Translations under genes and position numbers: made by a program
Shown: one piece after another, positions 1 to 64,000 of the stretch
How the letters are laid out: the number at the start of each line of letters is the position of its first letter
Position numbering within the stretch: position 1 is the first letter of the stretch
Assembly: GCF_030696665.1 (NCBI RefSeq)
Contig: NZ_JAUYRV010000028.1
Span: forward strand, 124,001 to 188,000
Reading direction: 5' to 3'
DNA from: Novosphingobium sp.
Lineage (GTDB): Bacteria; Pseudomonadota; Alphaproteobacteria; Sphingomonadales; Sphingomonadaceae
DNA: 64,000 nt
The notes under the pieces: model-generated
The model's input: only the letters and a program-made list of their open reading frames with translations
Told to the model about the DNA's origin: nothing
The model's database searches: none

Positions 1-4
1 TCCC

Positions 5-24
5 CCTCCCCGCTAGCGGGGAGG
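5..24. repeat. Perfect 20-bp GC-rich palindrome (terminator-like or dispersed repeat)
   Basis: CCTCCCCGCTAGCGGGGAGG equals its own reverse complement and lies just past the stop of the minus-strand response regulator. It could fold as a hairpin at the 3' end of that transcript, but no T-run follows. I infer either a U-less terminator or one copy of a small dispersed intergenic palindrome. The window edge hides what lies beyond it. Confidence 0.5.
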
Positions 25-31
25 ATGAAAG

Positions 32-781
32 TCAGCGTCCCGCCATTGCCTTTACCCGCGCCAGATAGGTCCGGCCGATACGCTGCAGCGATCCGTCCAG
101 CAGTTCTGCCGACCACACGCCAAGGCCATCGTGCTTCAGCCCGGCGATGCGATCACGCCGCACGATGGTGGAGCGGTGGAGGCGGATGAAACATTCGGGA
201 TCAAGCCGGGCCTCCAGCCCTGCAATGGTGTGGAGCATCATGTAGCTGCGCCCTTGCCCGTTCTGATGGCCGACGTGGAGCCGCACGTAATCGCGCTCGG
301 CATCGATGCGTTCAAGGTCGCTCGCTGCCACGCGGATCAGTTCGGAGCGGTGCGGCACCCAGAATTCCTCGATCCATTCGCTGGCGGGTTTTTCCGGGGT
401 GAGCGGCGTTTCGGGCGGCGCGGCGCGGCGGGCCTGCGCGCGTTCGACTGCGCGCTCCAACCGCTCCTGCGCCACGGGTTTGAGGACATAGTCCACCGCG
501 TCGCAATCGAACGCTTCAACCGCGAAATCATCGTGGGCGGTCACGAAGACCACGGCGGGGCGGTTGGCCTGTCCAGCCAGCGCGCGGGCCACGCCAAGGC
601 CATCGACTTCGGGCATGGTCATGTCGAGCAGGACCAGATCGGGGGTCAGTGCCGCGATCAGGCGCAGCGCCGCAGCGCCATCGCTGGCGGTGCCCACCAC
701 CTGCAGCGCAGGGATGCGCGCGCACAGGATCTGCATGCGTTCAACCGCAAGCGGTTCGTCATCGACAATCAGCGTCCGCAT
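32..781 (-). CDS. LytTR-family response regulator
   Basis: Cytoplasmic DNA-binding response regulator, partner of the histidine kinase just upstream. An N-terminal receiver domain begins RTLIVDDEPLA, with the acidic pair DD, the likely phospho-acceptor Asp in LVLLDMTMP and a conserved Lys in VDYVLKP. A C-terminal LytTR DNA-binding domain covers roughly the last 100 residues (ERDYVRLHV...FIRLHRSTIV). The ORF can also start at 802, overlapping the kinase stop by 11 bp. I prefer the ATG at 781 because GGGGA lies about 4 nt before it and family members start close to this point. The two genes are surely co-transcribed. LytTR regulators usually control envelope or transport genes, but the target here cannot be read from the sequence. 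Confidence 0.9.
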   Translation of the reverse strand: MRTLIVDDEPLAVERMQILCARIPALQVVGTASDGAAALRLIAALTPDLVLLDMTMPEVDGLGVARALAGQANRPAVVFVTAHDDFAVEAFDCDAVDYVLKPVAQERLERAVERAQARRAAPPETPLTPEKPASEWIEEFWVPHRSELIRVAASDLERIDAERDYVRLHVGHQNGQGRSYMMLHTIAGLEARLDPECFIRLHRSTIVRRDRIAGLKHDGLGVWSAELLDGSLQRIGRTYLARVKAMAGR

Positions 782-791
782 TTCGTCCCCA

Positions 792-2729
792 TCAGCATTC
801 ATTTCGCACCACCGGCATGGTCAGCACGGTGGCGTATCCGCCCGCCGGAAGCGGGCCGCTTTCCACTTTCGCCTCGTCGCCGAAGCGGGCGATCATGCGG
901 CTTTTCACGTTTTCCAGCCCGATGCCGGTGCTGCCGCTGGCAAGGCCTTCGCCCGGTCCGTCGTCCGCCACGGTGAGGATCAGAAAACCGCCCGCCTCGC
1001 GCGCGGAAATGCGGATCGTGACCGGGCGGATTGTGGTGGAGACGCCGTATTTGATCGAGTTTTCGACCAGCGGTTGCAGGATCATGCCCGGCACGCAGGC
1101 GCTCATCAGATCGTCAGGCACATCGAATTCGCAGCGCAGCCGTTCGGGGAAACGCACCGCCTCGATTTCAAGGTAGTGGCGCTGCAACGCGATCTCGTCT
1201 TCCAGCGGCATGTCGGTGGTGGGATCACCGGCAAGGCTGTGGCGATAGAAACGGGAGATTGACTGGATCATCTTCTCGGCCTGTTCAGCGCGCCCGACCA
1301 TGACCAAAGCTGACAGGGAATTCAATGTGTTGAACAGGAAATGCGGGTTCACCTGATAGCGCAGGGAGCGCAGTTCGGCGGCCTTGGCAGCGCGGCGATA
1401 TTCGCCCTCGCGGTACTCCGCCGCGCGCAACTGTTCGCCATTGCCAAGCGCGAGGTAGAGCGCGGCCCAGGCGATCAGGAGGAAATAACGGCCCAGCGCC
1501 ACATCGGTGAGTTGCCGCCACAGGCCTTCCTTTTCCACCAGTTTGCGGATCACGGTGACCTTGCTGGCGGTGGCGAGTTCTTCGGTTTCAGCAGCGGGCA
1601 AGCTTGCGGAGGGAGCGGGCACAGGCGGGGCGTTTGCAATCGCAGCCTTCGTTGCGGCTGATGCTGCAGGCGATCTCGCTGGTCGGGGAGATGATGCCGC
1701 ATCAGGCTCTCGCGGGTCTGGTGCAATACGTTGCCGCGCAGCCTCTGCACGCGCCTGTGCCAGCGCGACCCTGCGCGCGACTTCGGCCTGACGGAGTGCG
1801 ATCTGCGCGTCGCGGCGGGCAATGTCTCGAAGTGCCGTTGCATCGGAAATGGCGGGCGGCGCGGGAGGTACTGCGCTTGCGGCAGGCTGCGGTGGTTCAG
1901 GCGGGACTGGTGGTGCTACCAGCACGCTTGCGATTTCCCCATCGCCATCCACGCGGTAGATTTTGCCGCCGGTGCGCAATTCGGAGCGGCCATCGGCATA
2001 TTGCCGAATGACCATGCCGGGTTGGGTGATCACCGTGCTGCCATCGGCATTGCGCACGATTCCGGCGATGCGCAGCGCGGCCTCTGCCCGGTCTTCGGTG
2101 AACTGCTCGATTTCTGCAAGGTCGTCCTCGTCCAGCAGCGGATCGGACGCGGGTGTGGGCGCGGCCTTTGGAGAGGGAGCAGGCGGGGGTTCGCGCCAGA
2201 CGCGGGGCTCTGCGGGAGCGGGCGGGGCGGGGGGAGGCTCGGGGGGAACGAAACCTTCGTCGAGCACATCAACCAGCACGTTCCCGGCCATGTCGCGCCG
2301 GATCTTTACCGAGGGAACCTTGCTTCCATCAGCCGCCGTATCCTCATCAGAAGACGGCGCACCTTCGCCGTCTTCCTCATGCGCCAGATTTTCGAGCATG
2401 CGCTTTTCGACCGGGGCAAAGGCCCACTGGTTGACGGCGGCCAGCGCCAGCGCGGCGGGCAGCATGATCACCAGAGCCGCTCCACCACGCACGACCAGCG
2501 ACCGTGCATCGAAGCGGCGGAGCAGGGGCCAGCAGGCGACGGTGACGATGATCCCCGCGCCCGTCACCAGACCGCGCCGCCACAGCAGATCGGTAAAGTC
2601 GCCCAGTTCCACCACCAGCCCGCGCACGGTGATGAGCACGAAATAGCACAGCCACAGCGCTGCGGCCGACAGGACTACCTGCCGGGCCGGTACGCGCGGG
2701 ATTCCCGGATCGATTTGCGACGACGTCAT
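792..2729 (-). CDS. LytS/YehU-type sensor histidine kinase with a large extracytoplasmic insert
   Basis: Membrane sensor kinase of the His_kinase (PF06580) plus HATPase_c type. Three predicted membrane segments lie at about residues 17-39, 53-70 and 78-103, and a fourth at about 410-428. The phospho-acceptor motif NPHFLFNTLNSL follows, with the His at about 463, then the ATPase domain with DDGPGEG and GIGLENV. Between membrane segments 3 and 4 is a stretch of about 300 residues, rich in Pro/Ala. It contains a small ordered-looking patch (about 225-270) and a charged, coiled-coil-like region (about 300-335). This insert is much larger than usual for the family. The kinase stop lies 10 bp before the chosen start of the LytTR regulator, so the two form an operon. 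Confidence 0.9.
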   Translation of the reverse strand: MTSSQIDPGIPRVPARQVVLSAAALWLCYFVLITVRGLVVELGDFTDLLWRRGLVTGAGIIVTVACWPLLRRFDARSLVVRGGAALVIMLPAALALAAVNQWAFAPVEKRMLENLAHEEDGEGAPSSDEDTAADGSKVPSVKIRRDMAGNVLVDVLDEGFVPPEPPPAPPAPAEPRVWREPPPAPSPKAAPTPASDPLLDEDDLAEIEQFTEDRAEAALRIAGIVRNADGSTVITQPGMVIRQYADGRSELRTGGKIYRVDGDGEIASVLVAPPVPPEPPQPAASAVPPAPPAISDATALRDIARRDAQIALRQAEVARRVALAQARAEAARQRIAPDPREPDAASSPRPARSPAASAATKAAIANAPPVPAPSASLPAAETEELATASKVTVIRKLVEKEGLWRQLTDVALGRYFLLIAWAALYLALGNGEQLRAAEYREGEYRRAAKAAELRSLRYQVNPHFLFNTLNSLSALVMVGRAEQAEKMIQSISRFYRHSLAGDPTTDMPLEDEIALQRHYLEIEAVRFPERLRCEFDVPDDLMSACVPGMILQPLVENSIKYGVSTTIRPVTIRISAREAGGFLILTVADDGPGEGLASGSTGIGLENVKSRMIARFGDEAKVESGPLPAGGYATVLTMPVVRNEC

Positions 2730-2741
2730 TGGCGGGAGCCT

Positions 2742-2787
2742 AAACGCGAACCGCCCGACGCACCAGAACGGTGGTCGGGCGGCGTTT
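2742..2787 (-). terminator. Hairpin after fumarase gene
   Basis: CCGCCCGAC (2751-2759) pairs with GTCGGGCGG (2774-2782). An inner CACC/GGTG stem and outer AAACG/CGTTT arms extend it. It lies just past the stop of the minus-strand fumarase and before the kinase gene. There is no clear U-run, so termination is inferred from position and stem strength. Confidence 0.5.
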
Positions 2788-2808
2788 GCTGTTCATCGAA
2801 GCGAAAGG

Positions 2809-4332
2809 TTAGGCGGGAAGAAGGCCTTCTTCAGCAATCTTCTTCTTCCACACCAATGGCGCGGACTTGTGGACGTTTTCGCCCTCGCTATCGACGGCCA
2901 CGGTCACCGGCATGTCCTCAACCGTGAATTCATAGATCGCTTCCATGCCAAGGTCTTCGAACCCGACGACTTTCGATTCCTTGATCGCGCGCGCAACAAG
3001 GTAGGCCGCGCCGCCGACCGCCATGAGGTAGGCGCTCTTGTGATTGGCGATGGACTGCGTCGCAGCGGGGCCGCGCTCTGCCTTGCCTACACTGGCAAGC
3101 AGGCCGAGGTCGAGCATGAGGTCAGAGAAGCTGTCCATGCGAGTGGCGGTGGTGGGGCCTGCTGGGCCGACCACTTCTTCGCGCACAGGGTCGACCGGGC
3201 CGACGTAATAGATCACGCGGCCCTTGAAATCGACCGGGAGTTCTTCGCCCTTGGCCAGCATGTCCTTGATGCGCTTGTGCGCGGCATCGCGGCCCGTCAG
3301 CATCTTGCCATTGAGCAGCAGACGGTCGCCCGCTTTCCAGCCCTGCACCTCGTCCTGCGTCAGCGTATCGAGATTGACGCGCTTGGCAGCCGAATCAGGT
3401 GCCCAATGGACCTGTGGCCATTCGTCGAGCTTTGGCCGTTCGAGATAGCTCGGCCCGGACCCGTCAAGGCTGAAGTGTGCGTGGCGGGTGGCGGCGCAGT
3501 TGGGGATCATCGCCACGGGCTTGCCCGCAGCGTGGCACGGCGCGTCCATGATCTTCACGTCGAGGATGGTCGAAAGCCCGCCGAGGCCCTGCGCGCCGAT
3601 GCCCAGCGCATTGACCTTGTCGAAGATTTCGATGCGCAGCTTTTCGATATCGGTCTGGGCCCCGCGCAGCTTCAGCTGGGCCATGTCGATCGGCTCCATC
3701 AGCGCCTTCTTGGCCAGCAGCACGCAATGTTCCGCCGTGCCGCCGATGCCGATGCCGAGCATGCCCGGCGGGCACCAGCCAGCGCCCATCTGCGGCAGCA
3801 TCTCGATCACCCAGTCGGCAATCGAATCGCTGGGATTCATCATCTTGAACTTGGACTTGTTTTCGCTGCCGCCGCCCTTGGCCGCCACATCGACGACGAT
3901 CTTGTTACCCTTGACCATTTCCACGTGGAGCACGCAGGGCGTGTTGTCCTTCGTGTTGCGGCGGGTGAAGGCGGGATCGGCCAGCACCGAAGCGCGCAGC
4001 TTGTTGTCCGGGTTAAGATAGGCGCGGCGCACGCCTTCATCGACCACGTCCTGCAGCGAGAGGTCGCTTTCAAGGCGGCAATCCTGCCCCCACTTGATGA
4101 AGACGTTGACGATGCCGGTGTCCTGACAGATCGGACGGTGGCCTTCGGCGCACATGCGGCTGTTGGTGAGGATCTGCGCGATGGCGTCCTTTGCCGCCGG
4201 GCCTTGCTCGGCCTCATAGGCGTCACCCAGCGCGCGGATGTAGTCCATCGGGTGGAAATAGCTGATGTATTGCAGCGCATCGGCAACGCTATCGATCAGG
4301 TCTGCTTCCTTGATCGTCACCATTTCGGCCAT
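2809..4332 (-). CDS. fumA: Class I fumarate hydratase ([4Fe-4S])
   Basis: Fumarase of the TCA cycle: reversible hydration of fumarate to L-malate in the cytoplasm. The single chain holds both the N-terminal catalytic domain (TtdA-like) and the C-terminal swivel domain (TtdB-like). Candidate cluster Cys residues sit in the contexts ICQDTG, GWCPPGM and PNCAATRH. The length of 507 aa is normal for one-chain class I enzymes. The ORF track extends to 4500, but the ATG at 4332 has a GGAGGGA Shine-Dalgarno 7-8 nt before it and starts MAEMVTIKEADL, so I place the start there. The gene is monocistronic, with a hairpin after it and a 167-bp divergent region before it. The class I fold is clear. Paralogue naming (fumA or fumB) is by convention only. 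Confidence 0.95.
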   Translation of the reverse strand: MAEMVTIKEADLIDSVADALQYISYFHPMDYIRALGDAYEAEQGPAAKDAIAQILTNSRMCAEGHRPICQDTGIVNVFIKWGQDCRLESDLSLQDVVDEGVRRAYLNPDNKLRASVLADPAFTRRNTKDNTPCVLHVEMVKGNKIVVDVAAKGGGSENKSKFKMMNPSDSIADWVIEMLPQMGAGWCPPGMLGIGIGGTAEHCVLLAKKALMEPIDMAQLKLRGAQTDIEKLRIEIFDKVNALGIGAQGLGGLSTILDVKIMDAPCHAAGKPVAMIPNCAATRHAHFSLDGSGPSYLERPKLDEWPQVHWAPDSAAKRVNLDTLTQDEVQGWKAGDRLLLNGKMLTGRDAAHKRIKDMLAKGEELPVDFKGRVIYYVGPVDPVREEVVGPAGPTTATRMDSFSDLMLDLGLLASVGKAERGPAATQSIANHKSAYLMAVGGAAYLVARAIKESKVVGFEDLGMEAIYEFTVEDMPVTVAVDSEGENVHKSAPLVWKKKIAEEGLLPA

Positions 4333-4499
4333 CCGGAAATCCCTCCAATGCCTGAGAAACTGCGAACGCCCCTTACGCGTCGACAATCGACATGCAAATC
4401 CCTTGGAAACAGCAAGTCGATAATCTACAGGCTCTTGCCAGAGATCAATTGTGGGAACCGACATCTTGTCAGGCTCCCGTCTGGAACATGAGGGTTGCA

Positions 4500-5093
4500 A
4501 TGACCGTGGTTGAAGACCGCCCGGCTGCGGATGAAATGCAGGTTGCGCGTCGTGCGATGATCGATAGCCAACTGCGCGTCAGCGGCGTCAACGCGCCCGG
4601 CATTCTGGCCGCTTTCAACGGTGTGCGGCGCGAGGATTTCGTGCCCGATGATCGCCGCGCTGTGTCTTATATGGATCGCGCCGTGCCGTTGGGCGAAGGC
4701 CGGTTCCTGTCGCCCGCGCTGACGTATGGCCAGATGCTTGAAGCGGCTGGGGTGGTGCAGGATGATAGCGTGCTGGTGCTTTCGCCCAACGGTTATCTTG
4801 CGGCGTTGACGGAAAAGCTGGCTGGCAGCGTGACCCGCGCCGACGCGCTGGGTGTGGCGCAGGGTGGCCCCTACTCGCTGATCCTGATTGATGGCGCGGC
4901 TGAGGTTCTTCCCGAATCGCTGGCGGCATTGCTGGCCGACGATGGCCGCGTGGTTACCGGGATCGTGGATCGCGGCGTGACCCGCCTCGCCATTGCGCGC
5001 AAGGTCTTGGGCAAAGTCATTGCCACCCCGCTGGGCGATGCCGATTTCGCGGTGCTCCCTGAATTTGCCGCGCCGAAGACGTGGAGCTTCTGA
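4500..5093 (+). CDS. PCMT-like (protein-L-isoaspartate methyltransferase family) protein, SAM motif degenerate
   Basis: The protein resembles protein-L-isoaspartate O-methyltransferases at the N-terminus (ARRAMIDSQLRVSGV...VRREDFVP, then LTYGQMLEA). Where the family normally has a Gly-rich SAM-binding loop there is VLVLSPNGYLAAL, with none of the expected glycines but one. At 197 aa it is close to family length. The ATG at 4500 starts MTVVEDRP. Upstream in-frame starts at 4392 and 4488 are possible but less family-like. It ends 5 bp before tolC and is presumably co-transcribed with it. I infer a member of the fold that may have lost or changed methyl transfer. Activity is unknown. Confidence 0.75.
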   Translation: MTVVEDRPAADEMQVARRAMIDSQLRVSGVNAPGILAAFNGVRREDFVPDDRRAVSYMDRAVPLGEGRFLSPALTYGQMLEAAGVVQDDSVLVLSPNGYLAALTEKLAGSVTRADALGVAQGGPYSLILIDGAAEVLPESLAALLADDGRVVTGIVDRGVTRLAIARKVLGKVIATPLGDADFAVLPEFAAPKTWSF

Positions 5094-5098
5094 GCCTC

Positions 5099-6553
5099 AT
5101 GCCAAAATACAAGGCGCTGCGCCTGCTGCTGGTGACCGGCGCTGCCGCTCTGGCGACAACCCCCGCGCTCGCCGATGACCTGCGTGAGGCGCTGACCAGC
5201 GCTTACAATACCAACCCGACGCTGCAGGCAGCCCGCGCCACCCAGCGCGCGACGGATGAGGGCGTGCCGATTGCGCGCGCGCGTGCCCTGCCAAGCCTGT
5301 CTGGCCAGGGTAGCTACAATCGCACACTCAAGGCCAACCCCAACTCGTTCCTGATCACCGACTGGTCGACCAGTGTCGATCTCAGCCTGCAGGTTCCGGT
5401 CTATTCGGGCGGGTCGGTCAAGAATTCGATCCGCGCTGCCAAGACTCGTGTCGAAGCAGGGCAAGAGGATTTGCGCGGCACTGAATCGGGCGTGTTCAGC
5501 GAAGTGGTTGCGGCCTACATGGACGTTATTCGTGATGGAGCGATCGTCGGATTGAACCGCAACAATGTTGAAGTTCTCTCAGTGAACCTTTCGGCCACCA
5601 CCGACAGGTTCGATATCGGCGATGTAACGCGCACAGACGTCGCCCAGTCCAATTCCCGCCTTGCACTGGCCCGCAGCGATCTGCGCACGGCCGAAGCAAA
5701 CCTGCAGTCCAGCCGCGAACGCTTCATCCAGGTGGTCGGCAATCCACCCGTCGATCTCGCACCGCCGCCGCCCCTTCCCGGGCTGCCCGAAACGCCGGAC
5801 GATGCGGTCATCTTCTCGCTTGAGAACAATCCTGATCTTCTTGCCGCGCGCGAACGAAGCAAAGCTGCGGCTTTTGACGTGAAAGTGGCGGAAGCCGCGA
5901 AGAAGCCGACCGTTTCGGTTTCGGCCAATGGCAGCCGTCAGGAATTCAAGGGCAGCTTTCTGGGCACCAACGAAGTGCTGCGGCAGGCTAATACCACGGC
6001 GCAAACCGGCGTGACGCTCTCGGTTCCGCTGTTTCAAGGCGGTGGTCCAGCTGCCCAGACCCGACAGGCACAAGCCCGCGAATCCGCAACGCTTGAACAG
6101 GAAGTTGGCGTAGAGCGTCAGGTCATAGCCGCGGTGCGCTCGTCGTTTGCATCATGGCGCGCCGCGAACGAAATCATCGCGATGAACCAGACGGCGGTCG
6201 ATGCTGCCGCGCTCAGCCTTGAAGGCGTGCGGGCGGAAAATTCCGTAGGCAACCGCACCATCCTGAACATCCTTGATGCCGAACAGGAACTGCTGCGCGC
6301 GCAAGTGCAACTCGTTGCCGCGCGCCGCAATGCCTATGTGGCAGGGTTCAACCTGCTGGCGGCGATGGGCAAGGCCGATGCCAACGATCTCGGCCTTGAT
6401 GGCGGGGCGTTGTATGATCCGCAGGTCAACTATGAACGGGTGCGGGGCCGTATCTGGGATTGGGACCGTGACCCTGATCCGAAGGCCGTCTCAACGCGCA
6501 CCGTTGACACGCCTGCACAGGATGCGACAATCCAGCCTACGCCGAGGCCCTGA
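5099..6553 (+). CDS. tolC: TolC-family outer-membrane efflux channel
   Basis: Outer-membrane trimeric channel for type I secretion and multidrug efflux. A signal peptide (MPKYKALRLLLVTGAAALATTPALA, cut before DD) precedes two OEP repeats. Characteristic stretches include LREALTSAYNTNPTLQAARA at the mature N-terminus and NRTILNILDAEQELLRAQ in the second repeat. The 484-aa length is normal. The track starts at a GTG at 5081. I use the ATG at 5099 because it begins the signal peptide directly. A GGAG lies about 13 nt upstream. The C-terminal tail (about 60 residues, rich in Pro, Thr and charged residues) is not part of the channel fold. No inner-membrane pump or adaptor is adjacent, so the channel may serve several systems. 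Confidence 0.93.
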   Translation: MPKYKALRLLLVTGAAALATTPALADDLREALTSAYNTNPTLQAARATQRATDEGVPIARARALPSLSGQGSYNRTLKANPNSFLITDWSTSVDLSLQVPVYSGGSVKNSIRAAKTRVEAGQEDLRGTESGVFSEVVAAYMDVIRDGAIVGLNRNNVEVLSVNLSATTDRFDIGDVTRTDVAQSNSRLALARSDLRTAEANLQSSRERFIQVVGNPPVDLAPPPPLPGLPETPDDAVIFSLENNPDLLAARERSKAAAFDVKVAEAAKKPTVSVSANGSRQEFKGSFLGTNEVLRQANTTAQTGVTLSVPLFQGGGPAAQTRQAQARESATLEQEVGVERQVIAAVRSSFASWRAANEIIAMNQTAVDAAALSLEGVRAENSVGNRTILNILDAEQELLRAQVQLVAARRNAYVAGFNLLAAMGKADANDLGLDGGALYDPQVNYERVRGRIWDWDRDPDPKAVSTRTVDTPAQDATIQPTPRP

Positions 6554-6593
6554 GGGAATCGGTGCAACAGGGTTTGTGGGGGTAGCAGTTTCG

Positions 6594-7055
6594 ATGCGTC
6601 AGGCCGGTGAACCGTCCGTCGAGGAAATCCTCGAATCGATCAAGAAGGTGATCGCGCGCGATAATCGCGCCGAGGCACAGACCCGCGCCCGTTCTGACCA
6701 AGCCCGCGTTGATCCTGCCCGCGTTGAACTGGCCCGCGCTGAACTGGCCCGGTCTGCGCCCCGCGCAGAAGTGCTCGAACTCACTGAGACCGATGAGGAA
6801 GACGACGCCGATACCGGCGGTCTGGTTGCCGATGCTGCGGCTGCTTCGATGCGTGAATCGCTGGCGGCGCTGTCGATGCTGGCCCAGCCCGGTGTTGCTC
6901 CGCAGATTGTTCGTTCCGGTGAAACCTCGCTCGAAGGGCTGGTGCGCGAACTGTTGAAGCCCATGCTGGCCGAGTGGCTGGACAAGAACCTGCCTGCGAT
7001 GGTTGAAAAGATGGTTTCGGCAGAGATCGCCCGGATTGCCGGGAAACGCGGGTGA
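6594..7055 (+). CDS. popZ: PopZ-like polar organising protein (DUF2497)
   Basis: Small acidic scaffold that in Caulobacter forms the polar matrix and binds ParB and cell-cycle regulators. Both conserved ends are visible: N-terminal EPSVEEILESIKKVIARDN and C-terminal LVRELLKPMLAEWLDKNLP followed by a final helix. The middle is variable. It contains an imperfect short repeat (RVDPARVELARAELAR) from a tandem duplication in the DNA, then an acidic patch (ETDEEDDAD). The length is 153 aa, similar to PopZ. I chose the ATG at 6594. A GTG at 6576 would add six residues. The gene lies 40 bp after tolC on the same strand. Confidence 0.85.
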   Translation: MRQAGEPSVEEILESIKKVIARDNRAEAQTRARSDQARVDPARVELARAELARSAPRAEVLELTETDEEDDADTGGLVADAAAASMRESLAALSMLAQPGVAPQIVRSGETSLEGLVRELLKPMLAEWLDKNLPAMVEKMVSAEIARIAGKRG

Positions 7056-7099
7056 ATTAGCGGTTTGCGCTGCACGCTTGTGGCGCTAATCCGGTTTCC

Positions 7100-9202
7100 A
7101 TGAAAACCAACTCGTTGTTCTCGGCGGCAGCCATTCTTGCCGTCGCATTCGCCGCTCCCGCTGTTGCCCAGCAGGCCGCGCCATTCTCTCCGCAGGATCT
7201 GGTCACGCTGAACCGCCTTGGCGGCAGCGCGATTGCGTCCGATGGCAAGCTGATCGCCTATGTGGTCACCACCACCGATCCGGTGAGTTACAAGCGCACG
7301 CCTGCGCTGTGGGTGCGTAGTGCCGATGGCAAAGGTGAACCGCGCCGCATCGACACCGGCGGCAGCGCGAGCGACCCGGCATTCGGCCCGGACGGCGCGC
7401 TGTATTACCTGTCAGACCGCAAGGTGGGCGAGGCTGAGACCACGCAAGTGTGGAAGGTCGATCCTGCCAGCGGGGTGACCACGCAAGTTACGGCTTTCAA
7501 GGCCGAAGTTGCGGGTTTCGAGCTGTCCCCCAACGGAAAGCGCATCGCGGTGTGGGGTGATATCGCGCGCACCTGTTCGATGTTCGGCTGCCAGAGCGAT
7601 GGCAACACAGCGTTGCCCGGTCCCGGCACCGGGCGGCACTACAAGGACGGCGCGGGCTTTGTGCGGCACTGGGATGCATGGGAAACACCGGGCAATTACA
7701 GCCGCGTCTTCGCGTTCGATCTTGGGGCGGATGGCAAGGTTGGTGGCGAGGGCAGGGCGGCTGACGGTCCGGTGGGGACACTCACTGGAGACAGCCCGAA
7801 CAAGCCCTTTGGCGGCGGCGAGGATGTGGCGTGGGCGGCAGATTCGCAGTCGCTGTTCTTCGTGGCGCGGCAGGCTGACCGGAATGAGCCGACCTCGACC
7901 AATCTCGACATCTGGCATTCGAAGCTGGATGGCGGCGCGCCGACCAACCTGACTGACGCAAACAAGGCCACAGATAATACGCCCGCCCCATCGCCCGATG
8001 GCAAGTGGCTGGCCTATGCCGCAATGGCGCGCCCCGGTTACGAGGCCGACCGGCTGGTGGTGAACCTGATTGATCTGAAGACCGGCACCCGGCGCGAACT
8101 GACCGGTGCATGGGACCGATCGGTCGCGTCGCTGACGTGGACGCCCGATGGCAAGGCGCTGATCGCCACGGCGCAGGATGTGCTTGATAACCCCGCGTTC
8201 CGCATCGATCCGGTGAGCGGCAAGGTTACGCGGCTGGTGCTCAATCCGGGGCGGGAAGGGCACATCGGCGGCGTGGTGCCGCTGAATGATGGTCGCCTGC
8301 TCTACACGCGCGATTCGCTCGATGCTCCGGCAGAACTCTATATTGGCAAGCCGGGCAAAGCGGGGGCGCGGCTGACCGATGTTGCAGCCACGACGCTCGC
8401 TGCCCGTGCGCCGGTCGTCACGCAGCGCTTCAGCTTCAAAGGCGCGGACGGCGATACGGTATGGGGCCAGATTACCAAACCGAACTGGATCAAGGGCAAG
8501 ATGCCCTCAATCCTCTACGTCCACGGCGGGCCGCAGGGTTCTTATAATGACAGCTGGTCAAACCGCTGGAACCCGCGCGTCTGGGCGAGCCAGGGCTATG
8601 CCATCGTCTCGATCGATTTCCACGGATCGACCGGATACGGGCAGGCCTTCACCGATGCGATCAACCGGCAGTGGGGTGGCAAGCCGTTGGAAGATCTGCA
8701 GAAGGGCTTTGCCGCAGCGATTGCGCTCGATGCGCAGATTGATGGCGACAATGCCTGTGCGGCGGGCGCGTCTTATGGCGGCTACATGATGAACTGGATC
8801 GCCGGCGTCTGGCCAGACCGGTTCAAGTGCCTTGTCCAGCATGACGGCGTGTTCGATGCCCGCGCGATGGCCTATGAAACCGAAGAGCTGTGGTTCGACG
8901 AATGGGAGCATGGCGGGCACCCCTATTACGAAGCGCCCGAAGAGTTCGAAAAGTGGAACCCGGTGAACCACGTGGCCAAGTGGAAGACGCCGATGCTGGT
9001 CATCACCGGCGAGAAGGACTTCCGCATTCCTTATACCCAAGGACTGGCCGCGTTCACCGCATTGCAGCGCCGGGGCATTCCGTCCGAACTGCTGGTCTTC
9101 CCGGATGAGAACCACTGGGTGCTCAAGGCCAAGAACTCGTTGCAGTGGCACCAGACTACGTTCAACTGGCTGGAGCGCTGGTTGAAGAAAGACGGTAAGT
9201 GA
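7100..9202 (+). CDS. Exported S9-family prolyl oligopeptidase-like peptidase
   Basis: Serine peptidase of the prolyl oligopeptidase, dipeptidyl-peptidase or acylaminoacyl-peptidase type. The protein has a signal peptide (cut near AVAQ|QAAP), an N-terminal WD40-like/PD40 propeller (to about residue 420) and a C-terminal alpha/beta-hydrolase domain. The catalytic triad can be placed at Ser558 (GASYGGYMM), Asp640 (GEKDFRIP) and His672 (DENHWVL). The 700-aa length fits. It probably trims peptides in the periplasm. Its stop overlaps the GTG start of the next gene by 4 bp, so the two are translationally coupled. The exact peptide specificity cannot be read. Confidence 0.93.
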
Positions 9203-9579
9203 GCTTCACTCCCGACGAAATCCTGCAGGCTGAAATCGCGCTGGCCAAGCTGGGCGGTTTCAACCCGCAGCGCCATATCCTGCTTTGCGCCGGGCCGGAC
9301 AAGGACAAGTGCGCCCCGCGCGAAGTGGGGGACGAGGCCTGGAACTACCTCAAGAAGCGCCTTGGGGAACTGAAGCTGGGCGGCGCGCAGGGCGTGCTGC
9401 GCAACAAGGTTGGCTGCCTGCGCGTGTGCCTCGTCGGGCCGGTCGCGGTCGTCTATCCCGACAACGTGTGGTATCACTCTTGCACCCCGCCGGTGCTGGA
9501 GCGGATCCTGCAGGAACACGTGATCGGCGGCATGCCGGTGGAAGAGTTTCAGCTGAAGCCGCCTGTCTTGGCGGGCTGA
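9199..9579 (+). CDS. Thioredoxin-like [2Fe-2S] ferredoxin domain protein
   Basis: Protein of 126 aa with a thioredoxin-like ferredoxin fold. The spaced cysteines LLCAG...DKCAP and, further on, GCLRVC are the likely cluster ligands. The region near [12 protein letters not shown] is typical of the family. It starts with GTG overlapping the peptidase stop (GTGA) and ends 3 bp before the convergent GntR gene. The electron partner is unknown. Being coupled to an exported peptidase is probably positional rather than functional. Confidence 0.85.
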
Positions 9580-9582
9580 CGG

Positions 9583-10224
9583 TTATCCCCGCATCGCGCG
9601 GTAGACACTGGCGGCGCGGCGGATGTGCGTGTTGGCCAATGCGCGCGCCCAGTCTTCATCGCGGGTTTCGAAAGCTCTGACCAGATCGCGGTGGTCGCGC
9701 TGGCTCTGCTCCATATCCGCGCGGGCATATTGTTCTGCCGTGCGGTGGACGACGATCTGGCTGACCACAAACTTCATCAATTGCGCCAGCCGTTCGGATT
9801 GTGCAGCAGCGAGGATGACCGCGTGAAAATGGCGGTTGCCTTCGACAAAGCCCGAAACGTCCGGCCCGTCGGTGTCGGCAATGGCGCGATCGATGAAATC
9901 GCAGTGCGCGCGCAATTGTATGATCTGTTCGTCCGAGATCAGCCGTGCAGCACGGGCGGCGCAGTGGCTTTCCAGCATGGCGCGCAGGCTGAACAGTTCT
10001 TCCTCGTCCTCATCGGACCAGACCGGCACGAAGACGCGGTTGGTGTCCGAACGCTGGAGCAGCATTTCGCTGACCAGTTCTGCGATGGCCTCTCGCACCG
10101 GCGTGCGGGACAGACCGCATAACTGCGCGAATTCATCTTCAGTAACGAACTGCCCTGCGGGAAAGTGCCCCGATAGAATCCCAGCGCGAATCTTGCGGTA
10201 GGCTTCCTGCGAGGCTTTGGACAC
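9583..10224 (-). CDS. GntR-family transcriptional regulator, FadR/FCD subfamily
   Basis: Repressor-type DNA-binding protein. The N-terminal winged helix-turn-helix (about residues 1-70) includes EDEFAQLCGLSRTPVREAI. The C-terminal all-helical FCD domain carries the His-containing motifs NRHFHAVI, QRDHRDLV and ALANTHIRR, the usual metal and effector site. The track starts at 10305. I place the start at the GTG at 10224 because CAGGAG lies 5 nt before it. It sits 58 bp downstream of the TBDR on the same strand and most likely controls the divergent TBDR and HMGL-HyuAB-CaiB operons. The palindrome TTGTATACAA at 12928 fits the FadR-type operator style. The effector is unknown but is probably an organic acid or CoA ester of that pathway. 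Confidence 0.9.
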   Translation of the reverse strand: MSKASQEAYRKIRAGILSGHFPAGQFVTEDEFAQLCGLSRTPVREAIAELVSEMLLQRSDTNRVFVPVWSDEDEEELFSLRAMLESHCAARAARLISDEQIIQLRAHCDFIDRAIADTDGPDVSGFVEGNRHFHAVILAAAQSERLAQLMKFVVSQIVVHRTAEQYARADMEQSQRDHRDLVRAFETRDEDWARALANTHIRRAASVYRAMRG

Positions 10225-10282
10225 GGCTGCTCCTGTATCAATCGGGAGGGTCGCGCATCCGCGCCCCTCCCCCGTCCTCTCA

Positions 10283-12811
10283 TCAGAACGTTGCGCCCAC
10301 TTCAACCCCGATCAGGCGGCGCGCGCCCGGCGTAATGAACGATCCGCCGAATTCAATCGCCGGAATGGCCTCGGAAATATAGCGGCGGTCCAGCAGGTTT
10401 TCAGCAAACACGGCAATGCGATAGCGCTCCAGATTGATCCCCGCGCGCAAATTCAGCACACCAAAGGCATCGCGCTGCGCCACGTCATAACGGGCATTGC
10501 CCACAAAACCGGGAGCTGCCAGCGCCGAGATCGGCAGCAGAGCCGAAAAGATCGTCGGCCGCTCCTGATCCTGCACCGAATGGAACCACGTTGGCCCGGT
10601 GATACGATAATCGGCGCGGAACAGCAGCTTGGCGCTATCCGTCAGCGGTGCGTTGATTTCGGAGCCGAGATTCAACGTCCAGTCGGCGGTGTAAGGCGAT
10701 TTGTTGCCAACGGTGTAGGGGCGCGAGGCGTTCTTCTTGATTTCGCTGTCGGTGACGTTGAACGAGCCGAAGACCTTCCAGCCATCGACGATCTTGCCCG
10801 TCAGGTTGATCTCCGCACCCTTGATATCGACACGGTCGATGTTCGATACCACGCGCAGCAGGCCAAAGCTTCCGACAAAGAATTCGAAGAACTGCAGGTC
10901 CGTGACTCGGGTGTAGTATCCGGCCAGATCGAAGGTGATCCGCCCGTCCCACAGCTCGCCTTTGACGCCCGCTTCGAACGCGCTCGACCGCTCCTTGCGG
11001 TAAAGGTCGTTGATCGTCACGTCGGCGTCGATTGTGCCCGGTGTCACGCCATCGTTGAAGCTGGCGTTGACCACAGCAGACGAGCCTTGGTTGTTGAAAC
11101 CGCCCGATTTGAAGCCAATGCCCCAGTTGGCATAGATGTTCAGGTCAGGTGTCGGCCGGAAGCTGAGCGTAACCTTGGGCTGGAGCTGTTTGAACGTGGC
11201 GTTCTTCGCCACGAACGGACCGAACGCGAGGCCCGGATTGATCGGTCCGCCGGTGAACGGGTCCAACACATTGGGCACGAGCGAGTTGGCAGCGCGGTCC
11301 TCGATGTCATAGCGCAGCGCAAGTCCGGCGGTGAACTGGTCCGATGGCTTCCACTCGGTGGAACCAAAAGCGGCATAGACATTCGTGCTAAACTTGTCGG
11401 CCAGAAGCAGCGAGGTCGGATTGGCCGAATTGGGCGCGTTATAAAGCTGCTTGATCACGCCTTGCCCGGTGTCGGCACCAAGGCTGACGCCGGTCTTACG
11501 GTCGATATGCAGGTAATAGGCACCCAGTTGCCAAGTCAGCGGGCCATCGGTGCTGGATAGCAGGCGCACCTCGGCGCTGATGTCTTCCTGCTGGCGCAAC
11601 TGGTACTGCGTGCCGTCGCAGGTCGTCGGGCTGTAAGGACCGAAGGTGGAGCCGTTGGCAGGGGCAAAGATGAACGGCACCGGGATGGCGCCGATGCCTC
11701 CCGGCGGATTGACCGGGAAGCCGGTGAGCGCCGCCGTGCTGGCAAAGCAGCTGTTCACCGAACTGGCAACGGCGGGGTTGGCGGCGCTGATGAAGCGCGC
11801 AAAGTCTGCCGACGTTCCATCGGCGACCAGGTCTTGGTCGGTATCGGAATAAAGCGCCCAAGCGGCCACTTTCATGCCATTGCCGAATTCGTGGTCCAGC
11901 TTGATCGAGGCGTCGATGCTCTTCTGGTCGTTGGTGGCGCGGATGTTGTTGTAGAAGTTGAAGGGGTGCTTGTTCACGTCCTCGTAGAATGCACCACCGA
12001 ACAGCGGCAGGTGGAACGCGGCGTTGAACGGCAGCGAGGCGCCCTTGAACTCGGCATAGCGAGCCTTCACGTCAAGCTGCGTCGACGTGCCCTGCCCGAG
12101 CATCACGCGGCCATCGACGGCCCAGTTTTCCTTGTCGTCGACCGTCTTGGTGTTGTTCAGGAAGGTGTTGCGCCACCAACCGTCGGTGGTGAAGTAGTAG
12201 CCTGAGAGAACAAAGCCAGCGTTCTCGCCCAGCGGTCCGGCGATGTGCGCGGTCGCCTCATAAGTCGCCTCGTTGGCGTAGGAAGCGCGCAAGCCACCGG
12301 TCAGCGTATCGGTGGGCTTCATCGTCTGCAGCACGATGGCACCGGCTGCGGCGTTGCGGCCATAAAGCGCGCCTTGCGGGCCTTTGAGGATTTCGACCTG
12401 CGTCAGCGTGCCCTGCGGCTGGTTCAATTGCGCGGTGTTGGTCTTGAGGATGCCGTCAACGACCAGCGCAACCGAGCTTTCGGCATCGCGCGCGCCGTTG
12501 ATGCCGCGAATGTTGATCTGGGTGTCACCCGCCTCGGCGGTGCCGGTAACGATGGTGACGCCGGGGGTGAGCTGGGTAAAGTCCTCGGCCTTGACGGCGC
12601 CGGTGTTTTGCAACGCGCTGGCGGTGAGGACCGAGACGGAGGCCGGCACATCTTGCAACCGCTCATTCTGGCGGCGGGCGGTGACGATGATGGCATCGCC
12701 CTCTTCCTGAGCGGCGGCGGTATCCTGAGCGGATTCCTGCGCAAAAGACGGCGTGGCCGCAGCCAGCAGACCGAGTGCAGCGGTATTCAGCAGAAAACGG
12801 TTGGCACGCAT
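10283..12811 (-). CDS. TonB-dependent receptor of the HyuAB/CaiB catabolic island
   Basis: Outer-membrane beta-barrel importer of 842 aa. A signal peptide (MRANRFLLNTAALGLLAAA, cut after SFA) is followed by a TonB-box-like segment (DAIIVTARRQ). A plug domain (about residues 40-170, with QINIRGI and ILKGPQGALYGRNA) and a C-terminal 22-strand barrel ending in aromatic VGATF come next. The track ORF begins at 13252, but the signal peptide and the GGGAGG ribosome-binding site fix the start at 12811. The gene diverges from the catabolic operon and precedes the GntR gene. I infer that it imports the substrate, or a conjugate of it, for the HyuAB pathway. It is not a recognisable siderophore receptor. 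Confidence 0.93.
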   Translation of the reverse strand: MRANRFLLNTAALGLLAAATPSFAQESAQDTAAAQEEGDAIIVTARRQNERLQDVPASVSVLTASALQNTGAVKAEDFTQLTPGVTIVTGTAEAGDTQINIRGINGARDAESSVALVVDGILKTNTAQLNQPQGTLTQVEILKGPQGALYGRNAAAGAIVLQTMKPTDTLTGGLRASYANEATYEATAHIAGPLGENAGFVLSGYYFTTDGWWRNTFLNNTKTVDDKENWAVDGRVMLGQGTSTQLDVKARYAEFKGASLPFNAAFHLPLFGGAFYEDVNKHPFNFYNNIRATNDQKSIDASIKLDHEFGNGMKVAAWALYSDTDQDLVADGTSADFARFISAANPAVASSVNSCFASTAALTGFPVNPPGGIGAIPVPFIFAPANGSTFGPYSPTTCDGTQYQLRQQEDISAEVRLLSSTDGPLTWQLGAYYLHIDRKTGVSLGADTGQGVIKQLYNAPNSANPTSLLLADKFSTNVYAAFGSTEWKPSDQFTAGLALRYDIEDRAANSLVPNVLDPFTGGPINPGLAFGPFVAKNATFKQLQPKVTLSFRPTPDLNIYANWGIGFKSGGFNNQGSSAVVNASFNDGVTPGTIDADVTINDLYRKERSSAFEAGVKGELWDGRITFDLAGYYTRVTDLQFFEFFVGSFGLLRVVSNIDRVDIKGAEINLTGKIVDGWKVFGSFNVTDSEIKKNASRPYTVGNKSPYTADWTLNLGSEINAPLTDSAKLLFRADYRITGPTWFHSVQDQERPTIFSALLPISALAAPGFVGNARYDVAQRDAFGVLNLRAGINLERYRIAVFAENLLDRRYISEAIPAIEFGGSFITPGARRLIGVEVGATF

Positions 12812-12927
12812 TTTCAAACCTCCCTGATGGTTCGACGTCGCTGGTCTGGTTACGACCTGATATGGTTTCCGCGCACGCTTGGGCTTTTGCCCCCCTCTTG
12901 ACGCACGCTTGTGACGCAGGCAGCTTA

Positions 12928-12937
12928 TTGTATACAA
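12928..12937. promoter_or_regulatory. Putative GntR/FadR-type operator palindrome
   Basis: TTGTATACAA is a perfect 10-bp palindrome with the GT..AC core common to FadR-subfamily operators. It lies in the 271-bp divergent region between the TBDR and the HMGL-like gene, about 115 bp from the TBDR start and about 145 bp from the HMGL start. One site could control both directions. Only one clear copy was seen. Confidence 0.55.
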
Positions 12938-13082
12938 AGCATCTGGGTCAAGGCACTTGCAAACATGCACTATCGGGTATGTTTCGGGGGTGTAGGCATT
13001 GAACGCAGAGTTTTTTTGAATACCAAGTGAGACGGAAAACCATGATTCCCGACCGAACGCACATCCTTTGTCGAGCACGGCC

Positions 13083-14009
13083 ATGAGCCCGCCAATCAGC
13101 CGCCGGGCGATCACGTTCGTCGAGGTTGGCCCGCGTGACGGGCTGCAGAACGAGAAGACGTTGATTGGGACGGCGGACAAGCTGGAACTGGTCCGGCGTA
13201 GCATCGCAGCGGGTGCAAAGCGGATCGAGGTGACCAGCTTCGTCAATCCCAAGCGCGTGCCGCAGATGGCCGATGCCGATGAGGTGTGCGCCGGACTGCC
13301 GGACGTGGAGGGGGTGAGCTACATCGGCCTCGTGCTGAATGCGCGCGGAGCGGAGCGGGCCATTGCTACAGGCCGCCTGCACGAACTGGGCGCGGTGTGT
13401 GTTTCAACCGATGGCTTTGCGATTGCCAATCAGGGCCAGACCAGCGACGAATCAGTTGTCGCGGCCAAGGCCATCCTCGCGATGGCAAAGGCTGCCGGGG
13501 TGAAAGGGCAGGCAACCATCGGCGCGGCCTTTGGCTGTCCGTTTGAAGGCGAAGTCAGCCAAGACCGCGTTGTGGCAATGGCTATGTCGCTTGCACAAGC
13601 CAACCCCATCGAAATTGCACTGGCTGACACGATTGGCGTGGCTGATCCGGCGCATGTGTCGCGCCTTGTGCGCCGCGTGGTGGAAGCCATCGGTCCCATC
13701 CCGGTGCGCGTCCATTTCCACAACACGCGCGGCACCGGCATCGCCAATGTCTGGGCGGCGATAGAGGCAGGGGCCACGGTGGTGGACGCTGCGCTGGGCG
13801 GCCTTGGCGGTTGCCCCTTTGCGCCGGGTGCGGCGGGCAATGTGTCTAGCGAAGACGTGGTTTACATGCTCCACCGCGCCGGGGTTGAAACCGCCATGGA
13901 CCTGCCCGCGCTGATCGAAGCCAACCATTGGCTTGCCGAAGTGATGGGCCGCAAACTTCCCGGAATGGTGGCGCAAGCGCCAGCCTTTCCGAAACCTGTT
14001 CAGGAGTAA
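13083..14009 (+). CDS. HMG-CoA lyase-like (HMGL/DRE-TIM) protein
   Basis: Aldol-type lyase that cleaves 3-hydroxyacyl-CoA esters, in the family of hydroxymethylglutaryl-CoA lyase. Visible motifs are VEVGPRDGLQNE (catalytic Arg-Asp), SFVNPKRVPQ, VHFHNTRGTG (metal-binding His pair) and GLGGCPFAPGAAGN (catalytic Cys). The 308-aa length is normal. The ATG at 13083 begins MSPPISRRA. The track's TTG at 13068 is weaker. First gene of the four-gene plus-strand operon, 6 bp before hyuA. Because it sits with a CaiB-type transferase, the true substrate could be a citramalyl-CoA or related ester rather than HMG-CoA. R-citramalyl-CoA lyase of Chloroflexus is, to my memory, an HMGL-type enzyme paired with such a transferase. 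Confidence 0.88.
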   Translation: MSPPISRRAITFVEVGPRDGLQNEKTLIGTADKLELVRRSIAAGAKRIEVTSFVNPKRVPQMADADEVCAGLPDVEGVSYIGLVLNARGAERAIATGRLHELGAVCVSTDGFAIANQGQTSDESVVAAKAILAMAKAAGVKGQATIGAAFGCPFEGEVSQDRVVAMAMSLAQANPIEIALADTIGVADPAHVSRLVRRVVEAIGPIPVRVHFHNTRGTGIANVWAAIEAGATVVDAALGGLGGCPFAPGAAGNVSSEDVVYMLHRAGVETAMDLPALIEANHWLAEVMGRKLPGMVAQAPAFPKPVQE

Positions 14010-14015
14010 CAACAG

Positions 14016-16064
14016 ATGGGTTATCGCCTTGGCGTGGATGTGGGCGGCACGTTTACCGACCTTCTGCTGTTCGACACGGCATCGAGCGCGTTCTGGCGGC
14101 ACAAGACGCCATCAACGCCGCACGACAGCTCGGAGGGTATCCTGAACGGCGTCACCGCGATCTGCGCGAAGGCGGGGATCGGGGCAGGGGACATTGACTA
14201 TTTCCTGCACGGCACGACCGTTGCGACCAACGCCGTGCTGGAAGGCAAAGGCGCACGGGTCGGCCTCGTGGCGACCGAGGGCTATCGCCACGTCATGCAG
14301 ATCGCGCGCAGCTTTGTGCCGGGAGGCCTTGCCGGATGGATTGTCTGGCCCAAGCCGCAGCCGCTTGCCGCGATGGAAGATACAGTGACGATCAAGGGCC
14401 GCATGAGCGCTGACGGCGCGGAAATCCGGCCTATCGACGATGCTGACATCCGCAGCCAGCTTGGCCTGCTGAAGGCCAATGGGGTGGAAGCTCTCACCGT
14501 TAGCCTCATCAACGCCTATACCAACGGCGCGCATGAAAAGCGCGTGGGCGAACTTGCTGCCGAAATCCTGCCGGGCCTGCCCGTGTCACTCAGCCACGAA
14601 GTCCTGCCCGAAATGCAGGAGTACGAGCGCACGTTGACCACCGTGGCCAACGCCGCAGTCCGCCCGATCGTGAGCAAGTATGTGTCGAACCTGCGCTCGC
14701 GCCTTGCCGATGCGGGAATGAACGGAAAGCTCTCGCTGCTGCGCTCAGACGGCGGGCTGATGAGCGCGCAGAAGGCTGAGGAGCATCCGGTCAACATCCT
14801 GATGTCTGGGCCTGCGGGCGGCGTCACCGGCGCGATCTGGGTGGGTCGCAATGCGGGCATCAGGAATATCCTGACGCTCGACGTTGGCGGCACGTCCACT
14901 GACGTTGCCTTGATCGAGAACCTTGAAGCGCGCCGCCAGCGCACGACAGAGGTGGGCCATCTTTCGGTTCGCGCCTCGGCGCTTGATGTGAAGACCGTGG
15001 GCGCAGGCGGCGGGTCCATCGCCTATGTGCCCGAATTGACCGGCGCCTTGCGCGTCGGCCCGCAGAGCGCGGGTGCGGTGCCGGGGCCAGTGGCCTATGG
15101 CAAGGGCGGCACGCTACCGACAGTGACCGATGCGAATGTGGTGCTGGGCTATCTGCCTGAGAACCTGCTGGGCGGCACCTTCAACCTTGACCGCGAAGGT
15201 GCCAAGAAGGCCGTGCAGACCATTGCCGATGCACTGGGCATCGATCTGATGGCTGCAGCGCGCGGGATCATCGATATCGTGAACGAGAACATGTTCGGCG
15301 CGCTGCGCATGATTTCGGTGCAGCAGGGCTATGACCCGCGTGACTTTGCGCTGATGGGCTTTGGTGGAGCAGGTCCGCTTCATGTGAACGCCGTGGCGCG
15401 GCTTATGGGGTCATGGCCTGCAATCTCGCCGGTCAGCCCCGGCGTGCTTTGCGCGCTGGGCGATGCGACAACGCGCATGCGCACCGAAACCGCGCGGTCA
15501 TTCAGCCGCCTTGCCAGCCAGACCGAAGCGGCGGATCTTGTCGCGATACTTGAGGAAATGGCGGCGCAGACCCGCGCCGAACTCGTGGCAGATGGCGTGC
15601 CGGAGGATGAAATCACCAGCGCGTTCGAGGTCGATGTCCGTTATGCAGGCCAGGCCTTCGAAGTGCCGCTGACGATCACTGCCGACGTTCTGAACGCCGA
15701 TGGCATTGCCGGAATCCTCGCCCGCTTCGATGCAGAGCACAAACGCCTGTTCACTTTCAACATGGAAACCCCGCACGAGATCGTGAACTTGCGCGCGGTC
15801 GCTATGGGCCGTGCGCTTGATCTGCCCGCAGCGGAACTGGAGAAGGGGGACGGCAACCCGATTGCTGCAAAGATGCGCGACCACGTGCTGTGGATGGACG
15901 GCCGCGAGCAGCCTGCGGTGATCTATGACCGCGCCAAGCTGCGCGCCGGAGACGTGATTCCCGGCCCCGCCATTGTCTGTGAAATGGATTCGACCACGCT
16001 GATCGAATCCGGCTGCACCGGCATTGTCGACGCTGTCGGCAACATCCTGATCAACTTGAAGTGA
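14016..16064 (+). CDS. Hydantoinase/oxoprolinase family subunit A (HyuA)
   Basis: ATP-using subunit of the hydantoinase/oxoprolinase superfamily, which also includes lactamases and acetone or acetophenone carboxylases. Two ASKHA-type phosphate-binding motifs are visible: DVGGTFTD at the N-terminus (Hydant_A_N) and DVGGTSTD mid-protein (Hydantoinase_A). The C-terminal domain is present, and 682 aa is the normal length. CAGGAG lies about 9 nt before the ATG. No small carboxylase gamma subunit is found nearby, which argues mildly for an ATP-dependent ring-opening or amide-type reaction over carboxylation. Works with HyuB encoded 64 bp downstream. Confidence 0.9.
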   Translation: MGYRLGVDVGGTFTDLLLFDTASSAFWRHKTPSTPHDSSEGILNGVTAICAKAGIGAGDIDYFLHGTTVATNAVLEGKGARVGLVATEGYRHVMQIARSFVPGGLAGWIVWPKPQPLAAMEDTVTIKGRMSADGAEIRPIDDADIRSQLGLLKANGVEALTVSLINAYTNGAHEKRVGELAAEILPGLPVSLSHEVLPEMQEYERTLTTVANAAVRPIVSKYVSNLRSRLADAGMNGKLSLLRSDGGLMSAQKAEEHPVNILMSGPAGGVTGAIWVGRNAGIRNILTLDVGGTSTDVALIENLEARRQRTTEVGHLSVRASALDVKTVGAGGGSIAYVPELTGALRVGPQSAGAVPGPVAYGKGGTLPTVTDANVVLGYLPENLLGGTFNLDREGAKKAVQTIADALGIDLMAAARGIIDIVNENMFGALRMISVQQGYDPRDFALMGFGGAGPLHVNAVARLMGSWPAISPVSPGVLCALGDATTRMRTETARSFSRLASQTEAADLVAILEEMAAQTRAELVADGVPEDEITSAFEVDVRYAGQAFEVPLTITADVLNADGIAGILARFDAEHKRLFTFNMETPHEIVNLRAVAMGRALDLPAAELEKGDGNPIAAKMRDHVLWMDGREQPAVIYDRAKLRAGDVIPGPAIVCEMDSTTLIESGCTGIVDAVGNILINLK

Positions 16065-16068
16065 ACGG

Positions 16069-16104
16069 CCTTCCCCCTCCTTCGTTCGACACGAACGGGG
16101 GTTG
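16069..16104 (+). other. Hairpin in the hyuA-hyuB gap
   Basis: Within CCTTCGTTCGACACGAACGG the arms can form a stem of about 10 bp, including G-U pairs, with loop ACA. It is the only sizeable gap in the operon. It may be an mRNA-stability or attenuation element, but this is inferred from position only. Confidence 0.3.
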
Positions 16105-16128
16105 GGCAGCAATTGATGGAGCATTCTA

Positions 16129-18015
16129 ATGCCCGCACAGATCATCCAGACCAACGAAACGCCCTTCAACCGCATCCCCATCGATCCCGTCACGCTCGAC
16201 ATCATCGAGAACGCGCTGCGCAATGCGCGCATCGAAATGGACGCCACGCTGGTGCGCACCGCGATGTCTCCGGGCATCCGCGAACAGGGCGATGCTTTCC
16301 CCCTGATCGCCGATCACACCGGCAAGATGATCGTCGGCCAGTTCGGCAGCTTCATCGGCGGCTTCCTCGATAACTATGCGGGCACGCTTGAAGACGGCGA
16401 CATGATCTTCCTGTCCGATCCCTATTCGGTCGGCGGCGCGGTCAGCCATTCGAACGACTGGCTGGTGCTGCTGCCGGTGTTCAAGGACGGACGCCTGATC
16501 GCCTATACCTCGATGTTCGGCCACCAGTCCGATATCGGCGGCAAAGTCGTCGGCTCCATGCCGATCAATGCGCGGTCGATCTTCGAAGAAGGCGTGCGTA
16601 TCCCGCCGGTGAAGATCTGGAAGAAGGGCGAATACAACGAAGACCTGATCCGCCTCGTCATGCACCAGACGCGCAAGCCCGATTGGTGCGCGGCCGATCT
16701 CAATGCGCTGATCGCCGCCTGCCGCGTGGCAGCGCGTCGCGTGGTGGAAATGGCCGAGCGCTTTGGCGATGACGTCTATGTCTCGGCCACGCAGGAACTG
16801 CTGGCGCGCAACCACCGCGCGATGAAGGCGCTGATCGGCATGGCCATCGCCGAAGAGCCGGTCAGCTTCGAAGACTACATCTGCGATGATGGCATGGGCT
16901 TTGGCCCTTACAAGATCAAATGCACTATGTGGCGAGAGGACGGCCGGGTGGTCCTCGACTTTGCAGGCACCGATCCGCAATCTGTCGCCTCGATCAACTT
17001 CCTGCTGAACGAGAACATGTTCAAGATGTTCTTCGGCATCTACATGATCATGGTTTTCGATCCGCAAATCCTGTTCAACGACGGGTTCTATGATCTGATC
17101 GACGTGCGCATCCCCGAAGGATCGCTGCTCAAGCCCAAATTCCCTGCCGCGCTATCTGGCCGCACCCATGCACTGGGCCGTATCTTCGATATTCTGGGCG
17201 GATTGCTGGGGCAGAAGACCCCGGAATTCCTCAACGCCGCCGGGTTTTCGTCCAGCCCGCACCTGTTCTACTCGGGCAATGACGAACGCGCGGGCAAGAA
17301 TGCCGAATGGTTCCAGCTGTTCCAGATCGGCTTCGGCGGCATTCCGGGGCGTCCGATGGGCGATGGGCCGGATGGTCACTCGCTGTGGCCGGGCTTTACC
17401 AACGTGCCCAACGAGTTCCTCGAACGCTACTTCCCTATGGTGATTGAGCGTTATGAATGTGAGCCGGATTCGGGCGGCGCAGGCCTGCATCGCGGCGGGA
17501 ACGGCATTCGCATGACCTACCGCTTCCTGTCCAAGGGCACCATCGCGATCCACGATGACCGCTGGTTCGTGCCGCCGTGGGGCGTCAACGGCGGCGAGCC
17601 AGGTGCGCGGGCGCGCAAGATCCTTGAAAAGCCCGATGGCACGCAGACCATTGTTGGCAACAAGGTGGAAGACCTTGAGGTGGAAGCCGGTGACATGCTG
17701 CACTTCATCACGTGGGGCGGCGGTGGCTGGGGTGATGCGTTGGCGCGCGATCCGGCGCTGGTCGGGCTTGAGATCCGGCAGGGGCTGATCACGGCACAAG
17801 GTGCGCGGGCCTATGGCGTGATCGCTAATGACCACGGTGTGGTCAATATCGAAGCGAGCGAGGCACTGCGCGCGGAAATGCGCGAGGCTCGCGGTGAATT
17901 GCCGCTGTTCAATTATGGCCCGGGCATAGAAATGCTGCGTGCCAATTGTGAAGCGGAAACCGGCCTGCCTGCGCCGATCCAACCCGAATGGCCGCTATTG
18001 GAAGCGGCGGAGTGA
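16129..18015 (+). CDS. Hydantoinase/oxoprolinase family subunit B (HyuB)
   Basis: Metal-binding catalytic subunit of the Hydantoinase_B family (PF02538), expected to act as a complex with HyuA. The N-terminal stretch DPVTLDIIENALRNARIEMD is family-typical. Also seen are REQGDAFPLI, DGDMIFLSDPYSVGGAVSHSND, and the Gly-rich GGAGLHRGGNG and TWGGGGWGD motifs. The length of 628 aa is somewhat longer than many HyuB proteins, with the extra residues at the C-terminus. It ends 2 bp before the CaiB gene. The real substrate is unknown: candidates are a hydantoin, lactam or imide, or a ketone to be carboxylated. Confidence 0.9.
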   Translation: MPAQIIQTNETPFNRIPIDPVTLDIIENALRNARIEMDATLVRTAMSPGIREQGDAFPLIADHTGKMIVGQFGSFIGGFLDNYAGTLEDGDMIFLSDPYSVGGAVSHSNDWLVLLPVFKDGRLIAYTSMFGHQSDIGGKVVGSMPINARSIFEEGVRIPPVKIWKKGEYNEDLIRLVMHQTRKPDWCAADLNALIAACRVAARRVVEMAERFGDDVYVSATQELLARNHRAMKALIGMAIAEEPVSFEDYICDDGMGFGPYKIKCTMWREDGRVVLDFAGTDPQSVASINFLLNENMFKMFFGIYMIMVFDPQILFNDGFYDLIDVRIPEGSLLKPKFPAALSGRTHALGRIFDILGGLLGQKTPEFLNAAGFSSSPHLFYSGNDERAGKNAEWFQLFQIGFGGIPGRPMGDGPDGHSLWPGFTNVPNEFLERYFPMVIERYECEPDSGGAGLHRGGNGIRMTYRFLSKGTIAIHDDRWFVPPWGVNGGEPGARARKILEKPDGTQTIVGNKVEDLEVEAGDMLHFITWGGGGWGDALARDPALVGLEIRQGLITAQGARAYGVIANDHGVVNIEASEALRAEMREARGELPLFNYGPGIEMLRANCEAETGLPAPIQPEWPLLEAAE

Positions 18016-18017
18016 AG

Positions 18018-19235
18018 ATGATGCCATCACGAAATCCCGGGACTGCACACAATCCCGGTGCCCTGCGCGATATTCGCGTCCTTGAACTGGGCCAGCTTCT
18101 GGCCGGACCCTTCTGCGGACAGCTGCTGGGCGATATGGGCGCCGATGTGATCAAGGTGGAGCCTCCTGTGACCGGCGATCCCATGCGCGATTGGGGGCAG
18201 GGCGCAGAGAAGGTGCAGTGGGAAGTGATCGCCCGCAACAAGCGCTCGGTCAGCGCCAACTTGCGCGTGGCCGAAGGTCAGGCTCTGGTGAAGAAGCTGA
18301 TCGCCCATGCTGATGTACTGATCGAGAATTTCAAGCCCGGCACGATGGAAAAGTGGGGCCTTGGACCCGATGTGCTGCTGGCCGAAAAGCCCGATCTGAT
18401 CATCGCGCGCATGTCGGGCTATGGCCAGACTGGCCCCTATTCCAACCGCGCAGGCTTTGGCGGCATTGGCGAAGCGATGGGCGGCTGGCGCTATATCGTG
18501 GGTGAGCCGGACCGCGCGCCTTCGCGCATGGGCGTGTCCATCGGCGATACGCTGACCGCCACTTATGGCTGCATGGGCGTCCTGGCCGCACTGCACGAAC
18601 GCGCGCAAACCGGACGCGGGCAGGTGATCGACGCTGCGCTTTATGAATCCGTGCTGCAGGTGATGGAAGGCCTCGTCCCCGAATATGACCGGACGGGCTT
18701 CATCCGCGAACGCTCAGGCTCGGTGCTGAAAGGCATTGCCCCGTCGAACGTCTATTCGTGCAAGGACGGCGAGTTCATGATCGGCGCGAACAAGGATTCG
18801 CTGTGGAAGCGGCTTGCCAGTGCGATGGGGCGTGAGGAACTGGGCGATGATCCGCGCTATGCCACGCACATTGCACGCGGCGAGAATCAGGACGAGCTGG
18901 ACGTGTTGATCAACAACTGGACCAAAACGCTCACCATCGACGAGGTCGACGCGTTGATGATCGAACATTCGATCCCCGCAGGCCGCGTCTATCGCGCACC
19001 TGATATGCTGGAAGACCCGCACTTTCAGGCGCGTGAGGCCATCATTGAGGTTGAGACCGAGCGCTTCGGTCCGCTCAAGATGCAGTCCAGCTTCCCCAAG
19101 CTTTCGCTTACTCCCGGATCGGTCCGCCGCCCGGCCCCGTCAAAGGTCGGGCAGCACAATGCCGAGATCTATGGCGAGCTGCTGGGCCTTGGCGAAGCGG
19201 AACTGGCGGAGATGGAGGGCCGGGGCGTCATCTGA
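18018..19235 (+). CDS. CaiB/BaiF-type (class III) CoA-transferase
   Basis: Family III CoA-transferase of 405 aa that moves CoA from a donor such as succinyl-CoA to an organic acid. Typical motifs are IRVLELGQLLAGPFCGQLL, GDMGADVIKVEPP, LIENFKPGTMEKWGL and SGYGQTGPY, with a catalytic Asp expected nearby. Start: two ATGs at 18018 and 18021, right after the hyuB stop. The track ORF begins at 17988. Last gene of the operon. I infer that it activates the acid made by HyuAB so that the HMGL-like lyase can cleave it, feeding acetyl-CoA or pyruvate-type products to central metabolism. Confidence 0.9.
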   Translation: MMPSRNPGTAHNPGALRDIRVLELGQLLAGPFCGQLLGDMGADVIKVEPPVTGDPMRDWGQGAEKVQWEVIARNKRSVSANLRVAEGQALVKKLIAHADVLIENFKPGTMEKWGLGPDVLLAEKPDLIIARMSGYGQTGPYSNRAGFGGIGEAMGGWRYIVGEPDRAPSRMGVSIGDTLTATYGCMGVLAALHERAQTGRGQVIDAALYESVLQVMEGLVPEYDRTGFIRERSGSVLKGIAPSNVYSCKDGEFMIGANKDSLWKRLASAMGREELGDDPRYATHIARGENQDELDVLINNWTKTLTIDEVDALMIEHSIPAGRVYRAPDMLEDPHFQAREAIIEVETERFGPLKMQSSFPKLSLTPGSVRRPAPSKVGQHNAEIYGELLGLGEAELAEMEGRGVI

Positions 19236-19251
19236 CGCGCCGGCTTCACGG

Positions 19252-20214
19252 TCATTCGAACCCGATCTTCTTCATGTAGTTGGCGCTGCCGGTGATCGCC
19301 ACGATCAGGTCATCGGCACGGTCCTGCTCAACGAAGAAGTGTTCCACGCCTGACTCCTTTGCAGCGGCGATGATGCCCGCCATGTCGAGCGAGCCATCGC
19401 CGAGATAGGTGAGGTGCGGGAACATTGAAATCCAGTCGGAAGGCGCGCCGCCGTCTCCGGCAAAGCGGTGCTGCCCCTTCATGTCCTTCAGGTGCATCAT
19501 CCGGTAGCGCCCCTTGTAGCGCGCCAGATAGTCCTTGGGATCGGCACCGCCAGCCGTGGTCCAGTAGGTATCCATTTCAAAGAACACGTGGGCCGGATCG
19601 GTCGCATCAAGCAGCGTGTCGAGTGGCACTTTGCCATCCACCGGCACCAGACCATAGCCGTGGTTGTGATAGGCAAAGCGGACGCCGTGGCGGGTTGCAT
19701 CCTCGCCGATGCCGTTGAACAGGTCTGCGGCGCGCTTGTAATCGTCAACCGTGGCGCGCTGGTCCGCCGGGAGGCTGGGCAGCGTCACATAGGTTGCGCC
19801 AAGTGCGCGTGCGGCTTCTGCCAGCGGTCCCATGCGCGTTTGCAGCGTGAACAGGTCGGTGTGCATCGACGGCACGGTCAGGTCATGCTCTGCGAACACG
19901 GCGTTGATCTGTGCGGTGCTTTGCCCGAAGAAGCCGCTGCCCGAAAAGCCGACCATTTCTGCGGTCTTTTTCCAGCCTTCGATCTGGCGCGGATCGCTGA
20001 ACGTGTACGGCCCGTAGGTTTCAAGCTCACGATAACCGAGGCCCGCAAGCATCGCGATGGTGCCCTCAAAGTCCGTGCTGAGCATCTTCGCGACGGACCA
20101 CAGCTGGATGCCGAAGCGGCGCTTGCCGTCCATCGCGAAGGACGGTGCGACTTTCATCGCGGCGCCAGTGATGGCGGCAGCGCCCGCAGCGCCAAGGAAT
20201 GTGCGACGGTTCAT
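19252..20214 (-). CDS. Tat-exported sugar phosphate isomerase/epimerase-like TIM-barrel protein
   Basis: Xylose-isomerase-like TIM barrel (AP endonuclease 2 fold) of 320 aa. The N-terminus MNRRTFLGAAGAAAITGAAM is a twin-arginine signal, so the protein probably acts in the periplasm. Barrel motifs include RFAYHNHGYG, FFEMDTYW and MMHLKDMKG, which place His, Glu and Asp metal ligands. The ORF could begin at 20265, but the Tat motif and GGGAG before the ATG at 20214 favour this start. It converges with the CaiB gene (16 bp apart), so it is not part of that operon. Substrate unknown. Exported members often act on glycosides or inositol derivatives. Confidence 0.85.
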   Translation of the reverse strand: MNRRTFLGAAGAAAITGAAMKVAPSFAMDGKRRFGIQLWSVAKMLSTDFEGTIAMLAGLGYRELETYGPYTFSDPRQIEGWKKTAEMVGFSGSGFFGQSTAQINAVFAEHDLTVPSMHTDLFTLQTRMGPLAEAARALGATYVTLPSLPADQRATVDDYKRAADLFNGIGEDATRHGVRFAYHNHGYGLVPVDGKVPLDTLLDATDPAHVFFEMDTYWTTAGGADPKDYLARYKGRYRMMHLKDMKGQHRFAGDGGAPSDWISMFPHLTYLGDGSLDMAGIIAAAKESGVEHFFVEQDRADDLIVAITGSANYMKKIGFE

Positions 20215-20264
20215 GCGTTCAGGCTCCCGGTCATGCGCATTGTCTTGCGCTGTCTGACCGGACA

Positions 20265-20291
20265 TTGACCGCAGGCACGTCCTGCGGTCAA
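20265..20291 (-). terminator. Hairpin after purD
   Basis: TTGACCGCAGG and CCTGCGGTCAA form a perfect 11-bp stem with loop CACGT, 11 bp past the purD stop and before the next minus-strand gene. No U-run is seen. Confidence 0.6.
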
Positions 20292-20301
20292 GGCCTTACG
20301 T

Positions 20302-21588
20302 TCAAGCCTCGGCTTCTTCGCGCTCAATCTCGCGCCAGCCGATGTCACGGCGGCAGAAGCCTTCGGGGAAGCTGATGGCGTCAACCGCTGCATAGGCTGC
20401 ATCGCGCGCCGCCTTCACGCTTGGGCCTTTTGCTGTCACGTTCAGCACGCGTCCGCCATTGGCAGAAAGCACGCCGTCCGCCGATAGCGTGGTGCCTGCG
20501 TGGAACACTTTCGCTCCGCCTGCCTCCGCTGCCGGAATATGGTCAATCCGCCCGCCCTTCTTTGGCGTGCCGGGATAACCCTGCGCGGCCATGACCACCG
20601 TCATCGCCACATCGCCCGAAAACCGTGGAGGCTGGATGCTCGACAGCTTGTTGTCGGCGCAGGCCAGCAGCAGTTCCACCAGATCGCTCTCCAGCCGCAT
20701 CATCAGCACCTGGCATTCGGGATCGCCGAAGCGCGCGTTGTATTCGATCAGCTTCGGTCCCTGTTCGGTCAGCATCAGGCCCGCATAGAGCACGCCTGAA
20801 TAGGACATGCCTTCATCCGCCATCGCCTTCACCGTGGGCGCAACGATCTGGGCAATCGCCAGTGCTTCCAGCTCAGGCGTCAGCACGCGCGCCGGGCTGT
20901 AGGCTCCCATGCCGCCGGTGTTGGGACCGGTATCGCCATCGCCCACGCGCTTGTGATCCTGCGCCGAACCGAACGCCACAATGGTGGCGCCATCGGTGAG
21001 CGCAAAGAAGCTCGCTTCTTCGCCGGTCAGGAATTCCTCGACTACCACTTCCGCGCCGGCAGACCCGAACGCACCGTCGAACATGTCGTCAACCGCGGCC
21101 TCGGCCTCGGCCATGCTCATCGCCACGACAACGCCCTTGCCCGCCGCCAGCCCATCGGCCTTGATCACCACCGGCGCGCCGAATTGTTGCAACGCTGCGC
21201 GTGCCTCTTCCAATGACTTCGCCCGTACATAGCCCGCCGTCGGGATGTTGGCGCGCGTACACAGATCCTTGGTGAAGCCCTTGGACCCTTCAAGCTGCGC
21301 CGCCACCCGGCTCGGCCCGAACACCGAAAAGCCTGCCGCCCGCAGCGAATCCGTCAAGCCATCGACCAGCGGCGCTTCCGGCCCTACCACGATCAGCCCA
21401 ACGCGATGGCTCTCGCAAAAGGTCACCACTGCCGCATGATCGGTAAGGTCCAGCGCAACGATCTGTGCATGATCGGCGATGCCGGGGTTGCCGGGGGCCG
21501 CATAGAGCTTGCCCGCCAGTGGCGATTGGGCCAGTTTCCATGCAAGGGCGTGTTCGCGCCCACCCGATCCCAGCAGCAGGATATTCAT
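20302..21588 (-). CDS. purD: Phosphoribosylamine-glycine ligase
   Basis: GAR synthetase, second step of purine biosynthesis: joins glycine to 5-phosphoribosylamine using ATP. The N-terminal motif [19 protein letters not shown] is diagnostic. The ATP-grasp region ([24 protein letters not shown]) and the C-terminal domain follow. At 428 aa it is full length. AAGGGA lies 7 nt before the ATG. Its start codon shares two base pairs with the start codon of xseA on the other strand, so purD's leader and promoter must lie inside the xseA coding region. Confidence 0.97.
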
Positions 21589-23065
21589 GGCATTCCCTTC
21601 CGCGCCTTATGATGACGACGATGCAAGTGGCTCGGGCGGGCTAGTAGCGAGGGAATCGGCTGGCGACAACGCTCCGGCGCTTTCCATCTCCGAGATTTCG
21701 GCACTGCTGAAGCGCACGGTTGAGGATCGTTTCGGCTTCGTGCGCGTGCGTGGAGAACTTTCAGGCGTCAAACGCGCAGCATCTGGCCACCTCTATGTCA
21801 GCCTCAAGGACGAGAGCGCGCGGCTGGATGGTGTGATGTGGCGCGGCAATGTGCAGCGCCTTGGCTTCCGGCCCGAAGACGGCGTGGAAGTGATCGCCAC
21901 CGGCAAGCTGACGACTTATCCCGGCCGCTCGAACTACCAGATCGTGATTGATCGCATGGAGATCGCGGGCGAAGGGGCGCTGCTGGCGCTGCTGGCCAAG
22001 CTTAAGGCACGGCTTGAGGCCGAGGGGCTGTTCGACCCGGCTGCCAAGAAGCCCCTGCCTTTCCTTCCGCGCGTGATCGGCGTGGTCACATCGCCCACCG
22101 GCGCGGTGATCCGCGATATTCTGCACCGTTTGTCCGACCGTTTCCCCACGCGCGTGGTCGTTTGGCCTGTCTTGGTGCAGGGCCAGGGGGCAGGCGCGCA
22201 GATCGCCAACGCGGTGCGCGGCTTCTCGTCCTTGCCCGAGGGCGGCGAGATACCCCGCCCTGATCTGGTCATCGTCGCACGCGGCGGCGGCTCGATCGAG
22301 GACTTGTGGTGCTTCAACGAGGAGGAGGTCGTCCGCGCCGTGGCGGAATGCACCATCCCGATCATCAGCGCCGTGGGGCATGAGACCGACACCACGCTGT
22401 GCGATTTCGCCGCAGACTTGCGTGCGCCCACCCCTACTGCGGCTGCCGAACTGGCGGTGCCGGTGCAGGCCGAACTCGCGGCCTTCGTTGCCGACCTGAA
22501 TGCCCGACAGCGCCGCGCGCTGGCCCGGCAGCTGTCGCAGGCCAAGGAGCGGCTGGCTGCCCGCAGTGACCGCCTGCCGCAACCGCAGGCGCTGCTGCAA
22601 GGTCAGGCCCAGCGCGTTGACGATCTGGGTGAGCGCCTGCGCCGCGCCCTGCTCCATCGCACCGAAATTGCCGGATCGCTGCTGGCCCGCCATGCCGGAG
22701 CGCTGCGCCCGGCCATGCTCACCGCGCGGCTGGAGCGAGAGGCCGAACGCCTTGCCGCGCGCCGGTTGCGGCCCGAAGTGCTGCTCCAGCGCATCGAACA
22801 CGCGCGGGGCAAGGTTGTCGCGCTGGACCGGTTGCGCCTGTCGCTTGACCCTGAAGCACCGCTGAAACGCGGCTATGTGCTGGTGACGGATAGCGAGGGC
22901 CAGTTGGTCAAAGATCGCGGCACCGCTGCCAATCGGCCCAGCCTTACGCTGAAATTCGGTGATGGTACGCTGGACGTCAGCACCGGCGATGCGCCTCCGC
23001 CCGCACGCCCATTACCAAAGCCGCGCCCACCCGCGCCGCGCGCCGGACAGCAGGAATTGTTCTAG
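21587..23065 (+). CDS. xseA: Exodeoxyribonuclease VII large subunit
   Basis: Catalytic and DNA-binding subunit of exonuclease VII, which degrades single-stranded DNA in repair. An N-terminal OB fold includes [19 protein letters not shown] and [10 protein letters not shown]. The nuclease core has [16 protein letters not shown] and [16 protein letters not shown], then [21 protein letters not shown] long coiled-coil region follows. The 492-aa length is normal. AGGA lies about 6 nt before the ATG at 21587. No in-frame start exists downstream before conserved sequence, so the start must overlap purD's. The small subunit xseB is not in the window. Confidence 0.96.
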
Positions 23066-23091
23066 GCGCGTAGAGGCGCTACATTGCACTC

Positions 23092-23292
23092 ATGTTGATG
23101 TCCCAATCCGGCCGCCTTGCGCGCCTTCACTACCTCCCCGGCAGCTTCCGCCAGCTTTCGGGCGGTGATCATGTCCTGTGCGCGGTGAGCGGTGTGCAGA
23201 TCCCGCTTGACGCTTTGCGCTACTGGTGCGCCCAACGGCAGGAGGCCTATGCCACGGCGGATATCTCCACGAAGCGGCACCTTGAAGGGTGA
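23092..23292 (+). CDS. DUF2093 small protein
   Basis: Protein of 66 aa matching the DUF2093 family of alphaproteobacteria (ARLHYLPG...GDHVLCAVSG...IPLDALRYW...QEAYA). No known role. Two Cys residues (VLCAV and YWCAQ) could bind a metal but do not form a classic pair. It lies 26 bp after xseA and 10 bp before the M23 peptidase, probably in one transcript. An ATG at 23098 would shorten it by two residues. Confidence 0.85.
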   Translation: MLMSQSGRLARLHYLPGSFRQLSGGDHVLCAVSGVQIPLDALRYWCAQRQEAYATADISTKRHLEG

Positions 23293-23302
23293 TCGGGCAG
23301 GG

Positions 23303-24148
23303 ATGATCCTCCCCCGCCGCCAATTCATTGCCGTGTCCGCGTCGCTGTTGGCGGGATTGTCGCTCGGCAATACTCCAGCCCGCCCGATTACGCTCGAACC
23401 CGGTGGCCGGATGACGCAAGGCGGCTGGCTGCGCGGGCGGCTTGCACCCGGCGCATCCGCGCTGGCGCTCGATGGCAAGGCGGTGCCGTTCGCCCCGGAT
23501 GGCGCGTTCCTGATCGCATTTGATCGTGACGCGGGTGCTTCGGCGCAACTTGTTGCCACTTTCGCCAATGGCAAACCGGTTGCCGAAACGCTGACCATCG
23601 CGCCGCGCGCATGGAACATCGAACACATCAATGTCGCGCGCAAACCCGGCGGCGTGACCGACGAAGCCTATATGCGCCTGCGCAAATCCGAACTGGCGCG
23701 CATCGGCGCTGCTCGCAGCCACGATAGCGGCGCGCAAGGGTGGCGGCAGAACTTCGTGCGCCCTGCCCCCGGCCGCCTGTCGGGCCGTTTCGGATCGCAG
23801 CGCATCTATAAGGGTGAGCCTGCCGCCTACCATTCGGGCCTCGATATCGCAGGTGGGGCGGGAACGACCTATGTTGCGCCTGCCGATGGCGTGGTGATCC
23901 TTGCAGCGGCGGACAAGGCATTCAGCCTCGAAGGCCACCTGCTGATGCTCGATCACGGCATGGGGCTGAACAGCGCGTTCCTGCACAGTTCCGCGCTGCT
24001 GGTGAAGGAAGGCGACTTCGTCAAGCAGGGCGATCCCATCGGTCGTATCGGCGCTACGGGCCGTGCTACCGGGCCGCATCTGCACTGGTCGATCAAGTGG
24101 GGCGGGAGTCGCCTTGACCCGCTGCTCTTGCTCAACCCGGCCATCTGA
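23303..24148 (+). CDS. Exported M23-family (LytM) metallopeptidase
   Basis: Zinc peptidase or LytM-domain regulator acting on peptidoglycan in the periplasm. The protein has an N-terminal signal or anchor (MILPRRQFIAVSASLLAGL). Its C-terminal M23 domain has YHSGLDIAGGAGTTYVAP and, near the end, GRATGPHLHWSI. The zinc ligands are the H and D of HSGLD and the H of HLHW, so the site looks intact and active. The length is 281 aa. The middle (about 30-160) has no clear domain. The ATG at 23303 follows GGGCAGGG. The track ORF starts further upstream inside DUF2093. Confidence 0.9.
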   Translation: MILPRRQFIAVSASLLAGLSLGNTPARPITLEPGGRMTQGGWLRGRLAPGASALALDGKAVPFAPDGAFLIAFDRDAGASAQLVATFANGKPVAETLTIAPRAWNIEHINVARKPGGVTDEAYMRLRKSELARIGAARSHDSGAQGWRQNFVRPAPGRLSGRFGSQRIYKGEPAAYHSGLDIAGGAGTTYVAPADGVVILAAADKAFSLEGHLLMLDHGMGLNSAFLHSSALLVKEGDFVKQGDPIGRIGATGRATGPHLHWSIKWGGSRLDPLLLLNPAI

Positions 24149-24202
24149 ACCTTCGCATCACGACGCGGCTTCGCCGCAACAACATCCGTCCAGACGCAAA
24201 AA

Positions 24203-24230
24203 GGGGCGCCGAACCTTGGTTCGGCGCCCC
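24203..24230. terminator. Bidirectional terminator between M23 peptidase and TBDR
   Basis: GGGGCGCCGAA and TTCGGCGCCCC form a perfect 11-bp stem with A-run before and a T-rich stretch after. It lies between two convergent genes and can serve both. Confidence 0.85.
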
Positions 24231-24254
24231 TCCTTATTTGGTCTTCGTAACGGA

Positions 24255-27245
24255 TCAGAAGCGGAACTGAGCCGAGATGAAGAAGTCGCGACCAAGCACG
24301 TCGAAAGTGCTCGGGTAGGTGTTGGCCTGCTGTGCGTTGGAACCGATAACCGGCGGTGCCTTGTTGAACAGGTTGTTCACGCCCATGTTGATGGTGGCGC
24401 CTTCGGTGACTTCAGCCGACAAGCTGAGATCGAAGACGTTGTATGCACCGATGCGATCAACGATGAAGTCCGTTGCATCATCATCGTCATCGGTTGCACC
24501 AACATGACGCCAGCGTACCGACGTGGTCAGCGGGCCGTCGATCCAGCTCAGACGGCTATTGGCCTTGAACTTCGGAATTGGGTCGCCGCAGTTCAGGCCG
24601 AACTTGCCAGCGCACTGCACGTTGTCTTCCGGCAGATCAACCAGCGGAGTAAACGTGTACTTGTCGGTGTAGGTCGCCAGGAAGTTGAAGGCGAGGCGCG
24701 ATTCTTCGCCGAACATGCCAAAGCCCATGCGGGTGGCATAGTCGAGCTGGAAGTCGACACCGCGTGTCTCCAACGACGCCAGGTTTGCATTGTTGGCGCT
24801 GACCACGAACGGAGGTCCAGAGATGATACCTTGGCTATCGCGGCTGATAAGGCCGCAAATGGCGCTGTTGGCATTCTGGATGACGTTGTAGCACAGGTTG
24901 AGGATGTTGTTGACGCCACCACCGGCAGTCGAGATCGACTTGTCGATGCTGATGTCATAGAAATCGACCTGCAGCGTCAGACCGCGAACGAAGCTCGGCT
25001 GAATGACGACACCGGCCGTCCAGGTATCCGAAACTTCTTCGCTCAGGTTCGGGTTGCCACCAAAGGCACCCTGAATCTGGGCGTTGGGCTGAAGCGCCAG
25101 ACCGGTCCCGACCGACGAACCTGGTACGCCCGTTGCGATGCAGAGATCGCGAATGGTCGCATTGCTGGCCGACGATGCAAGCGAGCACGGATCGGTTGCC
25201 GCCGGGAAGCCGACCGACTGGCCACCGAACAGTTCACCCACGTTAGGTGCACGGATGGCGCGCTGGTACTGGCCACGGAACGTGATGTCACGAACCGGTG
25301 CGAAGCGGACGCCGGCCGAATAGGCCCAAACGCCGCCAACGGCTTCAAGCGAGTAGTCGGAGTAGCGCACTGCACCATCAATTTCCAGACGGTGGATGAA
25401 GCCGTCCTGGATCAGCGGCACCGAAAGTTCACCGAAGAATTCGGTCGCGGTGTAGCTGCCTTCGGTGGGCTGACCGGCGTTGAAGCCAACAACGTCACCT
25501 GAGGAAAGCGCAGTATCAGGGATGAACTCGCTGCCCATCTGACGCCATTCGGTGCCAACTGCGAAGCGGATCGGTTCGTTCGACGTACCGAGCTTGAACA
25601 GATCACCAGTGATGCTTGCCTGTGCAACCTGCAGTTCCGAGATCACAGTGTTCTGTGCCAGAATTGCGATCGAGTTGAGGCACGAGTCGCTCAGCTGTTC
25701 AAAGCCGAACACGTTGCAGGTGCCGTTGCCAGCCAGACGCGTGAAGGCGCTGCGCGAGACGTTGCCTTCCTGGATCTGCGAGTTCCGGGTGCGCGAGTAC
25801 ATGTAGTACGCATCGTAGCGGATCGAGTCGGTGATATCGCCACGCAGACCGCCCAGAGCGCGGAATGCACTGCGATCATCCGAAGCATTACGCGACGAGA
25901 TGCCGGTGGTGCGGGTGTTCACCTGGATACGCGCAGAACCCGGCTGAAGCGCACCAAAGTCGCTGGTGCCAGCCCTGAATGCGCCAAATGGGTTGGTGCA
26001 AACGCCTGTGGGGTTGGTTGCGGTCACTGCGGCACAACCAGGGGTAGCGGCAGCAGCAATTGCAATCTGCTGGTTGGCAGCAATCTGAGTCAGCTGAGCA
26101 AAGTCGCTTGCCGAAACCAGACCCTGAATGCGGCTCAGCTGGAAGTCGACGTTCTGGGTGATCGGAGTTGCGGCCAGTTCATTCTCGACGCGGTTGTTGA
26201 CGTAGGAGAATTCGAAGTAAGCCTTGGCGTTGGCGTTGATTTCGTAGTCGCCATAGCCACCAAGCAGCCAGCGCTCCTGCGGGACCATCAGGTAGTTGAC
26301 GGGCGCGAAGTTATAGCTGTCCGAGCCAGCATAGGGCCGGCTGGTGCCCGGCGTGGAAAAGAATGCGCCGAGACCGGGATAGTTGGTGCCAGCAGCGATC
26401 GGGAAGCAGTTCACTTCCGAACCGGCGGTGCAGCTCGAACCGATACCGATGGCGAGGCTCGGCGTGGCCACGAGACGGCCCTGCGGTACGCCTGCAGAAC
26501 CCAGCGGAACGAGGCTGGTTGCACCGTCGCCCAGAGCAGTGCGCGAGAAGTCACGCGCCGATGCGAACACGCTGCCGCGCTTGTTGTATTCACCGTAAAC
26601 CGTGACATTGCCGCGATTGTCAGCAAATTCAGTGCCCATTGCGATGTTGGCGTTGAAGCGACGACCGTCACCCTGGCCGGTCAGGCTCTGCTGCACGCCC
26701 ACTTCGAGGCCCTGCAGATTGTCGCGCAGCTGGAAGTTGACGACGCCAGCCAGCGCGTCCGAACCGTACACGGCCGAACCGCCACCGGTCACGACTTCGA
26801 CGTTCTTCAGCAGGAAGGTCGGGATGGTGTTGAGATCGACGGTCTGGTCGGTGCCGTAGAACATGTAGCGACGGCCGTTGACCAGCACCATCGTGCGCTG
26901 CGCGCCCAGACCGCGAAGGTCGAGCGTGGCGACGCCGCCACCGGGGTTGTTCGAGAACGAGGTGGTGCCGGGAATGACCTGTGGCAGGGCGTTGAGGACC
27001 TGTTCAGCGTTGACCGTACCGGTCAGGCGGAATTCTTCAGCACCGACGATCGAAACCGGAGCAACGCTGGTGACGTCGCTGCGTGCGATACGCGAACCGG
27101 TGACGACGATAGCCTGTGCCGGCTCTTCACCTTCGGCCTGGGCTTCCTGAGCAAACGCGACTGGCGATACCAGCGCGAGAGTGACGGCGGCAATCGCCGT
27201 CGAGCGCTTCAGCGCCGCGCGCTTGAGCATGCTAGATTGAATCAC
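24255..27245 (-). CDS. Large TonB-dependent receptor with paired cysteines in outer loops
   Basis: Outer-membrane importer of 996 aa. Signal peptide cut after PVAFA. The plug begins QAIVVTGSRI and contains LDLRGLGAQRTMVLVNGRR and VVTGGGSAVYGSDALAG. The barrel ends in ISAQFRF. Several close Cys pairs fall in probable extracellular loops (for example CTAGSEVNC, CNVFGFEQLSDSC, CAGKFGLNC), which suggests loop disulfides. The start is a GTG at 27245: AGGAGG lies 8 nt before it, while the ATG five codons later is too far from it. It diverges from two 2OG oxygenase-like genes. I infer uptake of a peptide or modified compound, but the substrate is unknown. Confidence 0.93.
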   Translation of the reverse strand: MIQSSMLKRAALKRSTAIAAVTLALVSPVAFAQEAQAEGEEPAQAIVVTGSRIARSDVTSVAPVSIVGAEEFRLTGTVNAEQVLNALPQVIPGTTSFSNNPGGGVATLDLRGLGAQRTMVLVNGRRYMFYGTDQTVDLNTIPTFLLKNVEVVTGGGSAVYGSDALAGVVNFQLRDNLQGLEVGVQQSLTGQGDGRRFNANIAMGTEFADNRGNVTVYGEYNKRGSVFASARDFSRTALGDGATSLVPLGSAGVPQGRLVATPSLAIGIGSSCTAGSEVNCFPIAAGTNYPGLGAFFSTPGTSRPYAGSDSYNFAPVNYLMVPQERWLLGGYGDYEINANAKAYFEFSYVNNRVENELAATPITQNVDFQLSRIQGLVSASDFAQLTQIAANQQIAIAAAATPGCAAVTATNPTGVCTNPFGAFRAGTSDFGALQPGSARIQVNTRTTGISSRNASDDRSAFRALGGLRGDITDSIRYDAYYMYSRTRNSQIQEGNVSRSAFTRLAGNGTCNVFGFEQLSDSCLNSIAILAQNTVISELQVAQASITGDLFKLGTSNEPIRFAVGTEWRQMGSEFIPDTALSSGDVVGFNAGQPTEGSYTATEFFGELSVPLIQDGFIHRLEIDGAVRYSDYSLEAVGGVWAYSAGVRFAPVRDITFRGQYQRAIRAPNVGELFGGQSVGFPAATDPCSLASSASNATIRDLCIATGVPGSSVGTGLALQPNAQIQGAFGGNPNLSEEVSDTWTAGVVIQPSFVRGLTLQVDFYDISIDKSISTAGGGVNNILNLCYNVIQNANSAICGLISRDSQGIISGPPFVVSANNANLASLETRGVDFQLDYATRMGFGMFGEESRLAFNFLATYTDKYTFTPLVDLPEDNVQCAGKFGLNCGDPIPKFKANSRLSWIDGPLTTSVRWRHVGATDDDDDATDFIVDRIGAYNVFDLSLSAEVTEGATINMGVNNLFNKAPPVIGSNAQQANTYPSTFDVLGRDFFISAQFRF

Positions 27246-27680
27246 TAATCAGTCCTCCTGTTAAGTCTGACAGCGCACCTGTGGATGCGCCAGCCCAACC
27301 CTGTCTTGTAGATTGCAACGGCGTGGTCCCTGGCGAAAAGTTTCGCCTGCAACAACCGAGCGCCCGCAAACTAACGGCTCTTTCGCCACACTGCGGGAAT
27401 GCTGTAAAGCTAATGCAACATAGCGTACCGCCTAAGCCAACGGGTTGTTGCAACTGCGCAACACCCCTCGAATCCGTACAAATTACCGGATTGACAGCAT
27501 TCGGGGCGCACAAGCGGGTATTTTGGCCACAATCTTGCGTTCAGGCGCGGTGCATCTTCTCAAATCTTGCCACGTGTGGGTCAATTTCATCTGCAACCAC
27601 ACTGCGCCCGATTTAGTGCAGAATTGACTTCCATTGCCACACCGGACTAGCATCGTCGCCATCATGAGGCCCTGTTACGG
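27246..27680. other. 435-bp divergent intergenic region (TBDR / 2OG oxygenase)
   Basis: No gene is seen. The region must hold promoters for the minus-strand TBDR and the plus-strand oxygenase. Its base composition is lower in GC than its flanks. One inverted repeat, GGCGAAA-AG-TTTCGCC (27332-27347), may be an operator. The hexamer TGCAAC occurs three times (near 27315, 27349 and 27450). No classic promoter, Fur box or riboswitch was recognised. Confidence 0.6.
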
Positions 27681-28409
27681 ATGATCCGGATTTTCGACCT
27701 TGATTCCGGGATCGATCGCGCTGCGGCCGCACGGCGGTTTGCCCGCGATGGCCGTGTACAGATTCGCAACCTGCTGACGCCGCAGTCCGCTGCAAACCTT
27801 CAAGACATCATCGCCCGGCAAACGCCGTGGGGCATCGCTTGGCAGGCTGGCTCTACTGGACCGCAGCGGCTCGATGCGCGCCAGATTGCCGCCATGCCAC
27901 CGCCCAGGCAGCGCGAACTGATCGAAACGATCCACCGTTCCGCCGCCAAGGGCGAATATGCGGTGCGCTTTACCCAATACGCCATTTTGGATGCCTATTT
28001 GCAGGCAGGGGCACCCTCAGGGCCACACGATCTGGCGCTGGAACATCTTAACGATACACCATTCCTTGAACTGGTCCGCGAAGTGACCGGTATTCCCGAA
28101 CTGGCGAAGGCCGATGCGCAAGCGACGCTTTACGGGCCGGGAGATTTCCTTTCGGTCCACAACGACAGCCACGTCACGGAGGGCTGGCGCGTTGCCTATG
28201 TCCTCAATCTGACATCAGCGGACTGGCAGCCGGATTGGGGCGGCTACCTCAATTTCCTTGATGAGGACGGTGACGTGATCTGCGGCTGGAAGCCCCGCTT
28301 CAACACGCTCAACCTGTTGCGGGTGCCGCAATTGCATCAGGTGACCTATGTGCCGCCGTTCGCCCAGCGCGCACGTTATGCGATAACAGGCTGGCTGCGG
28401 GACCGGTGA
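27681..28409 (+). CDS. 2-oxoglutarate/Fe(II)-dependent oxygenase
   Basis: Double-stranded beta-helix oxygenase of 242 aa, probably a hydroxylase of the prolyl-hydroxylase or PiuC-like group. The iron-binding HxD is SVHNDSHV (His160, Asp162). The distal His is probably in PQLHQVTY, and the 2OG-binding Arg in RARYAITGW near the C-terminus. GGYLNFLD is a family-type strand. No signal peptide, so it is cytoplasmic. Its stop overlaps the GTG of the next gene by 4 bp, so the two are coupled. It diverges from the large TBDR. The target is unknown. Confidence 0.85.
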   Translation: MIRIFDLDSGIDRAAAARRFARDGRVQIRNLLTPQSAANLQDIIARQTPWGIAWQAGSTGPQRLDARQIAAMPPPRQRELIETIHRSAAKGEYAVRFTQYAILDAYLQAGAPSGPHDLALEHLNDTPFLELVREVTGIPELAKADAQATLYGPGDFLSVHNDSHVTEGWRVAYVLNLTSADWQPDWGGYLNFLDEDGDVICGWKPRFNTLNLLRVPQLHQVTYVPPFAQRARYAITGWLRDR

Positions 28410-30085
28410 GCCTGACTGCGCAGCAATGGCGTGATCGTGCAATGGCGGCAAAGGCGGCGGGCGATCTGGCGGGGGCCGAGGCGATCTTTGCGCAAGCCAT
28501 CGCTGCTTTTCCCGGCAACGCGCAGTTGCTCAATAGCGCTGGCAGCTTTCTGGCCAGCCAAGACCGTCACGCCGAAGCGCTGGCCCGGTTTGAGGCTGCG
28601 CTGGCTGCCGATCCGAACCATGCTGAAGCCATGTGCAACAGCGCAATCTCGCTCTCACGCCTTGGCCGGGCGGCGCAGGCGCTGGAGCTGCTGGCCGGGC
28701 AGGAAAAGTCCCTCGCCAAGGTTCCGCGCTACTGGGCCGTCCGCGCGGCGACGGCGCGCGAACTGGGCCAACTTGACGAGGCTGCCCGCGCCTATGACGC
28801 GCTGCTTCGGATTGAGGCGGCGCATCCACGCGGCCTGCACGGACGCGCACGCGTGGCGCTTGAGCGTGGCGAGGGCGATATGTGCGCCCGTTTCGAAGCG
28901 GCCCTGCCGCACAATCGCGCCGATGCTACCGCCTTCCTCGGTTATGCGCAGGCACTGGCCTGTTCGGGCAGGCTGGCCGAAGCGCGCGATCTTGCCGAAA
29001 CGCTGATCAGGCAGTTGCCCGCGTGGACCGACGGCCTCTCCTTCCTTGCCCAGTTGCGCTGGGGTGCAGGCGAGGCGGACCGTTTTTGCGATCACTTTGC
29101 GCAGGCTGCCGCCGCAGCGCCGCATGATCCCGCCATTGCCTTGGCATGGGCAAACGCACTTTCGGGGACAGACCGTCACGCCGATGCCGCCGCCGTCGTC
29201 GGTCGCGCTGTCGCCGCGCAGCCCGGCAATGTTGCGCTGGCATTGGCCGAGGCTGAACATGCGGGCGCTGCTGGCGATCTTGCCCGGGCCGAGCAGATCT
29301 TTGCCGCGCTCGTCGTGCAGACGCCGGAACGCAAGCTTCAGGAAGCCCGCCACCGCCTCCGCCAGCGCGCGCCCCACCGGGCCGAAGTGCTCTTAGCCGA
29401 AGTCATCGCCGAACGGCCCGATACGATCGCAGCATGGGCCTTGCGCGATCTGGCGTGGCGGATGCTGGACGATCCGCGCGCGCAATGGCTGCACGGCCAG
29501 CCCGGCCTTTATGCGCAGCGTCGGCTTGGCCTGTCGCCCGCGTTTCTGGCCGATCTGGTCACCCTTTTGCGCGATCTTCACGCCAATTCGCTGCCGCCGG
29601 TCGGCCAGTCCGTGCGCAGCGGCAGCCAGACATGGGGCGGCCTGTTTGATCGCATGGAGCCGGAGCTGCGCACCCTGCGCGCGGCCATCAAGGATATGAT
29701 TGCCGATTTCCGCGGTGGCCTGCCGCCTGCTGACGACACCCACCCCCTGCTGCGCCATCGCGACCAGCCGTGGTTCATGCGCGGAAGCTGGTCGATCCGC
29801 ATGACAGGCGCGGGCCGCCATACCGAGCATGTCCACCCGCAAGGCATTGTGTCATCCGCCGTGCATCTGGTGGTTCCGTCCGACGCAGGGGTTGGGGATG
29901 CAGGGTGCCTGGAACTTGGCCGCTCGCCGCCCGATCTTGGGCTGGATCTGCCGCCGCTCGCTACGATCATCCCGGTGACAGGCAGCGCGGTGCTGTTCCC
30001 CAGCACGTTCTACCACGGCACGCGGCGCTTCGGTTCGGGTGAGCGGATGTCGGTTGCGTTTGACGTGGCAACTGCAGCGGGATGA
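28406..30085 (+). CDS. TPR protein with C-terminal 2OG-Fe(II) oxygenase-like domain
   Basis: Protein of 559 aa. The N-terminal 350 or so residues form tetratricopeptide-like repeats (for example AGAEAIFAQAIAAFPGNAQLL and HAEALARFEAALAADPNHAEA). The C-terminal about 150 residues match the putative 2OG-Fe(II) oxygenase family (PF13759): HTEHVHPQGIVSSAVHLV, then VLFPSTFYHGTRRF and ERMSVAFDV. The start is a GTG overlapping the previous stop. The TPR part probably binds a protein or peptide substrate and presents it to the oxygenase. The pair next to a TBDR suggests modification linked to uptake or to the receptor's ligand. It ends 7 bp before the convergent GT-C-like gene. Confidence 0.85.
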   Translation: MSLTAQQWRDRAMAAKAAGDLAGAEAIFAQAIAAFPGNAQLLNSAGSFLASQDRHAEALARFEAALAADPNHAEAMCNSAISLSRLGRAAQALELLAGQEKSLAKVPRYWAVRAATARELGQLDEAARAYDALLRIEAAHPRGLHGRARVALERGEGDMCARFEAALPHNRADATAFLGYAQALACSGRLAEARDLAETLIRQLPAWTDGLSFLAQLRWGAGEADRFCDHFAQAAAAAPHDPAIALAWANALSGTDRHADAAAVVGRAVAAQPGNVALALAEAEHAGAAGDLARAEQIFAALVVQTPERKLQEARHRLRQRAPHRAEVLLAEVIAERPDTIAAWALRDLAWRMLDDPRAQWLHGQPGLYAQRRLGLSPAFLADLVTLLRDLHANSLPPVGQSVRSGSQTWGGLFDRMEPELRTLRAAIKDMIADFRGGLPPADDTHPLLRHRDQPWFMRGSWSIRMTGAGRHTEHVHPQGIVSSAVHLVVPSDAGVGDAGCLELGRSPPDLGLDLPPLATIIPVTGSAVLFPSTFYHGTRRFGSGERMSVAFDVATAAG

Positions 30086-30092
30086 CGGCGCT

Positions 30093-31868
30093 TCAGCGCA
30101 CGCGCCAGACCTTGACCCCGGATTGCGGATCGACTGGCACCGGCTCCAGCCAGTCCGGGGCGCGGCCCTTTACAAGGTGCGCCATGAACCCATTGGGCGC
30201 GAGTTTGCGATAGACGCGGGACTCTCCACCACTTGGGCACACCACCACCAGCGTCGCCCCGCGCTGCGCCATGATCTTGCGCGCGCCGTGATCGGGGCCG
30301 AGGAACGCGACGATCAGATCGCGCATCGCGGCGCTGGCTCGGTGGTGCGCAGTGGCGATCACGGTGTGATTGCTGGTGACCAGCAGGGTCGGCCCGATGT
30401 CCAGCCCGGACAGGATGGTTGCGCGCGGCATGGCCGCAATCTGCGGGGCAAGCGCGGCGAAATCGCATGTCTGGATCAATTTTCCGGAGGGTGGCTTGGG
30501 CGGATTGATCGCCGAAGCAGCCATGCCGACCAGCGCCCCAGGCACGAACAGCGCCACGATCAGCAGCACGCGCGCAAGGCGGCGCAGCAGCAGCCGGTCG
30601 GCAGACCAGCGCGCGATCTGCTCTTCGATTTGCCAAGCAGCCGGAACCGCAGCGAACAGGCACGCCACCGCCGAAGCGCGAGCCACCAGCAGGCCGACCA
30701 AGGTCGCCCCGGCCAGCAGCAGCGCTGTGTCCACCCAGAAATCGCGTGCCTGCCGGTTTTGCGCCATGCACCACAGCCGCCAGCAGGCCAGAAGGCCAAG
30801 CGCGGGCAGCAGAACCATTGTTGCGCCCAGCACCAAGCCCTGCCGCCAGAAGGGCAGTCCTTCCACCACTGACTGCAGCCATACCGTCTTTACCAGCGGA
30901 TCGAGCGCGCCAAAGGCATCGGCAGAAAGGCATTGTGGTGCGCGCAGGCCCATGATTGCAACGGCACCCAGCCCGGCAATCCCCAACACGGCCATGCCCA
31001 GCGCCGGAGGCCGCGTGCGCAGCCGGGGCAATGCCAGCGCGCACACGCCCGCAACCCACAGCAGGACCGCCACATGTACCGGTGACAGAGCATCGCAATA
31101 GTCGGCAAGATCGCCCAGGCCGCGCGTCAGCAGGAACAGTCCCGCCCCGCCCAGTGCAAGGCTTGCCATGTAGCTCACCAGCCAGCGGTCATCGCCGCGC
31201 AGCAAGCGCAGCGCGCAGACGCCTGCGAAGATCACCGCCAGCGGCAGCGATTCGAGGGAGATCGCGAGTGAAAGCGCCAGCGCCAACCCTGCCACCGCGC
31301 CGCCACCCCTGACAGAGCGTGAGGCCATGCCGTTGAGCGCCACCAACGCCAGCACATATTGCCAGCCATGATGATCGATGCGCAGCGGCATCATTCTGAA
31401 AGATGCGGGTACTGCGGTCAGCACCAGCAGTGCCGCAATCGCGCCCGCCTTTGCGCCGAATTGCCGTGCTGCCAGCCGCGCCGTCAGCGCCATTGCCGCC
31501 AGCAACGTCAGCAGTGGCACCAGCACGATGGCAACCACTTCGGCCTGCGCCATGCCGAGCAGCGGACGCAGCAGCACGATCACCGTCGCAATTGGCAGGT
31601 CAACAATGCGTGTCCAGTGCATGGGCACGCCGTCGGGCGGGGCGATGCGATTTTGGGTAAGGTCAAACCAACCTTGCCCTGCCAACAGATCGCGCACTTG
31701 CTGCAATCGCAGCGCATCATCGCCATCAAGGAAATGCGTGGGTGAGAATGCACCCCAACCCGCGAACAGCATCAGCGCGGCACCCAGCAGCCAAACGGCC
31801 AGCACAGCAGCCCACGGGGTGGACGTGCCGGAACTTCCTGACGAGGGACTGTCGACAGCCCCCCTCAT
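30093..31868 (-). CDS. Polytopic membrane protein, possible GT-C glycosyltransferase
   Basis: Protein of 591 aa with about ten or more hydrophobic segments and a C-terminal soluble domain of about 140 residues. The first loop contains FLDGDDALRLQQVRDLLAG followed by GWFDLTQ, then GVPMHWTRIVDLP. This recalls the acidic first-loop motif of GT-C enzymes (STT3, ArnT, PMT), which use polyprenyl-phosphate sugars. The ORF track reaches 31970, inside gtrA. The ATG at 31868, 10 bp after the gtrA stop, is a better start. The neighbours GtrA and a UDP-galactopyranose-mutase-like FAD enzyme support a role in glycan transfer outside the inner membrane. Exact donor and acceptor are unknown. Confidence 0.7.
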   Translation of the reverse strand: MRGAVDSPSSGSSGTSTPWAAVLAVWLLGAALMLFAGWGAFSPTHFLDGDDALRLQQVRDLLAGQGWFDLTQNRIAPPDGVPMHWTRIVDLPIATVIVLLRPLLGMAQAEVVAIVLVPLLTLLAAMALTARLAARQFGAKAGAIAALLVLTAVPASFRMMPLRIDHHGWQYVLALVALNGMASRSVRGGGAVAGLALALSLAISLESLPLAVIFAGVCALRLLRGDDRWLVSYMASLALGGAGLFLLTRGLGDLADYCDALSPVHVAVLLWVAGVCALALPRLRTRPPALGMAVLGIAGLGAVAIMGLRAPQCLSADAFGALDPLVKTVWLQSVVEGLPFWRQGLVLGATMVLLPALGLLACWRLWCMAQNRQARDFWVDTALLLAGATLVGLLVARASAVACLFAAVPAAWQIEEQIARWSADRLLLRRLARVLLIVALFVPGALVGMAASAINPPKPPSGKLIQTCDFAALAPQIAAMPRATILSGLDIGPTLLVTSNHTVIATAHHRASAAMRDLIVAFLGPDHGARKIMAQRGATLVVVCPSGGESRVYRKLAPNGFMAHLVKGRAPDWLEPVPVDPQSGVKVWRVR

Positions 31869-31878
31869 CGGTTGCGGC

Positions 31879-32301
31879 TCACTGAAACACCACCCGTTTG
31901 CGCAGCAGCCATGTGGCAGTGAAGCTCGCGCCGATGGCGGCGATCTTGGCAAGACGCGAATCCACGCCAATCATCGTTCCGGCCGCCACGATCAGCGTGG
32001 TCAGCCCAAGGCCGACCAGTGCAGACCCCACGAACAAGGCCTTCTGCCGGTTGCGCGCACCACGCTCCGAAGCGACCTCGTCGGTGAACACAGTGCGGCT
32101 GGACAGCAGCCAATGCGCCACGATGCCCAGCGAATAGCCCGCAGCCGATGCCGCCACCGGGATCGTCCCCAGCGCCAGCAGCGCAAGGAACGAACCCATG
32201 TCCACTGCCAGCGCCCCCACGCTGGCAAGCAGGTAGCGCAGAAGTGTGATGCGGCGCAGGCGGTCGATCATCGGCAGGATCATCCCGTTCAATTCGGACA
32301 C
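31879..32301 (-). CDS. GtrA-family membrane protein
   Basis: GtrA-like protein of 140 aa with four predicted membrane helices (RYLLASVGALAVDMGSFLAL...GIVAHWLL...LVGLGLTTLIVA...TWLLRKRVVF). The family is thought to help move polyprenyl-phosphate-linked sugars across the inner membrane. Start is uncertain: GTG at 32301, or ATG at 32283 or 32271, none with a strong ribosome-binding site. It is the middle gene of a three-gene unit, 11 bp after the FAD enzyme and 10 bp before the GT-C-like gene. Confidence 0.85.
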   Translation of the reverse strand: MSELNGMILPMIDRLRRITLLRYLLASVGALAVDMGSFLALLALGTIPVAASAAGYSLGIVAHWLLSSRTVFTDEVASERGARNRQKALFVGSALVGLGLTTLIVAAGTMIGVDSRLAKIAAIGASFTATWLLRKRVVFQ

Positions 32302-32312
32302 CAGTATTACCG

Positions 32313-33920
32313 TCAGGCAGCCTTTGCGGGCTTTTCAGGCGCGATCCGCTCGGGCACTGCGCGCACCGAAGCCAGCGCTGCAGCCTGATCCTCGCTCAGC
32401 GTTGCGCGTGCGGGGATCGCGTTCTGCGCACCCTCATCACCCGCTTCGTGGTACTCTGCGTCCTCGTTGACGCACCACGTGTCATAGACCCGCGCACCCG
32501 CCGCGATGTTTTCCACCGTCAGCATCGCGGTCATCATCGCGTGATCCTGGTTGTTGTAGCGGTGCATGCCGTTGCGGCCCACAAGGTGCAGCGTCGGGTG
32601 TGCAGCTTCCAGTTCGGTGCGCATTGCGGCCACGTTGGCGGCATATTCGTCGTCGTAAACCGGATAGGCCTTTTCCTGACGCACCACCACGCCGCCAATC
32701 ACCTTGTCCGGGCTGACAAGGCCGAGGATCGCCATTTCTTTGGTCGCCAGCGCAATCAGATCATCGTCGGTCGAATCCCACAGATCGTCGCCTTCGAAGC
32801 AGAAGTATTCCAGCCCCACGCAGGCCACGCTGTCATCGGGCACCATTTCGGGCGACCATGAACGGAAGTTCTGGATGCGGCCCACCTTCACCTTGCTGTC
32901 GTGAATGTAGATCCAGTTGTCGGGGAACAGTTCTTCCGACCGGATTTTCAGCGCCACGGTCAGAAAATCACGATAGCGCAAGCGGCTGCCCTCCAGCGAG
33001 GTTGCCGGTAGCGGGTGCAGGCGCGCGCCCAGTTCGCGCATCGGCGCAGAACTGATGGCGTGGCCAGCCTCAATCATCACATCGCCATCCGGGCCGGTGG
33101 CAGACAGGCGCCAGCCGCCCTGCCCATCAGCCGCCAGTTGCTTGAAGGAATGGCCCATCAGCACTTCGCCGTTGCCGGTGGCCAGAATCTTGTCGCGTGC
33201 AGCATCCCACATCATGCCCGGGCCGAGGCGCGGGTAGCGGAAGGTTTCGAGCAGGGTCTTGGTCTGCATCCCGTCATTCGGGCGCTTGTTCAGCCCAAGG
33301 CTGCGCTTGAGGCCATCAGTGACAGCGCCCCAGAGCGAAAGCCCCTTGATGCGCTGCGCCGCCCAGTCTGCGCTCATCTCGTCACAGGGCATGCCCCACA
33401 CCTTCTCGGTATAGGTCTTGAAGAAGATCGAATAGAGCTTGCTGCCGAACTGGTTGATCGTCCAGTCCTCGAAGCTCTTCACCGTGCGGTTCGGGAATGC
33501 CTTGGCCTTGGCAAAGCTTGCCATGCACAAGGTTGAGCGCACCAGCCCGAGGTTCCACAGCGCTTCGAACGCACGCAGTGGATAGGAGTAGAACTTGCCC
33601 TCATAGTAGATGCGGCTCATGCGCGGGCGCTGGATGAAATCGTCCGGCAGGATCTCGTTCCACAGATCGACCACCTGCTGCGATTTCGAGAAAAAGCGGT
33701 GTCCGCCGATGTCGAAGCGGTAGCCTTCGTGCTCCACCGTGCGGCTGATCCCGCCGACGTAAGTGTGGTCCTTCTCGATGATTGCCACCGAGAAGCCGCG
33801 CTTCGTCAGGAGGTATCCGGCGGTAAGGCCGGCTGGCCCTGCGCCGATGATTGCAACGTCAACCTTGCGGCTCTGGTTCGCTGAAGTCGCACCCGTGGCA
33901 CGAATCGTCCCGTTAACCAT
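32313..33920 (-). CDS. FAD/NAD(P)-binding oxidoreductase, UDP-galactopyranose-mutase or amine-oxidase-like
   Basis: Flavoprotein of 535 aa. The dinucleotide-binding loop VAIIGAGPAGLTAGYLL starts near residue 22, followed by FDIGGHRFFSKSQQVVDLWNE, as in UDP-galactopyranose-mutase-like and protoporphyrinogen-oxidase-like flavoenzymes. The C-terminal 60 residues are Ala/Pro-rich and not conserved. The starting ATG is MVNGTIRATG. It leads the unit with gtrA and the GT-C-like gene, so I infer a role in sugar-nucleotide or lipid-linked sugar metabolism. A carotenoid- or haem-type role cannot be excluded. Confidence 0.8.
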   Translation of the reverse strand: MVNGTIRATGATSANQSRKVDVAIIGAGPAGLTAGYLLTKRGFSVAIIEKDHTYVGGISRTVEHEGYRFDIGGHRFFSKSQQVVDLWNEILPDDFIQRPRMSRIYYEGKFYSYPLRAFEALWNLGLVRSTLCMASFAKAKAFPNRTVKSFEDWTINQFGSKLYSIFFKTYTEKVWGMPCDEMSADWAAQRIKGLSLWGAVTDGLKRSLGLNKRPNDGMQTKTLLETFRYPRLGPGMMWDAARDKILATGNGEVLMGHSFKQLAADGQGGWRLSATGPDGDVMIEAGHAISSAPMRELGARLHPLPATSLEGSRLRYRDFLTVALKIRSEELFPDNWIYIHDSKVKVGRIQNFRSWSPEMVPDDSVACVGLEYFCFEGDDLWDSTDDDLIALATKEMAILGLVSPDKVIGGVVVRQEKAYPVYDDEYAANVAAMRTELEAAHPTLHLVGRNGMHRYNNQDHAMMTAMLTVENIAAGARVYDTWCVNEDAEYHEAGDEGAQNAIPARATLSEDQAAALASVRAVPERIAPEKPAKAA

Positions 33921-33973
33921 TAAAACCCCCGTCTAAAGCGCTCTTCGCTGGGGTCAGAGGTGAAGGAAAATGG

Positions 33974-33988
33974 ATAAAGGATGGTTAA
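33974..33988 (-). promoter_or_regulatory. CtrA-box-like site
   Basis: Read on the minus strand, TTAA-CCATCCT-TTAT matches the CtrA consensus TTAA-N7-TTAA at seven of eight fixed bases and contains the half site TTAACCAT. It lies about 55 bp upstream of the FAD enzyme gene. One site, so weak evidence. Confidence 0.35.
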
Positions 33989-34039
33989 CGATGGGCGCGG
34001 GTTTGGCGAAAGTTTGCCTGCCCATAGGCGTCACACGGA

Positions 34040-34714
34040 TCAAGGACGCCGAAAGCGCTCCGGATGGTTGCGCGCGTCGTGTTCATGCTCACCGGTCTGC
34101 AGTGGTGCAGCGATACGTGCCAGTTCGTCCAGCTTGAACGTCTGTTCAAACAGCAGGCCATAGCGCGGGTGGCTGCGCCAGCGCACTTTGGCATAAAGCG
34201 GCGGCATGACATCCGTCTCGATCCGCACCAGTTCGTTCATCAAGAGCCACTTGTCGCTCTCGATCTGCGCGCCTTGCTGCGAGATGTCCCGGAAAGCCAC
34301 GCGCAGTGCCTCGCCACCTGAATGCAGAATCCCGTCAAGAAGGATGCGCAATCGCACCTGACGCTTGGGGAAGGCTCCGTGGCTTTCGTCAAGCAGACGC
34401 TGCACATCAACATCGGCGCCAAAACGGAAGCCGGCGAACTCGCCTTCTTTCCACACCAGTTCTACGGGATAACGGTCACCATTGCTCATCTCCACGGCCA
34501 GCGTGCGATGGGGTGGCAGCGGATTAAACAGGCGGATTTTAAGGCCGGTGGATGAAGCATCGCGAATAACGCAGAGAAATTCGCGTGAATCGTCAGCAAT
34601 CAGCTTGGCAGCCCTGATCAACAGCATGAAGCGGGGGGCGGCGCGCTGTTCCGCTCCCCGTTTGTCTTCACCGCTATTTGCGGCTTGCGGTATCTGGTCT
34701 TCTGGCTGGGCCAA
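34040..34714 (-). CDS. PilZ-domain protein with two PilZ-like modules
   Basis: Soluble protein of 224 aa. The first module begins EQRAAPRFMLLIRAA (an RxxxR-type motif) and continues RDASSTGLKIRLFNPLPP. A second begins KRQVRLRILLDG and has FRDISQQGAQIESD. PilZ domains bind cyclic di-GMP, and the first module has a plausible site. The second looks degenerate in its Arg motif. It likely couples c-di-GMP to envelope, motility or polysaccharide control. Monocistronic, with a hairpin before it ending the phytase operon. Confidence 0.85.
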   Translation of the reverse strand: MAQPEDQIPQAANSGEDKRGAEQRAAPRFMLLIRAAKLIADDSREFLCVIRDASSTGLKIRLFNPLPPHRTLAVEMSNGDRYPVELVWKEGEFAGFRFGADVDVQRLLDESHGAFPKRQVRLRILLDGILHSGGEALRVAFRDISQQGAQIESDKWLLMNELVRIETDVMPPLYAKVRWRSHPRYGLLFEQTFKLDELARIAAPLQTGEHEHDARNHPERFRRP

Positions 34715-34744
34715 GCCCTGTCCCCTTGCGCATTGGTCCCCGCT

Positions 34745-34768
34745 TCCGGGACTCGCGCAAGTCCCGGA
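34745..34768 (-). terminator. Hairpin after phytase operon
   Basis: TCCGGGACT and AGTCCCGGA form a perfect 9-bp stem with loop CGCGCA, between the phytase stop and the PilZ start on the same strand. No U-run is visible. Inferred terminator or processing site. Confidence 0.5.
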
Positions 34769-34840
34769 CAGGACAAGCTTAGGCTACAAAGTCCTACCGT
34801 GAAGTTACCTAGCGCACATTGTCGCTGATTTTAATGTCAT

Positions 34841-35938
34841 TCATCTTTGTAATGCTTGGACAATTTCATCCCAGCCGAGCAACTTGAAGTTCTGTGCTGC
34901 CGGTGCATTGTCGCCGTCCTGCGCTACGAATAGCCCGCCGGGAAATGCGGGACCGAAATCCCCCAGCGCCAGTTCGATCCCATCGGTGTCGCTGGTCGCC
35001 CCAAAGCGTCCAGCGGCAATGCGGAACCGTCCCCTTGGGGCAGCCGTGGCCAGATCGAACAGGACATAGGCGTTGTCGCCTTGGCTCGATGCAACGAGGA
35101 ACCCGCCGTCTTCGCCCGCAGGGGCCAGCGCAAGGCCTTCCACGTCATCGACCAGGCCCTTGTCCGGCCCGACCATCGCAAAGGCTTGTGCGCTCAGCGA
35201 CGCTGGCTTCAGATCCACCTTCCAGATGCCGACGTCTTCCTCGGCAACGTAGAGAATGCCTGTCCGGTCATCCACCACGCAGCCTTCGGATTGCGTGGCA
35301 AACTTCACCGAACGCACATATTCCGCACGGATCGTTTCGCCAGCATCGATCAGGCGGCTTTCAGCCACTTCGCCGTCCTTGAGCACGACATAGGCCCGCG
35401 CCAGCTCTCCAGCACCCAGCGCCTTGCCCATGCAGAAACCATAGGCCTGCACCGGCGCGCGCCCCGCCGCCATGAAGGCCTGCGCGCCCAGAGCGGTCAG
35501 TTTGCCACTTGCGCCATCCAGCGTGAACAGCGCGATCTTGGGCACTGCGCCATCGGTCCGGTCACTGGCACCCACCAGAATGCGCCCCGGCGCAACTTCG
35601 CGCAGGTCCACATTGTTGAGCAGCCCTGCGGCCACAAAATCGCGCACTTTGCCGTCCAGCCCATAGACGTAAAGCCCGGCCTTCTTGTCCGTCCCCAGGA
35701 TCAGGCTGGCCGCAGGATTGGCCGCATTGCGCCAGATCGCCGGATCGTCCGCCGCATCAGCCTTGCCCGTGCCCACCGGTGCGGTTTCACCCGTGGCCTG
35801 AACATCGACGGCTGGATAGGAGGGGCGCGGAGCAGCCTGCATCCCGGCGCAACCGCCCAGCAGGCCCGCGCAAAGCGAAACGGCCAAAGCCGAGAGCAAC
35901 GCCCCCGGCCCTGGCTTTACGATAGCGTTCCGCCCCAT
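34841..35938 (-). CDS. phy: Beta-propeller phytase, probable lipoprotein
   Basis: Secreted 3-phytase of the beta-propeller family, releasing phosphate from inositol hexakisphosphate. The N-terminus has a lipoprotein-like signal (LCAGLLGGCAG). Family motifs include ADDPAIWRN, LILGTDKKAGLYVYGLDGK, NNVDLRE, YVAEEDVGIWK and DVEGLALAP, with acidic residues expected to bind calcium. The 365-aa length is normal. The start codon shares one base with the TBDR stop (TGATG), so the two are coupled. Phytase next to a TBDR is a known alphaproteobacterial pairing for phytate use. A Pho-box-like array before the TBDR suggests phosphate control. Confidence 0.93.
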   Translation of the reverse strand: MGRNAIVKPGPGALLSALAVSLCAGLLGGCAGMQAAPRPSYPAVDVQATGETAPVGTGKADAADDPAIWRNAANPAASLILGTDKKAGLYVYGLDGKVRDFVAAGLLNNVDLREVAPGRILVGASDRTDGAVPKIALFTLDGASGKLTALGAQAFMAAGRAPVQAYGFCMGKALGAGELARAYVVLKDGEVAESRLIDAGETIRAEYVRSVKFATQSEGCVVDDRTGILYVAEEDVGIWKVDLKPASLSAQAFAMVGPDKGLVDDVEGLALAPAGEDGGFLVASSQGDNAYVLFDLATAAPRGRFRIAAGRFGATSDTDGIELALGDFGPAFPGGLFVAQDGDNAPAAQNFKLLGWDEIVQALQR

Positions 35939-38286
35939 CAGAACGCGTACCGTGCGACGATCTGGAACACTGGCCCTGCTTCTTCGGATTCGAGTTCGTA
36001 TTCATCAAAGTCGCGCGCGATCTGGTCACCCGTCGTCGCAAACTTGTTGAACACTTCGTCCTTGCTGCTGTTGAGCAGGTTTGAACCCACCGCGCGGATG
36101 GTGAAGCTCTTGCCGATGCGCTTCTCGACGAAGATTTCGAGGTCGGCACCGTACGTCGTGGTCACTTCTTCGCCCACGGTGCGGTCATAGGCCGAACCCT
36201 GCTTGCGATAGGTTGCGCCGAACGAAGCGCCAACGCTTGGCAGGTTCTGGATGACGCCGAAGTTGTAGACGAACTTCGACTGGCCGTTGAAGCGGCGGCT
36301 GCCGAATTCGTCTTCGATGGAGCTGTCAATCAGCGACAGGTTGCCGAACACACCGGTGTCTGGCAGCCCCACCGCGCCAAGGTCAGCCGAAAGATCGAAC
36401 TCCACGCCCCACACTTCGCCATCACCCACGTTGCGCGGCTGATAGACGAACGTGCCCGGTCCTTCAGAACCCTCAACCTGCGTGTTGGTCAGCTCGACCA
36501 GATCCTGCACCTTGCGGTAGAACACGTTGACCCCGATCACTCCGGTTTGGCCAAGGCGATATTCATAGCCAAGATCGCCACCCCATGCTGTTTCCGGGCG
36601 CAGGCTGGTGTTGCCGAGCAGATCGTTGTCACCCAATTCGGCTTCCAGCAGTGCAGGCGAGATATAGTCGAAGCGCGGGCGACGCACGGTGCGCGCAGCC
36701 GATGCTGTCAGGCGTCCGTCACCCAACTGAACCTTGACCGATGCCGATGGCAGCAGGAAGTTGTACTTCACGCGGGTCTGCGTTGCGGCAGTCAGGTCGT
36801 TGATGTTGACCGTGGTGTTTTCCCAGCGAACACCGGCTTCATACTTCACCCCGCCATTGCTGCCTTCGACCAGCGCATAAAGATCGCGGCGATCTTCCTC
36901 GATGGTGTTGAGGCCGCCCGGCGTGTTGGTGGTGGCCGGAAACGCGATAGCAAACGCGTCAGGATTGTTGGTGAACTGGTTGTACGTCAGCAGCGAAGCG
37001 CGCGGCACGTTGAAGCGGTTGCGCACGTCCGAAATGTCGGTGTCACGGTCCTTGTTCTGGGCAAAGCCGCCCAGCGCAAGCTCAAGGCCTTCGCTCAGCT
37101 TGAAGGTCTGCTCCAACTGCATCGAAAGTTCATCGTCGCGGATATCGGTCAGCGAGTAGTCGCCGGTATAGCGCGGCGTGGAGCGGTCGAACTCGATCTC
37201 GTGCTCGAACTCTTCTTCCTTGTTGTCAAACCGGGCAAATCCGATGCGCGCCGTGGTCTTGCCAAGGTCTGTTTCCTTGATGAACTTGGCAGTTGCGGCC
37301 CAGCTTTCCTGTTTGATGAACAGCGGGTTGTAGTTGTCATAGGTCAGGTTGCCATTGGCGTTGATGCGAATGGGACCGGTCGTCGATGTCGGATCGTTAT
37401 AGCCCGACGAACGCTCGATCTGGTCGCGATCCGTGCGCACATAGTTGCCCGCGATCTCGAACTTGTTCTCGCCGTCGTCATAGGCCCAGCTCAGGTTGCC
37501 GGCATAGTCGGTGCCATTGCGGGTATCGGCCTGATCTTCCCGGTCGGCAAAGTCGTCGGTGGCGTAGTTCGGGTTGTTCTCGGGCGAATCGCCATAACGG
37601 AAGCTGGTCTTCTTCTTGGGGTTGTAACGTCCCTGCACGTTCACGCCCGCCAGCAGACGGCCGGGACCGAACTTGCCGCCATAGTAAAGGCCGCCCGAAG
37701 GCTTGATCTCGCCATCGTCAAAGATCAGCGCACCGCCGCGAACATAGCCGCCGTCCATCGAAAACGCATCGCGCAGCACGATGTTGAGCGTTCCCGCCAC
37801 CGCATCGCCAGTACGGCGCGCCGAGTTGGAGCGCACGATCTCGACCTGCTTGATCAGTTCGGCCGGAACGCGATCAAGGAAGAACGAGCGGTCGACGTTC
37901 GATCCGGGAATGCGGTCCCCGTTGATCAGGATCTGGGTGTAACCCGGATCGAGGCCGCGCAGGCGTGCGCCGTCAGATTCCAGCACGTCCGAAAGGAACG
38001 TCACCGAAGGCACGCGCTTCAGCGCATCGCCTGCGGTCAGCGGTTCGAAGCGGCGGAAGTATTCCTCGTCATAGACCAGAACCGGTTCGGCCTGATCGCT
38101 GTGATTGCGGAAACCGATTGTGCCCTGCACCACGATTTCGCGCGCCGTGCGGGTTTGATCGTCTGCCATGTCAGCAGCCGCATCGGGCGCAACCTGTTCA
38201 TCGGCAGCGTATGCAGGAGTGGCCAGACAAAGGGCAGCGCTGCACAGCAGGATCGCGCGGCGCGATCGCTCAAAAATCTCGGTCAT
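35938..38286 (-). CDS. TonB-dependent receptor of the phytase operon
   Basis: Outer-membrane receptor of 782 aa, presumed to take up phytate or its breakdown products. Signal peptide cut near TPAYA. Plug motifs are REIVVQGTIGF, DGARLRGLDPGYTQILINGDR and ARRTGDAVAGTLNIVLR. The barrel ends in VARYAF. Two in-frame ATGs exist. I choose 38286 (MTEIFERSRR) because GAGGGA lies 10 nt before it. The ATG at 38304 has no ribosome-binding site. The phytase follows directly. Transcription probably starts at the Pho-box-like array about 50-100 bp upstream. Confidence 0.93.
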   Translation of the reverse strand: MTEIFERSRRAILLCSAALCLATPAYAADEQVAPDAAADMADDQTRTAREIVVQGTIGFRNHSDQAEPVLVYDEEYFRRFEPLTAGDALKRVPSVTFLSDVLESDGARLRGLDPGYTQILINGDRIPGSNVDRSFFLDRVPAELIKQVEIVRSNSARRTGDAVAGTLNIVLRDAFSMDGGYVRGGALIFDDGEIKPSGGLYYGGKFGPGRLLAGVNVQGRYNPKKKTSFRYGDSPENNPNYATDDFADREDQADTRNGTDYAGNLSWAYDDGENKFEIAGNYVRTDRDQIERSSGYNDPTSTTGPIRINANGNLTYDNYNPLFIKQESWAATAKFIKETDLGKTTARIGFARFDNKEEEFEHEIEFDRSTPRYTGDYSLTDIRDDELSMQLEQTFKLSEGLELALGGFAQNKDRDTDISDVRNRFNVPRASLLTYNQFTNNPDAFAIAFPATTNTPGGLNTIEEDRRDLYALVEGSNGGVKYEAGVRWENTTVNINDLTAATQTRVKYNFLLPSASVKVQLGDGRLTASAARTVRRPRFDYISPALLEAELGDNDLLGNTSLRPETAWGGDLGYEYRLGQTGVIGVNVFYRKVQDLVELTNTQVEGSEGPGTFVYQPRNVGDGEVWGVEFDLSADLGAVGLPDTGVFGNLSLIDSSIEDEFGSRRFNGQSKFVYNFGVIQNLPSVGASFGATYRKQGSAYDRTVGEEVTTTYGADLEIFVEKRIGKSFTIRAVGSNLLNSSKDEVFNKFATTGDQIARDFDEYELESEEAGPVFQIVARYAF

Positions 38287-38338
38287 GGTCTTGGTATCCC
38301 TCATGGAAACGCTTTGCTTGGCGTCGCCTCTAGGGATG

Positions 38339-38382
38339 GTTCCTGACCGTTTTGCGACGGTTCCGGGACGGATTTACGACAA
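38339..38382 (-). promoter_or_regulatory. Four tandem 11-bp PhoB-box-like units
   Basis: Read on the minus strand, consecutive 11-mers are TTGTCGTAAAT, CCGTCCCGGAA, CCGTCGCAAAA and CGGTCAGGAAC. Each carries GTC at positions 3-5, matching the 11-bp period and CTGTCATAAAT unit of Pho boxes. Units 1-2 match the classical 18-bp box at about 14 positions. It lies upstream of the TBDR-phytase operon. Binding by PhoB is inferred. Confidence 0.6.
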
Positions 38383-38412
38383 GCGCGCGGCGCGAGTCGC
38401 ACAACTGCAATA

Positions 38413-38497
38413 TGGTGCGGACGGCGGGACTCGAACCCGCACGATCAAGGATCAAGGGATTTTAAGTCCCTGGCGTCTACCATTCCGCCACGTCCGC
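38413..38497 (-). tRNA. tRNA-Leu (anticodon TAA)
   Basis: The cloverleaf on the minus strand begins GCGGACGTGGCGGAATGG and ends with the T-arm GGGTTCGAGTCCC, acceptor CGTCCGC, discriminator A and an encoded CCA. The anticodon stem AGGGA/TCCCT holds loop CTTAAAA, so the anticodon is TAA, reading UUA. The long variable arm expected for tRNA-Leu is present. Confidence 0.97.
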
Positions 38498-38519
38498 GTT
38501 GATTTGCGCCTGCCACAGC

Positions 38520-38557
38520 GCAAAGGGCGCGGCAACTTTCGTTACCGCGCCCTTTGC
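38520..38557. terminator. Strong hairpin between ihfB and tRNA-Leu
   Basis: GCAAAGGGCGCGG and CCGCGCCCTTTGC form a perfect 13-bp stem, followed on the plus strand by a T6 run. It sits 22 bp past the minus-strand ihfB stop. The T-run polarity suits plus-strand transcripts although no plus-strand gene lies directly before it. Confidence 0.7.
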
Positions 38558-38578
38558 CGTTTTTTCAATAAATATGCG

Positions 38579-38860
38579 TCAGTCCGCGTTCAGCCGAACC
38601 CGCATTTCCTTGCCTGCCTTGAAATAAGGCACGCGCTTGCCCGGCACTTCCACCGTTTCCCCGGTGCGCGGGTTGCGGCCCTTGCGGGCATCGCGTTCCC
38701 GCGTGGAAAACGCGCCAAAGCCGCGCAGTTCCACGCGTCCCCCTTCGGCGAGACGCTTTGCGATCTCGTCGAAGAAGACATCGACAACGCGCTCGATTTC
38801 CTCGCTGCGCATCCCCGGACTCTCTTTGGTGAGCGCCTGCAGCAGCTCCGATCGTATCAT
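38579..38860 (-). CDS. ihfB: Integration host factor subunit beta
   Basis: DNA-bending HU/IHF-family protein of 93 aa. Visible are [17 protein letters not shown] at the start, then [26 protein letters not shown], the DNA-binding arm with the intercalating Pro region. Works as a heterodimer with IHF-alpha, not encoded here. The track ORF extends to 38995. The ATG at 38860 with GGAGGGA about 7 nt before it is the real start. Its sequence is closer to IHF-beta than to HU. Confidence 0.93.
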
Positions 38861-39017
38861 GATATTCCCTCCGCCTGGCATTCGCGTGGAATGCCCCCCA
38901 GTTATTGACGATCCCCGCGCCCGAACCCCCGTTACAGGCACGTTTCTTCCACTTGCCACGGTAGTACGATCATTACAATCTGTTGATAGTATCACGCGTG
39001 ACCGAAAATGGACCGGT

Positions 39018-39359
39018 TCAGGTGTTTTCCGTTACGTCACGAAGAGTGATTCCAAGGCGCTGCATTCGCGTCGCAATCTCTGGCCATTCCTCCCGAATGA
39101 AGGCTTCGCGCTCGCGTGCGCGCAGCGCCGTCACCGCGCCGGGGGCCACAAACATGCCGATGCCGCGCTGCACATTGACCAGCCCCTCATCCTGAAACTG
39201 CTGATAGGCTTTGGCCACGGTCAGCGGATTGGCGCCTTGCTGCGCGGCATAGGCGCGCACCGATGGCAGCATCGCACCTTCCGGGTAAAGGCCATCCAGA
39301 ATGGCCGCGCAAATCTCGTCGCGCAGGCGCAGATAAACCGGGCGGTTGGCGTGATTCAT
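39018..39359 (-). CDS. Short GntR-family regulator, YtrA subfamily
   Basis: Regulator of 113 aa with a GntR winged helix-turn-helix ([20 protein letters not shown]...[22 protein letters not shown]) and a short helical tail, typical of the YtrA subfamily. This subfamily usually controls ABC transporters beside it, but here its divergent neighbour is a POT peptide transporter 247 bp away. The leader contains an 11-bp direct repeat that copies the start-codon context. Confidence 0.9.
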
Positions 39360-39381
39360 GATTTGCCTAGTTCATGATTTG
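39355..39381 (-). repeat. Direct repeat duplicating the start context of the YtrA-type gene
   Basis: CAAATCATGAA occurs twice on the minus strand, 16 bp apart (39355-39365 and 39371-39381). The downstream copy holds the real start ATG. The upstream copy makes a two-codon ORF ATG-AAC-TAG. It may be an autoregulatory operator or a leader mini-ORF. Confidence 0.55.
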
Positions 39382-39606
39382 ATTGGGCTACTGGTGATGC
39401 ACTGCCATAATACAGTCAGACGCACAACGGCCCGTCGGTCAGGCGTGATCCACACCCTGAGCGCGAGCGACCAATCTGGTTGCGAATGAAAATAGTTTCT
39501 TGCCATTGCCGAACGTGCGACTAAAGCGCGTGCCTTTGCTGCGCGGGAGAGGCGCGGCACTTGCATTATTGACACGACAACCACAACCACGAGGCCGCCC
39601 GCTCGC

Positions 39607-41631
39607 ATGGCTCAGGATAACATGACGACCGCTCCGATCAACGGCGCCCAACCTGCAACTGCCCCCGCGCCTGACGAATGGTTCGGCCATCCGGCGCAAC
39701 TCAAGCGCCTGTTCACCACCGAGATGTGGGAACGCTTCGGCTACTACGGGATGCGGGCGATCCTGACGCTCTATCTGGCCAAGCATTTCCTGTTCAACGA
39801 TGCCACCAGCACAGGCATTTATGGCGGCTTTACCGCACTGGTCTATCTTACTCCGCTGATCGGCGGACTCCTCGCAGACCGCTATCTCGGCTCGAAGCGC
39901 TCCGTCAAATTCGGCGCGATTCTGATGGCCATTGGCTACTTCATGCTCTGCTTCGGCGGCGAGGCAGCGAAGCCTTATGCCGTGATCGAAGGCCAGCGTT
40001 ATGACGTGGCTGTTTCAGAAATTGCCGGCCCTGAAGGCGCGACCAAGGAAGTTCGCTCGCTGGAAATGGGCGGCCAGCGGCTCGAAATCGTCGGCAACGA
40101 TGACAAGTCGGTCTCGCTAAAGGCTGCCGATGGCACCGAGACAAAGCGTGTCGCGCCCGGCGGCTTTGAATCCGATGGCGAACGCTCCCCCTTCCACATC
40201 GGCATTCTGCTGATTGGCCTCTCGCTCGTCACCGTCGGCAACGGCTTTTTCAAACCCAACATCTCCACCATCGTCGGTACGCTCTACGCCGATGGAGACC
40301 GCCGCCGCGATTCAGGCTTCACCATCTTTTACATGGGCATCAATCTCGGCTCGCTGATTTCACAGTTCTTCTGCCCGATCCTTGCCGAAGCAGTCGGCTG
40401 GTGGGCGGGCTTCGGCCTTGCGGCGCTGGGCATGACCTTTTCGTGGGTGCTGTTCCAGTTCGATGGCGGACGCCTTGATGGCTATGGCGAACGTCCTGCC
40501 GGGGCCGATCCGCGCAAGGATTGGCTGATTTATGGTGCGGCTGTGGTCTGCGTCCCGCTGTTCTTCTTCCTGTTTACCAACCTGATGGCCTATGTGCCAC
40601 CAGCTGCTGGCGAGGGACTGGTCGGATACTTCCTTGGCCTGCCGATCATGGGCAAGATGATGTTCGGCACTTTCCTCATCGCAGTTCCCGGCATCCTGAT
40701 CTGGGCGCTGACCGCAGGCAACCGCGTTGAATTCCAGATGATGCTGGCGGCGATGGTGCTGATCGTGTTCAACACCGTGTTCTGGACGCTGTTCGAACAG
40801 GCCGGATCGTCGCTCACCCTGTTTGCCGAACGCAACACCATGCTCGAAGTGGGCTGGACGCGCCCGCTCTTCGCCATGTTCCGCGAAACGCCTGCCAGCT
40901 ATTACCTGTTCTTTGCCCTGCTTCTTGGCGGGCTTGGCTGGGCGCTGACGTGGTTTTTCGGCAATGGCGAGGCGCCTGAAACAAAGCGCAAGATGGCAAT
41001 GGCCTTTGGTCTGGTCATGCTCGCAGGGTTCGGCGGAATGGCCTATGCGCGCAGCCTCGGCTTTGGCAACGATGCGGTTTATGTCATGCCTGCAGGCCAG
41101 ACGCAGATCTTCAACGCGCTGTTCATCGTCACGCTCGCCCCGCTGTTCAGTGTGATGTGGAACGCAATGGCGCGGCGAGGGGTTGAGCCTTCAATCCCGA
41201 TCAAGTTCGCTATCGCGCTGATGGGCGTGGGCGGCGGGTTCCTGCTGCTGGTGTGGGGCGCGCAGTTCGCCGATGCGCAGTTCAAGGTCGGGCTGATGTG
41301 GCTTGCCGGGCTTTATCTCATCCATTCGATGGCCGAGCTGTGCATCTCGCCGGTCGGCCTGTCGATGATCACCAAGCTGTCAATGGCGCGCATCGTGGGC
41401 ATGATGATGGGTGTGTGGTTCCTGTCCATTGCGGTCGCGCAATATGTTGCAGGGATGGTGGCCCAGGTTGCCAGCGTCGAAACGGTCGGCGGGCAGGTTA
41501 CCAACCTCAAGGTCAGCCTCGATACGTATGTCGGGGTGTTCACCACGATTGGCCTGGTATCGGTCTGTGTCGGAGCTGTGCTGCTCGTCATAGCGATCCC
41601 TCTGAAAAAGCTTATGCATGGCGTGACTTGA
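39607..41631 (+). CDS. POT/PTR2-family proton-coupled oligopeptide transporter
   Basis: Inner-membrane symporter of di- and tripeptides, major facilitator superfamily. The signature TEMWERFGYYGMRA (ExxERFxYYG) follows a short N-terminal tail, and FYMGINLGSLISQFFCPIL is the second PTR2 motif. At 674 aa it is longer than the usual 450-550. The excess is partly an insert of about 65 hydrophilic residues between early membrane helices (residues about 125-195, rich in Glu, Gly and Lys). Twelve to fourteen helices are predicted. With the S9 peptidase elsewhere in the window it may support peptide use. Possible control by the divergent YtrA-type regulator. Confidence 0.9.
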   Translation: MAQDNMTTAPINGAQPATAPAPDEWFGHPAQLKRLFTTEMWERFGYYGMRAILTLYLAKHFLFNDATSTGIYGGFTALVYLTPLIGGLLADRYLGSKRSVKFGAILMAIGYFMLCFGGEAAKPYAVIEGQRYDVAVSEIAGPEGATKEVRSLEMGGQRLEIVGNDDKSVSLKAADGTETKRVAPGGFESDGERSPFHIGILLIGLSLVTVGNGFFKPNISTIVGTLYADGDRRRDSGFTIFYMGINLGSLISQFFCPILAEAVGWWAGFGLAALGMTFSWVLFQFDGGRLDGYGERPAGADPRKDWLIYGAAVVCVPLFFFLFTNLMAYVPPAAGEGLVGYFLGLPIMGKMMFGTFLIAVPGILIWALTAGNRVEFQMMLAAMVLIVFNTVFWTLFEQAGSSLTLFAERNTMLEVGWTRPLFAMFRETPASYYLFFALLLGGLGWALTWFFGNGEAPETKRKMAMAFGLVMLAGFGGMAYARSLGFGNDAVYVMPAGQTQIFNALFIVTLAPLFSVMWNAMARRGVEPSIPIKFAIALMGVGGGFLLLVWGAQFADAQFKVGLMWLAGLYLIHSMAELCISPVGLSMITKLSMARIVGMMMGVWFLSIAVAQYVAGMVAQVASVETVGGQVTNLKVSLDTYVGVFTTIGLVSVCVGAVLLVIAIPLKKLMHGVT

Positions 41632-41669
41632 CCGGAACTGGTTTGTTGGCAGTAAACTTGGTCCAGATC

Positions 41670-41695
41670 GGAACAAATCGGCGGTAACGCTGGTT
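41670..41695 (+). promoter_or_regulatory. Possible EcfG-like promoter before nnrU
   Basis: GGAAC-N17-GGTT matches the alphaproteobacterial EcfG promoter (GGAAC-N16/17-CGTT) with one mismatch in the -10 element. It lies about 85 bp before the nnrU start. Weak on its own. Confidence 0.25.
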
Positions 41696-41779
41696 GCCAG
41701 TGTTCGGTCGTCAAACTAGGCGAAGACATCAAAACGATACGGTTCGGGTCGCAGCGAACCGACGGAGATGGGGGATCAA

Positions 41780-42460
41780 ATGGATGCTTCGTTGGTCCAC
41801 CTTCTGGTGGCGACTTGTGCTTTTGTGGCAAGCCACTTTATCATGTCAGGGCCATTGCGTGGCGCGCTGACATCTAAATTCGGTGCCCAAGCCTTCCTGC
41901 TGTTCTACTCGTTCGTGTCGATTGGCACCTTGGCGTGGGCCATAGTCGTGTTTGATCGTACTGATGCGGGTGCGGCGCTGTGGGACGGGATGCATCCGCT
42001 TTCGTGGTTTGTTGCCAGTGTGCTGACAGTCGTCGCCACGGCTTTCCTGCTGCCCTCGTTCGCCCGCAATCCGGCGCTTCCGGGCAAGAATGCAGCGGGG
42101 CTTGGCACCGTGATCCCCTCGGGCGTGTTCAAGATCACCCGCCACCCGATGATGTGGGGCATCGCACTGTGGGCTTTGGGTCACATCATCGCCGCGCCCA
42201 CTGGCCGCTCTATCGTGTTGATGGCCGGGATGATCGTGCTCGCGCTCCTCGGCTCGCACTTTCAGGACAAGCGCAAGGGTGCATGGAACAAGCGCGAATA
42301 CGGCCCGTGGCTGCGTCGCACTTCGTTCTGGCCGCGCTTTGAACACTTCGGCGCGATCGGCGTGATCTGGATTATCGCCTTTCTGGTGTGGTTCCTGATC
42401 ACATGGGCGCACTATCAGTTCTTCGGCGTGCCCGCCGGCCTGTGGTTGTGGATCGGCTGA
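41780..42460 (+). CDS. NnrU-family membrane protein
   Basis: Integral membrane protein of 226 aa with about six helices, matching NnrU (PF07298): LLVATCAFVASHFIMSGPLRG, TRHPMMWGIALWALGH and the long C-terminal helices. NnrU was linked to nitric-oxide or nitrite metabolism in Rhodobacter, but no denitrification genes are near, so that role is not supported here. Start: ATG at 41780 with GGGGGATCAA before it. An ATG at 41768 has GGAG abutting it. It converges with the Lhr gene (18 bp). Confidence 0.85.
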   Translation: MDASLVHLLVATCAFVASHFIMSGPLRGALTSKFGAQAFLLFYSFVSIGTLAWAIVVFDRTDAGAALWDGMHPLSWFVASVLTVVATAFLLPSFARNPALPGKNAAGLGTVIPSGVFKITRHPMMWGIALWALGHIIAAPTGRSIVLMAGMIVLALLGSHFQDKRKGAWNKREYGPWLRRTSFWPRFEHFGAIGVIWIIAFLVWFLITWAHYQFFGVPAGLWLWIG

Positions 42461-42478
42461 TCTCAAGGCGGCTGCCAA

Positions 42479-44893
42479 TCAGTCCGCCCGCATCGCCGCT
42501 GCCGCCAACGTTTCCGCTTCCACCAACAACTCATCGTCTGCCGCTCCGGCAGGCGTGGTTTCGCGCCCGATCATCACCAGCACCGGCACGGCCAGCGGGC
42601 TGACGCGGTCCAGTTCGACATGGACCAACTGGCCCACCGCCCTGTCGAGCAAGTCGCCCAGCCGCCCCACATCGGTCATCCGTGCCCGCGCATCGGCCCA
42701 TGCCGCCTCAATCAGCAGGTGATCCGGCTCATACCGGCGCAGCACGTCATAGATCAGGTCGGTCGAAAACGTCACTTGCTTGCCCGATTTGCGCTTGCCC
42801 GGATGTTGCCGCTCCACCAGCCCCGAAATCACCGCCACTTCGCGGAAAGCGCGGCGCAGCAGGTGCGATTCCTGCACCCATTCCACAAATTCATGCGCCA
42901 GAATATCGGGCGATAGCAGCGGTGCAGGATCACCCACCGGCCGCGCGCCCCACACCGCGAGCGAATAGTCGTTGGCCACAAACCCCAGCGGCACCAACCC
43001 GCGCTCGTTCATTCGCCGCGTGATCAGCATGCCGAGCGACTGGTTCGCGTTCCACCCCTCGAAGGTGTAGTAGACTGTATAGTGCTTGTTCTGATGCGGA
43101 AAACTCTCCGCCAGCAGCATCCCCGGTCCCGGCAACTTGCTGCGCCAGTCCTGCATTTCCAGCCATTCGCGCACGTCATCGGGAAACCGCGCCCAGCCCG
43201 CGCGGTCCACCAACAGCCCCCGCACCCGATCCGAAAGGTGCGTAGTCAGCGGCAGCCGCGCGCCCATGTAGCTCGGAATCTGCCCGGGCTTCTTCGCCGC
43301 CCGCACGATCAGTTCCAGATCGCGCACGCCCTCAACCTCAAGGTCCATCCCCGCAAACCGGATCGTATCGCCCGGCGATAGAGACGCGCCGAACCCTTCC
43401 TCGACCTTGCCCAGCGAACGCCCGTTGCGGAACCGCACGTCCAGCATCTCGGAATCGACGATGATCCCCGCGTTCAACCGATGCCGTGCCGCGTGCTCAG
43501 GATGCGTCAGCCGCCACGTGCCGCTCCGGTCCCGCACGATCCGCTTGAACCTGTCATAGGCGCGCAGCGCGTATCCTCCGGTAGCCACGAAGGCCAGCAC
43601 CCGCTGCCATTGCGCGTCATCAATCCATCGATAAGGATGGGCCGATTGCACTTCGGCCAGCAGCGCCACCTCGTCAAAAGGCCCCGCACAGGCACAAGCC
43701 ATCACATGCTGCGCCAGCACGTCCAGCCCGCCCGCGCGGAACTCCTCGCCATCGCGCTTGCCTTCATGCACCGCTTCCTGCGCCGCAAACGCTTCCAGAA
43801 ATTCAAAGCGATTGCCCGGCGCTAGCAGCGCCCTACTGGGGCAGTCGAGCCGGTGGTTGGCCCGCCCGATCCGCTGCAAAAGGCGCGACGAACCCTTGGG
43901 CGCGCCCATCTGCACCACCAGATCGACGTTGCCCCAGTCCACGCCCAGATCAAGGCTGGCGGTGCAGACCAGCGCACGCAATTCGCCCCGCGCCATCGCG
44001 CCTTCCACCTTGCGCCGCGCTTCCTTGGACAGCGACCCGTGGTGGATGCCGATGGGCAGCTTGTCTTCGTTCACATCCCACAGCAGCTGGAAGATATACT
44101 CCGCCAGAAAGCGCGTGTTGGTGAAGATCAGCGTGGTGTTGTTGCGCCGGATCTCGTCATACAGCTGCGGCACGGCCCACGCTGCTGCATGTCCGCCCCA
44201 CGGCACGCGCTGGTCCTCGGGGTGCAGGATCGAAAGCTCCGGCTTTGCGCCCTCCTCACCCTCCACCAGCCGCACCGAAGCGGCATTGCCATCGGGCGCA
44301 AGCCACGCACAGAAGTCCTGCGGATCGGCCACCGTGGCCGAAAGAGCCACCCGCCGCATGTCCGGCGCAATCCCCTGCAACCGCGCGAGCGCCAGCGCCA
44401 GCAAGTCCCCCCGCTTGCCCGTGGCAAAGGCATGGACCTCGTCCACGATCACTCGCCGCAGCCCGGCGAACATCGTTGCCGCCTCAGGATAGCTCAACAG
44501 GAGTGACAGCGATTCCGGCGTGGTCAGCAGCACATGCGGCGGCTTGGCCCGCTGTCGTGCCTTGCGATCAGACGGCGTATCCCCGCTGCGCGTCTCGATG
44601 CGAACCTTCAGCCCGATCTCGTCCACTGGCGTCAGCAGATTGCGCTGCACGTCATGCGCCAACGCCTTCAGCGGCGAGACATAGAGCGTGTGCAGCCCAT
44701 CGCCCGGCGGATCATCGCCCGCAAAGTCCGCCAGTGTCGGCAGGAACCCCGCCAGTGTCTTGCCAGCCCCGGTATCGGCCACCAGCAGCGCATGCTGCCC
44801 TGCACGTGCGGCCTCAAGCATCTCGGTCTGATGCCGCCGCACGCGCCAGCCCCGCGCGGTGAACCATTGGGTGATCGATGCGGGGAGTGTCAT
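42479..44893 (-). CDS. Lhr-family DEXH-box helicase (ligase-associated type)
   Basis: Superfamily 2 DNA repair helicase of 804 aa. Walker A ADTGAGKT, DEXH box VDEVHAF, motif III LSATVAD, and the C-terminal helicase motif QRIGRANHR are all present. The Lhr-core domain follows (MLDVRFRNGRSLGKVEEGF). In many alphaproteobacteria this type sits with an ATP-dependent ligase and a nuclease, but here no ligase is adjacent. It is last in the minus-strand run, 23 bp after the J-like gene. Start at 44893 (MTLPASITQWF). The track ORF to 44998 is too long. Confidence 0.92.
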   Translation of the reverse strand: MTLPASITQWFTARGWRVRRHQTEMLEAARAGQHALLVADTGAGKTLAGFLPTLADFAGDDPPGDGLHTLYVSPLKALAHDVQRNLLTPVDEIGLKVRIETRSGDTPSDRKARQRAKPPHVLLTTPESLSLLLSYPEAATMFAGLRRVIVDEVHAFATGKRGDLLALALARLQGIAPDMRRVALSATVADPQDFCAWLAPDGNAASVRLVEGEEGAKPELSILHPEDQRVPWGGHAAAWAVPQLYDEIRRNNTTLIFTNTRFLAEYIFQLLWDVNEDKLPIGIHHGSLSKEARRKVEGAMARGELRALVCTASLDLGVDWGNVDLVVQMGAPKGSSRLLQRIGRANHRLDCPSRALLAPGNRFEFLEAFAAQEAVHEGKRDGEEFRAGGLDVLAQHVMACACAGPFDEVALLAEVQSAHPYRWIDDAQWQRVLAFVATGGYALRAYDRFKRIVRDRSGTWRLTHPEHAARHRLNAGIIVDSEMLDVRFRNGRSLGKVEEGFGASLSPGDTIRFAGMDLEVEGVRDLELIVRAAKKPGQIPSYMGARLPLTTHLSDRVRGLLVDRAGWARFPDDVREWLEMQDWRSKLPGPGMLLAESFPHQNKHYTVYYTFEGWNANQSLGMLITRRMNERGLVPLGFVANDYSLAVWGARPVGDPAPLLSPDILAHEFVEWVQESHLLRRAFREVAVISGLVERQHPGKRKSGKQVTFSTDLIYDVLRRYEPDHLLIEAAWADARARMTDVGRLGDLLDRAVGQLVHVELDRVSPLAVPVLVMIGRETTPAGAADDELLVEAETLAAAAMRAD

Positions 44894-44916
44894 TGCCCCT
44901 TTATGTAGGCGCGCGC

Positions 44917-46722
44917 TCACAGAACCGAAAGGATGGCCTCGCGTTCCTTGCCCGGCCACGCCAGCGCCGCGTCGATCAGCGCAATCGTCACCGCACACTG
45001 GTCGGCATCAGAACCCTGACCATTCATCGCTTTGCGGATACGCTCTTCGGGAATGCCGGACAGCGTCATCACCTTGTCCACCAGCGCGCCGGGCACTTGC
45101 GCATTGCCCGGCGCAATCCGCGCAGGCGGACCAAGCTGGCTGGCATCAAGCATCCGCACCGCCAATTTGCGCTCCGCGCCCAGCACTGCATCGGGCACCG
45201 CCACTTGCCGATCCATCCTGCGCGTGCGGACAAAGGCCATGCACTGCGCCGCACCCACCTCGCGCGCGGCCCGCAGCAGGTCAGCGCGCACCTGTTGCAC
45301 ATCGGCTAGCAGCGGCCCTTTCTCCACCAGCGCGGTGGCATACATCCGCTCTCGCACCAGATCGTGAACCTTGGCCGTATAGGCCGCCGCGTCGCTGCCA
45401 TCGCTGCGCGCAATCGTGCGGTTGGCGGTGAACAGGGCGGCAAGGTCTGGCTGGAGCGATTTCAGCCCGTCCAGCGTGATTTCCGGGCCGAAGATCCGGT
45501 TCAGTGCGCCCTGGATTGCCTTGCCATCCTCGGCAATCTCGCTGGCCGATAGCGCGACCGGCGGTGGCGGGGTTGATCCGTCGGGCGTCCGGTCGGCCAG
45601 CGCAAAGCGCAGGATCTGCACCACCAGAATCGCTGCAAATATCCATAGCCGCGTTTTGCTGAACCAGCCAGAACCCGTGTCCGCACCCTCGGGCTTGTCC
45701 CAAAGCGCCACACGCCACGGATCAAAGTGATGTTCGATTTCGGGAAAGTTCTTGCGCACGCCCGCCAGCAATTGCTCCACATCGGCGCGCTTCACGAACC
45801 AGCCCTTGCGACTGCCCTGCTGCGCCGGCGTGGTCAATTCCACCCACGCCTTGTGCAGCGGATGCTTTGGTTCCAGCACTTTCTCGCGGAACCGCAATCC
45901 CCGCAGCCGCGCATTCAGGAATGCCACCGATGGCCGCTCTGATACCTGCCCGCGCTCGCTTTCCCAGCCGAACACTGCCGCCGCAGGCTCCAGCAACGGG
46001 GCGGAACGTGGCCAAGCCCCGGTCAGCAGGCGCGCCAGCCAGTTGTCGATCTCGTCAAAGGCGGTCACGCTTACCGTTTCGGCATGGCGCAGCACCGCTT
46101 TCAGATGGCCCAGCGCCATCGCCTCTTCCCACCCTTCCAGCGGGGGTGGCGTGGCGTCTCTGGCATCCTGCGGCTCGTCCACATAGAGCAGCCGGTGCAG
46201 GGCCTGTTCGTGCGCCCACGCGGGCATGACCGCATCGGACGTGGCTTCCAGCCCCAGCAGGACGGGCCGCGCAAAGGGATCGCGCCCCACCCCGATGGCC
46301 TGTTCCGCCGGCGCCTGCGCTGCCGAAAAGCCCGTCGTCACGTCCAGCTTGGGCGCGTTATCGCCCAGCCGCGTCGTCAGGCTCGGATCGGCTTCACCCC
46401 GCGCGGAAGGTGCAGCATAAAGCCAACTTGAGGTTTCGGATTCTTGATGCGATTCCAAAGCCCTGGCCGGTTGTGGGTCCGGCTCGGACGCGTCTATTGG
46501 CGTCACCCCGGCGAAGGAATCAAATTCATCCTCCACCGCCGGCTTTGCCTGCATCCTTGCCCAGCGCAGCGCTGCATCACGTGCCTCGCGCAGGCGGGCA
46601 TAGCCATCGACGTCCTTGTCGATGTCCATTGCCTTCAGCCGCTCGGCATAGGCGCGACGGATCGCCGCCACGTCGGGCGTCTTTTTGATCCCGAGGACTT
46701 GCCAGGCCTGAGTCGGTGTCAA
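44917..46722 (-). CDS. J-domain-like partner of HscC, HPD motif lost
   Basis: Protein of 601 aa. A J-like N-terminus (AWQVLGIKKTPDVAAIRRAYAERL) is followed by KAMDIDKDVDGYARLREARDA where a canonical J domain has HPD. A membrane helix (LWIFAAILVVQILRFAL) lies near residue 360, with a C-terminal soluble region. The start overlaps the HscC-like gene by 4 bp (ATGA), so the pair is coupled. In E. coli, HscC works with J-proteins DjlB and DjlC of similar layout. Loss of HPD suggests it binds the Hsp70 without full ATPase stimulation, or that it has an altered motif. Confidence 0.8.
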   Translation of the reverse strand: MTPTQAWQVLGIKKTPDVAAIRRAYAERLKAMDIDKDVDGYARLREARDAALRWARMQAKPAVEDEFDSFAGVTPIDASEPDPQPARALESHQESETSSWLYAAPSARGEADPSLTTRLGDNAPKLDVTTGFSAAQAPAEQAIGVGRDPFARPVLLGLEATSDAVMPAWAHEQALHRLLYVDEPQDARDATPPPLEGWEEAMALGHLKAVLRHAETVSVTAFDEIDNWLARLLTGAWPRSAPLLEPAAAVFGWESERGQVSERPSVAFLNARLRGLRFREKVLEPKHPLHKAWVELTTPAQQGSRKGWFVKRADVEQLLAGVRKNFPEIEHHFDPWRVALWDKPEGADTGSGWFSKTRLWIFAAILVVQILRFALADRTPDGSTPPPPVALSASEIAEDGKAIQGALNRIFGPEITLDGLKSLQPDLAALFTANRTIARSDGSDAAAYTAKVHDLVRERMYATALVEKGPLLADVQQVRADLLRAAREVGAAQCMAFVRTRRMDRQVAVPDAVLGAERKLAVRMLDASQLGPPARIAPGNAQVPGALVDKVMTLSGIPEERIRKAMNGQGSDADQCAVTIALIDAALAWPGKEREAILSVL

Positions 46723-48437
46723 AGCGGCGGGTTCGCTTCCAGCATGTCGAGCAGCCCGCTAAGGTCCGCCGCTGCATCGGCAATCCGGCGCGGGTCCTGG
46801 CTGTCGAGAGCGGTCACGAACATGCGCGTGCGGTCACCCACCACCGCGCGCACATCGCCCAGAAACTCCTCGTAACACCGCTCTGCCCGCGCCAGCAGCA
46901 TCTGGTTGGTCGCCTCTTCGCGCGGATGGTGCTTCAGCGCGGCCAGCGCCTTGCGCCGCGATTCCAGATCGCTGGCGGCCTTGCGATCTTCCTCGTCGAT
47001 GATCACCAGATTGTGCTTCGCGCCGGTCAGTGGCACTTCCACGTCCACTTCCAGCAGCCCCGAACTGTCATAGGAAAAGCGCACATCGATGGCCACTTCC
47101 CCCGCAGGGCGCGGCGGCACCGGCACTTTCAGCTGGCCCAGATGGACATTGCCCGAAACTTCGCGCGCCTCGCCCTGATAGATCTTCACCTCGATCTGTT
47201 TCTGCCCATCACCCATCGTGCTGAACACGCCCGATCGGCTGACCGGCACCGGCGTGTTGCGCTCTATAATCGGGGAAAACAGCCCCTGCTGCACCGTGCC
47301 CCGCGCTGAATGCTCTGCCGTTTCAATGCCCAGCGTGAACGGGCAGACATCGGTGATGCGGATTTCCTCAAGACCGCTATCGCGTGCGATCAGACCGCCC
47401 TGAATTGCCGCGCCCAGTGCCACGGCGTGGTCAGGGTGGACCGATGAATTGGGGAACCGCCCGAACAGCCGCGTGATCGCCTTGCGCACCAGCGGCATGC
47501 GCGTCGCCCCGCCCACCAGCACCACTTCGCTCAAACTCGCAGCGTCGATCTGGCTGTCGCGCAAGGCCCGCACCACCGGATCGCGCAAACGCCGGATCAG
47601 CCCTTCGGCCTGCGCTTCAAACTCGCTGGCGGTGACGGTGGTGGAAAGCCGCGCGCCCTCCACGGTCAGTGCAAACTCCGCGTCCTGCCCGTCGCTCAAC
47701 CCCCGCTTGGTGCGCTCGGCTGCCTGCAACAGCAGCGCTTCGGCGCGGCGTTCATCGATCTTGCCCAGCAGGCCATCGGGATCGAGCCGCCCGCGCACCG
47801 CTGTGGCAATGGCGCTGTTGAAATCGTCCCCGCCCAGCCGGTTGTCTCCGGCAGAGGCGCGCACTTCGACAATGCCTTCGAACATCTCGACGATGGACAC
47901 ATCGAACGTGCCCCCGCCCAGATCGAACACCAGAAACGGCTCGCGCTCTTCCTTGTCCTGCAATCCAAAAGCCAGCGCGGCAGCCGTCGGCTCGTTGATC
48001 AGGCGGCGTACCGTCAGCCCCGCCAGCTCGCCCGCCCGGCGCGTCGCCTTGCGCTGGCGGTCGTTGAAATAGGCAGGAACGGTAATCACAGCCTCGGTCG
48101 GGCGCGTGCCGGTGTGGGCGGTTACGTCATCGCGCAGGGACATCAGCACCAGCGCGGACAATTCTTCGGCAGAGAATTCCTTTTTGCCCAGCTTCTGCTT
48201 GCGGTCCGTGCCCATCAGGCGCTTGAAACTGGTCGCGGTCGCCCCGTCTTTCAGGCCCACACGCTCCAGCGCGGCGGCGCCGACCAGCGTATTGCCATCG
48301 GGCAGGACCGAAACTGCAGACGGCGTCAGCGCCGCGCCCAACGCGTTTGGCACAAGGACGGCCTCGCCGCCGTCTTCATTGTTCTGCCATAGGGCCACCG
48401 CGCTGTTGGTGGTCCCCAGATCGATCCCGATGAGCAT
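46719..48437 (-). CDS. hscC: HscC-type Hsp70 chaperone
   Basis: Hsp70-family ATPase of 572 aa. Nucleotide-binding domain: MLIGIDLGTTNSAVALW, VITVPAYFNDRQRKATRRAGEL, FDLGGGTFDVSIVEMFEG. Substrate domain: SRGVFSTMGDG and INDEEDR-like stretches. Length is below DnaK (about 640) because the C-terminal lid is short, as in HscC. It is coupled to the J-like gene. The 73-bp gap before it separates it from pgmG on the same strand. Clients unknown. Confidence 0.88.
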   Translation of the reverse strand: MLIGIDLGTTNSAVALWQNNEDGGEAVLVPNALGAALTPSAVSVLPDGNTLVGAAALERVGLKDGATATSFKRLMGTDRKQKLGKKEFSAEELSALVLMSLRDDVTAHTGTRPTEAVITVPAYFNDRQRKATRRAGELAGLTVRRLINEPTAAALAFGLQDKEEREPFLVFDLGGGTFDVSIVEMFEGIVEVRASAGDNRLGGDDFNSAIATAVRGRLDPDGLLGKIDERRAEALLLQAAERTKRGLSDGQDAEFALTVEGARLSTTVTASEFEAQAEGLIRRLRDPVVRALRDSQIDAASLSEVVLVGGATRMPLVRKAITRLFGRFPNSSVHPDHAVALGAAIQGGLIARDSGLEEIRITDVCPFTLGIETAEHSARGTVQQGLFSPIIERNTPVPVSRSGVFSTMGDGQKQIEVKIYQGEAREVSGNVHLGQLKVPVPPRPAGEVAIDVRFSYDSSGLLEVDVEVPLTGAKHNLVIIDEEDRKAASDLESRRKALAALKHHPREEATNQMLLARAERCYEEFLGDVRAVVGDRTRMFVTALDSQDPRRIADAAADLSGLLDMLEANPPL

Positions 48438-48510
48438 TCGTCTTCCCGCGCTTTCAAGGCAGAGCGTGATGCGTCAGCGGCTGCGGATTTGGCAAGCGCA
48501 AAGCGGCGGT

Positions 48511-49929
48511 TCAGCCGCGTTTGAGGCCGACAGCGGCAAGACGCGCGTCCACTTCGGCCAGCAGGCCCGCCAAACCCTCGTCGCTGGTGCTTTCGGCGCG
48601 CACCACCAGCACATCCTGCGTGTTCGATGCGCGCAGCAGCCACCAGCCATCGGGCGTTTCCACGCGCACACCATCAATCTGGTGTACCTGGACCCCGTCG
48701 GGCACGCCATCGGCGATCAGTTGGCCCAGCACTTCGTCCACAACCGCAAACTTGCGCGCTTCGTCCACCTGAAAGCGAAGCTCGGGCGTAGCGATCCTTT
48801 CAGGCATCGCATCGCGCAGCGCGGTGAGGCTCATTCCGATTCGGACCGTGGCCGCAATCAGGCGGACGGCAGCATAAAGCGCGTCATCGTAGCCGAAGTA
48901 TTTGTCGGCAAAGAACATATGCCCGCTCATTTCACCGGCGAGCGGGGCACCAGTCTCCTTCATTTTGGACTTTAGCGGTGAGTGCCCGGTCTTCCACATC
49001 AGTGGTTTTCCACCCAGCTCTGCGATGCGCTCAAACAGCGTGGAACTGGCCTTTACATCGGCGATAACCATTGATTCCGGGGCATTCCGCAGCAAGTCTT
49101 CGGCGTAGATGCCCAGCAACTGATCACCCCAGATCACCCGCCCCTTGCTGTCCACCGCTCCTATCCTGTCGCCATCGCCGTCAAATGCCACTCCAAAGTC
49201 GAGGCATTGCTCCGCGACAGCGGCGCAAAGATCGGTGAGGTTGCCCTCAATCGTTGGATCAGGATGATGGTTGGGAAAATGGCCGTCCACGCTCGTATAA
49301 AGAAGGACATGGTATCCCGGCAGGCGCGCGGTCAGCGCGTCGATGATGGGACCAGCCGCGCCGTTTCCGGCATCCCAGCCGATGCGCAAAGCGTTGAGGG
49401 CTCCGCGATCGATCCCATCCAAAGCGCCGAGCAAGCAATCGACATAGGCTTCAGCAATGTCGGCGCATTGGACGCTGCCGTTCCCGCTCACCCATGCGGC
49501 TTCATCAGCGATGCGCCCGAGATCGATTATGTCGGACCCAAAGAACGGAGCGCCTTCAAGTACCATCTTGAAGCCATTGTGATTGGCGGGATTGTGGCTG
49601 CCGGTTACGTGAACGCCGCCCTGCACATCTGGAAATAGGGCTTTTGCGGCAGGTGTCGCCGCAAAATACAGCATCGGGCTTGGCCCCAATCCGATCCGCA
49701 CCACATCCAAGCCACTCGCCGTCAGCCCTTCGACCAGCGCGTGTTCCAGCATGGGTGAACTGAGCCGGCCGTCATACCCCACCGCCACCCGATTGCCGCC
49801 GCGCTGACGCACCACGCTGCCAAAGCTGCGGCCCACCGCATGGGCATCTTCAACTGACAGCGTCTCGCCAAAAACGCCGCGAATGTCGTATTCGCGCAGG
49901 ATCGAGGGGTGGAATTTATGCCCCGTCAT
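48511..49929 (-). CDS. pgmG: Phosphoglucomutase/phosphomannomutase
   Basis: Alpha-D-phosphohexomutase of 472 aa converting glucose-1-P or mannose-1-P to the 6-phosphates. The phosphoserine loop is [15 protein letters not shown], the metal loop [13 protein letters not shown], and the sugar-binding loop [16 protein letters not shown]-terminal [13 protein letters not shown] is typical. In sphingomonads this enzyme feeds exopolysaccharide (gellan-type) sugar nucleotides. It follows the small J-protein gene by 6 bp. Confidence 0.93.
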
Positions 49930-49935
49930 GCGGGA

Positions 49936-50226
49936 TCAGGAGCCGCGCCGGTCGGACAGGCGGGCGAGCAGCAGGTCGCGCGCGGCGTTGGCTTCGTGAA
50001 CCGCCTCGTTGGTGCCGCCACGGTCGGGGTGGACTTTCTGGATCAGGCGGCGGTGCGCTTCGATCACATCATCGTAGGCTGCATCTGCGTTCAGGCTGAG
50101 CAGATTGCGTGCCTTCTTCTCGTTCCGGTCGCGCGGATCGCCAGCCAGAAGTTCCCACGGCCATCGCCCGGCGAGCAGCTTGCAGGCAACGCACGCCAAG
50201 GCGACAATCGTGAGCAGTTTGATCAT
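49936..50226 (-). CDS. Membrane-anchored J-domain protein
   Basis: Protein of 96 aa with an N-terminal membrane helix (MIKLLTIVALACVACKLL) and a compact J domain holding HPD (QKVHPDRGGTNEAV). The layout resembles Pam18/TIM14-like J-proteins. Its start overlaps the mipZ stop by 1 bp, and pgmG follows. It could recruit DnaK or HscC to the inner membrane. The HPD is intact, unlike the long J-like protein next to hscC. Confidence 0.85.
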   Translation of the reverse strand: MIKLLTIVALACVACKLLAGRWPWELLAGDPRDRNEKKARNLLSLNADAAYDDVIEAHRRLIQKVHPDRGGTNEAVHEANAARDLLLARLSDRRGS

Positions 50227-51065
50227 CAGGCTGCGCTCTCAAGTGCGATCTTGGTGCTCCTAGGTGCATCTAGAGGCAGTTCAGGATTAAGCTTCGGAAG
50301 GTTCAATCCGCCGACCAGAGTGCGCAGTTCCTGACGCGCCACAAGGTGGCTGGTGCCCAGCTCTCCCAAGTGGCCTTTATCCAGCAAAGTCAGGCCACTG
50401 GGGAACAGTTCGCGGTAGATCACGCGCTCCGAAAGGCCGCTGGCCACACGGAAACCTACACGCTTGGAAAGCTCGGTCAGCGCGGTGTCGATGCGCTTCT
50501 GGTTGCGCGCTTCGGTAAAGCCGGTGCGGTTGCGCACGACCACCCAATCCATCTCCCTGCGCGCATCTTTGATCGTCGCCATCGCCCGCTTCTTGCGCGC
50601 TTCCCAGATCAGTTCGGCGTAGAATGACAGGCGGCGCACCTTGAAAGTCTCAGCGTCCACCTGTCCGATCAGATCGAAGTCCACAAAGCTGTCGTTCAGC
50701 GGCGTCACCAGCGTATCGGCGCGGGTGGCGACGTGGCGGGCGAGGGGATCATCGCGGCCCGGCGTGTCGAAAATCAGGAAATCGTGGGACTCGGAAAGCC
50801 GCGCGGTCATTGCGTCCAGTTCTTCGATGCTGTCGCCCGAATAGACTTCGAAAGTGGCGGTTGGCAGCGAAATGTCGCGGCGGCGCATGGTTTCGGCGCG
50901 GTTTTCGAAATAGCGGTGCATCGTGCGCTGGCGGGAATCGAGATCGATTGCGGCCACGCGCGCGCCCTGACAGGCCAGCGCAATGGCGACGTGGACCGCC
51001 GTGGTGGATTTGCCGGTTCCGCCTTTTTCGTTGGCGAAGACGATGCGATGCGGACCGGTGGACAA
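50226..51065 (-). CDS. mipZ: MipZ division-plane ATPase (ParA family)
   Basis: ParA/MinD-type ATPase of 279 aa that in Caulobacter forms a polar gradient blocking FtsZ assembly. Deviant Walker A EKGGTGKSTTAVHVA. Also DLDSRQRTMHRYFENR and FLIFDTPGRDDPLARHVAT, all MipZ-like. The start appears to be TTG at 51065, since no ATG or GTG is available before the P-loop. Divergent from panC with a 98-bp gap. Together with PopZ in the same window this covers the polar and division system, though the two genes are 43 kb apart. Confidence 0.92.
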   Translation of the reverse strand: MSTGPHRIVFANEKGGTGKSTTAVHVAIALACQGARVAAIDLDSRQRTMHRYFENRAETMRRRDISLPTATFEVYSGDSIEELDAMTARLSESHDFLIFDTPGRDDPLARHVATRADTLVTPLNDSFVDFDLIGQVDAETFKVRRLSFYAELIWEARKKRAMATIKDARREMDWVVVRNRTGFTEARNQKRIDTALTELSKRVGFRVASGLSERVIYRELFPSGLTLLDKGHLGELGTSHLVARQELRTLVGGLNLPKLNPELPLDAPRSTKIALESAA

Positions 51066-51163
51066 GGCTGGATACTCTCTGTTGTGCAGATCAGGCGGGC
51101 TTGCGAGAGGCTGCCTGCCCCCCTATCGCCCTTGTGTTCCGACTTAGTGGAGTGGGTGCCAAG

Positions 51164-52018
51164 GTGCAAACGATCAACCGGCTGGAAGACCTGCGCAACG
51201 CGGTCGACGCGCTTAAAATCGGGGGAAAAACCATCTCCTTCGTGCCCACAATGGGCGCGTTGCACGAAGGCCACCTGACGCTTGTGCGCGAGGCCCGCCG
51301 CGCCGCAGACCACGTGGTGTCCTCGATCTTCGTCAACCCGCGCCAGTTCGGCCCGACCGAGGATCTGGACGCCTATCCGCGCCGCATGGCCGCCGATGCC
51401 GCGCTGCTTGAGGCAGAAGGCGTTGCCATTCTGTGGGCACCCACCGTCGATCAGATGTACCCGGATGGCTATGCCACAAACATCAGCGTTTCGGGCGTGA
51501 GCGAAGTGGCATGTGGTGCCGCGCGGCCCGGCCATTTCGATGGCGTGGCCACGGTGGTGTGCAAGCTTTTCAACCAGGTGCGGCCCGATGTGGCGCTGTT
51601 TGGTGAAAAGGACTGGCAGCAACTGGCGGTGATCCGCCGCATGGCCCGCGATCTGGACCTGACGCAGCCGCACGCAGGCAACATCATCGGCGTGGAAACG
51701 GTGCGTGAAGCCAGCGGCTTGGCCCTCAGCAGCCGCAACCAGTATCTGACCCCGGCTGAGCGCGAGCAAGCCGCGCAGCTTTCGGGCGCCATGCGCCGCG
51801 CGATTGCTGCGATCGAGGGCGGGGCAGACGTGACCGAAAGCCTCGATACGATGAAGGCCGAAATCCTCGCCGCCGGGTTCAACTCGGTCGATTACGGCGA
51901 TCTGCGCGATGCGGCTACGCTGGAAAACCTGTTCGCATGGGACGGGCGCAAGGCGCGCCTCCTTGTTGCTGCGCGGATCGGTGCGGCACGATTGATAGAC
52001 AACATGGGTGTGGGCTGA
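51164..52018 (+). CDS. panC: Pantothenate synthetase
   Basis: Joins pantoate and beta-alanine using ATP, giving pantothenate for CoA. Motifs are FVPTMGALHEGHLTLVREAR, SIFVNPRQFGPTEDLDAYPR, LFGEKDWQQLAVIRRM and GLALSSRNQYL. The 284-aa length is normal. Start is GTG at 51164, with GGAG about 11 nt upstream. An earlier GTG at 51152 is possible. DUF2322 follows 4 bp downstream. Confidence 0.95.
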   Translation: MQTINRLEDLRNAVDALKIGGKTISFVPTMGALHEGHLTLVREARRAADHVVSSIFVNPRQFGPTEDLDAYPRRMAADAALLEAEGVAILWAPTVDQMYPDGYATNISVSGVSEVACGAARPGHFDGVATVVCKLFNQVRPDVALFGEKDWQQLAVIRRMARDLDLTQPHAGNIIGVETVREASGLALSSRNQYLTPAEREQAAQLSGAMRRAIAAIEGGADVTESLDTMKAEILAAGFNSVDYGDLRDAATLENLFAWDGRKARLLVAARIGAARLIDNMGVG

Positions 52019-52022
52019 TTTT

Positions 52023-52367
52023 ATGGCGATTATTCAACCAGGCGCGTCGTTCAAGGACAACCTTGCGCAACTTCCTTCGATCGAAGGCGTCGCGCGCATC
52101 GACCTGATCGACGCAAGTGGCGCGGTGGTGGCGCGCATTCCCAATGAAGCGGGCAAGCAAGGCTCGCTGTCGGTCTATCAATATCTTGGCCAGCACTTCG
52201 GCGCGCTGACGCCGGAAGCTGCCGAACACGGGCTTGCGATTTTCGGCGAGCATACCGCAGACGCCAAGGCCAGACCGGGTGCCCATCCGAATATCGACCG
52301 ATTGCTGGATGTCATTGCGCGTGGCGTCCCGCTCAACATCGAGGTGGCGCTCGTCGGCTCCGATTAA
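52023..52367 (+). CDS. DUF2322-like protein
   Basis: Protein of 114 aa recalling DUF2322 (FKDNLAQLPSIEGVARIDLIDASG and FGEHTADAKARPGAHPNIDRLL). No membrane helix or signal. Start ATG at 52023. The track extends to 52008. It is probably co-transcribed with panC, but a link to pantothenate is not known. Confidence 0.75.
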   Translation: MAIIQPGASFKDNLAQLPSIEGVARIDLIDASGAVVARIPNEAGKQGSLSVYQYLGQHFGALTPEAAEHGLAIFGEHTADAKARPGAHPNIDRLLDVIARGVPLNIEVALVGSD

Positions 52368-52379
52368 GGACCGGCGGTT

Positions 52380-53423
52380 TCAGGCCTTCTCGGCACAACT
52401 CTCGCTGATGATCGTGACTTTTGTCCCCGGGCCGTTGTCGGTGATCACGATTTTGCTGTGAAGCTGCTTTGCCAGAGCATGGATGATGCCCGTTCCCAGA
52501 CCCGCATCTGCCGGGTCCGGTTCGCTGTCCATGCCTATGCCGTTGTCCGCGACCGACAGGCTCCATCCATCAGATGACGAGCCATATTCGACCGCGATGG
52601 CACAGTCCTTTGCGCCTTCGGGGAAGGCGTGTTTCAGGCTGTTGATGACCAGTTCGGTCACGATCAGGCCAAGGCTGACCGAAATCGCGCTGCTGGTGAC
52701 CGTAGCATCGGCTTTCACCGTCAGGCTGATCGGCACGGCATCGCTGATCATCGATGCCCCTATGCTGTTGCACAGATCGGTAAAATAGGGGCCAAGCGCA
52801 ACTTCGTCGGCACTGCTGAGGGCCAGCTGATGCTGGAGCGTGGCGATGGACATGACCCGGCGGTGCGCATCGCGCAGATGCGTGCGGGTTTCTTCGGACT
52901 GCACCCGGCGCACGCTTTGCATCAGGATGCTGGCGATGATCTGCAGGCTGTTGGCAACGCGGTGCTGCAGTTCCTGCAGCAGCAAATGCTTGTCCCGGAC
53001 AAGATCGTCGTTGACCCGCTGGGTATGCCGAACCTCGGTCACGTCTGTTGCGCCGAGCACGAGGTAGGTTCCTTCGCCTTCGGGCATGCCCAGCAGGTGC
53101 GCGCTGATGATCAACTGGCATGGCGTCCTGCCTGGCCGCACAAGGTCGATCTCATAGGCTTCGACTGCGGCCCGGCCGGCCACTGTCGTCTGCAAAAGCG
53201 AGCGTAACTGGGGCAAGTTCCATTCACCTGCGCCAAGCGCAAACATCGATTGGCCTACCACTGTGGAAGCATCGAGCGCAAAGGCGCGGCAGAACGACCC
53301 GCTGGCCGCCAGCACCAGAAGACCTTCATCCAGCAGCAGCAAGGGTGTGCTGGATGACATGACCAGCGCCATGCCAAGGCTGTTTGCAGCCGAGGAGGGA
53401 GCGCCGGGCTTCGAGATATCCAT
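52380..53423 (-). CDS. Orphan PAS/HisKA_2 sensor histidine kinase
   Basis: Soluble kinase of 347 aa: PAS domain (about residues 25-130), HisKA_2 dimerisation region with phospho-acceptor in LLLQELQHRVANSLQ (His154), then an ATPase domain (TELVINSLKHAFPEGA, VADNGIGMD, GTGIIHALAKQLHS). No membrane segment and no response regulator beside it. In sphingomonads HisKA_2/HWE kinases often feed PhyR in the EcfG general stress response. That link is inferred only. It converges with DUF2322. Confidence 0.88.
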   Translation of the reverse strand: MDISKPGAPSSAANSLGMALVMSSSTPLLLLDEGLLVLAASGSFCRAFALDASTVVGQSMFALGAGEWNLPQLRSLLQTTVAGRAAVEAYEIDLVRPGRTPCQLIISAHLLGMPEGEGTYLVLGATDVTEVRHTQRVNDDLVRDKHLLLQELQHRVANSLQIIASILMQSVRRVQSEETRTHLRDAHRRVMSIATLQHQLALSSADEVALGPYFTDLCNSIGASMISDAVPISLTVKADATVTSSAISVSLGLIVTELVINSLKHAFPEGAKDCAIAVEYGSSSDGWSLSVADNGIGMDSEPDPADAGLGTGIIHALAKQLHSKIVITDNGPGTKVTIISESCAEKA

Positions 53424-53609
53424 GCCCTGCGGCCTTAGGGTGCCCGGAGACCTGCGCAGCGCAAGCCATAAACCGGGTGGTCAAACAATGGAGCAATGAC
53501 CTGCGTCTTTTGTTCGCAGGATCAGGCGCTGGAAGTATTCACGCCGCTATCCAACCAGTTGTTGGGCTGTAGCACGTGTGCGCCGGGTCAACCAATTATA
53601 GTTTGCCAT

Positions 53610-54458
53610 TCAATAGACTGGCGGATCAAACTTGGGCACAGCCCCGATCGGGGCGACCGGCTCGCCTTCGGCCCTTGGCGGAAGCGCATTCTCGGGCACA
53701 TCCTCAATCATCATGTCGCGGCTGGACACGTGTTCGAGGTTGCGGACGCGGACCGTGATCTGGCCATCGTGCAGCGTCAGTTCGTTGAAGCTGGGCGGCG
53801 TGGAGCGGACGCGCTGGCTGAGCGTGCCCGCGCCGATCATGCGCACGGGACCGTTCTTGGTCGGGTGGATCAGATCGAACGGATCATGGACATGGCCGGA
53901 CAGGACGGCGAGGACGTTGCGTTTGGCGAGTTCGGCGAGTGCCTTGTTCCCGCCGCGCGTCAGGGCCTTGCCGCGCGTGCCTGCTTCCACCAGCGGGTGG
54001 TGGCAGGTAACGACGGCGCGGGTGCCGGGGGGCAGGGCGTCTATTGCCGCAAGGGTGTGGCGCAGGGCGGCCGCGCCGACATTGCCCTTTGACCAGTTGA
54101 GCCGCAATTGTGCGCGGGCGGTGGTTTTCAGCGGGACCACGGCGACTCCGGGCAGATCGATCTCGCGTTCCAGCACCGATTCTATCGCGCGGAACCGGCG
54201 GTAGGGATCGGTGAACCGCTCTATCAGGTTGAAATAGGGCAGGTCGTGATTGCCGACCTCAACCGTGACGGGCACAACCAGCGCCATGATCCACTGGCAA
54301 GCAGCGGTGAATTCGCGGTGGCGCGCGCGCATCGTCAGATCGCCGGTGATCGCCACCACATCGGGCTTTTCGCGCGCGATGCATTGCGCCACCCAATCGA
54401 GCGCGTCGCGATCTTCAAGGCCGAAGTGAATATCGCTGATGTGGAACAGACGGGTCAT
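53610..54458 (-). CDS. Calcineurin-like metallophosphoesterase (CpdA type)
   Basis: Dimetal phosphoesterase of 282 aa. All five metallophosphatase motifs are visible: HISDIHFG, ITGDLTM, EVGNHDLP, TCHHPLV and LSGHVHDP. The closest well-known relatives are cAMP phosphodiesterases (CpdA), although UDP-diacylglucosamine hydrolases share the fold. Start at 54458 (MTRLFHISDIH). The track ORF from 54590 overlaps the lipid kinase. It follows that gene by 34 bp and probably shares its transcript. Confidence 0.88.
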   Translation of the reverse strand: MTRLFHISDIHFGLEDRDALDWVAQCIAREKPDVVAITGDLTMRARHREFTAACQWIMALVVPVTVEVGNHDLPYFNLIERFTDPYRRFRAIESVLEREIDLPGVAVVPLKTTARAQLRLNWSKGNVGAAALRHTLAAIDALPPGTRAVVTCHHPLVEAGTRGKALTRGGNKALAELAKRNVLAVLSGHVHDPFDLIHPTKNGPVRMIGAGTLSQRVRSTPPSFNELTLHDGQITVRVRNLEHVSSRDMMIEDVPENALPPRAEGEPVAPIGAVPKFDPPVY

Positions 54459-54492
54459 AATGGTGGCGTGATCGACGTTGGGATGCCGATGG

Positions 54493-55344
54493 TCAAGCTT
54501 TTGGAGGGGGGCAGGTGCTGAGGAAGTCGAGGCCGAATTCCTCGCACACGAAGGTTTCCTCGGTTTCGCCAGTCCGCCGCTCGCCATCAATCATCAGCGC
54601 GATTGGAGCGTTGCTGCGCACGGCGACTTTGGGAAAAACGCCGATATCGTCGTGCGGGCCTTCGCGGAAATTGCGTTTGACGAGCATGGCAAAGCCTTGC
54701 GCGGCAAATTCGCCAAGGTCTGCAAAGTCGTAACCCTCAACCAATACGCCGTTGTTATCGGGCGCGAGCAGCACGGCGCGGTAGCCTTCGGCCTTGCCCG
54801 CCTGTGGATCGGCGAGGTGGACGGCGGGGCCTTCGCGGGTTTCGCGCAGGGCATTGCCAAACGTTTCGGCCATCGCGCCAAGATCAAGGTCGCGCACGCT
54901 TTCGCGCACGTCGGCCCACATCGCGCCGGGACCGGCCAGCACTTCGATCAAGGACATGCCCTGCGATGTGCGGATACCACGGCGGCGGGTGCGGTGGGCA
55001 TGCAGAAGGTCTGCAAGGATCGCATCGAGCGGGCGATCCCCGTGGAGCGCCTTTGACAGCAGGTTCTGCGTGCCGCCCGGCAGTACCAGCAGGGCACCGT
55101 CCCAACCTTCCAACGCGGCAGCGGCAGAATTGATCGTGCCATCGCCAGTGAACACGGCGAGTGTGCCGACCCCGGCAGCGTCGAGATCGGCGCGGGTGGG
55201 CAGCGGATCGTGGGGGAAGGCAATGGTGCGTGCAGGTGCCAGCGCGGCGCAAAGCGTCTCGACGGTCGCAGGGGTGTTGCTGCCGCTGGCGGGGTTGGTC
55301 ACCAGCCAGATCGGTGCCAGTGCCGAGATCGGAGAATGGGTCAT
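54493..55344 (-). CDS. Diacylglycerol/sphingosine kinase-family lipid kinase
   Basis: Lipid kinase of 283 aa with the DAGK catalytic motifs VTNPASGSN, TGDGTINSAAAAL and LPGGTQNLLSKAL. Start at the ATG at 55344 (MTHSPIS). A GTG/ATG further upstream in the track is weaker. In a sphingolipid-making bacterium the substrate could be diacylglycerol or a long-chain base. No membrane helix. Co-oriented with the phosphoesterase. Confidence 0.85.
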   Translation of the reverse strand: MTHSPISALAPIWLVTNPASGSNTPATVETLCAALAPARTIAFPHDPLPTRADLDAAGVGTLAVFTGDGTINSAAAALEGWDGALLVLPGGTQNLLSKALHGDRPLDAILADLLHAHRTRRRGIRTSQGMSLIEVLAGPGAMWADVRESVRDLDLGAMAETFGNALRETREGPAVHLADPQAGKAEGYRAVLLAPDNNGVLVEGYDFADLGEFAAQGFAMLVKRNFREGPHDDIGVFPKVAVRSNAPIALMIDGERRTGETEETFVCEEFGLDFLSTCPPPKA

Positions 55345-55405
55345 GCCTCGCCTAACCGGCAAAAGGCCCGGTAGTTCCTCATACGCGGTTCCTCATCGTG
55401 CGGTC

Positions 55406-55672
55406 TCACACTCTGTCGGTCAGAATCAGCCAGGCTGAGAAGCTGTTGAGCACCGAGTAGATGACATAGGCAATCGGGCCACCGGCGTTGCCTTCCGATG
55501 CAAACATGAGGGCGGCGAAGAGCAGCAGGAATTCGACCACCAGCGTCACCCGCCCGCCAAGCGAGTGGGCCAGCCACGGCACACGTCCAAGCAGCGGGTG
55601 GCCGCTGGCCATGACCGCATGATGGAGCGCGAAGTTGCCCACACCGAGAAGGAAGATGATCAGAATCGCCAT
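55406..55672 (-). CDS. Small membrane protein, unknown
   Basis: Protein of 88 aa with three hydrophobic segments (AILIIFLLGVGNFALHHAVMA, LVVEFLLLFAALMFA, YVIYSVLNSFSAWLIL). No recognised family. It sits 61 bp upstream of the lipid kinase on the same strand. It reads as a true gene because hydrophobic pattern and composition are coherent, but the function is open. Confidence 0.65.
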   Translation of the reverse strand: MAILIIFLLGVGNFALHHAVMASGHPLLGRVPWLAHSLGGRVTLVVEFLLLFAALMFASEGNAGGPIAYVIYSVLNSFSAWLILTDRV

Positions 55673-55952
55673 GCGTTGCGTGCAGCTTATGGAAACGCCG
55701 CGTGATTGTCACACCTGCAGTTCATGGACCCACCACTGTCGTTCGTCGGAGGATGTAAACCTTTGTCGGACGTAGCGGAATTCTGGTCGAGGGAGGCGCG
55801 CTTCGGGCAGGGCGCAGGCGTAGGGAGAATGCATGCGGTGACTGGCAAGGCCCTCTGACCAGACCCCGAACCCCCGGCGAGATGCCTTGAGGTCACCGCA
55901 GCAACAAACACCGGCCGGACATCTTCCGGCACCCATGTCGAAGGATGTAGCC

Positions 55953-56249
55953 ATGTTCACCAAGCCCATGATCGCCGTTGGCCTCTTCGGCCTTGCCCTT
56001 TCTGCCAGCCAGCCCGCGTTTGCCGGCACGCGCGTCGTCGGTTACGCCGACCTCGACCTGTCGACCAAGGAAGGCCAGTCCAGCCTGGACAGCCGCCTGC
56101 GCATCGCCGCCAAGCAGGCCTGTGAATTCGACCGCAAGGATCTGCCGCAGGTGGAATTCGAATCCGCCCGCCAGTGCTACTTCAAGTCGCTGGCCGATGC
56201 GCGCCGCGCCAAGAATGACCTGCGCCCGCGCACTGTCATGGCGAAGTGA
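55953..56249 (+). CDS. UrcA-family exported protein
   Basis: Periplasmic protein of 98 aa with a signal peptide (MFTKPMIAVGLFGLALSASQPAFA) and the UrcA-type core RVVGYADLDLSTKEGQSSLDSR...AAKQACEF...CYFKSLADAR. Two Cys residues could form a disulfide. Function unknown. The family is widespread in sphingomonads. Start ATG at 55953 with AAGGA about 8 nt before it. Confidence 0.88.
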   Translation: MFTKPMIAVGLFGLALSASQPAFAGTRVVGYADLDLSTKEGQSSLDSRLRIAAKQACEFDRKDLPQVEFESARQCYFKSLADARRAKNDLRPRTVMAK

Positions 56250-56347
56250 TTGGGGCGCGCTGATCGGCCTTACCCGATTGAGCTGGAGCGATAGTGCGCC
56301 AGCCCAACCCGCCCGGAGGAAATCAGTCCCCCCCGGGCCAAACTAAA

Positions 56348-56374
56348 GGGGCCACCGCTGCAACCGGTGGCCCC
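56348..56374. terminator. Terminator between urcA-type and HxlR genes
   Basis: GGGGCCACCG and CGGTGGCCCC form a perfect 10-bp stem with loop CTGCAAC, preceded by AAA and followed by TTCTTC. Lies between convergent genes. Confidence 0.8.
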
Positions 56375-56395
56375 TTCTTCATCCAGGAAGCAGGA

Positions 56396-56905
56396 TTAAG
56401 GAACTTTGCGCAGTGCGGCGGGCGCAGGATCGGCCTGAAGCTCGCTGAGATCGCGCCACGTCAGGTCTTCGGGTGCAAGGACGCGGCCATCGTGCGCGAC
56501 GATGCTGATTGTTGCGATCGGCTGGCCATCACGACTGTCGCACATCACCGGGTTGGCTGGCACGCCAAGCTCCCACTTTTCGCCCCATTGGCGCAGGGCG
56601 AGCATGGCAGGCAGCAGGTCCAGCCCCTTGGGCGTGAGGCGATATTCGATGCGGCGGCGATCATTGGCGCAATGTTCACGCTTGAGGATGCCCGCCTCGA
56701 CCAGCCTTGACAGGCGGTTGGAAAGGATGTTCCGGGCGATGCCCAGCGCTTCGAGGAAATCTTCGAAGTGGCGAACACCATTGAATGCGGCGCGCAGGAT
56801 CATGAACGACCAGCGCTCCCCCATCGCTTCAAGCGCGAGGGGAAGGCCGCACTGGGCGATTTCGCAAAGTGGTTCGCGCATGTGATGGGCGTTAGGCTTT
56901 TCCAT
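56396..56905 (-). CDS. HxlR-family transcriptional regulator
   Basis: Regulator of 169 aa with an HxlR winged helix (CGLPLALEAMGERWSFMILR, FEDFLEALGIARNILSNRL, EYRLTPKGLDLLPAM). A C-terminal extension of about 60 residues follows. An N-terminal Cys in EIAQCGLP is a common redox sensor position in HxlR proteins. Start placed at the ATG at 56905. An ATG at 56935 is also possible. Divergent from the CC_3452-type gene. Confidence 0.9.
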   Translation of the reverse strand: MEKPNAHHMREPLCEIAQCGLPLALEAMGERWSFMILRAAFNGVRHFEDFLEALGIARNILSNRLSRLVEAGILKREHCANDRRRIEYRLTPKGLDLLPAMLALRQWGEKWELGVPANPVMCDSRDGQPIATISIVAHDGRVLAPEDLTWRDLSELQADPAPAALRKVP

Positions 56906-57060
56906 ATCGTCTTCAGCATAACCCATCTGCGGCACCTATTTAAGTTTCTAGTTGCAACCTAAAACCTACTCGGATAAGTAGTGATTCGCAACGGAAATAG
57001 CATCCTCTCCAAACGCACGTTTCCGAAGCCCCAAACACTAGTTGATCCAGGGGAAACACG

Positions 57061-57411
57061 ATGTTCGCAAAATCCGATGGCGCATTTCGCCAAATCCTTC
57101 CGGCTGCCCTCGCGCTTGTTGGCACGGCCGCCAGCTTCGCCTTGACCGCCGCCCCCGTGCGCGCAGCCAGTGGCCCGTTCTATTCCGCCACGCTGACCCG
57201 CCCGATGGATGGCCAGCAGAAGCTGGTCCAGAAGGGCCTGCTGTGGAAGTGCGAAGGCGCGCAATGTTCGGCAGGCCGCGATACGTCGCGCCCGGTGATC
57301 GTTTGCGCCCGGCTGGTCCAGAAAGTTGGCCCGGTAGCACGCTTTACCACGCCGCAAGGTGAACTTGCCGCCGAAGACCTTGCCCGCTGCAATGAAGCTG
57401 CGGCTGGCTGA
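57061..57411 (+). CDS. CC_3452-family exported protein
   Basis: Protein of 116 aa with a signal peptide ending near APVRAA, then SGPFYSATLTRP, WKCEGAQCSA and SRPVIVCARLV. Three Cys lie in the core and one near the end. Alphaproteobacterial family of unknown role. It is divergent from the HxlR gene with 155 bp between, so HxlR may control it. Confidence 0.82.
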   Translation: MFAKSDGAFRQILPAALALVGTAASFALTAAPVRAASGPFYSATLTRPMDGQQKLVQKGLLWKCEGAQCSAGRDTSRPVIVCARLVQKVGPVARFTTPQGELAAEDLARCNEAAAG

Positions 57412-57484
57412 TTGTTCCAGAGTCTCCAGCGCGTGCTCTACCCGATACCCTGTAGAACACGCCGAAACTGACCGTCATGGTCAA

Positions 57485-57523
57485 GGGCCGCGAACGGGAA
57501 ACCCTGTTCGCGGCCCCTTTTTT
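57485..57523 (+). terminator. Rho-independent terminator after CC_3452-type gene
   Basis: GGGCCGCGAAC pairs with GTTCGCGGCCC, with an inner GGG/CCC stem, followed by C-T6. Strong plus-strand terminator. Confidence 0.9.
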
Positions 57524-57540
57524 GCGGCAATGGCGGCCGC

Positions 57541-58212
57541 ATGCGATTTCTTGCCCTTTTGCCCGCCCAGTTTCTTGCATCCGCGCTTATTGCCGCTTCG
57601 CCGGTGGTGGCCCAGCCCGCTGTGTCTGCCTTGAGCGAGGATCATCGCACGGACCTGCGTTGTTCTGCCGCGTTCGCCATCGTCGCGATGCAGCAGGCGG
57701 GCGGTGACGCGCTGCCGGGGTGGCCGCAGCTGGCGCTGCGGGGCAAAACCTTCTTTGCTGATACCGGCGAGCGCGTGATGCGCGAAGCCGGGCTTAAGCG
57801 TGAGGCCGTGCGGGCGCAGATCGCAGGCGAAGTGCAAGCGTTGCAGGCTGCCCCCGATCCCGATGTGGCCTTGGCGGCTTTGGCGGGGCCGTGCGTGGCA
57901 AGGCTTGATGCGACGGTGCCGCCGCTGAAGACGCCAAGTCTGGCGCAATGCGCTGCGATCCTCGACCTTGCCTATGAGGAAATCCACGCGCGCGAGGGGA
58001 TGAGCGCGGCGGCGCGCGACATGAAGACCTTGGCAATGGTGCTGGCCGACCGGCAGCGCAAGGCAGTGACCGGCGCGGGCGGCAGTGGCGAAGCGGCCGA
58101 CCGTTCGATTGCCGAAGGGCGCACGGCAATCACGGCCGAAGGTGCAATCGACCAGTTCGATATCGCGCACTGCTATGAACTCGCCAAGCCGGAAGAAAAG
58201 ACGCACTATTGA
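57541..58212 (+). CDS. Exported hypothetical protein
   Basis: Protein of 223 aa with a signal peptide ([20 protein letters not shown], cut near VVAQ). The mature part is mainly helical with four Cys (LRCSAAF, GPCVAR, AQCAAIL, AHCYEL), possibly two disulfides. No domain was recognised. It is followed 46 bp later by msrB. The start and coding nature are clear from the signal peptide and composition. Confidence 0.75.
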
Positions 58213-58258
58213 GCAGCGCCGGTCTGCAACCCATATTGGGCGGCAAAGGAGATTCCCC

Positions 58259-58657
58259 ATGCCCGACAAGCTGAACCTGACCGAGGCCGAATGGCGTGAA
58301 CGGCTTTCGCCCGAGCAGTACCAAGTGCTGCGCCAAGGCGGGACTGAACGTGCGTTCACCGGCGCTTATGAAAAGAACAAGGCCCAAGGCGAATACCACT
58401 GCGCCGGGTGCGGCGCGCCGCTGTTCACGTCGGGCACCAAGTATGACAGCGGATCGGGCTGGCCCAGCTTCTATGCCCCGATCGATGCATCGGCGGTGGA
58501 CGAGCACTCCGACGTGACGCACGGCATGGTCCGCACCGAAGTGCGCTGCGCCCGCTGTGACGGGCATCTGGGGCACGTGTTTCCCGATGGCCCGAACCCC
58601 ACCGGGCTGCGGTATTGCATGAACAGCGCCTCGCTCGACTTTACGCCCGACGACTGA
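58259..58657 (+). CDS. msrB: Peptide-methionine (R)-S-oxide reductase
   Basis: Repairs methionine-R-sulfoxide in proteins. Protein of 132 aa with the zinc-binding pairs CAGC and [22 protein letters not shown] and the catalytic Cys in [16 protein letters not shown] lies about 8 nt before the ATG at 58259. The track start at 58085 lies inside the previous gene. No signal peptide, so cytoplasmic. Confidence 0.96.
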
Positions 58658-58778
58658 GAAACGCATCTCGGCGATTAGCGGTTAACGCTGTGTTCCGTTT
58701 GGCCTATGCAATGAGCCGCAAATTTGTGCCGGGGCGATTGGCCGCCCCCTGTGAATTGAGGGAAGCGGTAAAAGACTG

Positions 58779-60929
58779 ATGGCCAGACGGGATATTCCCC
58801 GCCGCCCCGATGGCGGCCGGTCCGATCCGCAACCCAAAAGTGGCTCCAGACTGATGCGCTGGCTGCGCAGTCTGTTGATGTGGGGCACCGGCTTTGCGCT
58901 GCTGGGGATCATCACGCTGGTGGTGGCCGTGGCGGTTACCATGCGGTCGCTGCCGGGCTACCAGGAACTGAAGTCCAGCCAGACCGGGCAGATGATCGTG
59001 GTGCGCGCCGCCGATGGCACGGAAATCGTCACGCTCGGGCCGAGTTACGGCAAGTGGGTGCCGTATGAGCGCATTCCGCAGCCGATGCGCGAAGCGATGA
59101 TTTCGGTCGAGGACCGGCGCTATCGCAGCCATTGGGGCGTCGATCCCATCGGTATCGTGCGATCACTGATGGTGCGCGTGGAAAGCGGCAGCTGGAAGCA
59201 GGGCGGATCAACGATCACGCAGCAGTTGGCGCGCAACATCTTCCTGAACAACACCAAGACCTTCGCTCGCAAGGCGCGGGAATGGGTGCTGGCGCTGGCA
59301 CTGGAGCAGAAGTTCTCGAAGGACCAGATCCTCGAGCTTTACCTGAACAAGGTCTATTTCGGCGGCGGGGCTTATGGCATCGACAGCGCCGCGCGAAAAT
59401 TCTTTGGCCATTCGGGCGAGGAAATCACCCTGCCCGAAGCTGCGATCATTGCAGGTTTGGTCAAGGCCCCCTCACGCTATTCGCCGACGGCCGATGCCAA
59501 GGCCGCTGTTGGCCGCGCGGGCGTGGTGCTGCAGACGATGGAGTCCAACGGCTACCTGACCGCGCAGGAAGCGCAAGGCGTGGACCTGAAGAAGGTCAAG
59601 ATGGTGGAGGACCGGGCCGGGCAGAACTCCGCGCGCTACTTCACCGATTGGGCCTTGCCGCAGCTGGACATCATCCTGCCCGAAAACGACCAGCCCATCG
59701 AAGTGTGGACCACGCTCGATCCAGTGATGCAGAAAGCGGCGACCAGCGCGATTGCCGGGTTTGCCCCCAAGGGCGCACAGGGCGCACTGGTTTCGCTCGA
59801 CCGTGATGGCGCGGTGCTGGCGATGGTCGGCGGCACTGACTACCTCTCATCGAACTACAACCGCGCGGTAAATGCCGTGCGCCAGCCGGGATCGGCTTGG
59901 AAGTTGTTCGTCTATCTCACTGCGCTGGAAGCCGGCTACACGCCGGACGACCGCGTGGTGGATGAGCCGGTGACGATCGAGGGCTGGACCCCGCGCAACG
60001 ATGGCGGGCGCTATGCCGGCGAAATCGATCTGCGCACTGCCTTTGCCTATTCCAAGAATACCGTGGCGGCCCAGCTGGGCAACGAGGTGGGCTTTGGCCA
60101 AGTGGCCAACATGGCGCGGCGGTTTGGCATCACCACCCCGATCAACACACTGCCCTCGATGGTTCTGGGATCGTCCGAGGCGCGCGTGATCGACATGGTG
60201 CGCGCTTTCGCATCGGTTCAGGCCAAAGGCATGTCGGTCATGCCCTATGGCATTCGCAAGGTAACGACGACCGAGGGCGAGCTGCTTTATCAATACCGGC
60301 CCGAATCGTCGCAGCAACTGGTGCCGAGTTATGTTGCGGCGGGCATGACCGATCTGATGCAGACGGCGGTCAACATCGGCACGGGCCGTGCGGCGCAGAT
60401 CGGGCGACCGGTGGCCGGAAAGACCGGGACGACCTCGTCCAACAAAGACGGCTGGTTCTTGGGCTTTTCCAGCGGGATTACCACCGGGGTGTGGATGGGG
60501 CGTGACGATGCCAAGGCCGTGCCCGGCCTGCAGGGCGGTGCGGCCCCCGCGCGCGCCTTTGCCGCTTATATGAAGGTTGCCACGGCCAAGCGACCGGTCG
60601 AAAAGTTCGATACCGAATTGAAGCTGCCGCAATGGCAGCTTGAGCCTGATGACGAGGCGATGCTGGGCAATCCCGACGACTATTTCTATGTCGACGAGCA
60701 GGGCAATCTGGTCGATCCGGCACGGCGGCGGGGCGGCGAAGAGGAAGACAATGTCTTCAATCCCGATGCCCTGCCTGAAGACCCGCAACTGGACGTTCCA
60801 CAGGCCGCCAATGACGATTTTCTCAGCCGCGCCACTGGTCGGCGGGACAACGAGACCGCACCATCGGTGAACGTCCCGCGCGTGCGCCCGGTTCCGCCGC
60901 AACGGCCGCCGTCGAACACGAATCCCTGA
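58779..60929 (+). CDS. mrcA: Penicillin-binding protein 1A (bifunctional)
   Basis: Class A PBP of 716 aa that polymerises and cross-links peptidoglycan. One N-terminal membrane helix (about residues 28-54). Glycosyltransferase domain: MISVEDRRYRSHWGVD, GGSTITQQLARNIFL, KILELYLN-type motif. Transpeptidase domain: catalytic Ser in RQPGSAWKLF, SKN in FAYSKNTVA, and KTGTTSS. The C-terminal about 100 residues are acidic and Pro-rich, without a domain. Signature order is canonical. Leader before it is 121 bp. Confidence 0.95.
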   Translation: MARRDIPRRPDGGRSDPQPKSGSRLMRWLRSLLMWGTGFALLGIITLVVAVAVTMRSLPGYQELKSSQTGQMIVVRAADGTEIVTLGPSYGKWVPYERIPQPMREAMISVEDRRYRSHWGVDPIGIVRSLMVRVESGSWKQGGSTITQQLARNIFLNNTKTFARKAREWVLALALEQKFSKDQILELYLNKVYFGGGAYGIDSAARKFFGHSGEEITLPEAAIIAGLVKAPSRYSPTADAKAAVGRAGVVLQTMESNGYLTAQEAQGVDLKKVKMVEDRAGQNSARYFTDWALPQLDIILPENDQPIEVWTTLDPVMQKAATSAIAGFAPKGAQGALVSLDRDGAVLAMVGGTDYLSSNYNRAVNAVRQPGSAWKLFVYLTALEAGYTPDDRVVDEPVTIEGWTPRNDGGRYAGEIDLRTAFAYSKNTVAAQLGNEVGFGQVANMARRFGITTPINTLPSMVLGSSEARVIDMVRAFASVQAKGMSVMPYGIRKVTTTEGELLYQYRPESSQQLVPSYVAAGMTDLMQTAVNIGTGRAAQIGRPVAGKTGTTSSNKDGWFLGFSSGITTGVWMGRDDAKAVPGLQGGAAPARAFAAYMKVATAKRPVEKFDTELKLPQWQLEPDDEAMLGNPDDYFYVDEQGNLVDPARRRGGEEEDNVFNPDALPEDPQLDVPQAANDDFLSRATGRRDNETAPSVNVPRVRPVPPQRPPSNTNP

Positions 60930-60952
60930 ACCTTTTCAGGCACTCGTTCGTT
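60927..60952 (+). promoter_or_regulatory. Possible EcfG-like promoter before small protein
   Basis: TGAAC-N17-CGTT differs from the EcfG consensus GGAAC-N16/17-CGTT by one base and lies about 60 bp before the 80-aa gene. It begins at the PBP1A stop codon. Weak evidence. Confidence 0.25.
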
Positions 60953-61012
60953 GGGACTCCTGATGAAGGCATCGCCAATGACGGCGGGGCCTTCGCCGAG
61001 AGGAGACGGGCA

Positions 61013-61255
61013 ATGGGCTTGTTGCAATGGGCTGTCGCGGGTGCGGCGGGATATGGAATCTGGCGTGTGATGCAAAAGCAGAAGGAGGAACATTCCCCCG
61101 CTGCCTTTGCTGAGGGCGAAAATTCGGGCGGGAATTTCTCGCAAGTTCGCTCAGCCGGGGTTGAAGGCATGCGGTCAAATCCAAAGCGCTGGGACAAGGT
61201 TGACGAAGCCTCGGACGAAAGCTTCCCGGCCAGCGACCCACCTTCGACGTATTGA
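61013..61255 (+). CDS. Small protein, unknown
   Basis: Protein of 80 aa with one N-terminal hydrophobic segment (LLQWAVAGAAGYGIWRVM), then a polar tail ending DKVDEASDESFPASDPPSTY. The acidic, Pro/Ser-rich tail motif recurs in small sphingomonad proteins I recognise but cannot name. GGAG lies upstream of the ATG. Followed by a terminator. Confidence 0.7.
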   Translation: MGLLQWAVAGAAGYGIWRVMQKQKEEHSPAAFAEGENSGGNFSQVRSAGVEGMRSNPKRWDKVDEASDESFPASDPPSTY

Positions 61256-61267
61256 ACCAAACAAAAA

Positions 61268-61297
61268 AGGGCCGCCCCGGAAGGAGCGGCCCTTTTT
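61268..61297. terminator. Terminator between small protein and degP
   Basis: AGGGCCGC pairs with GCGGCCCT, preceded by A6 and followed by T5. It lies between convergent genes and can act in both directions. Confidence 0.85.
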
Positions 61298-61328
61298 CGT
61301 TGCGCTGCGGCGCCCGATCAACGCCCGT

Positions 61329-62867
61329 TTAGCGGATGCGCACCGGCGTGTAGATCGGCTGCTGGCCACGACGCTGGATGCGCAGCAGCACGGCTTCGCG
61401 GCCCTCGGTCTTGGCTGTGCGGACGATCTTTTCGAAGTCCGCCACGCTCGCCACCGCGATGTAATTGGCCGAAAGTACGATGTCGCCGCGCTGAAGACCC
61501 TTGGCCGCAGCATCGGAAGATGCGCTGACCGCGGAGATCACCACGCCCTTGGTATCTTCACCCACGCCAAGCTGGCGCGCGATTTGCGCGTTCAGCGGGA
61601 TTGCGGCGATGCCAAGGTTGGCTTGCAGTGCGCCCGGACCCTGCTGCTGTTGCGGCTGGTTTTCGGCGAAGCTGTCTTCGTCCGGCGCGGCATCGGGATC
61701 GAAGCTCTGCTGGGCGAGTTCCTCTTCGGTCGGGCGCTTGCCCACCACGGCCTGCACCGTCAGTCGCTGCCCGTTGCGGAGCAGTTCCACCGGAATGCGC
61801 TTTCCGGGCATGGCGTTGGCCACGATGAACGACAGTGTCTGATCGGGCGTCACATCCTTGCCATCGACCTTAACCACGACGTCACCCGCCTGGATGCCAG
61901 CCTTGGCTGCGGCCTGGTTCGGCTCAACCGCCTGGATGAACTCACCGCGTTTCTTGGGCAGGCCCAGCGATGCCGCAAGATCATCGGACAGTGCCTGAAT
62001 GCGCACGCCAAGGTAGCCGCGCTCAATCGCCTGACCCGCACGCAGCTTGTCCACGATCGGCGCGGCAATCTCTGCCGGAATGGCAAAGCCGATGCCGACT
62101 GAGCCGCCCGTGGGCGAGAAGATGGCGTTGTTGATGCCGATGACGTTGCCTGCCATGTCGAACATCGGACCGCCCGAATTGCCCCGGTTGATCGAAGCAT
62201 CGGTCTGCAGATAACGGTCATAGGCCGAACCCGAACCGGTGTTGCGATAGACTGCCGAGACGATGCCCTGCGTCACCGTGCCGCCAAGTCCGAACGGGTT
62301 GCCGATGGCGATGACCCAGTCACCCACGCGCGCTAGACGCGAATCGCCGAACTTGACGAACGGGAAGGCCTTGGGCGCGCTGATCTTCAGCACGGCAAGA
62401 TCCGATGCGGCGTCCTTGCCCACCAGCTTGGCGGGATATTCGGTGCCATCAGGCGTGGTCACGGTGATCGATTCAACCTCGCCCTGCCCGTCAGCGGTGA
62501 TGACGTGGTTGTTGGTCACGACATAGCCGTCGGCCGAGATGATGAAGCCCGAACCCAGCGACTGCGCTTCGCGCGTCTGTGGTCCGCCGCCCTGTCCGCC
62601 GCCGAACAGATCGCCAAAGGGCGTTCCGGCGAACGGGTTGTTGTTCTGCACCTTCACGCGCTGGCGGGTGGAGATGTTCACCACCGCAGGCTGCAATTGC
62701 TGCGTCAGATCGGCAAAGCTGGACGGCGCGCCCGCACGGGGAACGACAGTCCGCATCTCGGACTGGTCATTCTGCGCAACTTGTGCGCCAGCGGGAAGGC
62801 CTGTCACCAGGGTCAGTGCGCTGCCTGCAAGCAGCAGCGCCGAAGTCACACCATAAGCGTATCGCAC
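61329..62867 (-). CDS. degP: DegP/HtrA-family periplasmic serine protease
   Basis: Do-type protease and chaperone of 512 aa. Signal peptide (cut near AGAQ). Protease domain triad: His in VTNNHVIT, Asp in SDLAVLKI, Ser in NRGNSGGPMF. Two PDZ domains follow, the first with GYLGVRIQAL and the second with GVVISAV. A Gln/Pro-rich linker separates them. The ORF starts with TTG at 62891, but AGAGGA lies 9 nt before a GTG at 62867, which I take as the start. A perfect EcfG-type promoter lies about 85 bp upstream. hflK-hflC precede it on the same strand. Confidence 0.95.
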   Translation of the reverse strand: MRYAYGVTSALLLAGSALTLVTGLPAGAQVAQNDQSEMRTVVPRAGAPSSFADLTQQLQPAVVNISTRQRVKVQNNNPFAGTPFGDLFGGGQGGGPQTREAQSLGSGFIISADGYVVTNNHVITADGQGEVESITVTTPDGTEYPAKLVGKDAASDLAVLKISAPKAFPFVKFGDSRLARVGDWVIAIGNPFGLGGTVTQGIVSAVYRNTGSGSAYDRYLQTDASINRGNSGGPMFDMAGNVIGINNAIFSPTGGSVGIGFAIPAEIAAPIVDKLRAGQAIERGYLGVRIQALSDDLAASLGLPKKRGEFIQAVEPNQAAAKAGIQAGDVVVKVDGKDVTPDQTLSFIVANAMPGKRIPVELLRNGQRLTVQAVVGKRPTEEELAQQSFDPDAAPDEDSFAENQPQQQQGPGALQANLGIAAIPLNAQIARQLGVGEDTKGVVISAVSASSDAAAKGLQRGDIVLSANYIAVASVADFEKIVRTAKTEGREAVLLRIQRRGQQPIYTPVRIR

Positions 62868-62950
62868 GTGGCCTGGTCCTCTTTGTATCAATGTGCGCCG
62901 GGGGCGGCGGTGTTTGAGTCACTCGAAATCGATTCAGCGGTTTTGCGATG

Positions 62951-62975
62951 AACGGACTTTGAATGACGCTGTTCC
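62951..62975 (-). promoter_or_regulatory. EcfG-type general stress promoter before degP
   Basis: On the minus strand GGAAC, 16 bases, then CGTT: an exact match to the alphaproteobacterial EcfG consensus GGAAC-N16/17-CGTT. It is in the hflC-degP gap and gives a leader of about 75 nt to the GTG start. Confidence 0.7.
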
Positions 62976-63006
62976 ATTTTGTTCAGCAAAAGGGTTGGGG
63001 CGGTCC

Positions 63007-63858
63007 CTACTTGCCCTTGAACTGCTTCAGGTACTCGTTGTCGGGCGACAGCACGATCGAGGTGCTTGAACCCTTTTGCGCGAACGTCGTGTCATAGCTC
63101 TGCATCGCGCGGTAGAAATCGTAGAACGCCGGATCCTTGTTGAAGGCGTCGGCATACGTCTTGGCAGCGGTAGCTTCTGCAGTGGCGCGGATGATCTGCG
63201 CCTGCTTCTGGCCCTGCGCGCGGATCGTGGCGGCTTCCTGCTGGCGCGCGGTGGCCATACGGGTGAACGCGGATTCAAGCGGCGTGCCTTCGGGAAGATC
63301 GGCGCGCTTGATCCGCACATCGATGATCTGCGCGCCATATTCGCGCGCCTCACGATCAAGCCCTTGACGGATCTGCTCCATCGCGCGGCCACGGTCTGCG
63401 GTCAGTAGTGAGCCGAACGTGCGCTTGCCCAGTTCCTGCCGCAGCGCCGAGTTCATGATCGGCTGAAGCTGCAAGGCCACGCGTTCGGTCGTTCCGGCGG
63501 TCTGCACCATGCGCACCGGATCGATGATGCGGAAACGTGCGAAGGCGTCCACTTCAAGGCGGCGCTGGTCGGCTGAAAGCACCTGCTGACGCTCCATGTC
63601 CAGATCGAGGATGCGTTTGTCGACCTCGACCACCTGTTCCATGAACGGGATACGCCAGATCACGCCCGCGCCGGTCTGGCCGAAATCGGCGTCCGGCTTG
63701 AAGCGGTTGACCACGCGATCGGGCTGGCCGAGCCGCACGATCACCGCCTGCGTCGATTCGTCCACCACCTTGAGGCAGCTGGCGGCGGCCAGCAGGGCGA
63801 TGATCGCCGCGATGATGACGGCCTTCTGTTCCTGCCAGAATGTTTGCAAAGCGGTCAT
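63007..63858 (-). CDS. hflC: HflC, FtsH protease modulator
   Basis: SPFH/prohibitin-family protein of 283 aa that with HflK cages FtsH at the inner membrane. One N-terminal membrane helix (VIIAAIIALLAAASCLKVV), then DESTQAVIVRLGQPDRVV and the band-7 core, LDLDMERQQVLSADQRRLEVD. Coiled-coil region with ARQQEAATIRAQGQKQAQII. Start 1 bp past the hflK stop with GGAGGG before it. Confidence 0.95.
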   Translation of the reverse strand: MTALQTFWQEQKAVIIAAIIALLAAASCLKVVDESTQAVIVRLGQPDRVVNRFKPDADFGQTGAGVIWRIPFMEQVVEVDKRILDLDMERQQVLSADQRRLEVDAFARFRIIDPVRMVQTAGTTERVALQLQPIMNSALRQELGKRTFGSLLTADRGRAMEQIRQGLDREAREYGAQIIDVRIKRADLPEGTPLESAFTRMATARQQEAATIRAQGQKQAQIIRATAEATAAKTYADAFNKDPAFYDFYRAMQSYDTTFAQKGSSTSIVLSPDNEYLKQFKGK

Positions 63859-63859
63859 C

Positions 63860-64000
63860 TTACTGCCCTCCTGCGGCGGCGGCGGGGGCTGCTGGTTCGG
63901 TGCGCTTCAATGCGGGCAGCGGCAGATAGGTCTGCACGCCGGGCGCTTCTAGCACGACCTTGTCGGTCTGGCTCAGCACACGCTCCATCGTTTCGTAATA
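63860..64000 (-). CDS. hflK: HflK, C-terminal part (cut by window edge)
   Basis: The last 46 residues read YYETMERVLSQTDKVVL, then GVQTYLPLPALKR and an Ala-rich tail ending GGQ, matching the HflK C-terminus. The stop TAA lies 1 bp before hflC. Not in the ORF track because it is truncated at base 64000. Confidence 0.9.
   Translation of the reverse strand, partial: YYETMERVLSQTDKVVLEAPGVQTYLPLPALKRTEPAAPAAAAGGQ

Follow-up and report, generated by a model that had tools for sequence, protein, structure and literature searches.

The window analysed here, a 64-kb stretch of Novosphingobium DNA taken at its full length, carries on its minus strand a pair of genes for an outer-membrane receptor and a phytase, preceded by a short array of direct repeats. 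The first gene (35938..38304, minus strand) encodes a TonB-dependent receptor recognized by matches to the Plug and beta-barrel domains (PF07715, PF00593), and the second (34841..35938, minus strand) a beta-propeller phytase that is a putative lipoprotein (LLGG-C). The domain matches place both products in their respective families, the phytase through PF02333 at 220.5 bits and, in addition, through matches to the solved phytases 3amr and 1poo at E ~1e-52. The receptor stop and the phytase start overlap in TGATG, so that the pair is translationally coupled, which bears out the claim of the initial annotation that a receptor coupled to a phytase lies downstream of the array. Translation of the receptor probably begins at the second ATG, at 38286, since the first ATG falls inside a conserved GAGGGA stretch resembling a ribosome-binding site and, in the orthologous locus L031, has an in-frame stop after it.

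Upstream on the same strand a tRNA-Leu(taa) gene (38413..38497) ends 30 bp before the array, and beyond it lies a conserved neighbor encoding an HU-type DNA-binding protein (38579..38860, minus strand; the listed open reading frame reaches 38995 upstream), which serves as a marker of synteny. Four-unit arrays also occur in other receptor-phytase operons (L197, L198, L199, L201) that lie immediately behind tRNA-Thr(ggt), and tRNA 3′ ends seem to be a recurrent home of such operons.

An array of 11-bp units in the -35 region

A PHO box consists of two 11-nt direct repeats on which PhoB is bound head-to-tail (PMC4415409), and its spacing to the core promoter is strict (PMC10294691). In the window the minus strand from 38382 to 38339 reads TTGTCGTAAAT, CCGTCCCGGAA, CCGTCGCAAAA and CGGTCAGGAAC, and the letters agree with the original description of four abutting 11-mers that carry GTC at the same place with an exact 11-bp period. 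We annotate these 44 positions (38339..38382, minus strand) as a predicted PhoB operator of four abutting 11-bp PHO units on the combined basis of sequence, shuffles, an E. coli matrix, orthologs and a promoter profile. The units are relaxed versions (nGTC) of the PHO-box core, about CTGTCA(T/C): the full CTGTCAT occurs in none of them, and at position 2, a T in the E. coli consensus, units 2-4 have C or G. A conserved CCTAGAG (38328..38334, minus strand), the predicted -10 element, lies 15 nt downstream of the last unit, counted from start to start, and the array thereby occupies the -35 region of the predicted promoter, as a PHO box does when it replaces the -35 element at a fixed distance from the -10. 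The genes that follow, for a receptor and a beta-propeller phytase, are of the phosphate-acquisition kind found downstream of PHO boxes.

The bare pattern of four GTC triplets at period 11 matches once in the 64-kb window, where dinucleotide shuffles give a mean expectation of 0.03 and a match in 1 of 100 shuffles. Across the whole genome it is not significant by itself. It matches twice and proves little alone, because a reversed control pattern also matches twice, and it was dropped as genome-wide evidence. The sole other exact match in the genome (L286:1450-1551) lies between a polyphosphate kinase gene and a divergent TonB-dependent receptor gene.

A matrix for single units was built from E. 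coli sites alone (pstS, phoA, phoB, ugpB, phoH and phoE, with letters checked in MG1655). Under this matrix the window units score 5.7, 0.9, 2.1 and 2.2 bits (units 1-4) and are individually weak, and their four-unit sum ranks first among the 127,914 four-unit positions of the window. Within 1.6 Mb of the genome, some 8 positions score as high at period 11, with similar numbers at most other periods; the matrix alone is thus insufficient to call the site, and a PHO-box call from the single sequence is tentative. Among promoters sampled from the same genome, just 3 of 1,159 reach the score of the window site. One high scorer, L216:17476, belongs to a PMT_2 protein with no evident phosphate link, and its unit score may be due to chance. 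It is promoter position and conservation that raise the window site above chance.

Conservation of the array and its recurrence in unrelated operons

The orthologous promoters, at the HU - tRNA-Leu site of four other Novosphingobium species, have retained the array. Its units read TTGTCATCGAA, CGGTCTTCGAA, CCGTCGCAAAA and CAGTCAGCACC in L031; CTGTCGCCGAA, CGGTATTCGCG, CCGTCGCAAAA and CCGTCAGCAAC in L032; ATGTCGCCAAA, CCGTCTTCGTA, CCGTCGCAAAA and CGGTCAGCAAC in L033; and ATGTCATGCAA, CTGTCTGTAAA, CAGTCGCAAAA and CCGTCAGGTGA in L189, where receptor and phytase are orthologous and the tRNA was not recognised. In each of these four, C(C/T)TAGA follows next downstream, and some units, such as TTGTCATCGAA in L031 and ATGTCATGCAA in L189, are nearer the consensus than those of the window. 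The initial annotation had proposed such an alignment as a check and absence of the periodicity in related genomes as evidence against its reading; the alignment retains the 11-bp register with GTC in 19 of 20 units, and period 11 is kept in all four other species.

Promoters of unrelated receptor-phytase operons contain the same units, 2-4 in each. The E. coli matrix was applied to three promoter sets, and the best four-unit scores in each were averaged. At period 11 this mean reaches 13.2 in the orthologous promoters (at most 0.6 at the other periods from 6 to 17), 16.4 in non-orthologous receptor-phytase promoters of the genus (at most -1.8), and 9.4 in promoters of orthologous receptors from other genera, Pseudoalteromonas among them (at most -3.0); block shuffles give about -6. 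The signal thus appears at period 11 only, in all three promoter sets. Among the 5 orthologous promoters the spacing between the last unit and CCTAG is a constant 15 nt, and it recurs in nearly all of the unrelated ones. It is present in 10 non-orthologous promoters in an anchored alignment whose members were selected partly by that spacing, and in most of these it was also measured independently of anchoring.

A 55-bp profile was trained solely on these 10 promoters, whose receptors are all non-orthologous to the one in the window. Several of them are close to one another, and segments were picked for training by an nGTCA placed 15 nt ahead of a CTA-type element, a choice that favors the fixed spacing; under this profile the window site ranks first in the window with 22.9 bits against 1.9 for the runner-up, and is the highest score in 1.66 Mb of its own genome, scanned in pieces. 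With the -10 element left out, the 44-bp array keeps the top rank in the window (17.7 against 7.4). Scans of the kind suggested at the outset put this site first under the E. coli matrix in the window and under the unrelated-operon profile in both the window and the 1.66 Mb.

These results bear directly on whether the array is a chance periodicity, without regulatory function, in GTC-rich, GC-rich DNA downstream of a tRNA gene. Such an origin would fit the roughly 8 equal E. coli-matrix scores in 1.6 Mb and the equal genome-wide frequency of the control pattern, but the register is conserved across species and unrelated receptor families, the 15-nt spacing to CCTAG is fixed, and the site ranks first under a profile blind to its orthologs; we regard a chance origin as extremely improbable. 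The number of working units is a separate question that arises within the PhoB explanation itself, of which it is a sub-case. Only one or two units might function, as an ordinary two-unit PHO box, with the rest degenerate or merely lengthening the site without function. Unit 2 scores just 0.9 bits and has GTA in N. hassiacum, and in other genera there are promoters with 2 clear units, or with 3 of which the middle one is degenerate. Against this, the GTC columns (positions 3-5 of the unit) are among the most conserved in the orthologs, at 1.0, 1.0 and 0.95, and unit 3 hardly varies, so that a two-unit box is doubtful here, if still of appreciable weight.

The location of the array after a tRNA gene also bears on how the operon is transcribed. 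It could be constitutive or driven from the tRNA promoter by read-through from tRNA-Leu, which is on the same strand 30 bp upstream, with PhoB merely modulating or repressing; several receptor-phytase operons likewise follow tRNA genes. The -10-like element at a fixed distance from the array suggests instead that the operon has a PhoB-type start of its own, and for many operons that share this array no tRNA was found in the stretch examined. Constitutive expression or read-through as the main source of transcription accordingly seems very unlikely.

The syntenic site, flanked by HU - tRNA-Leu and by PilZ, combines an orthologous phytase with a varying receptor (L031, L032, L033, L185, L186, L190, L196; also L076, L078, L082 and L088). 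The window, L031 and L033 have receptors of one family (A), L186 and L190 an unrelated receptor, and L185 an unrelated receptor in divergent orientation. L196 has no receptor and retains array-like units before the phytase, and L032 (N. hassiacum) has lost the phytase and retained the receptor. From the synteny of this handful of genomes, we lean towards a picture in which the four-unit PhoB operator with its fixed CCTAG spacing would be a standard, separable module of Novosphingobium receptor-phosphatase operons, and in which, within the order HU - tRNA-Leu - X - phytase - PilZ, the receptor gene would have given way to an unrelated one, or disappeared, under a kept array and phytase.

Two further sites in the same genome rank high by score or profile, and the L286 site came from the exact pattern search. 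In L254:2849-6686 the same kind of array with CCTAG precedes a receptor gene followed by one for a secreted-looking Y_phosphatase3 (CX5R) protein, a pair that is a possible second phosphate-scavenging operon. An array-like site with CCTAGAC at L232:13388 (minus strand) stands before the gene for a 530-aa putative lipoprotein, followed by that for a 948-aa TonB-dependent receptor. L254, L232 and L286 together form a coherent predicted phosphate-starvation set.

The candidate regulator and a probable gap in the assembly

Relatives have a complete phoR-pstS-pstC-pstA-pstB-phoU-phoB operon, and PhoB is 96-98% identical among close relatives, with a recognition helix (RTVDVHIRRLR) that matches that of E. 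coli PhoB letter for letter. Searches of the assembly to which the window belongs found no PhoU, PstS or PhoB, nor any match to the flanking block, which spans phoR and RNase J and extends into the complex I (nuo) genes. Of 150 good Novosphingobium genomes, 149 have PhoU, and this one is the exception. Compared with L152 and L182 the missing block is about 35 kb, although the completeness of the assembly is given as 98.9%. Because the whole collinear block into the complex I genes is absent along with phoB and pst, an assembly gap, probably a missing contig, is the most likely explanation; loss of the Pho system from the organism was rejected, since phoU, pstS and phoB are missing together with the entire phoR-RNase J-complex I block.

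The phoR-pst promoter of 19 relatives has no clear PHO box by eye; there is thus no experimentally anchored Novosphingobium PHO site, and this promoter, lacking a visible box, was not used as a genus-specific training set. Upstream of phoR-pstSCAB-phoUB in Novosphingobium (L150-L169) a TTGCG...CCTAT-like promoter stands in place of an obvious PHO box, and autoregulation of this operon is possibly unlike that in E. coli.

The absence of phoB from the assembly leaves some room for a different member of the OmpR/PhoB family that binds 11-bp direct repeats, such as a ChvI-, CenR- or OmpR-like regulator, and at least 10 other OmpR-type regulators are encoded in the genome. However, the match of the units to the E. 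coli PhoB matrix is specific to period 11, the recognition helices of the five paralogs examined in this genome depart from that of E. coli PhoB where the PhoB of relatives is identical to it, and the array precedes phosphate-scavenging genes in several unrelated operons. Use of the array by such a regulator is very improbable.

A probable PhoB-dependent promoter and its known counterparts

We conclude from the sequence comparisons, with a probability of roughly 0.88, that the array is the PhoB-dependent, class II-like promoter of the receptor-phytase operon, and that phosphate shortage very probably turns the operon on. The conserved period, the recurrence in unrelated promoters, the fixed spacing to the -10 and the PhoB helix in relatives uphold the PhoB-activated promoter first proposed for this site; against it stand the weakness of the units under the E. 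coli matrix, the absence of phoB from the assembly and a phoR-pst promoter without an obvious PHO box. In the mechanism we propose, PhoR would phosphorylate PhoB when phosphate is scarce, and PhoB would bind head-to-tail, presumably cooperatively, on the four 11-bp units. The start-proximal unit would replace the -35 box, with the PhoB bound there touching sigma70 and RNA polymerase, and the polymerase would use the adjacent CCTAGAG as its -10. Receptor and lipoprotein phytase would then be made from one translationally coupled operon; the phytase would free phosphate from phytate, and the receptor may import phytate or its breakdown products.

The array also supports phytate or its products as the substrate class of the receptor. 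More broadly, it offers a testable model of the PhoB operator for sphingomonads, for which no description of a PHO-box motif was found in the literature searched, and predicts further phosphate-starvation genes in this organism: the receptor with Y_phosphatase3, the receptor beside polyphosphate kinase, and the lipoprotein with its receptor.

Related systems share parts of this picture. In the alphaproteobacterium Caulobacter crescentus, TonB-dependent receptors and a phytase belong to the PhoB regulon (PMC11208175), a likeness in regulon content; neither a motif nor a box count for the phytase promoter was found in that paper. In Citromicrobium, a sphingomonad relative, a TonB-dependent receptor gene likewise adjoins a phytase gene, with phytate proposed as substrate on the grounds of gene context (PMC3400609); no promoter analysis was found in the passage concerned. 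The closest promoter counterparts are in E. coli. Its pstS promoter (CTGTCATAAAA, CTGTCATATTC, CTTACATATAA, CTGTCACCTGT) also places four abutting 11-bp units directly before the -10 with no separate -35, although its units are nearer CTGTCAT and AT-rich, and it drives a Pi transporter instead of an outer-membrane receptor and a phytase. The ugp operon has multiple PHO boxes (PMC4415409), and ugpB resembles the window in placing more than two tandem units ahead of an operon for organophosphate scavenging; it differs in being AT-rich and in having an extra upstream promoter under cAMP-CRP control. Both pstS and ugpB have four in-register units when checked in MG1655, so that the initial emphasis on four units as more than the usual two was overstated; as a switch the four-unit array is a well-built instance of a familiar type, and the number four is unexceptional.
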